Positions 1 to 39,259 of a stretch of 39,259 nucleotides of DNA are shown piece by piece. A program made the translations under genes and the position numbers. Each line of letters opens with the position of its first letter. The first letter of the stretch is position 1. The notes beneath the pieces are model-generated. The model was not told the origin of the DNA, ran no database searches, and saw nothing but the letters and a program-made list of their open reading frames with translations. This DNA is from Microcaldota archaeon (GTDB lineage Archaea; Micrarchaeota; Micrarchaeia; Micrarchaeales; CABMGC01): positions 1 through 39,259 of the forward strand of contig JAJZKO010000007.1 of the NCBI GenBank assembly GCA_021850805.1. Reading direction: 5' to 3'.

Positions 1-2
1 AG

Positions 3-497
3 AACATAGGCACTACCGGCCATATAGAGGCGGAATTCAATAAGGTAGTTACGACGTCTACCACCACGATATCCACGATAATAACAGGGTCGCCGACAAA
101 TCCTATATCGAACCCAGTCTCAAACCCGATTTCAAATCCCGCTTCTAATGGGGTTTCAAATACTGCATCTGGCGCTGCAACAAACAGCCCGTCCGGAGGA
201 GCAACAAACAGTCCGTCATCAAGCGCAAGCGGCGTGAGCAGTTCAAGCAGCTCAAGCCATTCAACCAACGGTGCAAGCCATTCAACCAACGGTGCAAGCC
301 ATGCTACAAGCGCGTGCGGTGGATGCATCTGCGGTTGTGGTCCATGCCCGTCAGGTGATTTTGCAGAATGTGGCATATACGGAAACGCACAGGAATGCGG
401 CGGAGCAGGCTCAGCAAGCAATCCACTTTCAAACTGCGTTCCATGGTCGGGCGCATCAGACTCCGACGGTGGAGATGCATGCGGCGTACCGTGTTAG
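3..497 (+). CDS. Exported low-complexity protein with Cys-rich C terminus (5'-truncated)
   Basis: The frame is open from the window edge to a TAG at 495-497, so this is the C-terminal 164 residues of a longer protein. An internal GTG at 234 is only a fallback start. The visible part begins with a Thr/Ile-rich stretch. It continues as a Ser/Asn/Thr/Pro/Gly linker built of short repeats: NPxS units, then two copies of SHSTNGA. It ends in a Gly/Cys-rich tail with ten cysteines in the last 61 residues, including a dense cluster reading CGGCICGCGPC. Such a composition is typical of a stalk plus disulfide-rich or metal-binding tip of a surface protein, but no family is recognised. It lies 12 bp upstream of another surface protein on the same strand, so the two may be co-transcribed. 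The function is unknown. That it is a real gene is supported by the strongly biased, coherent residue use across the whole frame. Confidence 0.6.
   Translation, partial: NIGTTGHIEAEFNKVVTTSTTTISTIITGSPTNPISNPVSNPISNPASNGVSNTASGAATNSPSGGATNSPSSSASGVSSSSSSSHSTNGASHSTNGASHATSACGGCICGCGPCPSGDFAECGIYGNAQECGGAGSASNPLSNCVPWSGASDSDGGDACGVPC
99..158 (+). repeat. 12-bp-period coding repeat (NPxS-type units)
   Basis: Five consecutive degenerate 12-bp units encode N-P-I-S, N-P-V-S, N-P-I-S, N-P-A-S and N-G-V-S. The DNA units differ mostly at third positions, so the protein repeat is better conserved than the DNA. It forms part of the linker of the truncated exported protein. Confidence 0.75.
254..302 (+). 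repeat. 21-bp tandem coding repeat
   Basis: Two identical 21-bp units (254-274 and 275-295) are followed by a 7-bp partial third copy. In frame they encode SHSTNGA twice, then SHATSA. Perfect identity suggests recent slippage-type expansion within the linker just before the Cys-rich tail. Confidence 0.85.
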
Positions 498-509
498 TAC
501 GGATAAGGT

Positions 510-1826
510 ATGTGCAATATGGCAATAAACAAAAAAGCACAAAAAGCAGCAGTAACTGCTCTATTCATATTGTTAATACTCCTATTCATAGTGGATTTTA
601 CCAAATCTGGAATCCAAAACCAAGCGCCAACAACGGCGCCTACTACAATACAAAAAAACCAAACCAATAGCAGCACTGCCAACTCTTTATCTCAAACGCT
701 TTCCTTCACATGGGAAAATGGGACAGATTACCCTGTGAATGATTCGGCATTAAGCTGCACAAGCCTTAACGCCTCGATAACCTGCGTAGGCGGCGGATAT
801 GGGGAACTTGGTTCGTATAAACTTGTATATTCTACATCCATATCTCCCGAAGGGCTTACAGGCAGCTGGAACAGGGAAGCGGACTATCCAAGAAATATGA
901 ATTACGGCGCCTGCACTTCATATAACAGCACAATCTACTGCATGGGCGGCAGGAACATAAATTCAAGCGATTACCTATGGGGGGCAAATTACTCTGCAAA
1001 TTACTCATATGCAAACCAGAGCAATAACGCGTCAGTGTATGTTGTTGCAAGACACATGAACCTGACTTATTACGCAAACGATTATTTTGGCGCAGTCAAC
1101 CAGTGGCACACTGGCGCAGCATATCCTTATGGGTTCGCGCTACAAAGTTGCCCAAATTACGGAACTTCAATATACTGCATAGGCGGAGAATTCCTTTATA
1201 ATAGCACCAACTACATAAACAGGACTGTCTCTACAGGAGTCTACTTTAATAAAAATCCTTCAAATGCGTCAGCCGCATGGGAAATAGCGAAGCCGTATCC
1301 GATACCTGTAGACACAGAATCATGTGTCACAATAACCAATAAATTATACTGCATGGGCGGATCAACTTCTTACAATGGATTTACCGGAAATACTAATGAC
1401 GTCTTCTATTCAACCATACTCAAGGACGGATTTATATCAAACTGGACTCAGCTGAAGAGCCTGCCTGTCAATGTTTCACAAACATCATGCGCACCTTACA
1501 ACGAGTTTATAATCTGCGTAGGGGGCCTCACAACCAAACTATTTCCCACCTACTACAACCTTAAGAACATATCTTTTGAAGTATACTCGAATAAGGTCAT
1601 GGTGGCAAAGCTCATAAATAACGGAACGGAAATAAGCAACTGGACTACATCAAATTACACTATCCCAATAGGCGTAGAATCATGCACTACGAATAGCGCA
1701 GGCCAGAACGATACCTACATGACATGCGTAACCGGATATACGGATAAAGTACTGAACCCTAATTACTCAAACGTAAACTTTTATGCTACAAACAAGGTAT
1801 TCTACTCAAAGCTAAGGCTTACCTAA
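510..1826 (+). CDS. Membrane-anchored Kelch-like beta-propeller with paired cysteines
   Basis: This is a 438-residue exported protein. Residues about 12-30 form one hydrophobic helix after a short Lys-rich stretch, consistent with an N-terminal membrane anchor or uncleaved signal, followed by a Thr/Gln/Asn linker. The body has six Kelch-like blades, each ending in a Gly-Gly-type turn. Five blades carry the same C-x8-C-x-G-G arrangement (C83/C92, C135/C144, C214/C223, C272/C281, C327/C336). The sixth has C392/C406 before V-T-G. About twenty Asn-X-Ser/Thr sequons are scattered along it, so N-glycosylation is likely outside the cell. An alternative ATG at 519 gives MAINKK and would move the start by three codons. 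Its stop overlaps the stop of the converging YVTN gene by 4 bp. Kelch propellers usually bind proteins or glycans; the ligand here is unknown. Confidence 0.85.
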   Translation: MCNMAINKKAQKAAVTALFILLILLFIVDFTKSGIQNQAPTTAPTTIQKNQTNSSTANSLSQTLSFTWENGTDYPVNDSALSCTSLNASITCVGGGYGELGSYKLVYSTSISPEGLTGSWNREADYPRNMNYGACTSYNSTIYCMGGRNINSSDYLWGANYSANYSYANQSNNASVYVVARHMNLTYYANDYFGAVNQWHTGAAYPYGFALQSCPNYGTSIYCIGGEFLYNSTNYINRTVSTGVYFNKNPSNASAAWEIAKPYPIPVDTESCVTITNKLYCMGGSTSYNGFTGNTNDVFYSTILKDGFISNWTQLKSLPVNVSQTSCAPYNEFIICVGGLTTKLFPTYYNLKNISFEVYSNKVMVAKLINNGTEISNWTTSNYTIPIGVESCTTNSAGQNDTYMTCVTGYTDKVLNPNYSNVNFYATNKVFYSKLRLT

Positions 1827-3136
1827 CCATCTATTACTGTCAAAGCAAGGCTTCTATTGTAAGCAGCTACCATGCCGTTGAAGTGGCTGCTTACGTAAGT
1901 GTAGTTGTTAAGTGGGTCATATAGTATATAAGTGGGGTTGTTTATTGTCGAGATATTCTTCTCCATAGTAGCGCCATAAAATGAATACAGTCTTCCATAT
2001 ACAAAATTTACTCCGTACAAACTGTTGCTGGCAGGGTCGTATCCCAGTGCAAGCGTGCCATCAGGCACATCAAAAGAGTAATTCAGCGAGGTGCCAGAGA
2101 AGCCAAACACCGACTGTGTTCCATTAATCTGAACGCTAGACAACACATATACTAATCCATTGCCTTTGTCATAAATCTCATAGAACGGCTCAGCGGCCAG
2201 GCTTCCGTTATATACATTTAAAAGGCTCCCATTCTTTGAAAGCGCAACAATGCTGTTGGAAATCTGTCTTGTAAAATATATTGCACCTGTTCTATTGTCA
2301 TATATCCCCATTGACGGGCCTCTTCCCATAGGTCCCTGCCCAAGGGTAGCCACTTCTGTAATATTAATGCCTTTTATCTCAGTTGCATTATCCGAAACGC
2401 CAGTATCGCCTTGGTCTATAAATAGCAATCCGCTTACATAGACGGATCTTGCAGCAGGCGAATAAAAGATGTAATCTGGAGAAGGTCCCACTTCGATAGA
2501 CTTGACCATGGAGACATTGCTTATCGCTGCAACGCTGCCATTTCTGAAAGAAGCCACATAAATATAACCATCAGCAGGATCATACAGCATGGATGTCGGA
2601 CTTTCTCCCACGCTCAGGTTTGCCATTACCCTAGACCCCTTTATCACATAAACGGAATTTAAGAGATGGCTATCAACATAAACATAGCCATTGCTGCTGT
2701 CATAAACAACCGACCACGGTGAGTTTATCTTTATAATGCCGACAAGTGTGGAATTGTGCATGATGGAAACTGTATTGTTGTAGTAATCTGCAGAATACAC
2801 ATACCCGCTGGAATTATATGCCATGCCCTGTCCCTGCAGTACATAATCAAAGTAGAAGGCAGAGACGTTACCTGATCTGGACAGGCTGCGTACCAGCAGG
2901 TTACCAGAAGACTGATTATTTGGATTCTGCGCATTCGAAATCTGAGTCTCTAAATAAGAACTGTTAGGGGCAGACGCAGGCATGCCACCGCTGGAAGAGG
3001 AGAGGTAATTAAGCTCGAAGGCAACTCCTGCTACAACAGCAAATGCCAGTACAAGAAGAATAATCCAGAATGCCCTTCGCCCTGCCTTTGCGGCAGTGCC
3101 TTTTCTGCCCGTCCTACTCCTTGATCTTCTTGCCAA
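1823..3136 (-). CDS. Membrane-anchored YVTN-type beta-propeller protein
   Basis: The product has 437 residues. The N terminus is very basic (Arg/Lys in the first 21 residues) and is followed by a hydrophobic helix at about 23-43, so the propeller should lie outside the membrane. The body repeats units of roughly 40 residues with a hydrophobic Tyr-Val-Tyr/Ala strand, for example GYVYSADYYNNTVSI, GYIYVASFRNGSVAAI and NYTYVSSHFNGMVAAY. This matches the YVTN/NHL-like family common in archaeal surface-layer proteins. The start is TTG at 3136, chosen because a GGTG Shine-Dalgarno sits 5 nt upstream (TTG GCA AGA). It converges on the Kelch gene with a 4-bp stop overlap and diverges from the glycosyltransferase at 3191. 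It carries many Asn-X-Ser/Thr sequons. A structural or adhesion role is inferred; no catalytic motif is visible. Confidence 0.85.
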   Translation of the reverse strand: MARRSRSRTGRKGTAAKAGRRAFWIILLVLAFAVVAGVAFELNYLSSSSGGMPASAPNSSYLETQISNAQNPNNQSSGNLLVRSLSRSGNVSAFYFDYVLQGQGMAYNSSGYVYSADYYNNTVSIMHNSTLVGIIKINSPWSVVYDSSNGYVYVDSHLLNSVYVIKGSRVMANLSVGESPTSMLYDPADGYIYVASFRNGSVAAISNVSMVKSIEVGPSPDYIFYSPAARSVYVSGLLFIDQGDTGVSDNATEIKGINITEVATLGQGPMGRGPSMGIYDNRTGAIYFTRQISNSIVALSKNGSLLNVYNGSLAAEPFYEIYDKGNGLVYVLSSVQINGTQSVFGFSGTSLNYSFDVPDGTLALGYDPASNSLYGVNFVYGRLYSFYGATMEKNISTINNPTYILYDPLNNYTYVSSHFNGMVAAYNRSLALTVIDG

Positions 3137-3161
3137 ATATACACCAATAATTTAAATAGGC

Positions 3162-3175
3162 GGTATATTATAAAT
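3162..3175 (+). promoter_or_regulatory. Probable TATA box for the 3191 gene
   Basis: The AT-rich element GGTATATTATAAAT lies about 16-29 nt upstream of the ATG at 3191, the distance expected for a TATA box driving an essentially leaderless archaeal transcript. The intergenic region is only 54 bp and must also carry the divergent promoter of the YVTN gene, for which the TTTAAAT-type element at about 3150-3157 is a candidate. Confidence 0.45.
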
Positions 3176-3190
3176 CAATTGTGGTAGGCA

Positions 3191-4861
3191 ATGCGGGACG
3201 ATAAGCGCAATCTCTATATCCTGCTTATCATATGCATAATGATCTTAGGCACGCTCATCTCACTATTCTTTTTCAAGGGCGTAAGCGTATACGGAGACGA
3301 TTTCGATTACCCAGAATTTGCCCCGCAGATACTTGCAGGCACATTCTCGGAGAGCCTTGACATATTCTCAATACGCCTGCTAATGGACTACCCTCTTGCA
3401 TTGTTCATAGGCCTGCTCGGGTACAACAATGCCGGTGCAGCCGCATATACCCTTCTATGCTCCATCGCAACTATACCTATAATATACCTTATAGGGGCGT
3501 CTACAAAAGACAGGAATGCTGGTGTAATCTCTGCCGCTTTATTCTCCTTTTACCCTCTGATACTCAAGTTCAACACCAGCGACAGCCCCATGGCGCCTCT
3601 TCTCTTCTTCCTTTCCGCATCACTGCTTCTATTCATATACGGCAAGAAGAAAAACAACGCAAAGTACTTCTTCGCAGCAGGCGCAGCAAATTTCCTGGGC
3701 GCATTGATAAATCCCCTGGCGTTCCTGTACTCCTTGTTTTTTGGTTTGTATATTGTCTATTCTGAATTCAGCAGGCTCCTGCACCACAAGAAACTGGACC
3801 TTAAACTACTGGTATTTTTTATAGGCTTCTTTGCCGCAGTCAATCTTACGGGATTTGTAAACATATTCCTTGCAAACGGCAACCCGTACTATGAACTGTT
3901 CTTCACCAACTATTACTACCAGGCCGCAGGCAATCCTTATGAAATATTCTATACAAACCCAAGCCTAACTTTCTATATAGGGGGTTACTTTCCATACCAT
4001 TTCACTTCAATTGCATCATCAATGCTCACGCTAAATTTTGAAAGCGCCTCCAGGCAGGCCGCGGCCACATTCACCTCTATATTCTCGATAAGCCAGCTTA
4101 ATGTGAATGATGTAGGGCTATTCCCGTATGCCATGCTCCTGGCGGGGGTCTATGTAGCCGCAAAGAAAGATAAAAACACATTCTTCATCCTAGGCGCTGC
4201 AGTATTCCTAGTATTATACATGGAGTTTGGAACAATGAGCATAACCCATTACTTCCCCATATACAAGCTTATGCGCTTCACCGTGATAGCAAGCGTGCCT
4301 GAAATATGCGTGCTTGGATATGCACTATCAGACCTGATAAAAGCGCCGCGCGACAAAGAGATCGGAATTATTGCAGTATTCCTTGTGCTGGCACTTCTCC
4401 TGGTAACGTCCCTCCCGATAGACTACTACTACCAGCAGCTCAACTACAACACCATGGTGTACATACGCCTCATGGCGAGTTCCTTAATGCCCTCAATAAG
4501 CGCGAACCCCCAAAATGCAACATACATCTACGGCCCTGCACTGATTCCTTATTATCTGATCTACTACCTGGGATATCCGAAAAATGTCTTTTACTTCGAA
4601 TACGGAACGGGAGCTTACGGCAGCACATACATACAAAACTGCACATCGATAAAAAACAACAGCTATGTTATCATACCATCCCAAGAAGCGATGGCCCAGA
4701 TAAACAGCTACGACCTATGGGATGTGAACGAATCCTGGGCGTTCAACCCGGGTTCCTGCACCTCGCTTAAGTTATACAAAAACATATACGCCGAATACCA
4801 AAACCCCAATCCATATGCGCAGAACCTCGAGAACAGCGGAAACATATACTACAAACGCTAG
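3191..4861 (+). CDS. GT-C-like polytopic membrane glycosyltransferase
   Basis: This is a 556-residue membrane protein with a first helix at about 9-28, then a loop containing Y-G-D-D-F-D-Y at 34-40, then many hydrophobic segments up to about residue 405 and a C-terminal soluble domain. An acidic pair in the first extracytoplasmic loop is the hallmark of GT-C enzymes (PMT/ArnT/PF13231-like). These use dolichyl-phosphate sugars to modify proteins or lipids on the outer face of the membrane. The identification rests on topology and the DD motif; the sugar and acceptor cannot be told. The stop is 3 bp from the stop of a second, converging GT-C-like gene. Together with the glycan-acceptor-rich surface proteins on both sides this suggests a surface glycosylation island. 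Confidence 0.75.
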   Translation: MRDDKRNLYILLIICIMILGTLISLFFFKGVSVYGDDFDYPEFAPQILAGTFSESLDIFSIRLLMDYPLALFIGLLGYNNAGAAAYTLLCSIATIPIIYLIGASTKDRNAGVISAALFSFYPLILKFNTSDSPMAPLLFFLSASLLLFIYGKKKNNAKYFFAAGAANFLGALINPLAFLYSLFFGLYIVYSEFSRLLHHKKLDLKLLVFFIGFFAAVNLTGFVNIFLANGNPYYELFFTNYYYQAAGNPYEIFYTNPSLTFYIGGYFPYHFTSIASSMLTLNFESASRQAAATFTSIFSISQLNVNDVGLFPYAMLLAGVYVAAKKDKNTFFILGAAVFLVLYMEFGTMSITHYFPIYKLMRFTVIASVPEICVLGYALSDLIKAPRDKEIGIIAVFLVLALLLVTSLPIDYYYQQLNYNTMVYIRLMASSLMPSISANPQNATYIYGPALIPYYLIYYLGYPKNVFYFEYGTGAYGSTYIQNCTSIKNNSYVIIPSQEAMAQINSYDLWDVNESWAFNPGSCTSLKLYKNIYAEYQNPNPYAQNLENSGNIYYKR

Positions 4862-4864
4862 CCG

Positions 4865-6685
4865 CTATTTCCTCCCAAGTATCTTGTATATCGCAAACGT
4901 TGTATTCCAGCCGAAGTCATTGTACGCTTCTCCTGCCACCTCTGAGACACTGAAATTGCTGAATATTGCGCTGCACTCATTCTCCGTATTCCCGTATACG
5001 CCATTGGTTCCGCCTATGTAGCAGCTTGTGCTGTAGTCAAAATAAAGGCATCCACCAGAAAGGTTCATAAGCCTTGAATAGTCCTGCGGATAATTCACCC
5101 ATGTAGTGTAGATATTCCCGTACCCGAGCGTATACCAGAACGGGGGCTTGAAGGTGATTACGTAGCATCCATCAGGAATTTTCATATAATTTGATTCAAG
5201 GAACGCCTGGTCCGCCCTCTCCGCGGCAAAAGGCGCTATCTGTGCCGGTGGCCCTATAACAGATTCCTTTATCAGCACAGCATAATTAGACACCAGAAGC
5301 AAAGCAATAAGCAATCCCAGCACCACTCTCTTCCTCCTGTCATTTCTGCCTACAAGCCCTGCAAGCCTGCAAACATACCTATATGCGGATGAGAGCCCCA
5401 GCCCGGCAAGAATCGCAAGCGCGGCAAATGCGCTGAAAAAGTAACGCGCGTCATCCCCAAGCCCATAAGTAAATGACCCTGCATAATAGAAAGTATAAAA
5501 AATGAGTATCACGGAAAACCACGCTAGAAGGAATGCGAGGCTCCCGTACTGCTTCCGCCTTGCAAGCCATGCCGCTCCAAATAATGCAAATATTGTCGCA
5601 AATATCGGGAATGGCACATGATAAAGATATCCCGTGGAATATGCCACATTCGAATACCTGCCTGTCCAGAAGAGGAGGTTTGTGTATATATTGCTATCAA
5701 AGTTCTGGATGCTGAATTTATGCTGCCCGGATACCGCTCCGAAAGAGTGCCCAAGCGAAGTATAAAGGAACATGAACTGCGGTATAGCAACAATAACAAG
5801 TAGTACAATTGCAGCAGCCTCCGCTTTCCTGTTCGGGACTAGCCGCCTTTTTCCTGCTGCAAAATGTGCTTCAAGGAGGAGAATTGCAAGAGCTATCGGC
5901 AATATCACCGCTCCGTCAACCTTTGTGCACATCGTGAATGCTATGGAAAAAACAGCTGAGACTGCCATGCGCCTGCTCTTGGTTTTTATATACGCGATCA
6001 TCAATAACACGGAGAGAAGCTCGAAGGCTAGCATTGAGATGTCAGAGATGCCTGATCTGGAGTAAGTCATAACCAAAGGCATGAAGCCGAATATCGCCGC
6101 CGCGGAAATAGCCGCCAGCCTGTCCCGGAAGAGGCTATAAGCTATGGCAAATACGAGCACGACAGAGAAGGAATAAAGGAGCAGGTTAATGTCATACGCT
6201 ATATACGCGTGAACCCCAAATGCGTAAAACCCGACTGCCTCAAGAAGAGGCCACCCTCCTGGCTGATGGAAGAATCCTATTGTGCCATTTATGCAATGGT
6301 AAGGCGTTGAGAAGCTGCATATTCCGAAGATATGGTCGAATATCATCGTCTTTGCAATGCTCTCGTAGATATACTCGTCATTATAAAGCATGTGCGTAGG
6401 CTGGACAAGAATAGCCTCCGCCACTACAAAGAAAAAGAACAGAGCCGCGAGTACCCTCCATTCTTTCAAAATTCCTACAGACTTAAGGTATTTTCTAATA
6501 TCCCTGCGCGAGATTACTATGGATACGGCAAGCCCAAGCAGCACTAATATGTAATAATAGAAAAACATGCTTGTGAAATTTGCATCTACAAAATTTATTA
6601 TATAATAGCCTATGCCAAGAGACAAGTCCTTACCTCTTACGCCTTCTGCTATTTCTGTACCGCCGCCTTCGCCTGTTGTCCTCAT
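4865..6685 (-). CDS. GT-C-like polytopic membrane glycosyltransferase (second copy type)
   Basis: Up to 606 residues. After two early hydrophobic segments (about 25-60 and 77-95) comes a loop with the motif Y-N-D-E-Y at 100-104, then H-Q-P-G-G-W further along and about ten more membrane segments, ending in a soluble C-terminal domain. The D-E in the first large outer loop and the later P-G-W-type segment are typical of PMT/ArnT-like GT-C glycosyltransferases (GT39/GT83 relatives). The ATG at 6685 overlaps the upstream gene by 56 bp. A TTG at 6625 has a GAGGT Shine-Dalgarno 6 nt upstream and begins 4 nt after the upstream stop, so it is the more likely true start; the first 20 residues (Gly/Glu-rich) would then be untranslated. 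The gene is co-oriented with the beta-helix surface protein just upstream, hinting that the two are expressed together. Confidence 0.75.
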   Translation of the reverse strand: MRTTGEGGGTEIAEGVRGKDLSLGIGYYIINFVDANFTSMFFYYYILVLLGLAVSIVISRRDIRKYLKSVGILKEWRVLAALFFFFVVAEAILVQPTHMLYNDEYIYESIAKTMIFDHIFGICSFSTPYHCINGTIGFFHQPGGWPLLEAVGFYAFGVHAYIAYDINLLLYSFSVVLVFAIAYSLFRDRLAAISAAAIFGFMPLVMTYSRSGISDISMLAFELLSVLLMIAYIKTKSRRMAVSAVFSIAFTMCTKVDGAVILPIALAILLLEAHFAAGKRRLVPNRKAEAAAIVLLVIVAIPQFMFLYTSLGHSFGAVSGQHKFSIQNFDSNIYTNLLFWTGRYSNVAYSTGYLYHVPFPIFATIFALFGAAWLARRKQYGSLAFLLAWFSVILIFYTFYYAGSFTYGLGDDARYFFSAFAALAILAGLGLSSAYRYVCRLAGLVGRNDRRKRVVLGLLIALLLVSNYAVLIKESVIGPPAQIAPFAAERADQAFLESNYMKIPDGCYVITFKPPFWYTLGYGNIYTTWVNYPQDYSRLMNLSGGCLYFDYSTSCYIGGTNGVYGNTENECSAIFSNFSVSEVAGEAYNDFGWNTTFAIYKILGRK

Positions 6686-8495
6686 CCCTTATCCTGACAA
6701 AAAGATAGTATCCCGCACAGATTATTGCAATAGTGGATAAGGCAAGCAAAGCATCCTGATCTTCCTTTGAGATAGGCACAACAATCCTATTCCCAAGCCC
6801 TGTTATAGTACTGTTAGTAGAGTTGAAATTGTCTCCTGCCAGGTAGATGCTGCTATTCTTCTCAGCATACGGATGGAAGTACCCCTGGCTTATATCTGAG
6901 TCAAATACGCTCACATTGGAGGAATTTGTGATTTCCAATCCGAATGTGTCATTGTAAACATTCGCATCGGAAGATATATTGTATATGTGTATATCTGTGG
7001 AATTGCTTACGCGCAAGCCATTCCCGTAAAACCTGCACCCGCTAACCGATACGTTGTAAGAGTCATTTATCACGCCTCCGGAGATTGTATCATTTATAGT
7101 GGAATTTCTGCATATTATGGCCATGTTGCTTCCCTTCACATAGAATCCCGTGGAGCAAGGGAAATCAGCAAGGAGCGGCGTTGCCGAGCCTATCAAAGGG
7201 CGCAGCCTGCCTGAAGCATAGTAGGTTCCAGAAGTATTTATCATAAAGAAAGGCGAGGTCTGGTTTATTATGGTGCTGCAGTACCCAACGCCAAAGCTGA
7301 AAGACGGAGTGGTAGAGTCCTGGATATAGCTCGAATTTGCACCCGAGTTACCCATCTCCGTAACTATCGAAGAATTTATTCCAGGCTCCAGGGCCGAAGT
7401 GTAGTTAACCGTATAATAACGTGCGCCATTTGAATAAGATACATTGTAGCTTGCGTTGTTATTCTGAAACACTTTTATGAAACTGTCTTTGTATCCAACG
7501 CTATTGTTGTACGGATTCTCTATAAACCCTCCATCTGGCTGGTTCGCATTGTACCTGTATATGTAAGTGCTGAAATTCCATCCGAGATCCTGCGGAGGTA
7601 TAGCCAGGATGTACTTTATGGATAACCTTTCGGAAGGATTATTTGGTATAAAATGAAAGTTGAATTTAGGGTAAACTGGGGCTATATAGACAGGCGTTAT
7701 ATTCATGTTCCTTGTTACATTGACATCAAACATTATAAGCTGGTCATACGCAAAGAACGAGTAATACATTGCATACGGGTTGAAATCCACAGTCCCGTTC
7801 TTCGTTATCATGTAGGCAGTAACCTGAAAACTCTTGCTGCCTATTATCTTCCCGTAGCTCGCATTGTATCTGTCGAGGAATATCTGCGTCTGTGTCTCGT
7901 TGTATACCCGTATTCCAAACCTCCTGCTCAGGTTTGAGATCAGGGATAATATATAGCTGCTGTTTGATGCGGCCATCTGCATCTGCGTAGCCCGTATGTT
8001 AACCTTGCCCTGCATAAGGGGCACCAGGTAGCCATAGGCCGCTACCCTGTCTCCAAAGGCCCCTATGGAATTGCTGCCAAACGGTTCAAAGACATTTACC
8101 CTAAGCGTGTAATCCACATAGATTCTGCTTCCATTGCCAAGCACGCTCGAGAAGTTTACCTTAACTGGACTCAGGAGCGATAGCGAAGAGCCGCTCCCCA
8201 GCTCAACAGCAGATCCGTTGAACGTGCAATGCCAAAGGGAATCATTCAGGTTGTTTCCCGCCAGGTAAATCACTGATCCGTTTCCTATTGTTGCATTGTT
8301 GCAGTTTACAGATGAGCCAGACACGCCCTTATCAAAGCTTATGTTATAATGGCCGCACTGCGGCAGCGTAACCGCTGAGCCCGATGATGTCACCGCCACA
8401 TTGCCGCACAGAGTCTGGCTTATCGACTGTGTGCCTGCTGCATAGCCCAAGGCGGTGAACAGCGCAACCAGCAGCACAGCAAGCCTGAAGTTCAT
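6630..8495 (-). CDS. Surface-anchored beta-helix protein with signal peptide and C-terminal TM
   Basis: With the ATG at 8495 the protein has 621 residues and opens with a clean signal peptide (MNFRLAVLLVALFTALGYAAG). An upstream ATG at 8531 would add 12 hydrophobic residues and spoil it. The long outer region is Asn/Ser-rich with many N-X-S/T sequons. Around residues 450-570 it shows repeated short strands ending in Asn (N-S-T, N-V-S-V, I-T-N-S-S-N-V), as in right-handed parallel beta-helix (PbH1/NosD-like) repeats. One membrane helix (ALLALSTIAIICAGYYLFV) near the C terminus is followed by a tail of mostly Arg/Lys, giving a type I orientation with a cytoplasmic basic tail. The gene precedes a GT-C-like glycosyltransferase in the same direction. 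Its function is unknown; it could be an S-layer or adhesion component. Confidence 0.8.
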   Translation of the reverse strand: MNFRLAVLLVALFTALGYAAGTQSISQTLCGNVAVTSSGSAVTLPQCGHYNISFDKGVSGSSVNCNNATIGNGSVIYLAGNNLNDSLWHCTFNGSAVELGSGSSLSLLSPVKVNFSSVLGNGSRIYVDYTLRVNVFEPFGSNSIGAFGDRVAAYGYLVPLMQGKVNIRATQMQMAASNSSYILSLISNLSRRFGIRVYNETQTQIFLDRYNASYGKIIGSKSFQVTAYMITKNGTVDFNPYAMYYSFFAYDQLIMFDVNVTRNMNITPVYIAPVYPKFNFHFIPNNPSERLSIKYILAIPPQDLGWNFSTYIYRYNANQPDGGFIENPYNNSVGYKDSFIKVFQNNNASYNVSYSNGARYYTVNYTSALEPGINSSIVTEMGNSGANSSYIQDSTTPSFSFGVGYCSTIINQTSPFFMINTSGTYYASGRLRPLIGSATPLLADFPCSTGFYVKGSNMAIICRNSTINDTISGGVINDSYNVSVSGCRFYGNGLRVSNSTDIHIYNISSDANVYNDTFGLEITNSSNVSVFDSDISQGYFHPYAEKNSSIYLAGDNFNSTNSTITGLGNRIVVPISKEDQDALLALSTIAIICAGYYLFVRIRDEDNRRRRRYRNSRRRKR

Positions 8496-8585
8496 AAAGG
8501 AATAGATTAAGTAAAAAGTATTAAAATACATAGATGATTCGGAAGTTTGTGAGGGGCGTGTAGAAAAACAGCAGATTAAAACTTC

Positions 8586-8846
8586 CTATTTCTTAGGTAT
8601 CTGCCCTTCGAGTTCCTTTAAATCCTGCTGCAGCTCTTCGATTGCCTTGAGCAGTTCCTGCTTCTGGCTCTTTCCGCCCTTGACTATGAGCTTTGTCTCG
8701 TCTATCTCGGGATGTTCCTTCACCACCCCTGCGAATTCCACCCCCTTCCTGGCGGCTATCTTGTCCTTTATCAGCTCTGCTATTGCCCTGTCGCTTTCGC
8801 TAAACTTGAGTATCAGGCTTCCAGAATCATCCTCTTCTACTGTCAT
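8586..8846 (-). CDS. rpoL: DNA-directed RNA polymerase subunit L (Rpo11)
   Basis: An 86-residue protein resembling archaeal RpoL/eukaryotic RPB11, the small subunit that pairs with Rpo3 in the alpha-like assembly platform of RNA polymerase. Supporting features are a strand L-I-L-K-F, a helix A-I-A-E-L-I-K-D-K-I, the typical VEFAGVVKEHPEID stretch (family form F-A-G-Y-x-x-x-H-P-x-x-D) and a C-terminal helix of about 28 residues. The family length is 85-100 residues, which fits. A GTG two codons upstream (8852) is an alternative start; the longer frame to 8891 adds a poorly matching hydrophobic N terminus. The gene is divergent from S19e with a shared AT-rich promoter region. The match is recognisable but somewhat divergent, especially at the N terminus. 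Confidence 0.8.
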   Translation of the reverse strand: MTVEEDDSGSLILKFSESDRAIAELIKDKIAARKGVEFAGVVKEHPEIDETKLIVKGGKSQKQELLKAIEELQQDLKELEGQIPKK

Positions 8847-8895
8847 TTTCACATAACCACTACTCCTTAAGATTATCGTGAATAATATCATAGCA

Positions 8896-8909
8896 ATAAA
8901 TATATATCC
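8896..8909. promoter_or_regulatory. AT-rich TATA element between rpoL and S19e, possibly bidirectional
   Basis: The tract AATAAATATATATCC lies midway in the 103-bp gap between rpoL (minus) and S19e (plus). Read either way it gives a good archaeal box A. A plus-strand start near 8930 would leave room for the GGTG Shine-Dalgarno at 8941-8944, 5 nt before the S19e ATG. Confidence 0.5.
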
Positions 8910-8949
8910 ATATGCAGATATGATAAGTGCTTTTTAGTACGGTGCTTAA

Positions 8950-9366
8950 ATGGCAAACATATATGAAGTCGATAGTGAGAGGCTTATCAATCTTGCTGCG
9001 AAGAAACTCGAGGAGTCCGGGATAAATAAACCGGAGTATGTAAAATACGTGAAGAGCGGCTACGGAAGGGAGAGGATCCCGTCACAGAAGAATTTCTGGT
9101 ACATACGGTGCGCATCAATATTGCGGCAGATATACATAAATGGCCCACTGGGAATCTCCAAATTACGATCAAAATACAGCAACAAGCGTAATCATCTGGT
9201 AAGGAGGCATCATACTGCGCGGGCAGGGGGTAGCATAATAAAGGACGCATTCGATACCCTTGAGAAACAGGGCTACCTCAAGAAGACCAGGAAGGGAAGG
9301 GAGATAACGCCAAAAGGAAGGTCCTTCCTGGATAACGCCGCAAACGAGATAATGAAAGGTGGCTAA
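8950..9366 (+). CDS. rps19e: Small ribosomal subunit protein eS19 (S19e)
   Basis: 138 residues, near the family length of about 150. Recognised by the N-terminal helix after Y-E-V-D, the FWYIRCASILRQIYINGPLG segment, the H-H-T-A-R-A-G-G-S-I-I basic loop and the C-terminal K-x-G-R-E-I-T-P-K-G-R-S-F-L-D winged-helix end, all typical of archaeal/eukaryotic S19e. It belongs to the 30S head. The ATG is preceded by GGTG with 5-nt spacing. It heads a plus-strand translation cluster: S19e, aPDCD5, L39e, L31e, aIF6. This order is widely conserved in archaea, which strengthens each call. Its stop is followed by the next start after a single base. Confidence 0.96.
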   Translation: MANIYEVDSERLINLAAKKLEESGINKPEYVKYVKSGYGRERIPSQKNFWYIRCASILRQIYINGPLGISKLRSKYSNKRNHLVRRHHTARAGGSIIKDAFDTLEKQGYLKKTRKGREITPKGRSFLDNAANEIMKGG

Positions 9367-9367
9367 A

Positions 9368-9676
9368 GTGCCAGAAGCCCAGAGCGAACCCGAGGATGCA
9401 AAGCTGAAGAAAGCATGGGCAAAGCGCCTAAAGGAACTGCAGGTGGAAAAGGAGAAGAGGGAGACCGCCCGCAGATTCATGGACATACCTGCATACGAGA
9501 GGCTCATGAATGTACGCATGTCCAATTACACGCTTTACATGCAGATGCTTGATCTGATACTCGCAACGGTCCAGTCAAAGAGGATAGCCGGCAAGATAAC
9601 CGAGGAACAGCTCAAGGATGTTTTATATAAGTTAACCTACAAACCAGATACTAAGATTGAATTCAGGCACAAATGA
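9368..9676 (+). CDS. aPDCD5/TFAR19-family DNA-binding protein
   Basis: About 102 residues, highly charged. The N terminus is a Lys/Glu-rich helix. The core then carries A-Y-E-R-L-M-N-V-R-M, the family-typical variant of 'A-R-E-R-L-x-x-I', followed by I-T-E-E-Q-L-K-D-V-L and a C-terminal I-E-F-R-H-K. PDCD5 homologues in archaea sit between S19e and L39e, exactly as here, and bind DNA in vitro; their cellular role is poorly defined. I prefer the GTG at 9368 (encoding V-P-E-A) because GGTGG lies 5 nt upstream. The GTG at 9359 would overlap the end of S19e. There is near-zero spacing to both neighbours, so translation is likely coupled. Confidence 0.9.
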   Translation: MPEAQSEPEDAKLKKAWAKRLKELQVEKEKRETARRFMDIPAYERLMNVRMSNYTLYMQMLDLILATVQSKRIAGKITEEQLKDVLYKLTYKPDTKIEFRHK

Positions 9677-9686
9677 GATGAAACAA

Positions 9687-9845
9687 ATGGGAAAGAAATC
9701 GCAGTTAAAGAAGAGCATGCTTGGCAAGAAGCTCAAGGAGAACGGCCGCATACCAGTACTTGCCATACTGAAGACCCACAGGCGCATCCAGTACAACAAG
9801 AACCAGCGCGACTGGCGCAAGCGTAAACTCAGAATAAAGGCGTGA
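9687..9845 (+). CDS. rpl39e: Large ribosomal subunit protein eL39 (L39e)
   Basis: 52 residues from MGKKSQLKKSML, very basic, ending in W-R-K-R-K-L-R-I-K-A. The sequence G-R-I-P-V-L-A-I-L-K-T and the R-x-I-Q-Y-N-K-N-Q-R-D-W-R motif are diagnostic of L39e, a small rRNA-embedded protein lining the exit tunnel. The usual length is 50-51 residues. Upstream in-frame starts at 9678 (ATG) and 9657 would overlap aPDCD5 and do not match the family start. It lies between aPDCD5 and L31e, the standard archaeal order. Confidence 0.95.
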   Translation: MGKKSQLKKSMLGKKLKENGRIPVLAILKTHRRIQYNKNQRDWRKRKLRIKA

Positions 9846-9854
9846 AGTGATCAA

Positions 9855-10289
9855 ATGGCAACTAACCAGATTAAGATAAACTTAAGGAGAAGGCTGCTGA
9901 AGGTGCATACGACCAGGCGCAGAAGGATAGCGGCTGATCATATACGGAAGATGGTAGCCAGAAGCATGAAAATAAGCCCTGACGATGTTACAATAAATCC
10001 AAATCTTAGCAACAAGCTCAATTCCCTGATAAATGGCCATATGCCTAAGATTGCGGTAGTCGCTGAGAAGAAAGGGGACAAAACAGACGTTACAATACCT
10101 GATGCAGTTAATCCTAAAACGGAAGCCGTGCAGAAGAAACCGTCAAAGAAAGACTCTCAGGTCAAGGCGGAGCCTGCCACTGGCAAAAACACAAAGGCGC
10201 CAGAGCTAAAGACGAATAATCCCTCCCAGCCAAAGCAGCATGAGCCAAAGCAGCAGAAAAGCGATACTGCCCCCGCACAGAAAGGTTGA
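9855..10289 (+). CDS. rpl31e: Large ribosomal subunit protein eL31 (L31e) with long low-complexity tail
   Basis: 144 residues. The first 80 or so are L31e: I-K-I-N-L-R-R-R-L, then R-R-R-R-I-A-A-D-H-I-R-K-M-V-A-R, then a V-T-I-N-P-N-L-S-N-K-L segment corresponding to the family's W-x-x-G-x-x-x-P-P-R region and a final strand K-I-A-V-V-A-E. After about residue 85 comes a roughly 60-residue tail of Lys, Pro, Gln, Ala and Thr without hydrophobic core residues. Normal archaeal L31e has 80-95 residues, so the tail is an addition. L31e sits at the exit-tunnel rim and contacts chaperones and SRP factors in other organisms. The stop TGA is followed directly by the ATG of aIF6. Confidence 0.92.
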   Translation: MATNQIKINLRRRLLKVHTTRRRRIAADHIRKMVARSMKISPDDVTINPNLSNKLNSLINGHMPKIAVVAEKKGDKTDVTIPDAVNPKTEAVQKKPSKKDSQVKAEPATGKNTKAPELKTNNPSQPKQHEPKQQKSDTAPAQKG

Positions 10290-10952
10290 ATGATGGGTAT
10301 AGTCAAAAACAACATAATCGGCAGCGAATATGTAGGCGCATTTGCAAGGCCCACAGAGGATATAGTCATAGCTGGCACCCGCCTGAATGAATCAGGCGAG
10401 AATTCGATAAAGGAATCTCTAGGCGTAGAAGTCGCAAGGGTCAGCATAGACGGATCAGACCTGATTGGTCTCTACGCCGCTGCAAATTCAAAGTGCATAC
10501 TAGTGCCAGAGTTCATATCCAGAACCGAACTTGAGAGATTCAGAAAGATAAGCATAAACGTAAAGGTGCTGGAGACGCAGCTCAACGCCCTCGGCAACAA
10601 TATACTTGTAAATGACAAAGTCGCAATAATCAACCCTGAGTTCAGTGAGAGCGAAGAAGCGGAAATAGGCAAGGCACTCGACGTGGAGACAGTGCGGATG
10701 TCAATCGGCGGATTCAGGACGGTGGGCGCAAACAACATAATAAACAACAAAGGGCTTGTGGCCAACAATATGGCAACTGACGGTGAGCTGGAGAGACTCC
10801 GCGGGATCTTCAAGTATGTATCGCAGTCGACTGCAAATACCGGGTCATTAAGCATAGGCCTCTGCGCCATATCAAACAGCAAGGGTCTGCTTGTCGGGGA
10901 AAAGACTACAGGATTCGAGATTGCCAGAATATCCGAAGGATTAGATTTATAA
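10290..10952 (+). CDS. eif6: Translation initiation factor aIF6
   Basis: 220 residues, the usual length. The fivefold pseudo-symmetric repeat is visible: each subdomain has an N-x-x-x-I/L-V strand, such as N-S-K-C-I-L-V-P, N-D-K-V-A-I-I-N-P, N-N-K-G-L-V-A-N and N-S-K-G-L-L-V-G. The family motif L-N-A-L-G-N-N-I-L-V-N-D appears in the middle. aIF6 binds the 50S subunit and prevents premature joining with 30S. Two ATGs are adjacent (10290 and 10293). The gene abuts L31e with no gap, so it is probably translated by re-initiation. In many archaea the next genes are LX (L18ae/L20a), prefoldin alpha and ftsY. Here LX is absent from that place. Confidence 0.96.
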   Translation: MMGIVKNNIIGSEYVGAFARPTEDIVIAGTRLNESGENSIKESLGVEVARVSIDGSDLIGLYAAANSKCILVPEFISRTELERFRKISINVKVLETQLNALGNNILVNDKVAIINPEFSESEEAEIGKALDVETVRMSIGGFRTVGANNIINNKGLVANNMATDGELERLRGIFKYVSQSTANTGSLSIGLCAISNSKGLLVGEKTTGFEIARISEGLDL

Positions 10953-11040
10953 TCGTAGGCGTAAAACCCACACCCTTTAGAGATGGGATATGGGCCCACT
11001 GCAGAAACAGAACGCCCCTTTTCCATCGGGGCTGATGATA

Positions 11041-11222
11041 TCCATTGCGTTTCACTTTGAATGGTTCTTAGTTCATCGGCAAGTGCCTCATGGACTTGAG
11101 GTCTTACATTGTCATCCGAAAGCTTGAATTTCCGAATGTCCTTCGGTATAGCAAAAATTTTGCCAGCGAACAAATATAAGTCTTTTCGTTCCATATCAAT
11201 CATTCATTGCGTTTCACTTTGA
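11041..11222. repeat. Direct repeat pair flanking a 142-bp segment
   Basis: Copies at 11041-11060 and 11203-11222 match at 19 of 20 bases, including CATTGCGTTTCACTTTGA, in the same orientation. Such exact similarity in a non-coding gap beside unique genes indicates duplication or insertion rather than chance. Confidence 0.8.
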
Positions 11223-11264
11223 CTTCCTCGGATTCTGAGGAAGCCCACACCGCTTGCGGGTGGG
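11223..11264. other. Tandem hairpins
   Basis: Two stems are immediately adjacent. The first, 11223-11229 with 11237-11243, is CTTCCTC/GAGGAAG around a 7-nt loop. The second, 11244-11253 with 11256-11264, pairs CCCAC with GTGGG and CCGC with GCGG with one bulged A. They lie about 40 bp upstream of the prefoldin gene and directly after the second direct repeat. They could be part of an RNA, a terminator-like structure or the end of a mobile element. Confidence 0.6.
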
Positions 11265-11305
11265 AGGATGCCACAAGCTAAGAAGAGGATTAGGTACTGA
11301 TACTT

Positions 11306-11740
11306 ATGCCTGAGAACGAATCAGATTCAAAGGAGATAAAAAAGGAAGATGCAATAGCCCAGCTCAGATACCTCGAGCGCCTGTATTCGCAGCAGTACGA
11401 AGTCATAAACGATGAGATAGCCACGTACACCATAGGGCTCTCCGGGCTGCGCAAGAACATAGAGTTCCTTGATACATACGGATCCATAAAAGGCAGCAAC
11501 ACGCTCATCAACTGCGAAGGAGGGACATATGTACATGCAAAGATAGCAGAGAGCAACATGGTTCTCACGTACATAGGCGCCGGCTACCTTGTGGAGAAAG
11601 GAATAGAGGATGCAAAGGCATTCGTAAAGGAGAACGAGAAGAAGGAAGAGGAGATCCTGAAGAAGCTTTCAGCAGAGAAGCAGAAAATAAGCGCGGAGCT
11701 TGCAGACATAACGTACAGGCTCGGCGCGCTTGAGCAGTAG
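11306..11740 (+). CDS. pfdA: Prefoldin alpha subunit
   Basis: 144 residues with two long charged coiled-coil helices flanking a central beta-hairpin region. Helix one runs about 9-40 (E-D-A-I-A-Q-L-R-Y-L-E-R-L). The hairpin is around T-L-I-N-C-E-G-G-T-Y-V-H-A-K-I and V-L-T-Y-I-G-A-G-Y-L-V-E-K. Helix two runs about 97-142 and is Lys/Glu-rich. V-L-x-x-I-G-A-G-Y-x-V-E-K is a hallmark of archaeal prefoldin alpha (GimC alpha), which forms a jellyfish-shaped hexamer with beta subunits and passes unfolded proteins to the thermosome. A leader GGTACTGATACTT precedes the ATG, a weak Shine-Dalgarno. It is 8 bp from ftsY, the standard archaeal neighbour. Confidence 0.93.
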   Translation: MPENESDSKEIKKEDAIAQLRYLERLYSQQYEVINDEIATYTIGLSGLRKNIEFLDTYGSIKGSNTLINCEGGTYVHAKIAESNMVLTYIGAGYLVEKGIEDAKAFVKENEKKEEEILKKLSAEKQKISAELADITYRLGALEQ

Positions 11741-11748
11741 GTATCCAG

Positions 11749-13002
11749 ATGTTCGACGGACTAAAGAAAAAGTTTTCTAATTTTGTAAATTCATTCTCAA
11801 AGAGCGAGGAGGCTCAGGCGGAAGGCATAGCGCCTGCGGAAGAAGCGCATGAAGACGCCCTGCAGGAAAACCAACCGGCATATATGTCTGCGGAGACTGC
11901 AGCACAAGAGGCCCTGCCGCCGCAAAACAAAGCGATAGATTCACAGGAAGCGCGGCGCGGATCCGACAAGGAGGAACGCGCTGAGAGGCACAACGAAAAC
12001 CGCCCGCTGGAAAATACCCCATATAAAGCGGAAGCGTCTCAAACAGCAAAAGCTGCAGGTGCAAATCAGCAGGAGAAGCCAAAGAGGGAGAAGGCGGGTA
12101 TAAAGCTTGCTGCGACAACGAGAATAAAGGGCACAATATTCGGACAGGTGAAGATATCCGAGCGTGATCTCTCGCCCTTTCTCGAGGAGCTTATGAACCA
12201 GCTAATACTATCCGATGTAAATTACTCTGTCGCAGAGAAGATAGCGGAGCTTCTGCGTAAAAACCTCCTCGGAAAGGAGATACATTACAGGAGCGCCGAA
12301 GCGGAGATAAGGGGCATAACGCGTACATCCCTCCTTGAGATACTCTCCAAGGGATCGCCCCCTGACATTTATGCTTCAGCAAGAGCGAAGGCCGACGGCA
12401 TGGATCCGTATAAGATACTCTTCATAGGCCCCAACGGCGCGGGAAAGACGACAACCATGGCAAAGCTGGCGCACGCATTCACAGAGAAGGGATTCACATG
12501 CCTCATATCGGCAAGCGATACGTTCCGTGCGGCGGCGATAGAGCAGGCAGTTTTCCACGCAGAGAAGCTTGGCATAAAGGCGGTGAAGGGTAGTTATGGA
12601 GCGGATCCGGCAAGCGTTGCTTTCGACGCCATAGCCCACGCAAAGGCGCAGGGAATAAACGTTGTCCTTATAGACAGCGCAGGCAGGCAGGAGACAAACA
12701 GGAACCTGATAGAGGAACTCAAGAAGATGACGCGCGTTACAAAACCCGACATGAAGATATTCGTCGGGGAGAGCATAGCGGGCAATGCGATACTGGAACA
12801 GGTATCTAGGATAAACGCAGAGATAGGCATAGACGGGATAATACTCACAAAGCTGGACTGCGATGCGAAAGGCGGCAACACCTTATCCCTTCTGGGCGAG
12901 CTGGAGATACCAATACTCTACTTCGGCACAGGGGAAGGCTATGGAGACCTTATGCCTTATGACCCCTACTTCATACTCGACAACATAGTGCCCAATACAT
13001 AG
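11749..13002 (+). CDS. ftsY: Signal recognition particle receptor FtsY
   Basis: 417 residues. The first 110 or so form an acidic, Ala/Glu/Gln-rich, disordered A-domain whose very N terminus (M-F-D-G-L-K-K-K-F-S-N-F-V) can form an amphipathic membrane-binding helix. The NG domain follows. Visible SRP-GTPase motifs are GPNGAGKTTT (about 227-236, P-loop), DTFRAAAIEQ (about 258-267), DSAGRQETN (about 308-316) and TKLDCDAKGG (about 366-375, with the T-K-x-D guanine motif). FtsY docks the SRP-ribosome complex at the membrane for co-translational insertion. This suits a genome with many membrane and surface proteins. It is probably co-transcribed with prefoldin alpha. The A-domain is long for an archaeon but otherwise unremarkable. 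Confidence 0.96.
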   Translation: MFDGLKKKFSNFVNSFSKSEEAQAEGIAPAEEAHEDALQENQPAYMSAETAAQEALPPQNKAIDSQEARRGSDKEERAERHNENRPLENTPYKAEASQTAKAAGANQQEKPKREKAGIKLAATTRIKGTIFGQVKISERDLSPFLEELMNQLILSDVNYSVAEKIAELLRKNLLGKEIHYRSAEAEIRGITRTSLLEILSKGSPPDIYASARAKADGMDPYKILFIGPNGAGKTTTMAKLAHAFTEKGFTCLISASDTFRAAAIEQAVFHAEKLGIKAVKGSYGADPASVAFDAIAHAKAQGINVVLIDSAGRQETNRNLIEELKKMTRVTKPDMKIFVGESIAGNAILEQVSRINAEIGIDGIILTKLDCDAKGGNTLSLLGELEIPILYFGTGEGYGDLMPYDPYFILDNIVPNT

Positions 13003-13041
13003 CATACATACACGTGCGCTGTTGGATGGGAGATACAGCCA

Positions 13042-14424
13042 CTACACCAATCTTGCAGGATCCAGAAGCGCATCCAGCTCCTTCTCACTCAATATGCCTT
13101 TTGCCAAGCACACCTCCCTCACGCTCATGCCCTTTTTGTAAGCTTCCCTCGCAATCTCGGCTGCTGCAGCATAGCCTATCCTGGGCGTAAGCGAAGTGGC
13201 TATCGATATGTTCCGCTCCACAAGCTCTGATATCCTCTCCTTGTTTGGTTTGATTCCGAGTATGCATCTGCCAGTGAAAGCGCGTACAGCCCCAGAGAGC
13301 ACGCGTATCTCCGTAAGGAAATCGTGTGCCATGACAGGCATAAATACATTGAGCTCCAGCTGACCAGAAGATGCCGCATTAGTTATCGAGAGGGTCCTTC
13401 CGGATACCTCAAAGCATGCCATATTCATCATCTCCGCCATGCTTGGATTTATCTTCCCGGGCATTATCGAAGAGCCCGGCTGTACTTCAGGGAGAAGTAT
13501 CTCGCCAAGCCCGCCTCTCGGGCCTGATCCAAGAAGCCTTAAATCATTTGCTATCTTTCCGACAGCTACCGCAGCCTCGTTTATGGCGTTGCTAACCGCC
13601 ACTACCTCAATCCTGCCCTGCATGGACGAAAAGACGTTTCTTGCCGCGACAAATCCATAGCCTGTCTCCTTCCTAAGCTCCCTTATTATACTCGACTTAT
13701 AAGCCCTTCCCGCGTTAATCCCAGTGCCCACCGCGGTGCCGCCTATCGGTATCTCCAGCAGAAGCCTGCTGCGCCTCTTTAATTCCTCCCTTGACCGCTT
13801 CACCGACCATGCATAGCCGGAGAACTCCTCACCCAGTGTTATCGGCACAGCATCCTGCAGGTGAGTCCTCCCGAGCTTGACTATCTTTGCAAATTCGCGT
13901 GATTTGCGCATCAATGCAATCTCCAGCTCTTCGAGCGCAGGAAGAAGCGACTTATTTACTGCTGAGTATGCGGCTATCTCAATAACTGTAGGAAAGGTAT
14001 CATTTGTCGATTGGGACATGTTAACGTGGTCGTTGGGATGGATGTACTTGTAGTCTCCCTTTCTTCGCCCGGCAATCTCGAGCGCCTTGTTGGCTATAAC
14101 CTCATTAAGGTTCATGTTAACGCTTGTACCTGCACCAGCCTGAAATACATCCACGACAAACTGATCGGATAAATCCCCCCCAAGGACAGCATTGCATGCC
14201 TTTACTATAAAGGATCCCTTCTCCTCATCCATCTTCCCTATCTCCATGTTCGCCTTCGCTGCGCACTTCTTGAGCAAGGCATAGGCCATGATAAATTCAT
14301 GGTCCATCCTCTCCCCGGAAATCCTGAAGTTATCAACCGCCCTCGCAGTCTCTGAGCCATAATAAGCTTCGGAAGGCACCCTTACACTTCCAAGAACATC
14401 CTTCTCTGTCCTATATCCTGCCAT
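13042..14424 (-). CDS. Class II fumarase/aspartase-family lyase
   Basis: 460 residues, the full family length. Conserved regions are QAGAGTSVNMNLNEV (95-109), HPNDHVNMSQSTND (129-142), GRTHLQDAVP (185-194) and the catalytic loop GSSIMPGKINP (317-327). These enzymes add or remove water (fumarase) or ammonia (aspartase) across fumarate. The position just after the succinate dehydrogenase genes on the same strand argues for fumarate hydratase (fumC). However, the Q-A-G-A-G-T-S form (FumC usually has Q-T-G-S-G-T) and N-M-S-Q-S-T-N-D (FumC usually S-S-N-D) are closer to aspartate ammonia-lyase, as is the C-terminal M-S-V-R-E-V. The superfamily call is certain; the substrate is open. There is a 3-bp gap to the upstream gene. 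Confidence 0.9.
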   Translation of the reverse strand: MAGYRTEKDVLGSVRVPSEAYYGSETARAVDNFRISGERMDHEFIMAYALLKKCAAKANMEIGKMDEEKGSFIVKACNAVLGGDLSDQFVVDVFQAGAGTSVNMNLNEVIANKALEIAGRRKGDYKYIHPNDHVNMSQSTNDTFPTVIEIAAYSAVNKSLLPALEELEIALMRKSREFAKIVKLGRTHLQDAVPITLGEEFSGYAWSVKRSREELKRRSRLLLEIPIGGTAVGTGINAGRAYKSSIIRELRKETGYGFVAARNVFSSMQGRIEVVAVSNAINEAAVAVGKIANDLRLLGSGPRGGLGEILLPEVQPGSSIMPGKINPSMAEMMNMACFEVSGRTLSITNAASSGQLELNVFMPVMAHDFLTEIRVLSGAVRAFTGRCILGIKPNKERISELVERNISIATSLTPRIGYAAAAEIAREAYKKGMSVREVCLAKGILSEKELDALLDPARLV

Positions 14425-14427
14425 ACA

Positions 14428-15414
14428 CTATTCGCCCTTTTCCAGTATTGATTTTGCAGCCTCATTCTTGAGCAGCTGTATCGCAGATGCGGGATCCACG
14501 CCCTTGGGGCATACGTGGGAGCATGCGCCTGCGAACTCGCAGCCCCAGATGCCCTTCAGCGCATCAACATCAAAGAGCCTCTTCTTCCCATCCTGGTCTC
14601 TTGAATCGGCATAGTACCTGTATGCCTGGGAGAGTGCCTGCGGGCCGAGGAACTCCGCATTGGAATTGCTTATAGGACATGCGTCAAGGCAGAGGCCGCA
14701 CATTATGCAGTAAGAATAAGGCAGGAACTTGTTAAGCTCATCCTGGCTCTGCTTGTACTCCTTCTTAGCCTCGTATTTCTCCTTGCCGTCCTTCCTATAT
14801 AGCCCAGGCCTTATGGCCTTATGCTTTGCAAAGAAATCATCAAAATCCGTCACGAGATCCTTCAGCAGCGGGTGCGCCTTCATCTGCTCCACCTTCACGC
14901 AGCCGTCTACCGCAGTCTTCTCCGCGTTAAGCTCGCATGCAAGCGATGGCTTTCCATTCACCACCACGCCGCATGATCCGCAGATGCCCATCCTGCAGCT
15001 GTACCTCACGGAGAGTGTACTATCCTGCGTCTCCTTTATCATAAGAAGGGCCTCAAGGACAGTGGTAAACTTGCTTATCTTAACCCGGTAATCCCTCATT
15101 TCTATCCCTTTGCCTCCACCCGCAAAGCGGGATACCCTCATCACGATAGTGTCCTTTCTCATATCCGGGCTCAGCGTGCGCGTCTCTTCAGCCTCCTCCT
15201 TTACTCGTTCAATTCGCTTATTCTGCGGATGCGCATATACCTCAGTAAAACCGACGATGCTGAATACGATAAGCCCTATTCCCGCAAGGAATCCAGCCGC
15301 CTCCTGCAAGAATGCCATGCGGAGAATGCCGAAGACAACCCTCAGGAAGATCATCGCGGGAACTCCTGCCATCGAGGCGTAAAGAAGCACCATATATCTA
15401 GAAGCCCTAATCAA
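14428..15414 (-). CDS. sdhB: Succinate dehydrogenase/fumarate reductase iron-sulfur subunit with fused N-terminal membrane domain
   Basis: 328 residues. From about residue 88 it is a normal SdhB. C140, C145, C148 and C160 bind the [2Fe-2S] cluster. C236, C239, C242 and C302 should hold [4Fe-4S]; C246, C292 and C298 should hold [3Fe-4S]. Before it are two hydrophobic helices (about 8-32 and 38-58) and a charged linker, not found in ordinary SdhB (about 240 residues). They look like a membrane-anchor fragment fused in frame. The upstream gene supplies three more helices, so together they could form a five-helix anchor. The start is TTG at 15414, forming a TTGA overlap with the preceding stop; ATG at 15393 is an alternative. 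The protein passes electrons from SdhA to the quinone or another carrier. Confidence 0.92.
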   Translation of the reverse strand: MIRASRYMVLLYASMAGVPAMIFLRVVFGILRMAFLQEAAGFLAGIGLIVFSIVGFTEVYAHPQNKRIERVKEEAEETRTLSPDMRKDTIVMRVSRFAGGGKGIEMRDYRVKISKFTTVLEALLMIKETQDSTLSVRYSCRMGICGSCGVVVNGKPSLACELNAEKTAVDGCVKVEQMKAHPLLKDLVTDFDDFFAKHKAIRPGLYRKDGKEKYEAKKEYKQSQDELNKFLPYSYCIMCGLCLDACPISNSNAEFLGPQALSQAYRYYADSRDQDGKKRLFDVDALKGIWGCEFAGACSHVCPKGVDPASAIQLLKNEAAKSILEKGE

Positions 15415-15857
15415 ATACTCACCAGAAACGCGATTATAACCCCTATCCAGATAAGCGTGCCGAGATACGGCAGAACCGCAAGGGGGGAATCCTTCCTCGC
15501 CAGATTATTCGCATCGAGGAAAGAATGGTTAAGGCGGCCAAATACTATCCCCTTGCTGGAGATGACCGCCAATGCCTTCAGCATCTCGAATATCTCGGGT
15601 ATGAATATGAGCATGACCACAAAGAGCAGGAAATCTGAGACGGAATCAAGGACTGCTCCGGAACCAAAGACAGACGAGTAAAGGAGAACTAAGCCCTCGA
15701 TGAAGCCTACGAATATCAACGCCCTGTAAGTTATCATGTGCAGAAGTGCTTCCCTGTCAAAGTGCCCAACCCTTAGTATACTACGCTGCCTTCCCCTCAA
15801 ATCGTAAATCCTCTTTTCCATAAGTTCGCCTAATATTTCCTCTCCTGAGGCTTCCAT
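15411..15857 (-). CDS. Probable succinate dehydrogenase membrane-anchor subunit
   Basis: 148 residues, hydrophobic. After a charged N terminus (about 1-38) come three predicted helices at about 41-66, 70-98 and 125-147. There is no strong family signature, but it lies between sdhA and sdhB and overlaps both (28 bp with sdhA, 4 bp with sdhB), so a role as SdhC/D-type anchor is the natural inference. His residues at the start of helix one (V-G-H-F and L-L-H-M) are possible heme or quinone-site ligands, which the sequence alone cannot settle. The ATG at 15857 is kept because GGTGA lies 10 nt upstream. An ATG at 15821, just past the sdhA stop, would give 136 residues. Confidence 0.7.
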   Translation of the reverse strand: MEASGEEILGELMEKRIYDLRGRQRSILRVGHFDREALLHMITYRALIFVGFIEGLVLLYSSVFGSGAVLDSVSDFLLFVVMLIFIPEIFEMLKALAVISSKGIVFGRLNHSFLDANNLARKDSPLAVLPYLGTLIWIGVIIAFLVSI

Positions 15858-17569
15858 CTGGTTATCTTCACCGGCACGTAATAAACGCGCGGCTTGCTCC
15901 CCTTGCCTCTCTGCACTATGGTATGGACAAGCCAGTTCTTATCGTCTCTCTTAGGGAACTCCACCACTGCATGTGCGCCCCTGCTCTCCTTCCTCCTCGA
16001 GGCTCCCTCCGCTATCGCTATCGAGAGAGTCATGAGATTCTCCAGCTCCAGGAAGTCCCTGAGGTTGGTATTGTAAGTAGCTCCCTTGTCCTCTATATAG
16101 CACTCGCCTATCTTCTCCTGGAGCGCGTGCAGCTCCCTGACAGCCTCCGCCATTACCTTCATCCTTCTGTAAACATAAAGCTTCCTGTCCATTACCGCAT
16201 GCATCTCGGATTTCAGGGAATACGGGTTAATTGTGCCCTTCCTGTCGAGTATGCCTGATATCCTCTCCATCTCCTCCTCGCCGGGCTTCATCGCATAGCT
16301 CCTCTCGAATCCAGCCTGCGCCTTCAGGTAATCGGAAGATTCCTCGCCGACTATCCTTCCCCACACGGAACACTGGCTCAAGGAGTTGCTTCCCAGCCTG
16401 TTGGCTCCATGTACGCTTACGCATGCGCATTCACCTACAGCCCAGAGCCCCTTCGCCGGATCCCTTTTCCCGTAAAATACCTTGCCGTCTATGCCCGTAT
16501 GTATTCCTCCCATGGTGAAATGCGCGGCAGGCCTTATCGGTATCGGCTCCTCTGCAGGGTCTATCCCAAGCATCTTTACAGTTATCTCCTTTATCATCGG
16601 GAGCCTTCCGTCTATCACTTCCTTGTCCATATGCCGCATATCAAGCAGGACGTAATCAAAGCCCGATTCATGCTTAAGACCCCGTCCGCTCTCTATCTCA
16701 GTTATTATGGACCTTGAGACTATGTCCCTTGGCGCAAGCTCCATCTTGCTTGCCGCATATCTCTCCATGAACCTCTCTCCCTTCGCATTCCTAAGGTAAG
16801 CGCCCTCCCCCCTTGCAGCTTCAGTTATCAGTATACCGCTAGGTATCAATGCCGTGGGGTGAAACTGCACGAATTCCATGTCCTTGAGCGGCAATCCCGC
16901 ATTGTACGCAAGCGCTGTCCCGTCTCCTGTACTCGAATACGATGTAGTGGTGAAACCATAAGCTCTGGAAGCTCCTCCTGTAGCTATTATCCCGGCCTTC
17001 GCCCTTATCAGTTTCATCTCGCCTGTGTTAAGGTCTATTGCAAATACTCCCCTGAATGTATCCTTCTCAAGTATCAATTTGGTTGCAAAATGCTCGTGAA
17101 GTATATCAACATTGCCATAACTGAGTATCTCATCGTACAGTGCCCTCATCATGAAGAAGCCGGTCTTGTCTGCTGCAAATGCAGTCCTCTTCAGGCTCAT
17201 CCCACCGAATGCCCTCTGCGATATTCTCCCGTCTTTCTCCCTGTTCCACGGAACGCCTATATGGTCAAAGAACTTTATCTCCCCAGGCGCGTTCTTTGCA
17301 AGTATCTCCACCGCATCCTGGTCGGCAAGGTAATCGGAGCCCTTTATGGTATCGTATGCATGCAGATCAAATGTATCATCGCTCCGGTTTGGATATAGCA
17401 CCCCGGATATGCCTCCCTCCGCCGATACGGAATGGCTTCTCATCGCGTGCAACTTTGTTATCATGCATATGCTAAGCCGTGCAGATGACTTCCTGCTTGC
17501 ATGTATTGCCGCAGTCATGCCCCCAATGCCGCTGCCAAGTATCACCAAATCGTAATCCAGAATCTCCAT
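15830..17569 (-). CDS. sdhA: Succinate dehydrogenase/fumarate reductase flavoprotein subunit
   Basis: 579 residues, typical size. The FAD-binding G-S-G-I-G-G is at 12-17. H46 in H-S-V-S-A-E-G-G is the expected covalent FAD attachment residue. The middle has G-E-G-A-Y-L-R-N and E-L-A-P-R-D-I-V-S-R, where the Arg is the catalytic acid of the family. Near 400 is A-C-V-S-V-H-G-A-N-R-L-G-S-N-S-L, the C-terminal FAD-binding signature. The enzyme oxidises succinate to fumarate or the reverse on the cytoplasmic side, with electrons moving through SdhB. It heads the minus-strand operon sdhA, anchor, sdhB, lyase. An upstream gap of 96 bp separates it from the divergent secretion ATPase. Confidence 0.96.
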   Translation of the reverse strand: MEILDYDLVILGSGIGGMTAAIHASRKSSARLSICMITKLHAMRSHSVSAEGGISGVLYPNRSDDTFDLHAYDTIKGSDYLADQDAVEILAKNAPGEIKFFDHIGVPWNREKDGRISQRAFGGMSLKRTAFAADKTGFFMMRALYDEILSYGNVDILHEHFATKLILEKDTFRGVFAIDLNTGEMKLIRAKAGIIATGGASRAYGFTTTSYSSTGDGTALAYNAGLPLKDMEFVQFHPTALIPSGILITEAARGEGAYLRNAKGERFMERYAASKMELAPRDIVSRSIITEIESGRGLKHESGFDYVLLDMRHMDKEVIDGRLPMIKEITVKMLGIDPAEEPIPIRPAAHFTMGGIHTGIDGKVFYGKRDPAKGLWAVGECACVSVHGANRLGSNSLSQCSVWGRIVGEESSDYLKAQAGFERSYAMKPGEEEMERISGILDRKGTINPYSLKSEMHAVMDRKLYVYRRMKVMAEAVRELHALQEKIGECYIEDKGATYNTNLRDFLELENLMTLSIAIAEGASRRKESRGAHAVVEFPKRDDKNWLVHTIVQRGKGSKPRVYYVPVKITRWKPQERKY

Positions 17570-17665
17570 GAAAGCCTAGTCCTATATTATAAGCAAAGAA
17601 ATAAAAGTGTAAATACAAAATAAAAGTATTCGCGTCTATGTAATTACAATGCGCATGTGTGTAAT

Positions 17666-18997
17666 ATGGCAATAACAAATCTCGCCGGCCGTGAGTTCTT
17701 TTTCTTTGAGCTATCGGTATTCGAGGCGCTTGAGGGAAAGCTCGGGAATTTCTCCGAACAGGCGGAGATGGAGAAGTACATAGAGAGCATAATAAAAGCG
17801 CAGCGCCCGGCAACCACAAAGGACGAAGTATCGCGGATCATAAGCGATGCAAAATCATTCTTTCCAATAGACAAGTACCTGTCCGACGAGGAAGTGGAAG
17901 ACATAATGATAAACAATACAAGGAACATATTTGTGTACCACAGTTCTCAGGGCGATGTCAAGGTTCCGGAGACACTCGCAGACCGCAGCGATCTTGAGTT
18001 GTTCGTAAAGAAGCTCCGCATGTACGCAACCACTGCAAGCTCAAAAAAGAACATATTCGATGTGCACCTTCCAAACGGTTCAAGGGCCAACATCGTCGAC
18101 TCGCCTCTAGGATCCGACATAACAATAAGGAACTTCAAGAACAAAGCGTTCAGCGTAATAGACCTTATAAACCACGGGGAGCTGAGCTACAGCATAGCTG
18201 CAAGGTTCTGGCTATATGCCGAAGGCCTGAAGATAAGGCCGGCAAATATGCTTATAGGCGGAACGCCTGCAAGCGGAAAGACTACGATGCTGAATGCCCT
18301 CTTCAGCTTCTTCAGGCCTGACCAGAGGATAATAGTAATAGAGGATACCTACGAACTTAATACTGATACCCAGGAGAACTGCGTAAGGCTCGAGACCAGC
18401 CCTGATCTCACCACAAAGGATCTTGTAAAGAATTCGCTAAGGATGAGGCCGGACATGATAATAATAGGCGAAGTCAGGGCAGAGGAAGCGGAGGACATGA
18501 TGACAGCGATGAACATAGGAAAGATAGTCATAAGCACGCTCCACGCGAGCACGAGCAGGGACGTTGTAACCAGGCTGGAGCATGCGCCCATGAATATAAA
18601 CAAGGAGATAATCCCGCTTATAGACTCAATAATACTCGTCTCAAGAATAAACCAGAACAACATATACCAGCGCAAGGTGACGCAGATATCTGAGATCTCA
18701 GGGATTGAGACCCAGGTCCTTCTCTCGGATCTCTACCTATACGACTACAAGACAAGGAAGGGTTCGGAGATACTGCCAAGCATAACCTACAGGGATACAC
18801 TCTCCAAGCTGACCGGATATCCTCCAAGCGAGATAATCCGCGAGGAGTACCGTCGCGCAAAGATCCTGCAGAAACTCAACGAGATGGGGATAAGGGACAT
18901 AAAGGGCATAAACGAATTCTGCCGGATTTACTATGAGGATCAGGAGAGAGCCCTGAACAAGATAGGGCTAAAGGGCCTCGGAGCACTCCCTTGGTAA
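17666..18997 (+). CDS. Type II/IV secretion-system ATPase (GspE/TadA/archaellum-type)
   Basis: About 443 residues from the ATG at 17666; a GTG three codons upstream (17657) is the alternative. The order is an N-terminal domain of about 165 residues, Walker A GGTPASGKTT (201-210 counted from the GTG), an Asp-box region V-I-E-D-T-Y-E, a Walker B region P-D-M-I-I-I-G-E-V-R (265-274) and the His box S-T-L-H-A-S (293-298). This is the hexameric assembly ATPase of type IV pili, archaella or Tad-type machines. No FlaJ/TadC-type membrane platform gene is adjacent, so it is an orphan here. A pilin-like gene lies 4.4 kb away (23385-24323) and could be a partner. It is divergent from sdhA. Confidence 0.92.
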   Translation: MAITNLAGREFFFFELSVFEALEGKLGNFSEQAEMEKYIESIIKAQRPATTKDEVSRIISDAKSFFPIDKYLSDEEVEDIMINNTRNIFVYHSSQGDVKVPETLADRSDLELFVKKLRMYATTASSKKNIFDVHLPNGSRANIVDSPLGSDITIRNFKNKAFSVIDLINHGELSYSIAARFWLYAEGLKIRPANMLIGGTPASGKTTMLNALFSFFRPDQRIIVIEDTYELNTDTQENCVRLETSPDLTTKDLVKNSLRMRPDMIIIGEVRAEEAEDMMTAMNIGKIVISTLHASTSRDVVTRLEHAPMNINKEIIPLIDSIILVSRINQNNIYQRKVTQISEISGIETQVLLSDLYLYDYKTRKGSEILPSITYRDTLSKLTGYPPSEIIREEYRRAKILQKLNEMGIRDIKGINEFCRIYYEDQERALNKIGLKGLGALPW

Positions 18998-19010
18998 TGT
19001 AAGAGAGCAG

Positions 19011-20444
19011 TCAATAGCCAAGATGCCTGAGCATTGAGCGCGCAACGACCCTGTTTTTCATTATTATGTTCTCTTCCTCACCCGAATCGCTCTTCAGGTC
19101 AAATAACTGATCGCCTATCCTCTTGTCAGCATAATGAAGCAACTTGAATCTGCCGGAATATAGCGCACTACTGAATGTGTTATAGTGCATCTTCGCCCTA
19201 TATATTGCATCTGCGGTCCTTGACTTTTTTCTGAAATGTTCAAGTATCGACATGTCCCAGACCTCAGTTATCCCAAAATGGTCCGAGCGCACGTCTTTTG
19301 TGGCAGAAGAAAAATCCTCAAGGCTCCAATCCCTCCCGGCACCCGCGTTCTTGATAAAGTTGCATAATCCGCGCAGGGAGACTGGATTACAAATGCTCTT
19401 CCTATCTCCAACAGGTTTTCCATTGGAGAATCGGGTTATAATCAGGGGCACATGGCTTATCTCCTGATAAGGAAACATGTTATGGTACATCTGGTCATGT
19501 TCCATAAAGCCCTGCCCGTGATCTCCCGCCACTATCACTATTGCATCATCCAAAACCCCCCCATCTGCCATCTCGCCGAGGGCCTTCCCGAGCATTCCGT
19601 CAAGATATTCAATGCGCCTCCTGTATGCGTCTTTCAGCGGAGCAATATACGACTTATCAGAGAGCCCTCCCAGGTAAAACCACTTGTCCTGCACAATCCC
19701 TCCCGGAGCGGAGTCAACAGGATAACCCTCATGACCTTCCATATAATTCACAAAGATGAAGAGAGGCGCAAAGTGGTCCGAGCGCGAGATTCTCCCAAGC
19801 ATTTCGTTGGTCTTTTCCGCTCCCCTATCTATCTTGACAGAGCCTGATTCAGAGAGAAATCTCCTCTCTATATTCTTCCTTAGCTTTACATATGCCGAAT
19901 CAACCATCCGGTCTGGAATGATATATGTAAGCAGATAAGCTAGCGATATAAGATTCTCCCTGGCGAAATCGCTGTCTATAAGCTTCAGCACGTATTTTAT
20001 GTAGTACTTTCCGTAGTCTATCCGTTCCCTGAACCAGAAATTTTCTACAAACCTGAATCCGTCTGCAAGCCCTGTTGGCCTTGAGACAAATGGATTGTTG
20101 GAGAGCAGCCATGTGCTGTAACCTAGGCTTACCAGCTCCTCTGCCACCGTATTCTTGGATTTTGTCGAGATGTAATGCGTCTTCCTGAGGAATGGGTCCG
20201 TATTGCTGTTCCTGTTGGTTATCGGGTTCTTAAAGATATCATTAAGTCCCTCCCATCCCATGCCGGTAAAGACTGCGAGATGCGAAGGTGCAGTATAAGT
20301 TGCAGGCGCTACGGCATTAAGATAAATCTTTCCGTGTACCGCAAGTCCATCCATGACAGGCGTCTCAGCACTCCCCCCATATGCACCCAGAGAGTCGGCC
20401 CTGACGGTGTCGAGCATAAAAAATATTATGTTCGGCTTTTTCAT
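19011..20444 (-). CDS. Sulfatase-like hydrolase of the alkaline phosphatase superfamily
   Basis: About 477 residues from the ATG at 20444. The N-terminal N-I-I-F-F-M-L-D-T-V-R-A-D-S-L supplies the first metal-binding Asp. T51 in T-A-P-S-H occupies the place of the formylglycine Cys in C-x-P-S-R sulfatases. V-A-G-D-H-G-Q-G-F-M-E-H-D supplies the second metal site. With Thr as nucleophile and His for Arg it is more likely a phosphodiesterase or phosphotransferase (as in phosphoglycerol or phosphoethanolamine transferases) than a true sulfatase, though it lacks the membrane helices of those enzymes. A box A (TTTATATTTT) about 30 nt upstream of 20444 supports a leaderless start there rather than the TTG at 20471. 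It converges with the secretion ATPase. Confidence 0.85.
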   Translation of the reverse strand: MKKPNIIFFMLDTVRADSLGAYGGSAETPVMDGLAVHGKIYLNAVAPATYTAPSHLAVFTGMGWEGLNDIFKNPITNRNSNTDPFLRKTHYISTKSKNTVAEELVSLGYSTWLLSNNPFVSRPTGLADGFRFVENFWFRERIDYGKYYIKYVLKLIDSDFARENLISLAYLLTYIIPDRMVDSAYVKLRKNIERRFLSESGSVKIDRGAEKTNEMLGRISRSDHFAPLFIFVNYMEGHEGYPVDSAPGGIVQDKWFYLGGLSDKSYIAPLKDAYRRRIEYLDGMLGKALGEMADGGVLDDAIVIVAGDHGQGFMEHDQMYHNMFPYQEISHVPLIITRFSNGKPVGDRKSICNPVSLRGLCNFIKNAGAGRDWSLEDFSSATKDVRSDHFGITEVWDMSILEHFRKKSRTADAIYRAKMHYNTFSSALYSGRFKLLHYADKRIGDQLFDLKSDSGEEENIIMKNRVVARSMLRHLGY

Positions 20445-20470
20445 CAAACCATTAGCTTGGTAAAGCTGCA

Positions 20471-20480
20471 AAAATATAAA
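20471..20480 (-). promoter_or_regulatory. TATA box for the sulfatase-like gene
   Basis: On the minus strand TTTATATTTT sits 27-36 nt before the ATG at 20444. This is the right distance for transcription to begin at or next to the start codon, and it overlaps the competing TTG start at 20471. Confidence 0.5.
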
Positions 20481-20598
20481 CTATCCTGTTAAGTTCGGTT
20501 TTGCAGCATCCAGACCCGCGGTTAAGCTCGTAAAAACGAAAGTATTATTAAACAATAACAGCAATAAAAATTTGCAATAAAAGGCGTCTGGTGTAAAA

Positions 20599-20973
20599 AT
20601 GGGAGTTTTCAACAAGCTTGGTCAAGCGTTCGGAGTGCAGAAGGAGATAGACATAGAGGATTACATGAATTCTGAGGAGATGGACAATGTCGATGTCCTG
20701 CATGAACCTGCAGACATGTACATAAAGCCTGTCTCTGTAATGAGCGAAGAGGACGTCAAGCCCATAGAAGATGAGCTCTCAAGGAGAAACATCGTACTTC
20801 TCGACATAACAGAGCTGAACAAAAGGCCGAATACCAGGGACAACATAGTCAAGGAGCTTAAGAGATACATAGAGAATCTCAATGGCGACATAGGGCAGAT
20901 AGACGAGACGAGGATAATAATAACCCCTGCCAAGGTCAAGATAATAAAGAGAAGGAAGCCACAGAAGGACTGA
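20599..20973 (+). CDS. sepF: Cell division protein SepF
   Basis: 124 residues. The N terminus M-G-V-F-N-K-L-G-Q-A-F-G is a likely amphipathic membrane-targeting helix. It is followed by an acidic linker (about 18-38) and the compact SepF/DUF552 domain with M-Y-I-K-P-V, I-V-L-L-D-I-T-E-L-N-K-R-P and I-D-E-T-R-I-I-I-T-P, ending in a Lys/Arg tail. In archaea with FtsZ, SepF anchors the FtsZ ring to the membrane. It stands alone, with GGTG 5 nt before the ATG and a 127-bp AT-rich upstream region. The two ftsZ genes are 3.4 kb away on the other strand, so the division core is clustered but not in one operon. Confidence 0.92.
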   Translation: MGVFNKLGQAFGVQKEIDIEDYMNSEEMDNVDVLHEPADMYIKPVSVMSEEDVKPIEDELSRRNIVLLDITELNKRPNTRDNIVKELKRYIENLNGDIGQIDETRIIITPAKVKIIKRRKPQKD

Positions 20974-20998
20974 TGGCAAATCTGCGTAAGTACGGCTG

Positions 20999-21697
20999 TC
21001 ATTTCAGTGCGGTTATAAGCGCATGCATCTCCTTCTCATTAGGCATGTATGCCCTTATCAACCCCCTGAAGACCTTCTTGACAGCCCTTTTGTTTCTTAT
21101 CGATTCCTTCCCGTCCACGATCTTCCCAAACAATTCAAAGAGCATCTTCTCGCTTCCATCCATGCGTGGTCTATTGCTCTTCAGATATGAGTATCTCGTG
21201 TTGTAAGAGCTCATTGTCAGCTGGTACAATACAATCGCAAGCGCATGTGTTATATTCATTACAGGATAATCCGGGTTCGTGCCTATGTACGCCGCATAGT
21301 CGCACATCTCAATCTCCTCCTTGGTAAGGCCTGTGTCATCCCTGCCCATGACTACTGCGATGCTGCCTGCCTTGGCAAGCGCTCTTCCTATCCGCTTATC
21401 GGAGCCGAGCCCGGACAGGAGAACAGCCCTGGAGAATCCAGACTCAGTTTTCTCGACAATCCCTGTCGTGCCAATCACTATATCGTATCTCCTGACCGCT
21501 TCAGAAAGAGTCTCAAATACCTTTGCCCCGGCAAGGAGCCCCTGAGCGTGCTTTGCATACATGATGGCCTTCTTCCCACTTATGCTGGCCCTCGGATTCA
21601 CAAATGCAATGTCATCTACTCCAAAATTAGCGGCAACCCGCGCCGCATATCCAACATTCAGCTGATATTTCGGACTTACCAGGACAAGCCTTAGCAT
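20999..21697 (-). CDS. SpoU-family tRNA 2'-O-methyltransferase (TrmJ-like)
   Basis: 232 residues. The start R-L-V-L-V-S-P-K-Y-Q-L-N-V-G-Y-A-A-R resembles the N1/motif 1 region of SPOUT methylases. The knot signatures are V-V-M-G-R-D-D-T-G-L-T-K-E-E and P-V-M-N-I-T-H-A-L-A-I-V-L-Y, near the C-terminal third. TrmJ methylates the ribose of nucleotide 32 in the anticodon loop using S-adenosylmethionine. The last 70 residues form a mostly helical extension, as in TrmJ. Substrate identity is inferred from similarity to archaeal TrmJ, not proven. It converges with sepF across a 25-bp gap and follows the CPBP protease gene by 9 bp on the same strand. Confidence 0.88.
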   Translation of the reverse strand: MLRLVLVSPKYQLNVGYAARVAANFGVDDIAFVNPRASISGKKAIMYAKHAQGLLAGAKVFETLSEAVRRYDIVIGTTGIVEKTESGFSRAVLLSGLGSDKRIGRALAKAGSIAVVMGRDDTGLTKEEIEMCDYAAYIGTNPDYPVMNITHALAIVLYQLTMSSYNTRYSYLKSNRPRMDGSEKMLFELFGKIVDGKESIRNKRAVKKVFRGLIRAYMPNEKEMHALITALK

Positions 21698-21706
21698 TCA
21701 AAACAT

Positions 21707-22423
21707 CTACAATACTCCAAGCAGCGCAGCTACAGCAAGACTGTTTACGAGTATGTGCGCTATTATGCTCGGATAAAGCGACCCTGTCTTCTTATATGTA
21801 TAGCCAGCAACAAGTCCGAAGGCAAACGCCGCAACAACCTCGATTATGGAGTTATAGCCTATGTGACCCATGGCAAATACCGCAGCACTGGCGATAATGC
21901 CTATCCTGGGCACAAGGAACCCCCTGAAGAGTATCTCCTCGTTTATAGGCTCCAGTACAGCAGAAAAGATAAGGAACCAGAGCGGCGCAGAGCCTAAAAC
22001 TGAGCCTACATTGGTAGGGAGGCTTACTCCGCTGGCAGCGCTCGCAAGAGAAGCTATTACCTCAAGCGCAAATATTATTACAAAGAGGAGAATCCCTATC
22101 CCGAACATTGATCTGGAGAGTTTGTCCCTGCCCATGCCAAGGCTCCGTATGCTCTCCCTTATGCTGTACTTTTTGTACAGGGAAAGGTACGCAATTACAA
22201 CTATCGTAAAGGAGAGCTGGAAGATAGTCGTGAATATAAACTCAAAATTAGGTTCACTGATATAGCCTCTCTGGTAAAGGAGGTATAATCCGGCTCCGGC
22301 TATCACCAGCAGTATGGCGTAAACGAGATATATGGCAAGGTAGACAAGCAGACCTGTAACCTTGCTCTCGGCTGCATTGATATTACGTACCGCTGCCATT
22401 CCCGCAGTGGGCTTCTTTGCCAA
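21707..22423 (-). CDS. CPBP-family intramembrane metalloprotease (CAAX protease-like)
   Basis: 238 residues with about seven hydrophobic segments from residue 23 on. The three active-site motifs of the CPBP/Abi family are present. These are E162-E163-I-L-F-R167 in N-E-E-I-L-F-R-G, H187 in A-M-G-H-I-G and H223/N227 in I-I-A-H-I-L-V-N. Such proteases process prenylated proteins, bacteriocin peptides or unknown membrane substrates; the target here is unknown. The start is TTG at 22423 because a GAGGT Shine-Dalgarno lies about 8 nt upstream, partly inside the S27ae stop codon. The first ATG (22399) would lose eight residues. It is placed in an operon-like run behind S27ae and ahead of the TrmJ-like gene. 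Confidence 0.88.
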   Translation of the reverse strand: MAKKPTAGMAAVRNINAAESKVTGLLVYLAIYLVYAILLVIAGAGLYLLYQRGYISEPNFEFIFTTIFQLSFTIVVIAYLSLYKKYSIRESIRSLGMGRDKLSRSMFGIGILLFVIIFALEVIASLASAASGVSLPTNVGSVLGSAPLWFLIFSAVLEPINEEILFRGFLVPRIGIIASAAVFAMGHIGYNSIIEVVAAFAFGLVAGYTYKKTGSLYPSIIAHILVNSLAVAALLGVL

Positions 22424-22433
22424 CTGAAAAACC

Positions 22434-22580
22434 TCAGCCCTTCTTCTCCCACTCCGTGTAGGAACAGTACCCGCATGCCATCCTGTCTGAGTGTATAGCC
22501 ATTCTCCTCCCGCATTTAGGGCAGAGTTTCTTCGGCGGCTTATATGCCTCTGCTTTCTTTTTTTCTGCTTTCTCAGCCAT
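22434..22580 (-). CDS. rps27ae: Small ribosomal subunit protein eS31 (S27ae)
   Basis: 48 residues. The N terminus is Lys/Ala/Glu-rich (MAEKAEKKKAEAYKPPKKLC), then a zinc ribbon with C20-P-K-C23-G and C36-G-Y-C39 around R-R-M-A-I-H-S-D-R-M-A. The archaeal S27ae family is 45-65 residues with the same four cysteines and has no ubiquitin part. It follows S24e by 20 bp on the same strand, the conserved archaeal order. Its stop codon overlaps the Shine-Dalgarno of the CPBP gene. Confidence 0.95.
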   Translation of the reverse strand: MAEKAEKKKAEAYKPPKKLCPKCGRRMAIHSDRMACGYCSYTEWEKKG

Positions 22581-22600
22581 AAAAAAACCTAATCAGAAGT

Positions 22601-22897
22601 TTATTTCTTCTCTGCAGCTCCCTCCTTCTTCTTTACACCCTTCCCAAGGCGCCTGACTACCTTCTCCATAGTCTCCTTTTTGCTATAGCAATGCAGCACC
22701 GCTTCCGATGCCTTTATTCCGTACAGCTGCCTTATCCTCACTACAACCACATTCTCGGGGTTTAAGCTCAGCTTCTTCGATGCCTCCTCTCTTACCGCCT
22801 GCGAAGAAGGGGTGCTGTCTGTCGAGATCACATGCAGGTAAATCTCCTTTCTGTCCATCGGCCTGTTCTCAACTTCCTTGATTACTTTTATCTCCAT
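22601..22897 (-). CDS. rps24e: Small ribosomal subunit protein eS24 (S24e)
   Basis: 98 residues from M-E-I-K-V-I-K-E-V-E-N-R-P, a typical S24e beginning. The core has H-V-I-S-T-D-S-T-P-S and V-V-V-V-R-I-R-Q-L-Y-G-I-K, corresponding to the family's P-S-R-x-x-V and I-R-T-x-F-G regions. A basic C-terminal tail follows (V-R-R-L-G-K-G-V-K-K-K). The preceding in-frame start at 22915 would overlap aIF5A. The ATG at 22897 is preferred because GGATGAT, close to the ideal Shine-Dalgarno, lies just upstream. It forms a run with aIF5A and S27ae. Confidence 0.94.
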   Translation of the reverse strand: MEIKVIKEVENRPMDRKEIYLHVISTDSTPSSQAVREEASKKLSLNPENVVVVRIRQLYGIKASEAVLHCYSKKETMEKVVRRLGKGVKKKEGAAEKK

Positions 22898-22901
22898 AAA
22901 A

Positions 22902-23318
22902 TCATCCGCTTCCAAGAATCCTAGAAATCGCCTTCTTCCCCATGCTCTCCAGAACCTCGACTTCGCCTCCAGGCTTAAGCTGCGGCTTCATCTCGTCAGG
23001 CACTGAGACGTCGTATGTCTCGTATGTATCCGGATCCATGAGCTGCGCAAGATTCTCCGTTACAGAGACTATCTGCGCCTTCTTCTTTATTATTATGGGC
23101 ACCTCTGCATCTGCGCTGCTCGGCTTGAGGAGCGTCCTCTTCTGGTTGTCAAATATCCCTACTGCGGTAACCCTCATCTTTGCGGCTCCGTGCTTTCCCG
23201 GGGAGGACATATCAAGCTCAACGACCCTGCATGGCTCTCCGTCTATAAGTATAAATCTGCCAGGCTTAATTTCCTTCATCGATACATACATTATGTCATC
23301 AGGCATAATCTCAACCAT
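22902..23318 (-). CDS. eif5a: Translation factor aIF5A
   Basis: About 138 residues. The core starts at M-Y-V-S-M-K-E-I-K-P-G-R-F-I-L-I-D-G-E-P-C. The exposed loop S-S-P-G-K-H-G-A-A-K-M-R carries the lysine that deoxyhypusine synthase modifies. The C-terminal OB domain follows (Y-E-T-Y-D-V-S-V-P-D-E). aIF5A helps the ribosome through hard peptide bonds such as proline runs. The start is uncertain. ATG at 23318 is about 29 nt from a TTTATTAA box, suiting a leaderless transcript. ATG at 23306 has GGTTGAG upstream. TTG at 23339 is least likely. It is the first gene of the aIF5A, S24e, S27ae, CPBP, trmJ run. Confidence 0.93.
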   Translation of the reverse strand: MVEIMPDDIMYVSMKEIKPGRFILIDGEPCRVVELDMSSPGKHGAAKMRVTAVGIFDNQKRTLLKPSSADAEVPIIIKKKAQIVSVTENLAQLMDPDTYETYDVSVPDEMKPQLKPGGEVEVLESMGKKAISRILGSG

Positions 23319-23384
23319 ATTGATACGGAATAAATCCAATTAAGCTTAATAAACATATATGCTAAAGGCATTCCGAGAGACAGA

Positions 23385-24323
23385 TCAAGGCTGCGAATAT
23401 CCACTCTCCCAGTCGCTGCTATAAACTACATTGTAGCTTACTCCATCATTCATGTTCCCTGAATAATCAAGAGGCGTTCCATCCAAAGGCCACCATGCCT
23501 GCAGCGAGTTAAGGAAGACAGGCGCACCTCCGATCCCTGCATTATAAATCAAGCTTATCTGGTTCTGCGTAAGCGTCTTGTTGTATATCTGTACATTGGA
23601 TATGCTCCCGTTCATGTACTGGCTGCAGCAGCCCGAATACCCTATTACCGTAGGCACGCCCTTAAGCTGTGTGGGATTCGGCTGGTATCCTCCCTTCAGG
23701 TAGAATTTTCCATCTACATATATAGTCTCTGTTCCTGCAGACTCATTCATAACCGCAGCAATAAAGTACCATCTTCCGGGCACCATGACTGCTGAGGTAT
23801 TGGCGTACTCCTCCCCCGGGTTATCGCTTACTTTGTAATCCCAGTAGCACATATAAAGCGGCAGAGCGGTTCCGCACGAAGCCGCAACAAACCAGTAAAA
23901 CGGCCGCACCACTACTGTATTATACAAAGATAAGCTTCCATAATCCGTAGGTCCATTGCTCTTTGCCCACGCAGTTACAGTGAGCGTGTCTATATTCAAT
24001 CCAGTGTCATTGGAAATTACTACAGATGAATGGTTCCCGAACTCTGCAACGTACTCTGGCACAACCCCGGAGCATGCGCCATTCAGGGCTAAGAACGCAG
24101 TGCTTCCCGACCCGTATGGCCTATATACGGTGCATGATCCCGGAGGTTCCCTTACACCCAAGGAGGAGCTGGAGCTAAAAACCCCTAAAGAAAATAGAGC
24201 GCCTAATACGATTGCGATAATGAGTATTGCCCATCCATAAGTCATAAGGTACTCCATAGCGCTCTGTGCATTCGTACGCCTGCGTTCCGCTACAGATGGT
24301 GCATCTAATCCCTTCATAAGCAT
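23385..24323 (-). CDS. Pilin-like exported protein with class III signal peptide and LamG domain
   Basis: 312 residues. The N terminus has R-R-R-T-N-A followed by Q20-S-A-M-E-Y-L-M-T-Y-G-W-A-I-L-I-I, the archaeal class III (prepilin) signal, predicted to be cut between A19 and Q20 by a FlaK/PibD-type peptidase. After the helix (to about 50) is a Ser-rich hinge. A concanavalin-like LamG_3 domain (about 90-255) follows, with L-T-V-T-A-W-A-K-S, G-R-W-Y-F-I-A-A-V and Y-V-D-G-K, then N-G-S-I-S-N-V-Q-I-Y-N-K and I-S-L-I-Y-N-A-G. LamG domains bind glycans or proteins, so this could be an adhesive minor pilin. A Cys-Cys pair (S-G-C-C-S) and several sequons fit an extracellular location. The ATPase at 17666 may assemble it. 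Confidence 0.88.
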   Translation of the reverse strand: MLMKGLDAPSVAERRRTNAQSAMEYLMTYGWAILIIAIVLGALFSLGVFSSSSSLGVREPPGSCTVYRPYGSGSTAFLALNGACSGVVPEYVAEFGNHSSVVISNDTGLNIDTLTVTAWAKSNGPTDYGSLSLYNTVVVRPFYWFVAASCGTALPLYMCYWDYKVSDNPGEEYANTSAVMVPGRWYFIAAVMNESAGTETIYVDGKFYLKGGYQPNPTQLKGVPTVIGYSGCCSQYMNGSISNVQIYNKTLTQNQISLIYNAGIGGAPVFLNSLQAWWPLDGTPLDYSGNMNDGVSYNVVYSSDWESGYSQP

Positions 24324-24359
24324 CTTACTATGCGCAAAATAAATAAAAAGGAAGCCTGT

Positions 24360-25373
24360 TCAATATACGGCTTCCAGGAAACTCATATTAAGCGCAGACG
24401 CCTTCTCGTCCCTCTTCTCTCCAAACCGCGCCTTGACACCAGTGACGACAGAGACTACCCTTATCTGGTCCTGCAGCTCAGGTATCATCCGTGAGCCAAA
24501 GATCACATTGGCAGAGTCGGACAATCCCTCAGTAACGCCGTTTCCTATCTGGGTAGCCTCGCTTATCGTGAGGCTGTTCCCTCCTACCACCTGTATCAAT
24601 GCACCTTTTGCACCATCATAATCTACGGTGAGCAGAGGGTGTGTCCTTGTGGATGCTACTGCCTGCTCTACGCGGCTGGTTCCGTTCCCGTATCCAAGGC
24701 TTATCACCGCAGTGCCGGTATTCCTAACTACGTTCCTCAAATCTGCAAAGTCGAGGTTTATCAGGCTCGGCAGCTGTATGGTATCGGCTATGCCTTTTAC
24801 CGCATTCCCGGTTATGTTGTCAACAAGCTCAAACGCCTTCTCTATCGGAAGGTTCGGGACATATGAAAGAAGCTTATCGTTCTCTACAACTATCGTGCAG
24901 TCCGCCTGCTTGTTCAGCTGCTCAAGACCCCACTGTGCCTTAAGTTTCCTGCTTCTCTCTAGTTCGAATGGATAGGTAACCGCTGCTATTACAGTTGCAC
25001 CCTGTTCTCGTGCTACCTGCGCAACCACCGGGGCAGCTCCTGTTCCGGTTCCGCCTCCCATCCCTGCGGCTATGAAAACAAGGTCATAACCCTCAAGAAG
25101 TTTCTCTATCTCCCTTCTGCTTGCATCAGCGCACTTTGCAGCTACCTCAGGGAAACCACCGGCGCCGTAGCCGCTGGTTATCTCCCTGCCTATCAATAGC
25201 TTCTTCTGCGCCTTTATCATATTGAGATGCGCATGATCGGTATTAAGGGCTATTGTGTCCGCGCTCTTCATGCCGTTGCTGTAGAGCCTGTTGACAAGGT
25301 TGCTGCCCTGTCCGCCTACCCCTACAACTGCAATCCTGGCTACCATGGAGTCGTAATCGACCTGTTCAGGCAT
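24360..25373 (-). CDS. ftsZ: Cell division GTPase FtsZ (second copy)
   Basis: 337 residues from M-P-E-Q-V-D-Y-D. The tubulin/FtsZ signature [10 protein letters not shown] is intact, and the T7 loop N-L-D-F-A-D-L-R keeps the catalytic Asp, so GTP hydrolysis is expected. There is almost no C-terminal linker; the protein ends soon after the core with M-S-F-L-E-A-V-Y, which could bind SepF. The ATG at 25373 has GGTGG 5 nt upstream; the GTG at 25382 is part of that signal. It follows the other ftsZ by 11 bp in one transcript. Two FtsZ paralogues are common in archaea, where they act in assembly and constriction. I do not assign FtsZ1 or FtsZ2 from this alone. Confidence 0.95.
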
Positions 25374-25384
25374 AGATACCACCT

Positions 25385-26443
25385 TTATATGTAATCTATT
25401 CCGTCGTATCTTGCCTTCCTTGTAGCCATCTCGTCGAACTTGCCCGCTATGCTTGAGCCGCGCACGCCCGTTACTATTGCAACTATCTCAAGCTGGCCCT
25501 CGAATCCCGGTATTATCCTTGCGCCCCACTTTATGTTGGCCTTAGGATCCATCCTCTCGGTTATCTGCTCTCCAGCCTTTATTGCATCTCCAAGCGTCAG
25601 ATCTGACGCACCTGATATATGTATCAGCGCGCCCTTTGCGTTCTCAAAGTCCACATCAAGCAGCTTGTTCTTCACCACTGCCTCAGCAGCAGAAGCTACT
25701 CTGTCGTTGCCCTTGCCCGTGCCCACAGAGATGAATCCTACGTCGCCGCTTCCCATTATGGATCTCACATCCGCGAAGTCTATGTTTATCAGGCTCGGCT
25801 GGGTAATTGTCCATACGAGTCCTCCTATTGCCTTGGCGAGTATGTCGTCTGCTACGGCAAAAGCCTCGTTCATTGGCAGATTAGGCACAAGCTTCACAAG
25901 CCTGTTGTTATCCAGTATGATAACGCTGTCGCTATACTTTCTCAATCTCTGTATACCTTCAGAAGCCTTTGTCTTCCTTACCCTTTCCAGATCGAATGGG
26001 TAGGTTACCATTGAGACTACTATCGCACCCTGCTCCTTTGCTATCTGTGCTACTACAGGCATTGCCCCCGTTCCGGTTCCGCCTCCCATCCCTGCGCAGA
26101 GGAAGACAAGCTGGGCCCCGTAGAAAGTCTCTTCAAGGAGCTGTCTGTCAAGCTCTGCAGCCTTGGCTCCTATCTCAGGATCCCCTCCGGCTCCAAGGCC
26201 TCTGGTCATGTTCTTTCCTATGAGTATCTTTTTTATCCTCTCATCTATTATCTTGAAGTGCTGGGCATCGGTGTTCACCGCAACAAGATCCGTTCCCTTA
26301 ACGCCAACCTTGAGCAGCCTGTTTACCGTGTTGTTTCCTCCACCCCCAACTCCAACAGTAACTATCTTTATCTGCGTGGAATCGCTGACTGCGTCAGCCC
26401 CCGAACCCTTGCCTCCTAACAAATCGCTTGTAAAGTCTACCAT
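25385..26443 (-). CDS. ftsZ: Cell division GTPase FtsZ (first copy)
   Basis: 352 residues. A short N-terminal extension (about 1-23) precedes the Rossmann strand [12 protein letters not shown]. The GTP-binding [10 protein letters not shown] is at 117-126. The T7 loop N220-I-D222-F-A-D225 retains both acidic residues. The C terminus ends in A-R-Y-D-G-I-D-Y-I, a different tail from the second copy. It has an excellent Shine-Dalgarno (GAGGCGATC, one base from the ideal) and a strong TATA tract upstream. It is followed after 11 bp by the second ftsZ, so the paralogues are likely made in fixed proportion. Confidence 0.95.
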
Positions 26444-26468
26444 CCTGATCGCCTCTTAGTATGTAATC

Positions 26469-26487
26469 TTAAATATATATTTAAATA
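26469..26487 (-). promoter_or_regulatory. Promoter of the ftsZ pair
   Basis: The A+T tract read on the minus strand as ATTTAAATATATATTTAA is an almost ideal archaeal box A, ending 25 nt before the ftsZ ATG at 26443. The expected transcript would start near 26450-26460, leaving a very short leader with the GAGGCGATC ribosome-binding site. The tract is close to palindromic, so the direction is taken from the gene. Confidence 0.55.
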
Positions 26488-26551
26488 TCTTTTGTAGAAA
26501 ATCACACACCATGATAATATATATAAAAGTAAAAATCATTTATTAAAATAT

Positions 26552-28318
26552 CTAGTCTTTTACTTTTGTTCTCTTCTGTTCAGAGTACATCGAGACTATC
26601 TCCTCCGTTGTAGTTGCATCTTCTGCACTCTTGTCTTCGCGTATTCCTTCGCTCACTATCCTCGGGAATCTCAGAGCATATCCCTCATCAGAGTCGCTTC
26701 CCCTGCCGCACATATGAGTCGGAGATCTGGTTATCTCGTCTGCCCTCACCTCTATCACATACTTCGGATCGACCCAGAAATCCGGCTCCAGCTGGGAGAG
26801 AACCCTGGCCGGCTTCGCCTTCCTTGAGATATCCCTGCACCTGTCCCACAAATCCTTCATCTGGTGTTCTGTAAACCCTGTGCCTATCTTGGTTATGCTC
26901 TCAAATATATCCGTGGCGTCGTTGTAGACTGCACACAGCAGGCCGCCGAGGCCGAACTCGGTCCTGGAGCCTTTCCCTCTGTAATATCCTATTATTACCA
27001 GATCAACAGTATCCGAGAGCTCTCCCTTGTAGCTCCTCTTGAGCTTTATCCAGCTGAACCTCCTCGCCCCGGCAACATACACAGAATCAATGCCCTTTGC
27101 AACTATCCCCTCGAGGCCGCTCTCTACGCTGCGCTCAAAATAAGAATCAAGCTCCTTAGGCGAAGACGCTATTATCCTATCTGCCGCTTCGATAACCATC
27201 CCGCCTCTTATCATCTTCTCAAGCAGCCTGCGCCTCTCTCTGTATGGCAACCCAAGGCACTCCTTCCCGTCCAGATACAAGACGTCGAAAAGGAAGAGCT
27301 TTACTGGTATCTGCCTGCTCTTCTCATCTATATCATGCTTCCTCTTCCTCTGTATTGTTTCCTGAAAAGGCCTGAATGTTCCAGCCACTTCGTCGTAAGC
27401 TATAACCTCCCCTTCCACTATGCATTCATCAGCGGAGATCTCATTGAAGAGTGCTTCAGATATGTCAGGAAACATCTCCGTTATCCGCTCCAGGTTCCTT
27501 GAGAATATCTCTACCCTGCCCTTCTTCCTGCTGAAGTGCACCTGCGCACGCAGCCCGTCATACTTGCTCTCCACTGCGCATCTGCCTCCCATCCTCTCCA
27601 TTATCTCCTCTGATGTGGGCAGCCTCTCAGCAAGCGCCGGCTTCACAGGGCTGAAAACCTCTGCCCTGAAATTTTCTATCCCCTCCATTCCCATCGCAGT
27701 CAGGGTCCCCGCGACCCTGCCAAGGTCTCCGCAGACATTGTAAGCCCTCTCGAGCTTATCCTTATTGGTCCTGTCCCCGGTTGCCATAAGCGCAAGAGCT
27801 TCCATTATTGTTGCATCTCCCGCTCCAAGCCTTAGCGTGCCGAGTGCAAATCTCACGATGTAACGCGCCTCCAGCGGAGACGCAGAAGAGAGCAGGCTCA
27901 CCATGCCCTTTATCTTTGCATCTTTGCTGCCCTCCCCGGAAGCCTTTGCTATATCCATCATTGTGTCAAATACATGCGCACCGGAGAGCTTCGAATAGGA
28001 GAGAAGCCTGCTTCTTTTCTTCCCTGAGAGCTCCTCAGCAGCTGTGCCAAGGTCACCAGTCTTCCTGAAGGCTGCCACGACATCCTTCTTCTCGTAACCC
28101 GCAGCTTCGGCTATCGCTTCTTCCGCAAGCTTTTCTGCGATCCCTACCTGCAGGCTCTCAAAAGATGGGCCAAGGACTCCCTGCGTCATATATACTATCT
28201 TGGCGATCTCCTCCTTGTCCATCCTGCTGAACATATCCTTGAGGATGCCTACCATCTCTATCCTTGACTGCGTTGCCTCAAGCCTGCTGTAATAGTCTGC
28301 AATCTCTCCAAATAGCAT
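26552..28318 (-). CDS. lig: ATP-dependent DNA ligase
   Basis: 588 residues from M-L-F-G-E-I-A-D-Y-Y, the usual archaeal ligase start and size. The DNA-binding domain occupies about 1-220. Motif I is K252-Y-D-G-L-R, whose Lys is adenylated. Later motifs include E-I-F-S-R-N-L-E, V-E-G-E-V-I-A-Y, E-G-I-V-A-K-G and S-W-I-K-L-K-R, then an OB domain. It seals nicks during replication and repair. An in-frame TTG at 28354 precedes it, but the ATG at 28318 has AAGGT 6 nt upstream and a TTTTTATAG box about 30 nt away. It is divergent from the HemK-type gene by 50 bp and followed by the ftsZ promoter region. Confidence 0.96.
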   Translation of the reverse strand: MLFGEIADYYSRLEATQSRIEMVGILKDMFSRMDKEEIAKIVYMTQGVLGPSFESLQVGIAEKLAEEAIAEAAGYEKKDVVAAFRKTGDLGTAAEELSGKKRSRLLSYSKLSGAHVFDTMMDIAKASGEGSKDAKIKGMVSLLSSASPLEARYIVRFALGTLRLGAGDATIMEALALMATGDRTNKDKLERAYNVCGDLGRVAGTLTAMGMEGIENFRAEVFSPVKPALAERLPTSEEIMERMGGRCAVESKYDGLRAQVHFSRKKGRVEIFSRNLERITEMFPDISEALFNEISADECIVEGEVIAYDEVAGTFRPFQETIQRKRKHDIDEKSRQIPVKLFLFDVLYLDGKECLGLPYRERRRLLEKMIRGGMVIEAADRIIASSPKELDSYFERSVESGLEGIVAKGIDSVYVAGARRFSWIKLKRSYKGELSDTVDLVIIGYYRGKGSRTEFGLGGLLCAVYNDATDIFESITKIGTGFTEHQMKDLWDRCRDISRKAKPARVLSQLEPDFWVDPKYVIEVRADEITRSPTHMCGRGSDSDEGYALRFPRIVSEGIREDKSAEDATTTEEIVSMYSEQKRTKVKD

Positions 28319-28368
28319 AATGAACCTTCTGCAATAACCTATAAAAATCCGCAAAGCAATCTATCTGC

Positions 28369-29025
28369 ATGTGGTCTCCAGCCGAGCATCCAAACGAACC
28401 GCATATAGATGCAATTGAAGATGTATACCCTCCATCCGAAGATTCTTATCTTGCGCTCTCAATGCTTAAGCAGCTTATGGATGGTGAGTTTCGAAACAGG
28501 AAAGGCATCCATGCCCTGGATCTCGGCACGGGCACCGGAATACTTGGCATAAACCTCGCATTGTACGCCAGCGTGGAGTACGTAGTGCTATCAGACATAA
28601 GCGAATCTGCAGTAAGAAACGCGAAACTTAACACAAAGAATAACGCCGCAGCTCTTCACACAATTCCGCATATCATACGTTCAGACCTCTTCTCCGAGAT
28701 TGCCGGCAGGTTTGACCTGATAGTATTCAACCCGCCTTATCTCCCTGAATCCGGAGAGATTACTGAGAGGAAAATTGCTATCCAGGTGGAGAGCGGTCCT
28801 GGGGGCAACGAAACAATCCGCAGATTCCTAAAAGCCGCACCTGAGCATCTGGCTCCTGGAGGAAAAATAATAACAGTATCCAGCAGCCTTGCAGATTCCA
28901 AGGAGATGCGCGAGATAATATCGACTTCGGGCTTAGAAATGGAGAAGACGGAGAAACTGCATATATTTTTCGAGGACATAATAACATATCTGCTGTCTTC
29001 CCAAACTTCCCTCAGGAAACCTTGA
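28369..29025 (+). CDS. HemK/PrmC-type protein-glutamine N5-methyltransferase (HEMK2/Mtq2-like)
   Basis: 218 residues. The V-Y-P-P-S-E-D-S-Y segment near 19-27 matches the V-Y-x-P-x-E-D-S/T motif of the HEMK2/Mtq2 branch. The SAM-binding D51-L-G-T-G-T-G-I-L and the catalytic N121-P-P-Y124 follow. It lacks the helical N-terminal domain of bacterial PrmC, as is usual in archaea and eukaryotes. The expected substrate is the GGQ glutamine of release factor aRF1, with Trm112 as partner; no Trm112 gene is nearby. Its 3' end overlaps the 3' end of the converging sufS by 14 bp. Confidence 0.9.
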   Translation: MWSPAEHPNEPHIDAIEDVYPPSEDSYLALSMLKQLMDGEFRNRKGIHALDLGTGTGILGINLALYASVEYVVLSDISESAVRNAKLNTKNNAAALHTIPHIIRSDLFSEIAGRFDLIVFNPPYLPESGEITERKIAIQVESGPGGNETIRRFLKAAPEHLAPGGKIITVSSSLADSKEMREIISTSGLEMEKTEKLHIFFEDIITYLLSSQTSLRKP

Positions 29026-30259
29026 GCACTTCCTTGGCCTTGCTTATTGCAGGCGTAAGTGCATCAACATCCTCCTCGCTGTTGTATGCATAGAAGCTGA
29101 TTCTTGCTACTGCATCCTGCCCGAGGACGGAATTGACAAGTGGCATTGCGCAGTGGTGTCCGGCGCGTATTGCTATGCCTTCACTGTCAAAGATCGTGGA
29201 GAGATCGTGTGGGTGTATGCCCTTTACATTAAAGGAGATGGTTCCACCTCGTCTCCCAGTCTCATCTATTCCAGGGCCGAAGACCTCCACTCCTTTGATA
29301 CCTGCCATGGATTCAAGCGCATATCTAGTAAGCTTCTCCTCATGTTCACGTATCCTGCTGATGCCTATTGAGAGCATATAGTCCACTGCAGCACCGAGCC
29401 CTATCCCGCCTTCTATATTGGAAGTCCCAGCCTCGAATTTCCATGGGAGCTCATTCCAGCTGCAGCTTGCAAAGGAGACGCTCCTTATCATGTCTCCACC
29501 GCCCAGGACAGGCTCCATGCTCTCAAGCGCTTCCTCCTTCCCGTATAAGACCCCTATTCCCGCCGGACCGAACATCTTATGCCCTGAGAACGCGAGAAAG
29601 TCGCATCCTATCTCGCGTACGTCCATCTGCATATGGGGCACATGCTGCGCCCCGTCAATAATTACTAATGCGCCTTTCTTATGCGCGAGCCTGGTCATCT
29701 CCTTGATATCATTCACTGTGCCAAGGACATTGGAAGCTGCTGTAAACGTAACTATCTTTGGGTCCTTCTCCAGCCTTGACTTGTAATCTTCCATGTCAAT
29801 GAACTTCTTGTCCCCATCAAGCTTTGCATACTCCACCTTGCTTCCCAGACGCTTTGCGAGCATCTGCCAAGGAACTATGTTGCTGTGATGCTCCATCTCG
29901 GTAGTAAGGACAATATCGCCTTTCCTAAGCATCTTACCACCGAGGGAGAGCGCGACCATGTTTATCGCCTCCGTTGTGTTTCTGCAGTATACTATATTCC
30001 TGTAGGCCTCTGCGTTTATCAGCTTCGCCACCTTCTCCTTAGATCCGGTGTAAGCTTCGGTCGCCTCCTCCGCTATCTTATAAAGTCCCCTATGAATGTT
30101 CGAGTTGTAGTTCCTATAATAATTGTCTACCGCCTTTATTACACTCTCAGGCTTCTGTGATGTCGCTGCGCTATCCAGATAAATCAGCCTTCTCCCGTTC
30201 ACCTTTCTCCTCAATATCGGGAAGTCCTCCCTTATCCTCTCAGCATCCATCCCTTCCAT
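29012..30259 (-). CDS. sufS: Cysteine desulfurase SufS
   Basis: 415 residues, the type II cysteine desulfurase length. Landmarks are Y-L-D-S-A-A-T-S-Q-K-P near 27-37, E-M-E-H-H-S-N (121-127), D202 in I-D-G-A-Q-H, PLP-binding K228 in S-G-H-K-M-F-G-P and the sulfur-carrying C370 in R-A-G-H-H-C-A-M-P. It removes sulfur from cysteine as a persulfide for Fe-S assembly. It is the last gene of the SUF run (regulator, sufB, sufD, sufC, sufS), 4 bp after sufC. No SufE or SufU transfer protein gene is in the window. Confidence 0.96.
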   Translation of the reverse strand: MEGMDAERIREDFPILRRKVNGRRLIYLDSAATSQKPESVIKAVDNYYRNYNSNIHRGLYKIAEEATEAYTGSKEKVAKLINAEAYRNIVYCRNTTEAINMVALSLGGKMLRKGDIVLTTEMEHHSNIVPWQMLAKRLGSKVEYAKLDGDKKFIDMEDYKSRLEKDPKIVTFTAASNVLGTVNDIKEMTRLAHKKGALVIIDGAQHVPHMQMDVREIGCDFLAFSGHKMFGPAGIGVLYGKEEALESMEPVLGGGDMIRSVSFASCSWNELPWKFEAGTSNIEGGIGLGAAVDYMLSIGISRIREHEEKLTRYALESMAGIKGVEVFGPGIDETGRRGGTISFNVKGIHPHDLSTIFDSEGIAIRAGHHCAMPLVNSVLGQDAVARISFYAYNSEEDVDALTPAISKAKEVLKVS

Positions 30260-30263
30260 TAGA

Positions 30264-30995
30264 TCATTCTTCGTATTCGTATCCCTTGGATTCTACTTCC
30301 TGGACCAGCTCGTTTCCCCCTTCCCTTATTATCTTTCCGTCCTTCATCACATGTATGAAGTTGGGCTGCATATAGCTCAGTATCCTGCTGTAGTGCGTTA
30401 TTATTATTATTCCCGCTCCGGTCTTCTCATGGAAATCATTTATCCCCTGGGCGACAATCCTTACCGCATCCACGTCAAGCCCCGAATCAGGCTCATCAAG
30501 TATTGCGAACTTTGGTTTAAGTACGGCCATCTGCAGTATCTCCATCTTCTTCTTCTCCCCGCCTGAGAATCCGTAGTTGAGGGGCCTGCTTATCAGGTCC
30601 TCCCTTATCTTGAGCTTTGAGGCATTGTCCTTTATCTCGGAAATGAAGTCCTTGTAGGTGTATTTCTCGTCAGACAGGGCACCCCTTGCGCTGTTAAGGA
30701 AATTCAGGAAGCCCAGTCCGTCTATCTCAACCGGGTTCTGGAATTCCATGAAAAGCCCCTTCCTGGCCCTCTCATTGGGAAGCAGCGAGGTTATGTTCTC
30801 ACCGTTCAGCAGTATCTCGCCTCCCTTAATCGCGAGCGACGGGTGTCCCATGACCGCCTTTGCCAGTGTCGTCTTTCCCGATCCGTTCGGGCCCATTATT
30901 ACATGAACCTCGCCCTTCTGTACCTTTATGCTCACGCCCCTTACTACTTCCTTGCCCTCTGCCTCTACGTGAAGGTCCTTTATCTCTAAACTCAT
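30264..30995 (-). CDS. sufC: Fe-S assembly ATPase SufC
   Basis: 243 residues from M-S-L-E-I-K-D-L-H-V. An ABC ATPase with Walker A G-P-N-G-S-G-K-T-T, Q-loop F-M-E-F-Q-N-P-V-E-I, signature F-S-G-G-E-K-K-K and Walker B F-A-I-L-D-E-P-D-S-G-L-D-V-D-A. The E-F-Q-N-P-V-E-I and S-G-L-D-V-D-A stretches are typical of SufC rather than transporters. It binds SufB and SufD and drives cluster assembly in the cytoplasm. The ATG at 30995 has GGTTGAT just upstream. Frame extensions to 31034 overlap sufD and are unlikely. There is an 11-bp gap to sufD. Confidence 0.96.
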   Translation of the reverse strand: MSLEIKDLHVEAEGKEVVRGVSIKVQKGEVHVIMGPNGSGKTTLAKAVMGHPSLAIKGGEILLNGENITSLLPNERARKGLFMEFQNPVEIDGLGFLNFLNSARGALSDEKYTYKDFISEIKDNASKLKIREDLISRPLNYGFSGGEKKKMEILQMAVLKPKFAILDEPDSGLDVDAVRIVAQGINDFHEKTGAGIIIITHYSRILSYMQPNFIHVMKDGKIIREGGNELVQEVESKGYEYEE

Positions 30996-31006
30996 AATAT
31001 CAACCA

Positions 31007-32218
31007 TCAAAACAATATTCCTGAAGTATAGCACGGTTCCCTGGTATAAAGCTTAGATCCGAGCATCTGCGATGCCGCTTCCCTGAAGTCATTGTTCTCC
31101 ATGCCCTCAAGATACCTGTCCACAAATGCGCGTATGAAGAGCTTCCTCGCCTCAGTCTCCTCTATCCCACGCGACTGAAGGTAAAATATGAGTTCCCTGT
31201 CTATCGGCGAGCTTGCAGCAGAGTGCGTGGCTTTAACCTCATCGCTGTAGTCTATCGACATGTCTGGCAGTGCATCTATCTTGGCATCTTCGCTAAGCAA
31301 TACCCCTCTCTCAGTAATGTTTGACTCAGCTCCCTTCGTGAACTTCTCAACCTTCGCGAAGCCTTTCATTATGCACCTGGAAGCTTCGTCCAGCACAGCC
31401 CCAGAATCCAGCCTCGCCTTGCTGAACCTGGAACTGTTTGATATGTAAGTGCTTATGTCAAATACCTGATTCTTCACGCCATAGACGGCCTCGCTAACCT
31501 TTACAGACGCTCCGTCCCCGCAGGCATAAAACCCGTTCCTCGCCTTTGAGACCGCCGAACCGGAGTACGCGTAATTAATCCTCATAGATGCCCCCGCGCC
31601 GCATATGCCTTTAGACAACGAGACTGCATTTGCGCCATATCCCTCATCGTTTATTATGGATATGTTCGCATGCGATCTCTCGCCTGCCTTTATCTCATGC
31701 ATCGTGGTAGAGAGATATGCCTCATCCGAAGCCGAGGCGAAGAGCTCTGAGAGCTCCAGCTTGCCTCCTTCCTGCACATCGACAAGTATCTGGACGGGAG
31801 CCTCGTTCTTCAGGAAAAGGACAGAGAGCGCAGCTTCCTCGTCTCTCCCTACGCTTATCAGGAATGTCTTGCGCGAGTTTGCATTTATAAAAGCCGCAAG
31901 CTTGTTCTCGCTGCTCTTGAATATCCTATTCTCCAGCATGCCTATATTTGCATCCTCGTTGTATGCCTCGCCAAGGACATGCTTTGCCCTGCTGTAAACT
32001 ATACTATCTCCGGCTATCACCGCATCGAAACTGGTCCCAAGATCCGAAGCGAGAAGCTCGGAATATTCGGTTGCAGCCTTCGATGAGATCGGATCGTTTA
32101 TGCGCAGGCTCGCAGGTAGATCAAGCCTGGCTACGTATTTCTTGTAAAGCTCGTTGTTCTCCTCCTCAAGCTCTCCATAATACTTTACTGCCTCCTTAAC
32201 GTACTCGTCGTATCTCAA
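31007..32218 (-). CDS. sufD: Fe-S assembly protein SufD
   Basis: 403 residues with an N-terminal helical part and the beta-helix core of the SufB/SufD family. The C-terminal segment S-D-E-V-K-A-T-H-S-A-A-S-S-P-I-D-R-E corresponds to the family's D-x-V-x-x-x-H-G-A-x-x-G region, including the conserved His. The following Y-L-Q-S-R-G-I-E-E-T-E-A-R-K-L helix binds SufC. The start is TTG at 32218 with GGTGA 5 nt upstream. It is more divergent than sufB, as usual for archaeal SufD, and is distinguished from SufB by length and by order. It follows sufB by 24 bp. Confidence 0.9.
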   Translation of the reverse strand: MRYDEYVKEAVKYYGELEEENNELYKKYVARLDLPASLRINDPISSKAATEYSELLASDLGTSFDAVIAGDSIVYSRAKHVLGEAYNEDANIGMLENRIFKSSENKLAAFINANSRKTFLISVGRDEEAALSVLFLKNEAPVQILVDVQEGGKLELSELFASASDEAYLSTTMHEIKAGERSHANISIINDEGYGANAVSLSKGICGAGASMRINYAYSGSAVSKARNGFYACGDGASVKVSEAVYGVKNQVFDISTYISNSSRFSKARLDSGAVLDEASRCIMKGFAKVEKFTKGAESNITERGVLLSEDAKIDALPDMSIDYSDEVKATHSAASSPIDRELIFYLQSRGIEETEARKLFIRAFVDRYLEGMENNDFREAASQMLGSKLYTREPCYTSGILF

Positions 32219-32242
32219 TCTCTCACCGCTGCTGCCGTGTAT

Positions 32243-33658
32243 CTAGCCTACTCCCCTGCTGGTATCAAGCTTTATGAGCCTTTTAAGCTCAAGCGAATAC
32301 TCGAGAGGGAGCACCTTCGTCAGGTCCTCCATGAATCCAAGCACAATCATCGCTACCGCGTCATCCTCGTTCAGCCCCCTTGACATGAGGTAAAATATCG
32401 CCTCGCCGCTTATCTTCCCTACCTTCGCCTCGTGGCTTATCATCGCATCGTTCCTGTTTATGTCGTTGTAAGGGTATGTATTGGTCTTTGCATTCTCGTC
32501 AAGAAGGAGTGCGTCGCACGAGACATGCGCCTTCACTCCCGAAGCGTTCTTGCCTATATGCATAAGGCCGCGGAAAGACGTGACACCTGTACCCTTCGAG
32601 ACGCTCTTTGATATTATCTTAGAAGTGGTATCAGGCGCAAGATGGTAAACCTTGCCTCCGGAATCCTGGACCTGCCCGTCTCCTGCAACCGCTATGGAGA
32701 GTATCTCGCCGCGTGCTCCTTTTCCCCTGAGGAATATGCTGGGATACTTCATGTTCACCTTGCTCCCTATATTTGCATCTATCCACTCCACCTTTGCGCC
32801 TTCGTCTGCGTATGCTCTCTGCGTAACAAGATTGTATACATTCTTGGACCAGTTCTGTATAGTGACATACCTGACATGCGCGTTTTTATGCGCAACTATC
32901 TCTACTACCGCAGAATGGAGCGATGAGCTCATATATATCGGAGCAGTGCACCCTTCTATGTATGTAACTTCAGCTCCTTCATCTGCTATTATAAGCGTTC
33001 TCTCAAACTGGCCCGCCTTCTCGGCATTTATCCTGAAATACGCCTGGAGCGGCATGGCTACCTTGACCCCCTTGGGCACGTATATAAAAGATCCCCCGGA
33101 ATGCACCGCCGTATTGAGTGCAGCGAACTTGTTGTCTGTTGGTGGTATTACCATGCCGAAGTATTTCTTTACGATATCAGGATATTTGTCTATTGCCGTA
33201 CCTGTATCAGTAAATATTACGCCTTGCTTCTCAAGCTCTTCCTTGACATGGTGGTATACCACCTCAGAATCGTACTGTGCTTCCGCTCCGGCGAAGAACT
33301 TCCTCTCTGCTTCGGGTATGCCAAGCTTGTCGAAAGTGCGCTTTATATCGTCGGGCACCTCCTCCCATGTGTTCTTCTTGAGCTTGTCGGTAGGTTTCAT
33401 ATAGTAATATATGTCGTCATAATCTATGCCGTCCAAATCCGCTCCCCACTTCGGTGTCGGTTTGCTGTAGAAATACTTCAGACCTGCCAGCCTCTTCTCA
33501 AGCATCCATTCCGGCTCCTTCTTTATAGCCGATATCATGCGCACAACTTCCTCAGACAATCCCTTCTTTACCTCTCCATAATCTATGTTATCCCTGAATC
33601 CATATCGCTCCATGTACTCGTTGGACTCGACTATCTCCATTAATCCTTCATTAGACAC
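32243..33658 (-). CDS. sufB: Fe-S assembly scaffold SufB
   Basis: 471 residues, the full SufB length. Clear family stretches are F-I-Y-V-P-K-G-V-K-V, Y-I-E-G-C-T-A-P-I, H-A-H-V-R-Y-V-T-I-Q-N-W-S-type (here N-A-H-V-R-Y), the A-H-V-S-C-D-A-L-L-L-D-E-N Cys site and the I-S-H-E-A-K-V-G-K-I-S Glu site. SufB builds the nascent cluster with SufD and SufC. The start is GTG at 33658 with GGTG 6 nt upstream; that GGTG overlaps the stop of the regulator gene, so the two are probably translated in series. Confidence 0.96.
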   Translation of the reverse strand: MSNEGLMEIVESNEYMERYGFRDNIDYGEVKKGLSEEVVRMISAIKKEPEWMLEKRLAGLKYFYSKPTPKWGADLDGIDYDDIYYYMKPTDKLKKNTWEEVPDDIKRTFDKLGIPEAERKFFAGAEAQYDSEVVYHHVKEELEKQGVIFTDTGTAIDKYPDIVKKYFGMVIPPTDNKFAALNTAVHSGGSFIYVPKGVKVAMPLQAYFRINAEKAGQFERTLIIADEGAEVTYIEGCTAPIYMSSSLHSAVVEIVAHKNAHVRYVTIQNWSKNVYNLVTQRAYADEGAKVEWIDANIGSKVNMKYPSIFLRGKGARGEILSIAVAGDGQVQDSGGKVYHLAPDTTSKIISKSVSKGTGVTSFRGLMHIGKNASGVKAHVSCDALLLDENAKTNTYPYNDINRNDAMISHEAKVGKISGEAIFYLMSRGLNEDDAVAMIVLGFMEDLTKVLPLEYSLELKRLIKLDTSRGVG

Positions 33659-33667
33659 TCAAAACAC

Positions 33668-34003
33668 CTAAGCGCGAGAAAATTTGCATCCGAAATCGTT
33701 AACGCTCTTGCATATCCTGCATATGTACATATTTACAGTGCCTTCTGCTTCCCCTCCCATCCCTGCAACAGCCTGCGTGCATTCCTCAACAAGCCTCTGG
33801 TCGACCATCTTTTCCATATGCACTACCCCATCTGAGTACTTGCCTGACAGGTACTTGCTCACCGCTGCCTGCGATATGCCCATTATCCTTGAGATCTGCG
33901 TCTCGTTAAGCCTATACTTTGAATTTAGTGATCTGATTATGGAAAGCCTCGCCGCAGGTATCACCTGCTTAACCGCAACCTCATAACTCTCCATTCTCTC
34001 CAT
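33668..34003 (-). CDS. HTH regulator with four-Cys motif, probable SUF operon regulator
   Basis: 111 residues from M-E-R-M-E-S-Y-E-V. A helix-turn-helix lies at about 32-54 (L-N-E-T-Q-I-S-R-I-M-G-I-S-Q-A-A-V-S-K-Y-L), like the COG2522 group of archaeal regulators. The C-terminal part has C75, C95, C98 and C106 (C-x19-C-x2-C-x7-C), spacing suited to an Fe-S cluster or zinc. Because it heads the sufBDCS operon, it probably senses cluster status and represses its own promoter. This is inferred from context. The ATG at 34003 is preferred because GGAGTG lies 6 nt upstream; a TTG at 34021 is in frame. A perfect palindrome lies at its predicted transcription start. Confidence 0.85.
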   Translation of the reverse strand: MERMESYEVAVKQVIPAARLSIIRSLNSKYRLNETQISRIMGISQAAVSKYLSGKYSDGVVHMEKMVDQRLVEECTQAVAGMGGEAEGTVNMYICRICKSVNDFGCKFSRA

Positions 34004-34026
34004 AAACAACACTCCGGACAATCTAC

Positions 34027-34041
34027 TATAACTTGGTTATA
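34027..34041. promoter_or_regulatory. Palindromic operator candidate for the SUF operon
   Basis: TATAACTTGGTTATA is a perfect 6-3-6 inverted repeat. It lies 24-38 nt upstream of the regulator ATG and about 15-37 nt downstream of the TATA box, so it would straddle the transcription start. That is a usual place for an archaeal repressor to block transcription. Confidence 0.6.
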
Positions 34042-34055
34042 TTCTCCATGTAAAG

Positions 34056-34064
34056 CCTTTTATA
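34056..34064 (-). promoter_or_regulatory. TATA box of the SUF operon
   Basis: Read on the minus strand the element is TATAAAAGG, within GGTATAAAAGGC. A start site about 25 nt further falls at 34031-34037, inside the palindrome. There is one promoter for the regulator and, by tight spacing, for sufB, sufD, sufC and sufS. Confidence 0.6.
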
Positions 34065-34101
34065 CCTATTTGGATTACTCGTTCCCACAGATACACGAGT
34101 C

Positions 34102-35961
34102 TTACCTGCCGGCAAAGAATTCCTTAAGATCCTCAAGCTTCATCCTGGATTCAGATACATTTACAAAATTGTTTACCGCCGCCTTATACGATCCCCAGGA
34201 GTAACGTTTGTCCATAAGCAGGATTACCGCCCTGTCCTTCTCGCTTCTTATGGCCCTTCCAGCAGCCTGCATCGCCCTTATTATTGCCGGGATAGTATAT
34301 ATGTACTCCATTCCTTTCCCGTCAAATCTCCTGTCAATGTACTCCTTTTTTGCATTAAGTATCAGGGTTGGTTTTGGAAGCGGTATGCCCACTATCACTA
34401 CAAATTTTATGATGTTGTTTGGGTAATCGACTCCTTCCGAAAGGCTGCCTCCCATAACTGCAAACAACAACGCATCCCTCTCTTCCTTAAGGTCATTCAG
34501 CAGCCTCTCAAGCTCGATGCCTGGCATATCCTTCCTCTGAAAATATACCTTCTGACCATCAAGATACCTGTTTACATTCTTCATGTATTCGAAACTTGGA
34601 AAGAAGACCGCCACATTGCCATTCACACTCCCCTTTATTCTGCATATCTCCTCTGCCGTCTTCCTGTAATTCTCCGCTGATCTCTCGCTGAACCTGCTTG
34701 TGACATCCATATCCACAAAGCAGAGCCTGTTCTCCTTAGGGAATGGCGAAGCGTAATCAAAGGATACCGCATCTTCCAGCATAAGCATCTCCCTGTGCAT
34801 GGAGAGCGGCAGGAAGGTGCCGCTCATCATCACGTTTGCATACGATTGCCTAAGGATGCCGAGCGATTCATCCGGGTAAAGGTTATTTATCGATAGCGTG
34901 ACATTCCCCCTTAGCTTCGAAGCTATCATTACAGAGGACTGGCCTATATCAATGGCTCTTAGAAACCTCGCTATCCCCATCAGCCTCGTCCTCTTTCCCT
35001 TGCCCTCTTTTACATACTCCAGCCCTGCCTCCTCAAGGCTCTCCGCAAGCTCCTTGCCCCCCTCCACTATCTCCGTTGGCAGATCCTCCTTGCCTACGAA
35101 ACACTCAGAAGAGCCTTCAGGAATCTTCTCTGAAACTTTGTTGAGGACAAACTCAAGATAACTCAAATCTATGCTCTTCCCTATCTGCGCAAGCTCCTCT
35201 TCTGCGGAGCGTATCCCCCTTATGCTTATGCCCATGGACAGATATGCAGATGCCTGCTCCACTATATTATGCGCCTCGTCCCATATCACGATGCATTTTT
35301 CCAGGTTTTGCGATATCCTTTTCATAAATGCAGCGCGTGTATACGGATTAAGTATGTGCGCATAGTCCGCTATTATAACCCGCGCGCTTTTTGCAAGCTC
35401 AGCGCTGACCTCATAAGCGCAGAGGCCGTTATCAGAGCACGCCTTCAGCATCTCCAGATGCCCTCCAGAAGCAGATGCTGCAATCCCGTCAGTTATATTT
35501 GCCTTGTCCCTTGCCCTCTTGTAGAAGATGCACTTCCCCTTCTTCACTGCCTCATTGCATGCGAGATAAAATGCGTCATTGTCTATGCCATTGACATTCT
35601 CATTTACGCAGAGGCTCCTTTTGCCCACCATATCAACATACCGTATCCCATATCCAAATTTCCTGTTTATACCCTGAAGGACATCCACCACTATCCTGTG
35701 CTGTGAGGTCTTGGGAGTAAGGAATATTACCGTAAGGTCCTTCTCCATTGCTACAGGAATGGAAGCTGCAAGCGACGCGTCAGTCTTTCCCATCCCTGTT
35801 GGCGCATTAAGTATTATGCTCTTTGCCTGGGACAAGGCGAAGCGTATATCCTTGATCATTCTGTCCTGCCCTTGCCTGGGCTTCTCGAATCTCAATAAGT
35901 CAGGGATACTCAGCGAACCACCTTCTATTATAACTCCTGCGCTTCGGGGCCTTGAGCACAA
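34102..35961 (-). CDS. xpd: XPD/Rad3-like DNA helicase with Fe-S cluster
   Basis: 619 residues. An R-Q-G-Q-D-R-M Q-motif-like stretch (29-35) precedes Walker A A-P-T-G-M-G-K-T (53-60). Four cysteines, C118, C135, C144 (K-C-I-F-Y) and C181 (L-C-A-Y-E), fit the Fe-S domain of the XPD family; C175 is an extra one. The D-E-A-H box is at 228-231. Motif VI-like G-R-A-I-R-S lies near the C terminus. XPD unwinds DNA 5' to 3' in repair. The start is not secure: TTG at 35961 is the only standard start before the Q-motif, and a GGTGG followed by CTG lies 13 codons downstream. It is divergent from the tatD-like gene. Confidence 0.92.
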   Translation of the reverse strand: MCSRPRSAGVIIEGGSLSIPDLLRFEKPRQGQDRMIKDIRFALSQAKSIILNAPTGMGKTDASLAASIPVAMEKDLTVIFLTPKTSQHRIVVDVLQGINRKFGYGIRYVDMVGKRSLCVNENVNGIDNDAFYLACNEAVKKGKCIFYKRARDKANITDGIAASASGGHLEMLKACSDNGLCAYEVSAELAKSARVIIADYAHILNPYTRAAFMKRISQNLEKCIVIWDEAHNIVEQASAYLSMGISIRGIRSAEEELAQIGKSIDLSYLEFVLNKVSEKIPEGSSECFVGKEDLPTEIVEGGKELAESLEEAGLEYVKEGKGKRTRLMGIARFLRAIDIGQSSVMIASKLRGNVTLSINNLYPDESLGILRQSYANVMMSGTFLPLSMHREMLMLEDAVSFDYASPFPKENRLCFVDMDVTSRFSERSAENYRKTAEEICRIKGSVNGNVAVFFPSFEYMKNVNRYLDGQKVYFQRKDMPGIELERLLNDLKEERDALLFAVMGGSLSEGVDYPNNIIKFVVIVGIPLPKPTLILNAKKEYIDRRFDGKGMEYIYTIPAIIRAMQAAGRAIRSEKDRAVILLMDKRYSWGSYKAAVNNFVNVSESRMKLEDLKEFFAGR

Positions 35962-36022
35962 GCAACAATATTATAATTAGAAATAATAATAATGCAATTG
36001 CAAAATACTAAAAGGCAATCAC

Positions 36023-36784
36023 ATGGAGCAGTCTGTACAGTATATGGAGAAACCAAAGGAATTGAAGCTTCAGCCTGAATTCTCCGATTCGCACTGCCAT
36101 CCTGACATATTCAAGGATCCCGGCAAGATGCTTCACGAGGCTCGCCAGTCAGGCGTGGGCACCATAATCGGCGCAGGCGGAAATACTGACAGCAATAACG
36201 CTATCGTAGAGATATGCGAAGCAAACGGCATCTTTGGTGTTATAGGCATTGATCCGTCTTCTAACTGCAAGGAAGATTCAATTAAAACAATAGAGGAAAA
36301 GATAAAGACTCACAGCAAGATAATAGGAATAGGCGAGATAGGGCTGGATTTCGTAAAGAGCAGCATAGAGGAAAACATGCAAAAATCAGTATTTTCATCA
36401 CAGCTCGAACTGGCTGAGAGGCTCGGGGTTCCTGTGGTAATACACTCAAGAGGCGCCATAGGGGCAGTCACGGAGATTCTTCAAGGATACAAATCAGTCC
36501 GTGCAATGTTCCACTTCTTCGAAGGCGACGAAGATGCCGCCATGTCTCTTGCTTCAAAAGGGCATGTGATATCATTTCCGCCTGCAAAGAGCACGAAGCG
36601 TATGCGCGTGGCAAAAGCCCTCCCAGTCAAGCATATAGCAATAGAGACGGATTCCCCTGTTGTGGGGGAATCTCCATCCGACGTTATCACGGTATTCGAG
36701 AGCATATCCGAAGCCAAGAACATTAATGTAGAGGAGCTTGCCGATACTGTCATAGATAACCTAAGGGAATTATTTTATATATGA
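36023..36784 (+). CDS. TatD-family metal-dependent hydrolase
   Basis: 253 residues. Metal-binding signatures are D22-S-H24-C-H26, E105 in G-E-I-G-L-D-F, H141 in V-I-H-S-R-G, H164 in M-F-H-F-F and D210 in I-E-T-D-S-P. TatD enzymes are TIM-barrel nucleases or phosphoesterases. The archaeal branch is often annotated as putative DNase, and its real substrate is uncertain. The first eight residues may be untranslated if M8 (M-E-K-P-K-E-L) is used. It is followed after 23 bp by a tRNA on the same strand. Confidence 0.9.
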   Translation: MEQSVQYMEKPKELKLQPEFSDSHCHPDIFKDPGKMLHEARQSGVGTIIGAGGNTDSNNAIVEICEANGIFGVIGIDPSSNCKEDSIKTIEEKIKTHSKIIGIGEIGLDFVKSSIEENMQKSVFSSQLELAERLGVPVVIHSRGAIGAVTEILQGYKSVRAMFHFFEGDEDAAMSLASKGHVISFPPAKSTKRMRVAKALPVKHIAIETDSPVVGESPSDVITVFESISEAKNINVEELADTVIDNLRELFYI

Positions 36785-36807
36785 GCCAGTTCAATATGTG
36801 ATGGAAC

Positions 36808-36896
36808 GGGTCCGTAGCTCAGCTTGGATAGAGCGGCAGCCTTCTAAGCTGATGGTCGCGGGTTCAAATAAAATGTTGAAAATCCCGCCGGGCCCG
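36808..36896 (+). tRNA. tRNA-Arg (anticodon TCT) with a 14-nt insertion in the T loop
   Basis: The acceptor stem GGGTCCG (36808-36814) pairs with CGGGCCC (36889-36895) with one G-U, and discriminator G follows. The D stem GCTC/GAGC is at 36817-36820 and 36831-36834. The anticodon loop CTTCTAA is at 36841-36847, giving anticodon TCT at 36843-36845; the stem has one A-G mismatch at its base. The T stem GCGGG (36858-36862) pairs with CCCGC (36884-36888). The T loop is 21 nt instead of 7, so 14 nt must be removed to leave TTCAAAT. No CCA is encoded. It lies between the tatD-like and UPF0147 genes in the same direction. Confidence 0.93.
36869..36882 (+). other. Predicted tRNA intron at position 59/60 (T loop)
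   Basis: TTCAA (36863-36867) can pair with TTGAA (36876-36880), leaving a 3-nt bulge AAT (36881-36883) against the T stem and an 8-nt loop. This is a relaxed bulge-helix-loop, the kind cut by archaeal splicing endonucleases of broad specificity. Because AAAT is repeated at the two ends, the exact cut sites are ambiguous by 1-2 nt; the coordinates assume removal between nucleotides 59 and 60. Confidence 0.75.
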
Positions 36897-36904
36897 ATCG
36901 TCAA

Positions 36905-36910
36905 GGTGAT
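36905..36910 (+). promoter_or_regulatory. Ribosome-binding site that points to an ATA start
   Basis: GGTGAT matches the 3' end of archaeal 16S rRNA perfectly and stands 3 nt before the in-frame ATA at 36914, with no canonical start codon within reach. Confidence 0.55.
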
Positions 36911-36913
36911 TCG

Positions 36914-37183
36914 ATAAAAAACAACAAAGAATTCGACGAAACGATAAGCAAGGTAAAGCAGCAGATTGACCTTCTGGTGAATGACAACAGCGTTCCTAGG
37001 AATGTGAAGAATGCACTGGACGACGCCAAGAAGTCGCTGGATCAGACGAAAGACGCTTATTCTACCAGATCATCTTCTGCAACATACAAGATAGACGAGA
37101 TAAGCAACGACATAAACCTGCCGCCGTACGCAAGGACAATAATCTGGAACATACTTAGCATGCTTGAGTCGATAAAAGAGTAA
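36914..37183 (+). CDS. UPF0147 family protein, apparently with an ATA start
   Basis: About 89 residues. The C-terminal part S-V-P-R-N, then I-D-E-I-S-N-D-I-N-L-P-P-Y-A-R-T-I-I-W-N-I-L-S is diagnostic of the archaeal UPF0147 family, whose function is unknown. The first ordinary start is GTG at 36977, but family similarity continues upstream (K-V-K-Q-Q-I-D-L-L-V-N-D-N-S-V-P-R-N), so the GTG would cut off a conserved helix. No ATG, GTG or TTG exists in frame between the stop at 36869 and 36977. An ATA at 36914 lies 3 nt after a perfect GGTGAT Shine-Dalgarno (36905-36910). The alternatives are a base error in the sequence or genuine N-terminal loss. It follows the tRNA by 17 bp. Confidence 0.8.
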   Translation: MKNNKEFDETISKVKQQIDLLVNDNSVPRNVKNALDDAKKSLDQTKDAYSTRSSSATYKIDEISNDINLPPYARTIIWNILSMLESIKE

Positions 37184-37202
37184 TCCCCTAGGCGCTGGTT
37201 CT

Positions 37203-38729
37203 ATGAGCGAAACTAGGGAATCTGCACTTACCGAAATTGCAAGGAGACTGAGCGGGATGGTGATAGTAAGCGCAGAGATACGCGAGGAGGACGTTGCAGA
37301 TGCTGACACAGAATCCCTAGTCGGCCATATACTCGATTTCTACAAAGAGTCACAGAAACCAAATGTGCTCGACAGGGATGCTCTTGCAGAGATAAGGCTC
37401 TCCATGCAGCAGCAGGTTCCCAAACAGGTTGAAATAACATCATCTCCCGACTATAAACCTTACTCAATGGATTACAAACCAGCTTACAGCATAAGGAAGA
37501 CAAGGCATATGCCCACGGGAGCCACAGTAACTGATTTTGCCGAGCACTTTAATGACAGGCTTGCAAAGATGGAGCGCATAATATCGGAGGGTCATGCCGG
37601 ATCGATGTCCAACAGGGTAAAAAAGATAGAGAACGTGAAGCAGTATGCTGATGGAAGGGAGGTGACCATAGTGGGGATGGTATACAGCGTCTCGACAACA
37701 AAGAACGGAAATAAAATGATAACAATAGAGGACGAGACAGGATACGCAAAGGTAATAGTGAGTAACTATAATGCCGGGAGACAGGACAAGGCGTCCGGGC
37801 TCTCAGCAGAAGCTGAACGCATAGCTCCTGACGAGGTAATAGGCATAAGCGGAAAGGTTTCGGGGCCTTTCATCATAGCAAAATCAATAATATGGCCGGA
37901 TATACCTGTCCGCGCCAGACCTGTAACAAAGGAGGACCTGGCGATAGCTTTCCTCTCGGATATACATGTAGGCAGCAAGCTCTTCCTAGAAAAGCAGTTC
38001 AGGAGATTCCTGGAATGGATCAATGGGAATATTGATTATAGGAAACAGCTCGCTTCAAAGATAAAGTACATCGTAGTAAGCGGCGATGTCGTAGATGGGA
38101 TAGGCGTATATCCCAATCAGGACAAGGAGCTCGCAATACTAGATATATATAAACAATACGACCTTCTTTTTGAGCTTCTGTCAGAGATACCTGAATATGT
38201 CGAGGTGTTCGTCCTTCCGGGAAACCACGACGCCGTCCAGCGAGCCGAACCGCAGCCAAGCCTGCCCTCGGAATTCACATCAAAGATAAAGGGCAGCAAC
38301 ATCCACCTACTTCCAAATCCCGGCTATGTGCGGATAGAGAACCTGAATGTGCTGGCCTATCACGGCACATCCCTGGATTCAGTCATACAGGCGGTTAAGG
38401 GATGCAGTTACGCTGAACCTGCACGCGCGATGGAAGAGATATTAAGGGCAAGGCACCTCTCGCCCATATACGGCGGGAATCCCATCGTCCCGACAAAAGA
38501 GGACAACCTGGTGATGGACGAAGTGCCCGACATCCTACATATGGGGCATCTCCATAAAAACGGCTATTCCGAATATCACGGCACGCTCATAGTGAACAGC
38601 GGCACATGGCAGGCAAGGACATCCTTCCAGGCAAGGATGGGGCACATACCCACCCCAGCAATACTGCCCATATACGAAACTCTAACGCGCAACCTTGTTG
38701 CGATAGACTTCAACGAGACCCTCTCCTAA
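37203..38729 (+). CDS. polB: DNA polymerase D small subunit DP1 (3'-5' exonuclease)
   Basis: 508 residues. The N-terminal region (about 1-140) is variable. An OB fold follows at about 150-235 (E-V-T-I-V-G-M-V-Y). A calcineurin-like phosphoesterase domain comes next with D253-I-H255, G-D295-V-V-D298, G-N341-H-D343, H387 and H446-M-G-H449-L-H451. All metal ligands are present, so the proofreading exonuclease should be active. DP1 pairs with the large subunit DP2, which is not in this window. Family D polymerase is archaeal and replicative, absent from Thermoproteota-type lineages. It follows the UPF0147 gene by 19 bp and converges with the last gene. Confidence 0.96.
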   Translation: MSETRESALTEIARRLSGMVIVSAEIREEDVADADTESLVGHILDFYKESQKPNVLDRDALAEIRLSMQQQVPKQVEITSSPDYKPYSMDYKPAYSIRKTRHMPTGATVTDFAEHFNDRLAKMERIISEGHAGSMSNRVKKIENVKQYADGREVTIVGMVYSVSTTKNGNKMITIEDETGYAKVIVSNYNAGRQDKASGLSAEAERIAPDEVIGISGKVSGPFIIAKSIIWPDIPVRARPVTKEDLAIAFLSDIHVGSKLFLEKQFRRFLEWINGNIDYRKQLASKIKYIVVSGDVVDGIGVYPNQDKELAILDIYKQYDLLFELLSEIPEYVEVFVLPGNHDAVQRAEPQPSLPSEFTSKIKGSNIHLLPNPGYVRIENLNVLAYHGTSLDSVIQAVKGCSYAEPARAMEEILRARHLSPIYGGNPIVPTKEDNLVMDEVPDILHMGHLHKNGYSEYHGTLIVNSGTWQARTSFQARMGHIPTPAILPIYETLTRNLVAIDFNETLS

Positions 38730-38735
38730 CTGCCC

Positions 38736-39259
38736 CTACGAAATTCCGATCCAGTTCTTCAGTATGGTCATCAGTATCTGGTATCCGTCGCTGAAAGTCC
38801 TCAGTTTCCCGGTACCATACGCCCTCTTCTTCTCAACGCTTGGCACTTCTATCACCCTGAGGCCAGCCTTCTTCGCCTTTATGTTTATCTCGGTCTCTAT
38901 CCCGAACCCTGGTTCCTTAAGGTGCAGTCTTGAAAGCGCCTTCCTGCTGAAGCCCCTGTAGCCATAACACATGTCTGTGTAATTGGCGCCGAAAGCGAAG
39001 TTCACCAAATGCACAAAAAACTTGTTCCCCACTATCCTTAGAAATGATATATCCTCTGACTTTCCTCCTTCCATAAACCGTGATCCCATGCATACGTCAT
39101 ACCCTATCTCGATGCTATCCATTATGAGCAGCAGCTCCTTTGCCTCATGCGAAAGGTCTGCGTCCATGGAAACTACTATCCTGCCCTTTGCAGCCTTCAG
39201 TCCCTTGACAAGCGCAGAACCCTTACCTACGCTATCCATGAGGACTCTCGCACCGTGCG
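38736..39259 (-). CDS. Family 2 glycosyltransferase, dolichol-phosphate sugar synthase type (5'-truncated)
   Basis: The frame stays open past the ATG at 39239 to the window edge, and the extra codons (A-R-V-L before M-D-S-V-G-K-G) fit the family, where V-L-x-N-x-x-N-x-G-K-G is usual. So at least 174 residues are visible and the N terminus lies outside. Motifs are G-K-G-S-A-L, V-S-M-D-A-D-L-S-H (metal-binding D-x-D) and M-G-S-R-F. These are followed by C-Y-G-Y-R-G-F-S-R-K-A and I-E-T-E-I-N-I-K-A, typical of DPM1/DPG synthases. The product is the lipid-linked sugar donor that GT-C transferases such as those at 3-6.7 kb need. No C-terminal membrane helices are present. Confidence 0.9.
   Translation of the reverse strand, partial: HGARVLMDSVGKGSALVKGLKAAKGRIVVSMDADLSHEAKELLLIMDSIEIGYDVCMGSRFMEGGKSEDISFLRIVGNKFFVHLVNFAFGANYTDMCYGYRGFSRKALSRLHLKEPGFGIETEINIKAKKAGLRVIEVPSVEKKRAYGTGKLRTFSDGYQILMTILKNWIGIS

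Follow-up and report, generated by a model that had tools for sequence, protein, structure and literature searches.

A 14-nt intron at position 59/60 in the T loop of an archaeal tRNA-Arg(TCT), very probably removed by a broad-specificity splicing endonuclease

Within the window, as we call the whole 39,259-nt stretch of DNA analysed here, one gene for tRNA-Arg(TCT) carries a T loop of 21 nt, which raises the question of whether the extra nucleotides are an intron that the organism's own splicing machinery could remove. Read directly from the sequence, the gene occupies positions 36808-36896 of the forward strand and specifies the tRNA for the arginine codon AGA. Its acceptor stem, GGGTCCG/CGGGCCC, forms seven of seven pairs with G-U counted, the D arm is GCTC/GAGC, and the T stem, GCGGG/CCCGC, closes a T arm that spans exactly 36858-36888 and has TTCAAATAAAATGTTGAAAAT as its loop; the discriminator is G, and CCA is not encoded. 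The initial annotation held that every arm folds well, which is true of the acceptor, D and T arms but not of the outermost anticodon-stem pair, 27-43, a G-A mismatch that is common to many orthologues. Deletion of 14 nt (36869-36882) leaves a 75-nt mature tRNA with the canonical T loop TTCAAAT. In the precursor, the T-arm minihelix consists of a 5-bp TTCAA/TTGAA helix, an 8-nt loop and a 3-nt AAT bulge on the 3' side, as had been described, and folds at -9.8 kcal/mol (z = -3.2); the structure at the boundary is of the relaxed (bulge-helix-loop) type, the inner helix being absent from the window's copy. Free-energy folding of the whole precursor leaves the T arm unchanged and does not return the D arm, an arm often lost when tRNAs are folded without tertiary contacts.

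The features of the locus are collected in Table 1, together with further T-loop inserts of the same genome. The TATA-box-like sequence lies 27-35 nt ahead of the tRNA's first nucleotide, presumably a position that suits an archaeal promoter, and overlaps the end of the TatD-family gene. On the downstream side, the UPF0147 gene (window 36900-37183) begins without ATG, GTG or TTG and shows ATA where relatives have ATG; this ATA, which stands after a ribosome-binding-like GGTGAT that is the same in relatives, reflects either an error in the sequence or the use of a rare start codon. Many relatives from the same family have UPF0147-like sequence 3' of tRNA-Arg(TCT). A neighbouring DNA polymerase subunit has as its only named relative, at 53% identity, a protein from a metagenome bin labelled Marsarchaeota.

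Table 1. Coordinates of the tRNA-Arg(TCT) locus in the window, and T-loop inserts elsewhere in the genome
Feature	Location	Strand	Basis or remark
TATA-box-like TTTTATATA	36773..36781	+	sequence read directly
5' exon, nucleotides 1-59, ending ...GCGGG TTCAAA	36808..36868	+	sequence, Rfam tRNA model; all orthologues parse alike
Anticodon TCT, anticodon loop CTTCTAA	36843..36845	+	sequence; orthologues keep it
TTCAA, 5' strand of the splicing helix	36863..36867	+	T-arm fold
14-nt intron TAAAATGTTGAAAA, position 59/60	36869..36882	+	relatives compared, fold, sequence
Intron TGAA pairing with exon TTCA	36877-36880	+	last AA of the intron plus T60 form the 3' bulge
3' exon: T60, CCCGC, CGGGCCC, discriminator G	36883..36896	+	sequence
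UPF0147 gene, direct downstream neighbour, outside the intron	36914..37183	+	frame 2 translation; Pfam PF03685, E = 9.8e-24
tRNA-Arg(CCT) T-loop insert, 13 nt	L073, contig C16		gene not listed by the Rfam tRNA search
tRNA-Leu(CAA) T-loop insert, 12 nt	L034, contig C4		missed by ARAGORN
tRNA-Ala(GGC) T-loop insert, 26 nt	L037, contig C20		missed by ARAGORN

Comparison with related genomes bears directly on the nature of the insert. With the 87-nt gene as query, matches were obtained in 58 of 59 genomes, the own genome and its relatives taken together. From the own genome, relatives and one named record, 49 Arg(TCT)/Arg(CCT) genes were parsed by T-stem and acceptor pairing, and all of them reduce to TTCAAAT once A59 and T60 are joined, with a fully paired acceptor stem. 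Inserts of 12-43 nt lie exactly at 59/60 in 42 of the 49, the window's gene included, and the other seven are intronless, with a plain TTCAAAT loop. As judged from these parsed genes, the relatives settle that the insert at 59/60 is an intron, and its occurrence at one shared place in 42 orthologous or paralogous genes, with seven lacking it, is not attributable to chance. Insert sequence and length diverge between genomes, but the end is kept, as TGAA-AA or a variant that can still pair. Immediately 5' of the 3' bulge, 29 of the 42 inserts have the four bases TGAA, and 37 pair there with exon TTCA at all four positions to give a 4-bp helix, where a random 4-mer would pair fully in about 1 in 64 cases, the related sequences not being independent of one another. 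Because the exon strand never varies, this pairing evidence is one-sided; the intron side reads TGAA, TGAG, TGGA or TGGG, and there are no compensatory changes. An inner helix of at least 2 bp is present in 30 of the 42 inserts (shuffles: mean 5.7, maximum 14), and in the longer ones it sits where the full bulge-helix-bulge motif has one, so that the inserts grade continuously from the full motif down to the window's minimal, relaxed form. The window's intron marks the short end of this series, yet 14 nt, initially thought to be near the lower limit, is a typical length that falls within a main class of 12-16 nt.

The gene escapes standard detection. ARAGORN reported no tRNA on the window and, even when anticodon-loop introns are allowed, still misses T-loop introns; the Rfam tRNA model gave only a distorted match (36808-36866, 30.8 bits). 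Failure of such finders to return the gene intact would suit a decayed copy, that is, a pseudogene with an insertion in its T loop, a reading that we nevertheless consider very improbable, given that the stems are intact, that this is the sole tRNA-Arg(TCT) in the assembly, that AGA and AGG are the chief arginine codons, and that dozens of genomes carry an insert at this very position while keeping the exon. Another intact tRNA-Arg(TCT), which the initial annotation had named, if the present copy were silent, as a finding that would speak against splicing, was looked for and not found in the assembly (882,516 bases in a 25-contig draft, 83.7% complete); because of that incompleteness, one could lie in the missing part. 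Since 475 of the 623 Arg codons across the main ORFs of the window are AGA or AGG and no intact tRNA-Arg(TCT) was found, a non-functional gene is unlikely, though the genome is incomplete. The matching tRNAs for AGA and AGG are both interrupted in this genome.

T-loop inserts occur in at least three further tRNA genes of the same genome, four genes being listed in all. Across the phylum, a strict pattern, GGTTCRAA-N4..34-TGAAAATCC, was found in 132 of 295 genomes and 67 of 125 genera, with up to six matches per genome (G015), these being counts of pattern matches, not all of them confirmed as tRNAs; the reversed-pattern control gave 0 among the matches listed. With that distribution and four genes in this genome, the rarity first ascribed to 59/60 introns does not hold in the lineage. 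A looser pattern, run on the own genome, gave 6 matches against 6 in its reversed control and was dropped as evidence. An assembly or binning artefact, for which the draft state of the genome (25 contigs, 83.7% complete) might be invoked, deserves hardly any credence, as tRNA-Arg(CCT), which lies on a different contig, has a like insert and so do many independent genomes, the neighbours TatD and UPF0147 are ordinary genes, and numerous relatives have UPF0147-like sequence after the tRNA.

Among the other tRNA genes of the genome, tRNA-Leu(TAA) has a D-loop insert of about 21 nt (L039, last ~110 bases). Introns at or close to the anticodon loop are found in several tRNAs, and two of these introns (L016, L017) are likewise about 14-15 nt long. 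The tRNA-Trp(CCA) gene (L040, 91-229), called Gly(ccc) by ARAGORN, has a long intron in its anticodon loop, within which there seem to be box C/D-like motifs of the sort already known from archaeal tRNA-Trp. Additionally, a tRNA-like gene (L038, 200-286) that ARAGORN calls Val(TAC) combines a leucine-like acceptor with a long variable arm and a 9-nt anticodon loop.

The initial annotation also implied a splicing endonuclease of broad specificity. A single splicing endonuclease gene is present in the assembly; its 435-aa ORF has two PF01974 stretches (catalytic-type domains) in one frame and PF02778 N-terminal domains, and comparison with 4fz2, the epsilon2 enzyme of ARMAN-2 (Ca. Micrarchaeum acidiphilum), places the three-unit single chain (alphaN-alpha-betaC) in this one ORF. 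The alignment covers 383 residues (E = 7.3e-153; 4fz2 residues 5-387) and runs from ORF residue 53 to the ORF end, whereas the called ORF differs from the ARMAN-2 enzyme by an N-terminal extension of ~50 residues, possibly a start-codon artefact. The match to the ARMAN-2 enzyme is the basis for regarding the organism as Micrarchaeum-like. The ARMAN endonuclease was reportedly first described by Fujishima in 2011. The catalytic triad Y236, H251 and K282 of 4fz2 is kept here as Y283, H299 and K330, and its ARMAN-loop Y160-K161 as Y208-K209; the roles of the catalytic Tyr/His/Lys and of the ARMAN-loop Tyr-Lys have been described (PMC6379350, PMC12397907), Tyr160 and Lys161 being needed for cutting by the ARMAN-2 enzyme (PMC12397907; PMC6379350). 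In vitro, that enzyme cuts both a bulge-helix-loop pre-tRNA-Cys and a bulge-helix-bulge pre-tRNA-Ile (PMC12397907). At the sequence level, the genome's enzyme belongs to the broad-specificity epsilon2 type of ARMAN-2, and the expectation of such an enzyme is supported because the type is published to cut bulge-helix-bulge as well as bulge-helix-loop introns; cutting of bulge-helix-loop substrates by the genome's own endonuclease is a prediction from the ARMAN-2 enzyme. A gene for RtcB ligase is also present (E = 7e-158). Were the insert never removed, the tRNA would have to work with a 21-nt loop on an enlarged T arm, and the minihelix is indeed stable by itself; however, an insert that ranges from 0 to 43 nt and diverges in sequence is at odds with a conserved functional loop, and the genome encodes an enzyme suited to removing it, which makes this reading as improbable as decay. 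An enlarged T loop would lose the T-loop/D-loop contacts of the L shape. A pseudogene, an unspliced enlarged loop and an assembly artefact were all weighed and rejected for the reasons given for each.

Splicing of a 59/60 intron, with epsilon2 cutting and RtcB joining, is in our judgement almost certainly the correct account as a whole route. We infer that tRNA-Arg(TCT) would be transcribed as an 89-nt precursor bearing the 14-nt intron between nucleotides 59 and 60, in which the T stem, a 4-5 bp helix TTCA(A)/(T)TGAA and the 3-nt AAT bulge would serve as a relaxed splicing motif, one with a single bulge and, on the opposite side, an open loop where the full motif has its second bulge and inner helix. 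The epsilon2-type endonuclease would cut after A59 and before T60, in each case between AA and T, once in the loop and once in the bulge, and the A/T repeats at the junction mean that cleavage shifted by one base or more could still yield TTCAAAT. RtcB would then join the exons, giving a tRNA of normal form whose T loop is TTCAAAT. Removal of the intron by the genome's broad-specificity enzyme is very probable, and the original reading of a relaxed bulge-helix-loop intron at 59/60 is supported by the relatives, by the failure to find a second intact copy in the assembly and by the epsilon2 endonuclease.

Broad-specificity endonucleases are known to remove non-canonical archaeal tRNA introns with relaxed motifs (reviewed in PMC6379350, PMC4033280), and both T-loop introns and bulge-helix-loop introns of archaeal tRNAs have been described (PMC6379350). 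The intron reported here resembles these in being short, in lying outside 37/38 in the T loop, in its one regular 3-nt bulge and its 4-bp helix beside the exon stem, and in the presence of a broad-type endonuclease in the genome; nothing essential differs, but here position 59/60 recurs in the Arg(TCT)/(CCT) pair throughout the lineage and the introns are very short. The 59/60 junction is likewise the splice site in the permuted tRNAs of Thermofilum pendens, which are split there within a bulge-helix-bulge motif (PMC3218864); in that system the tRNA halves are reversed, whereas the order here is normal and the intron lies in cis. Introns of this kind occur phylum-wide, so the present one is genuine and well supported, and adds a new member to a class already known. 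We think it rather unlikely that the very short 59/60 intron is a standing feature of the phylum's AGA/AGG tRNAs, as opposed to a scattered accident, and is selected for a benefit while its sequence and length turn over frequently; candidate benefits would be, for example, the blocking of integrases that attach at the tRNA 3' half, or the ordering of T-loop modification. Essential arginine tRNAs of these small archaea would need a splicing enzyme of broad specificity, and genes of this type can be overlooked by simple tRNA finders, so that genomes seem to lack key tRNAs. The orthologue series, with inserts from 0 to 43 nt, offers a natural substrate set for defining the minimal structure that the epsilon2 enzyme needs.
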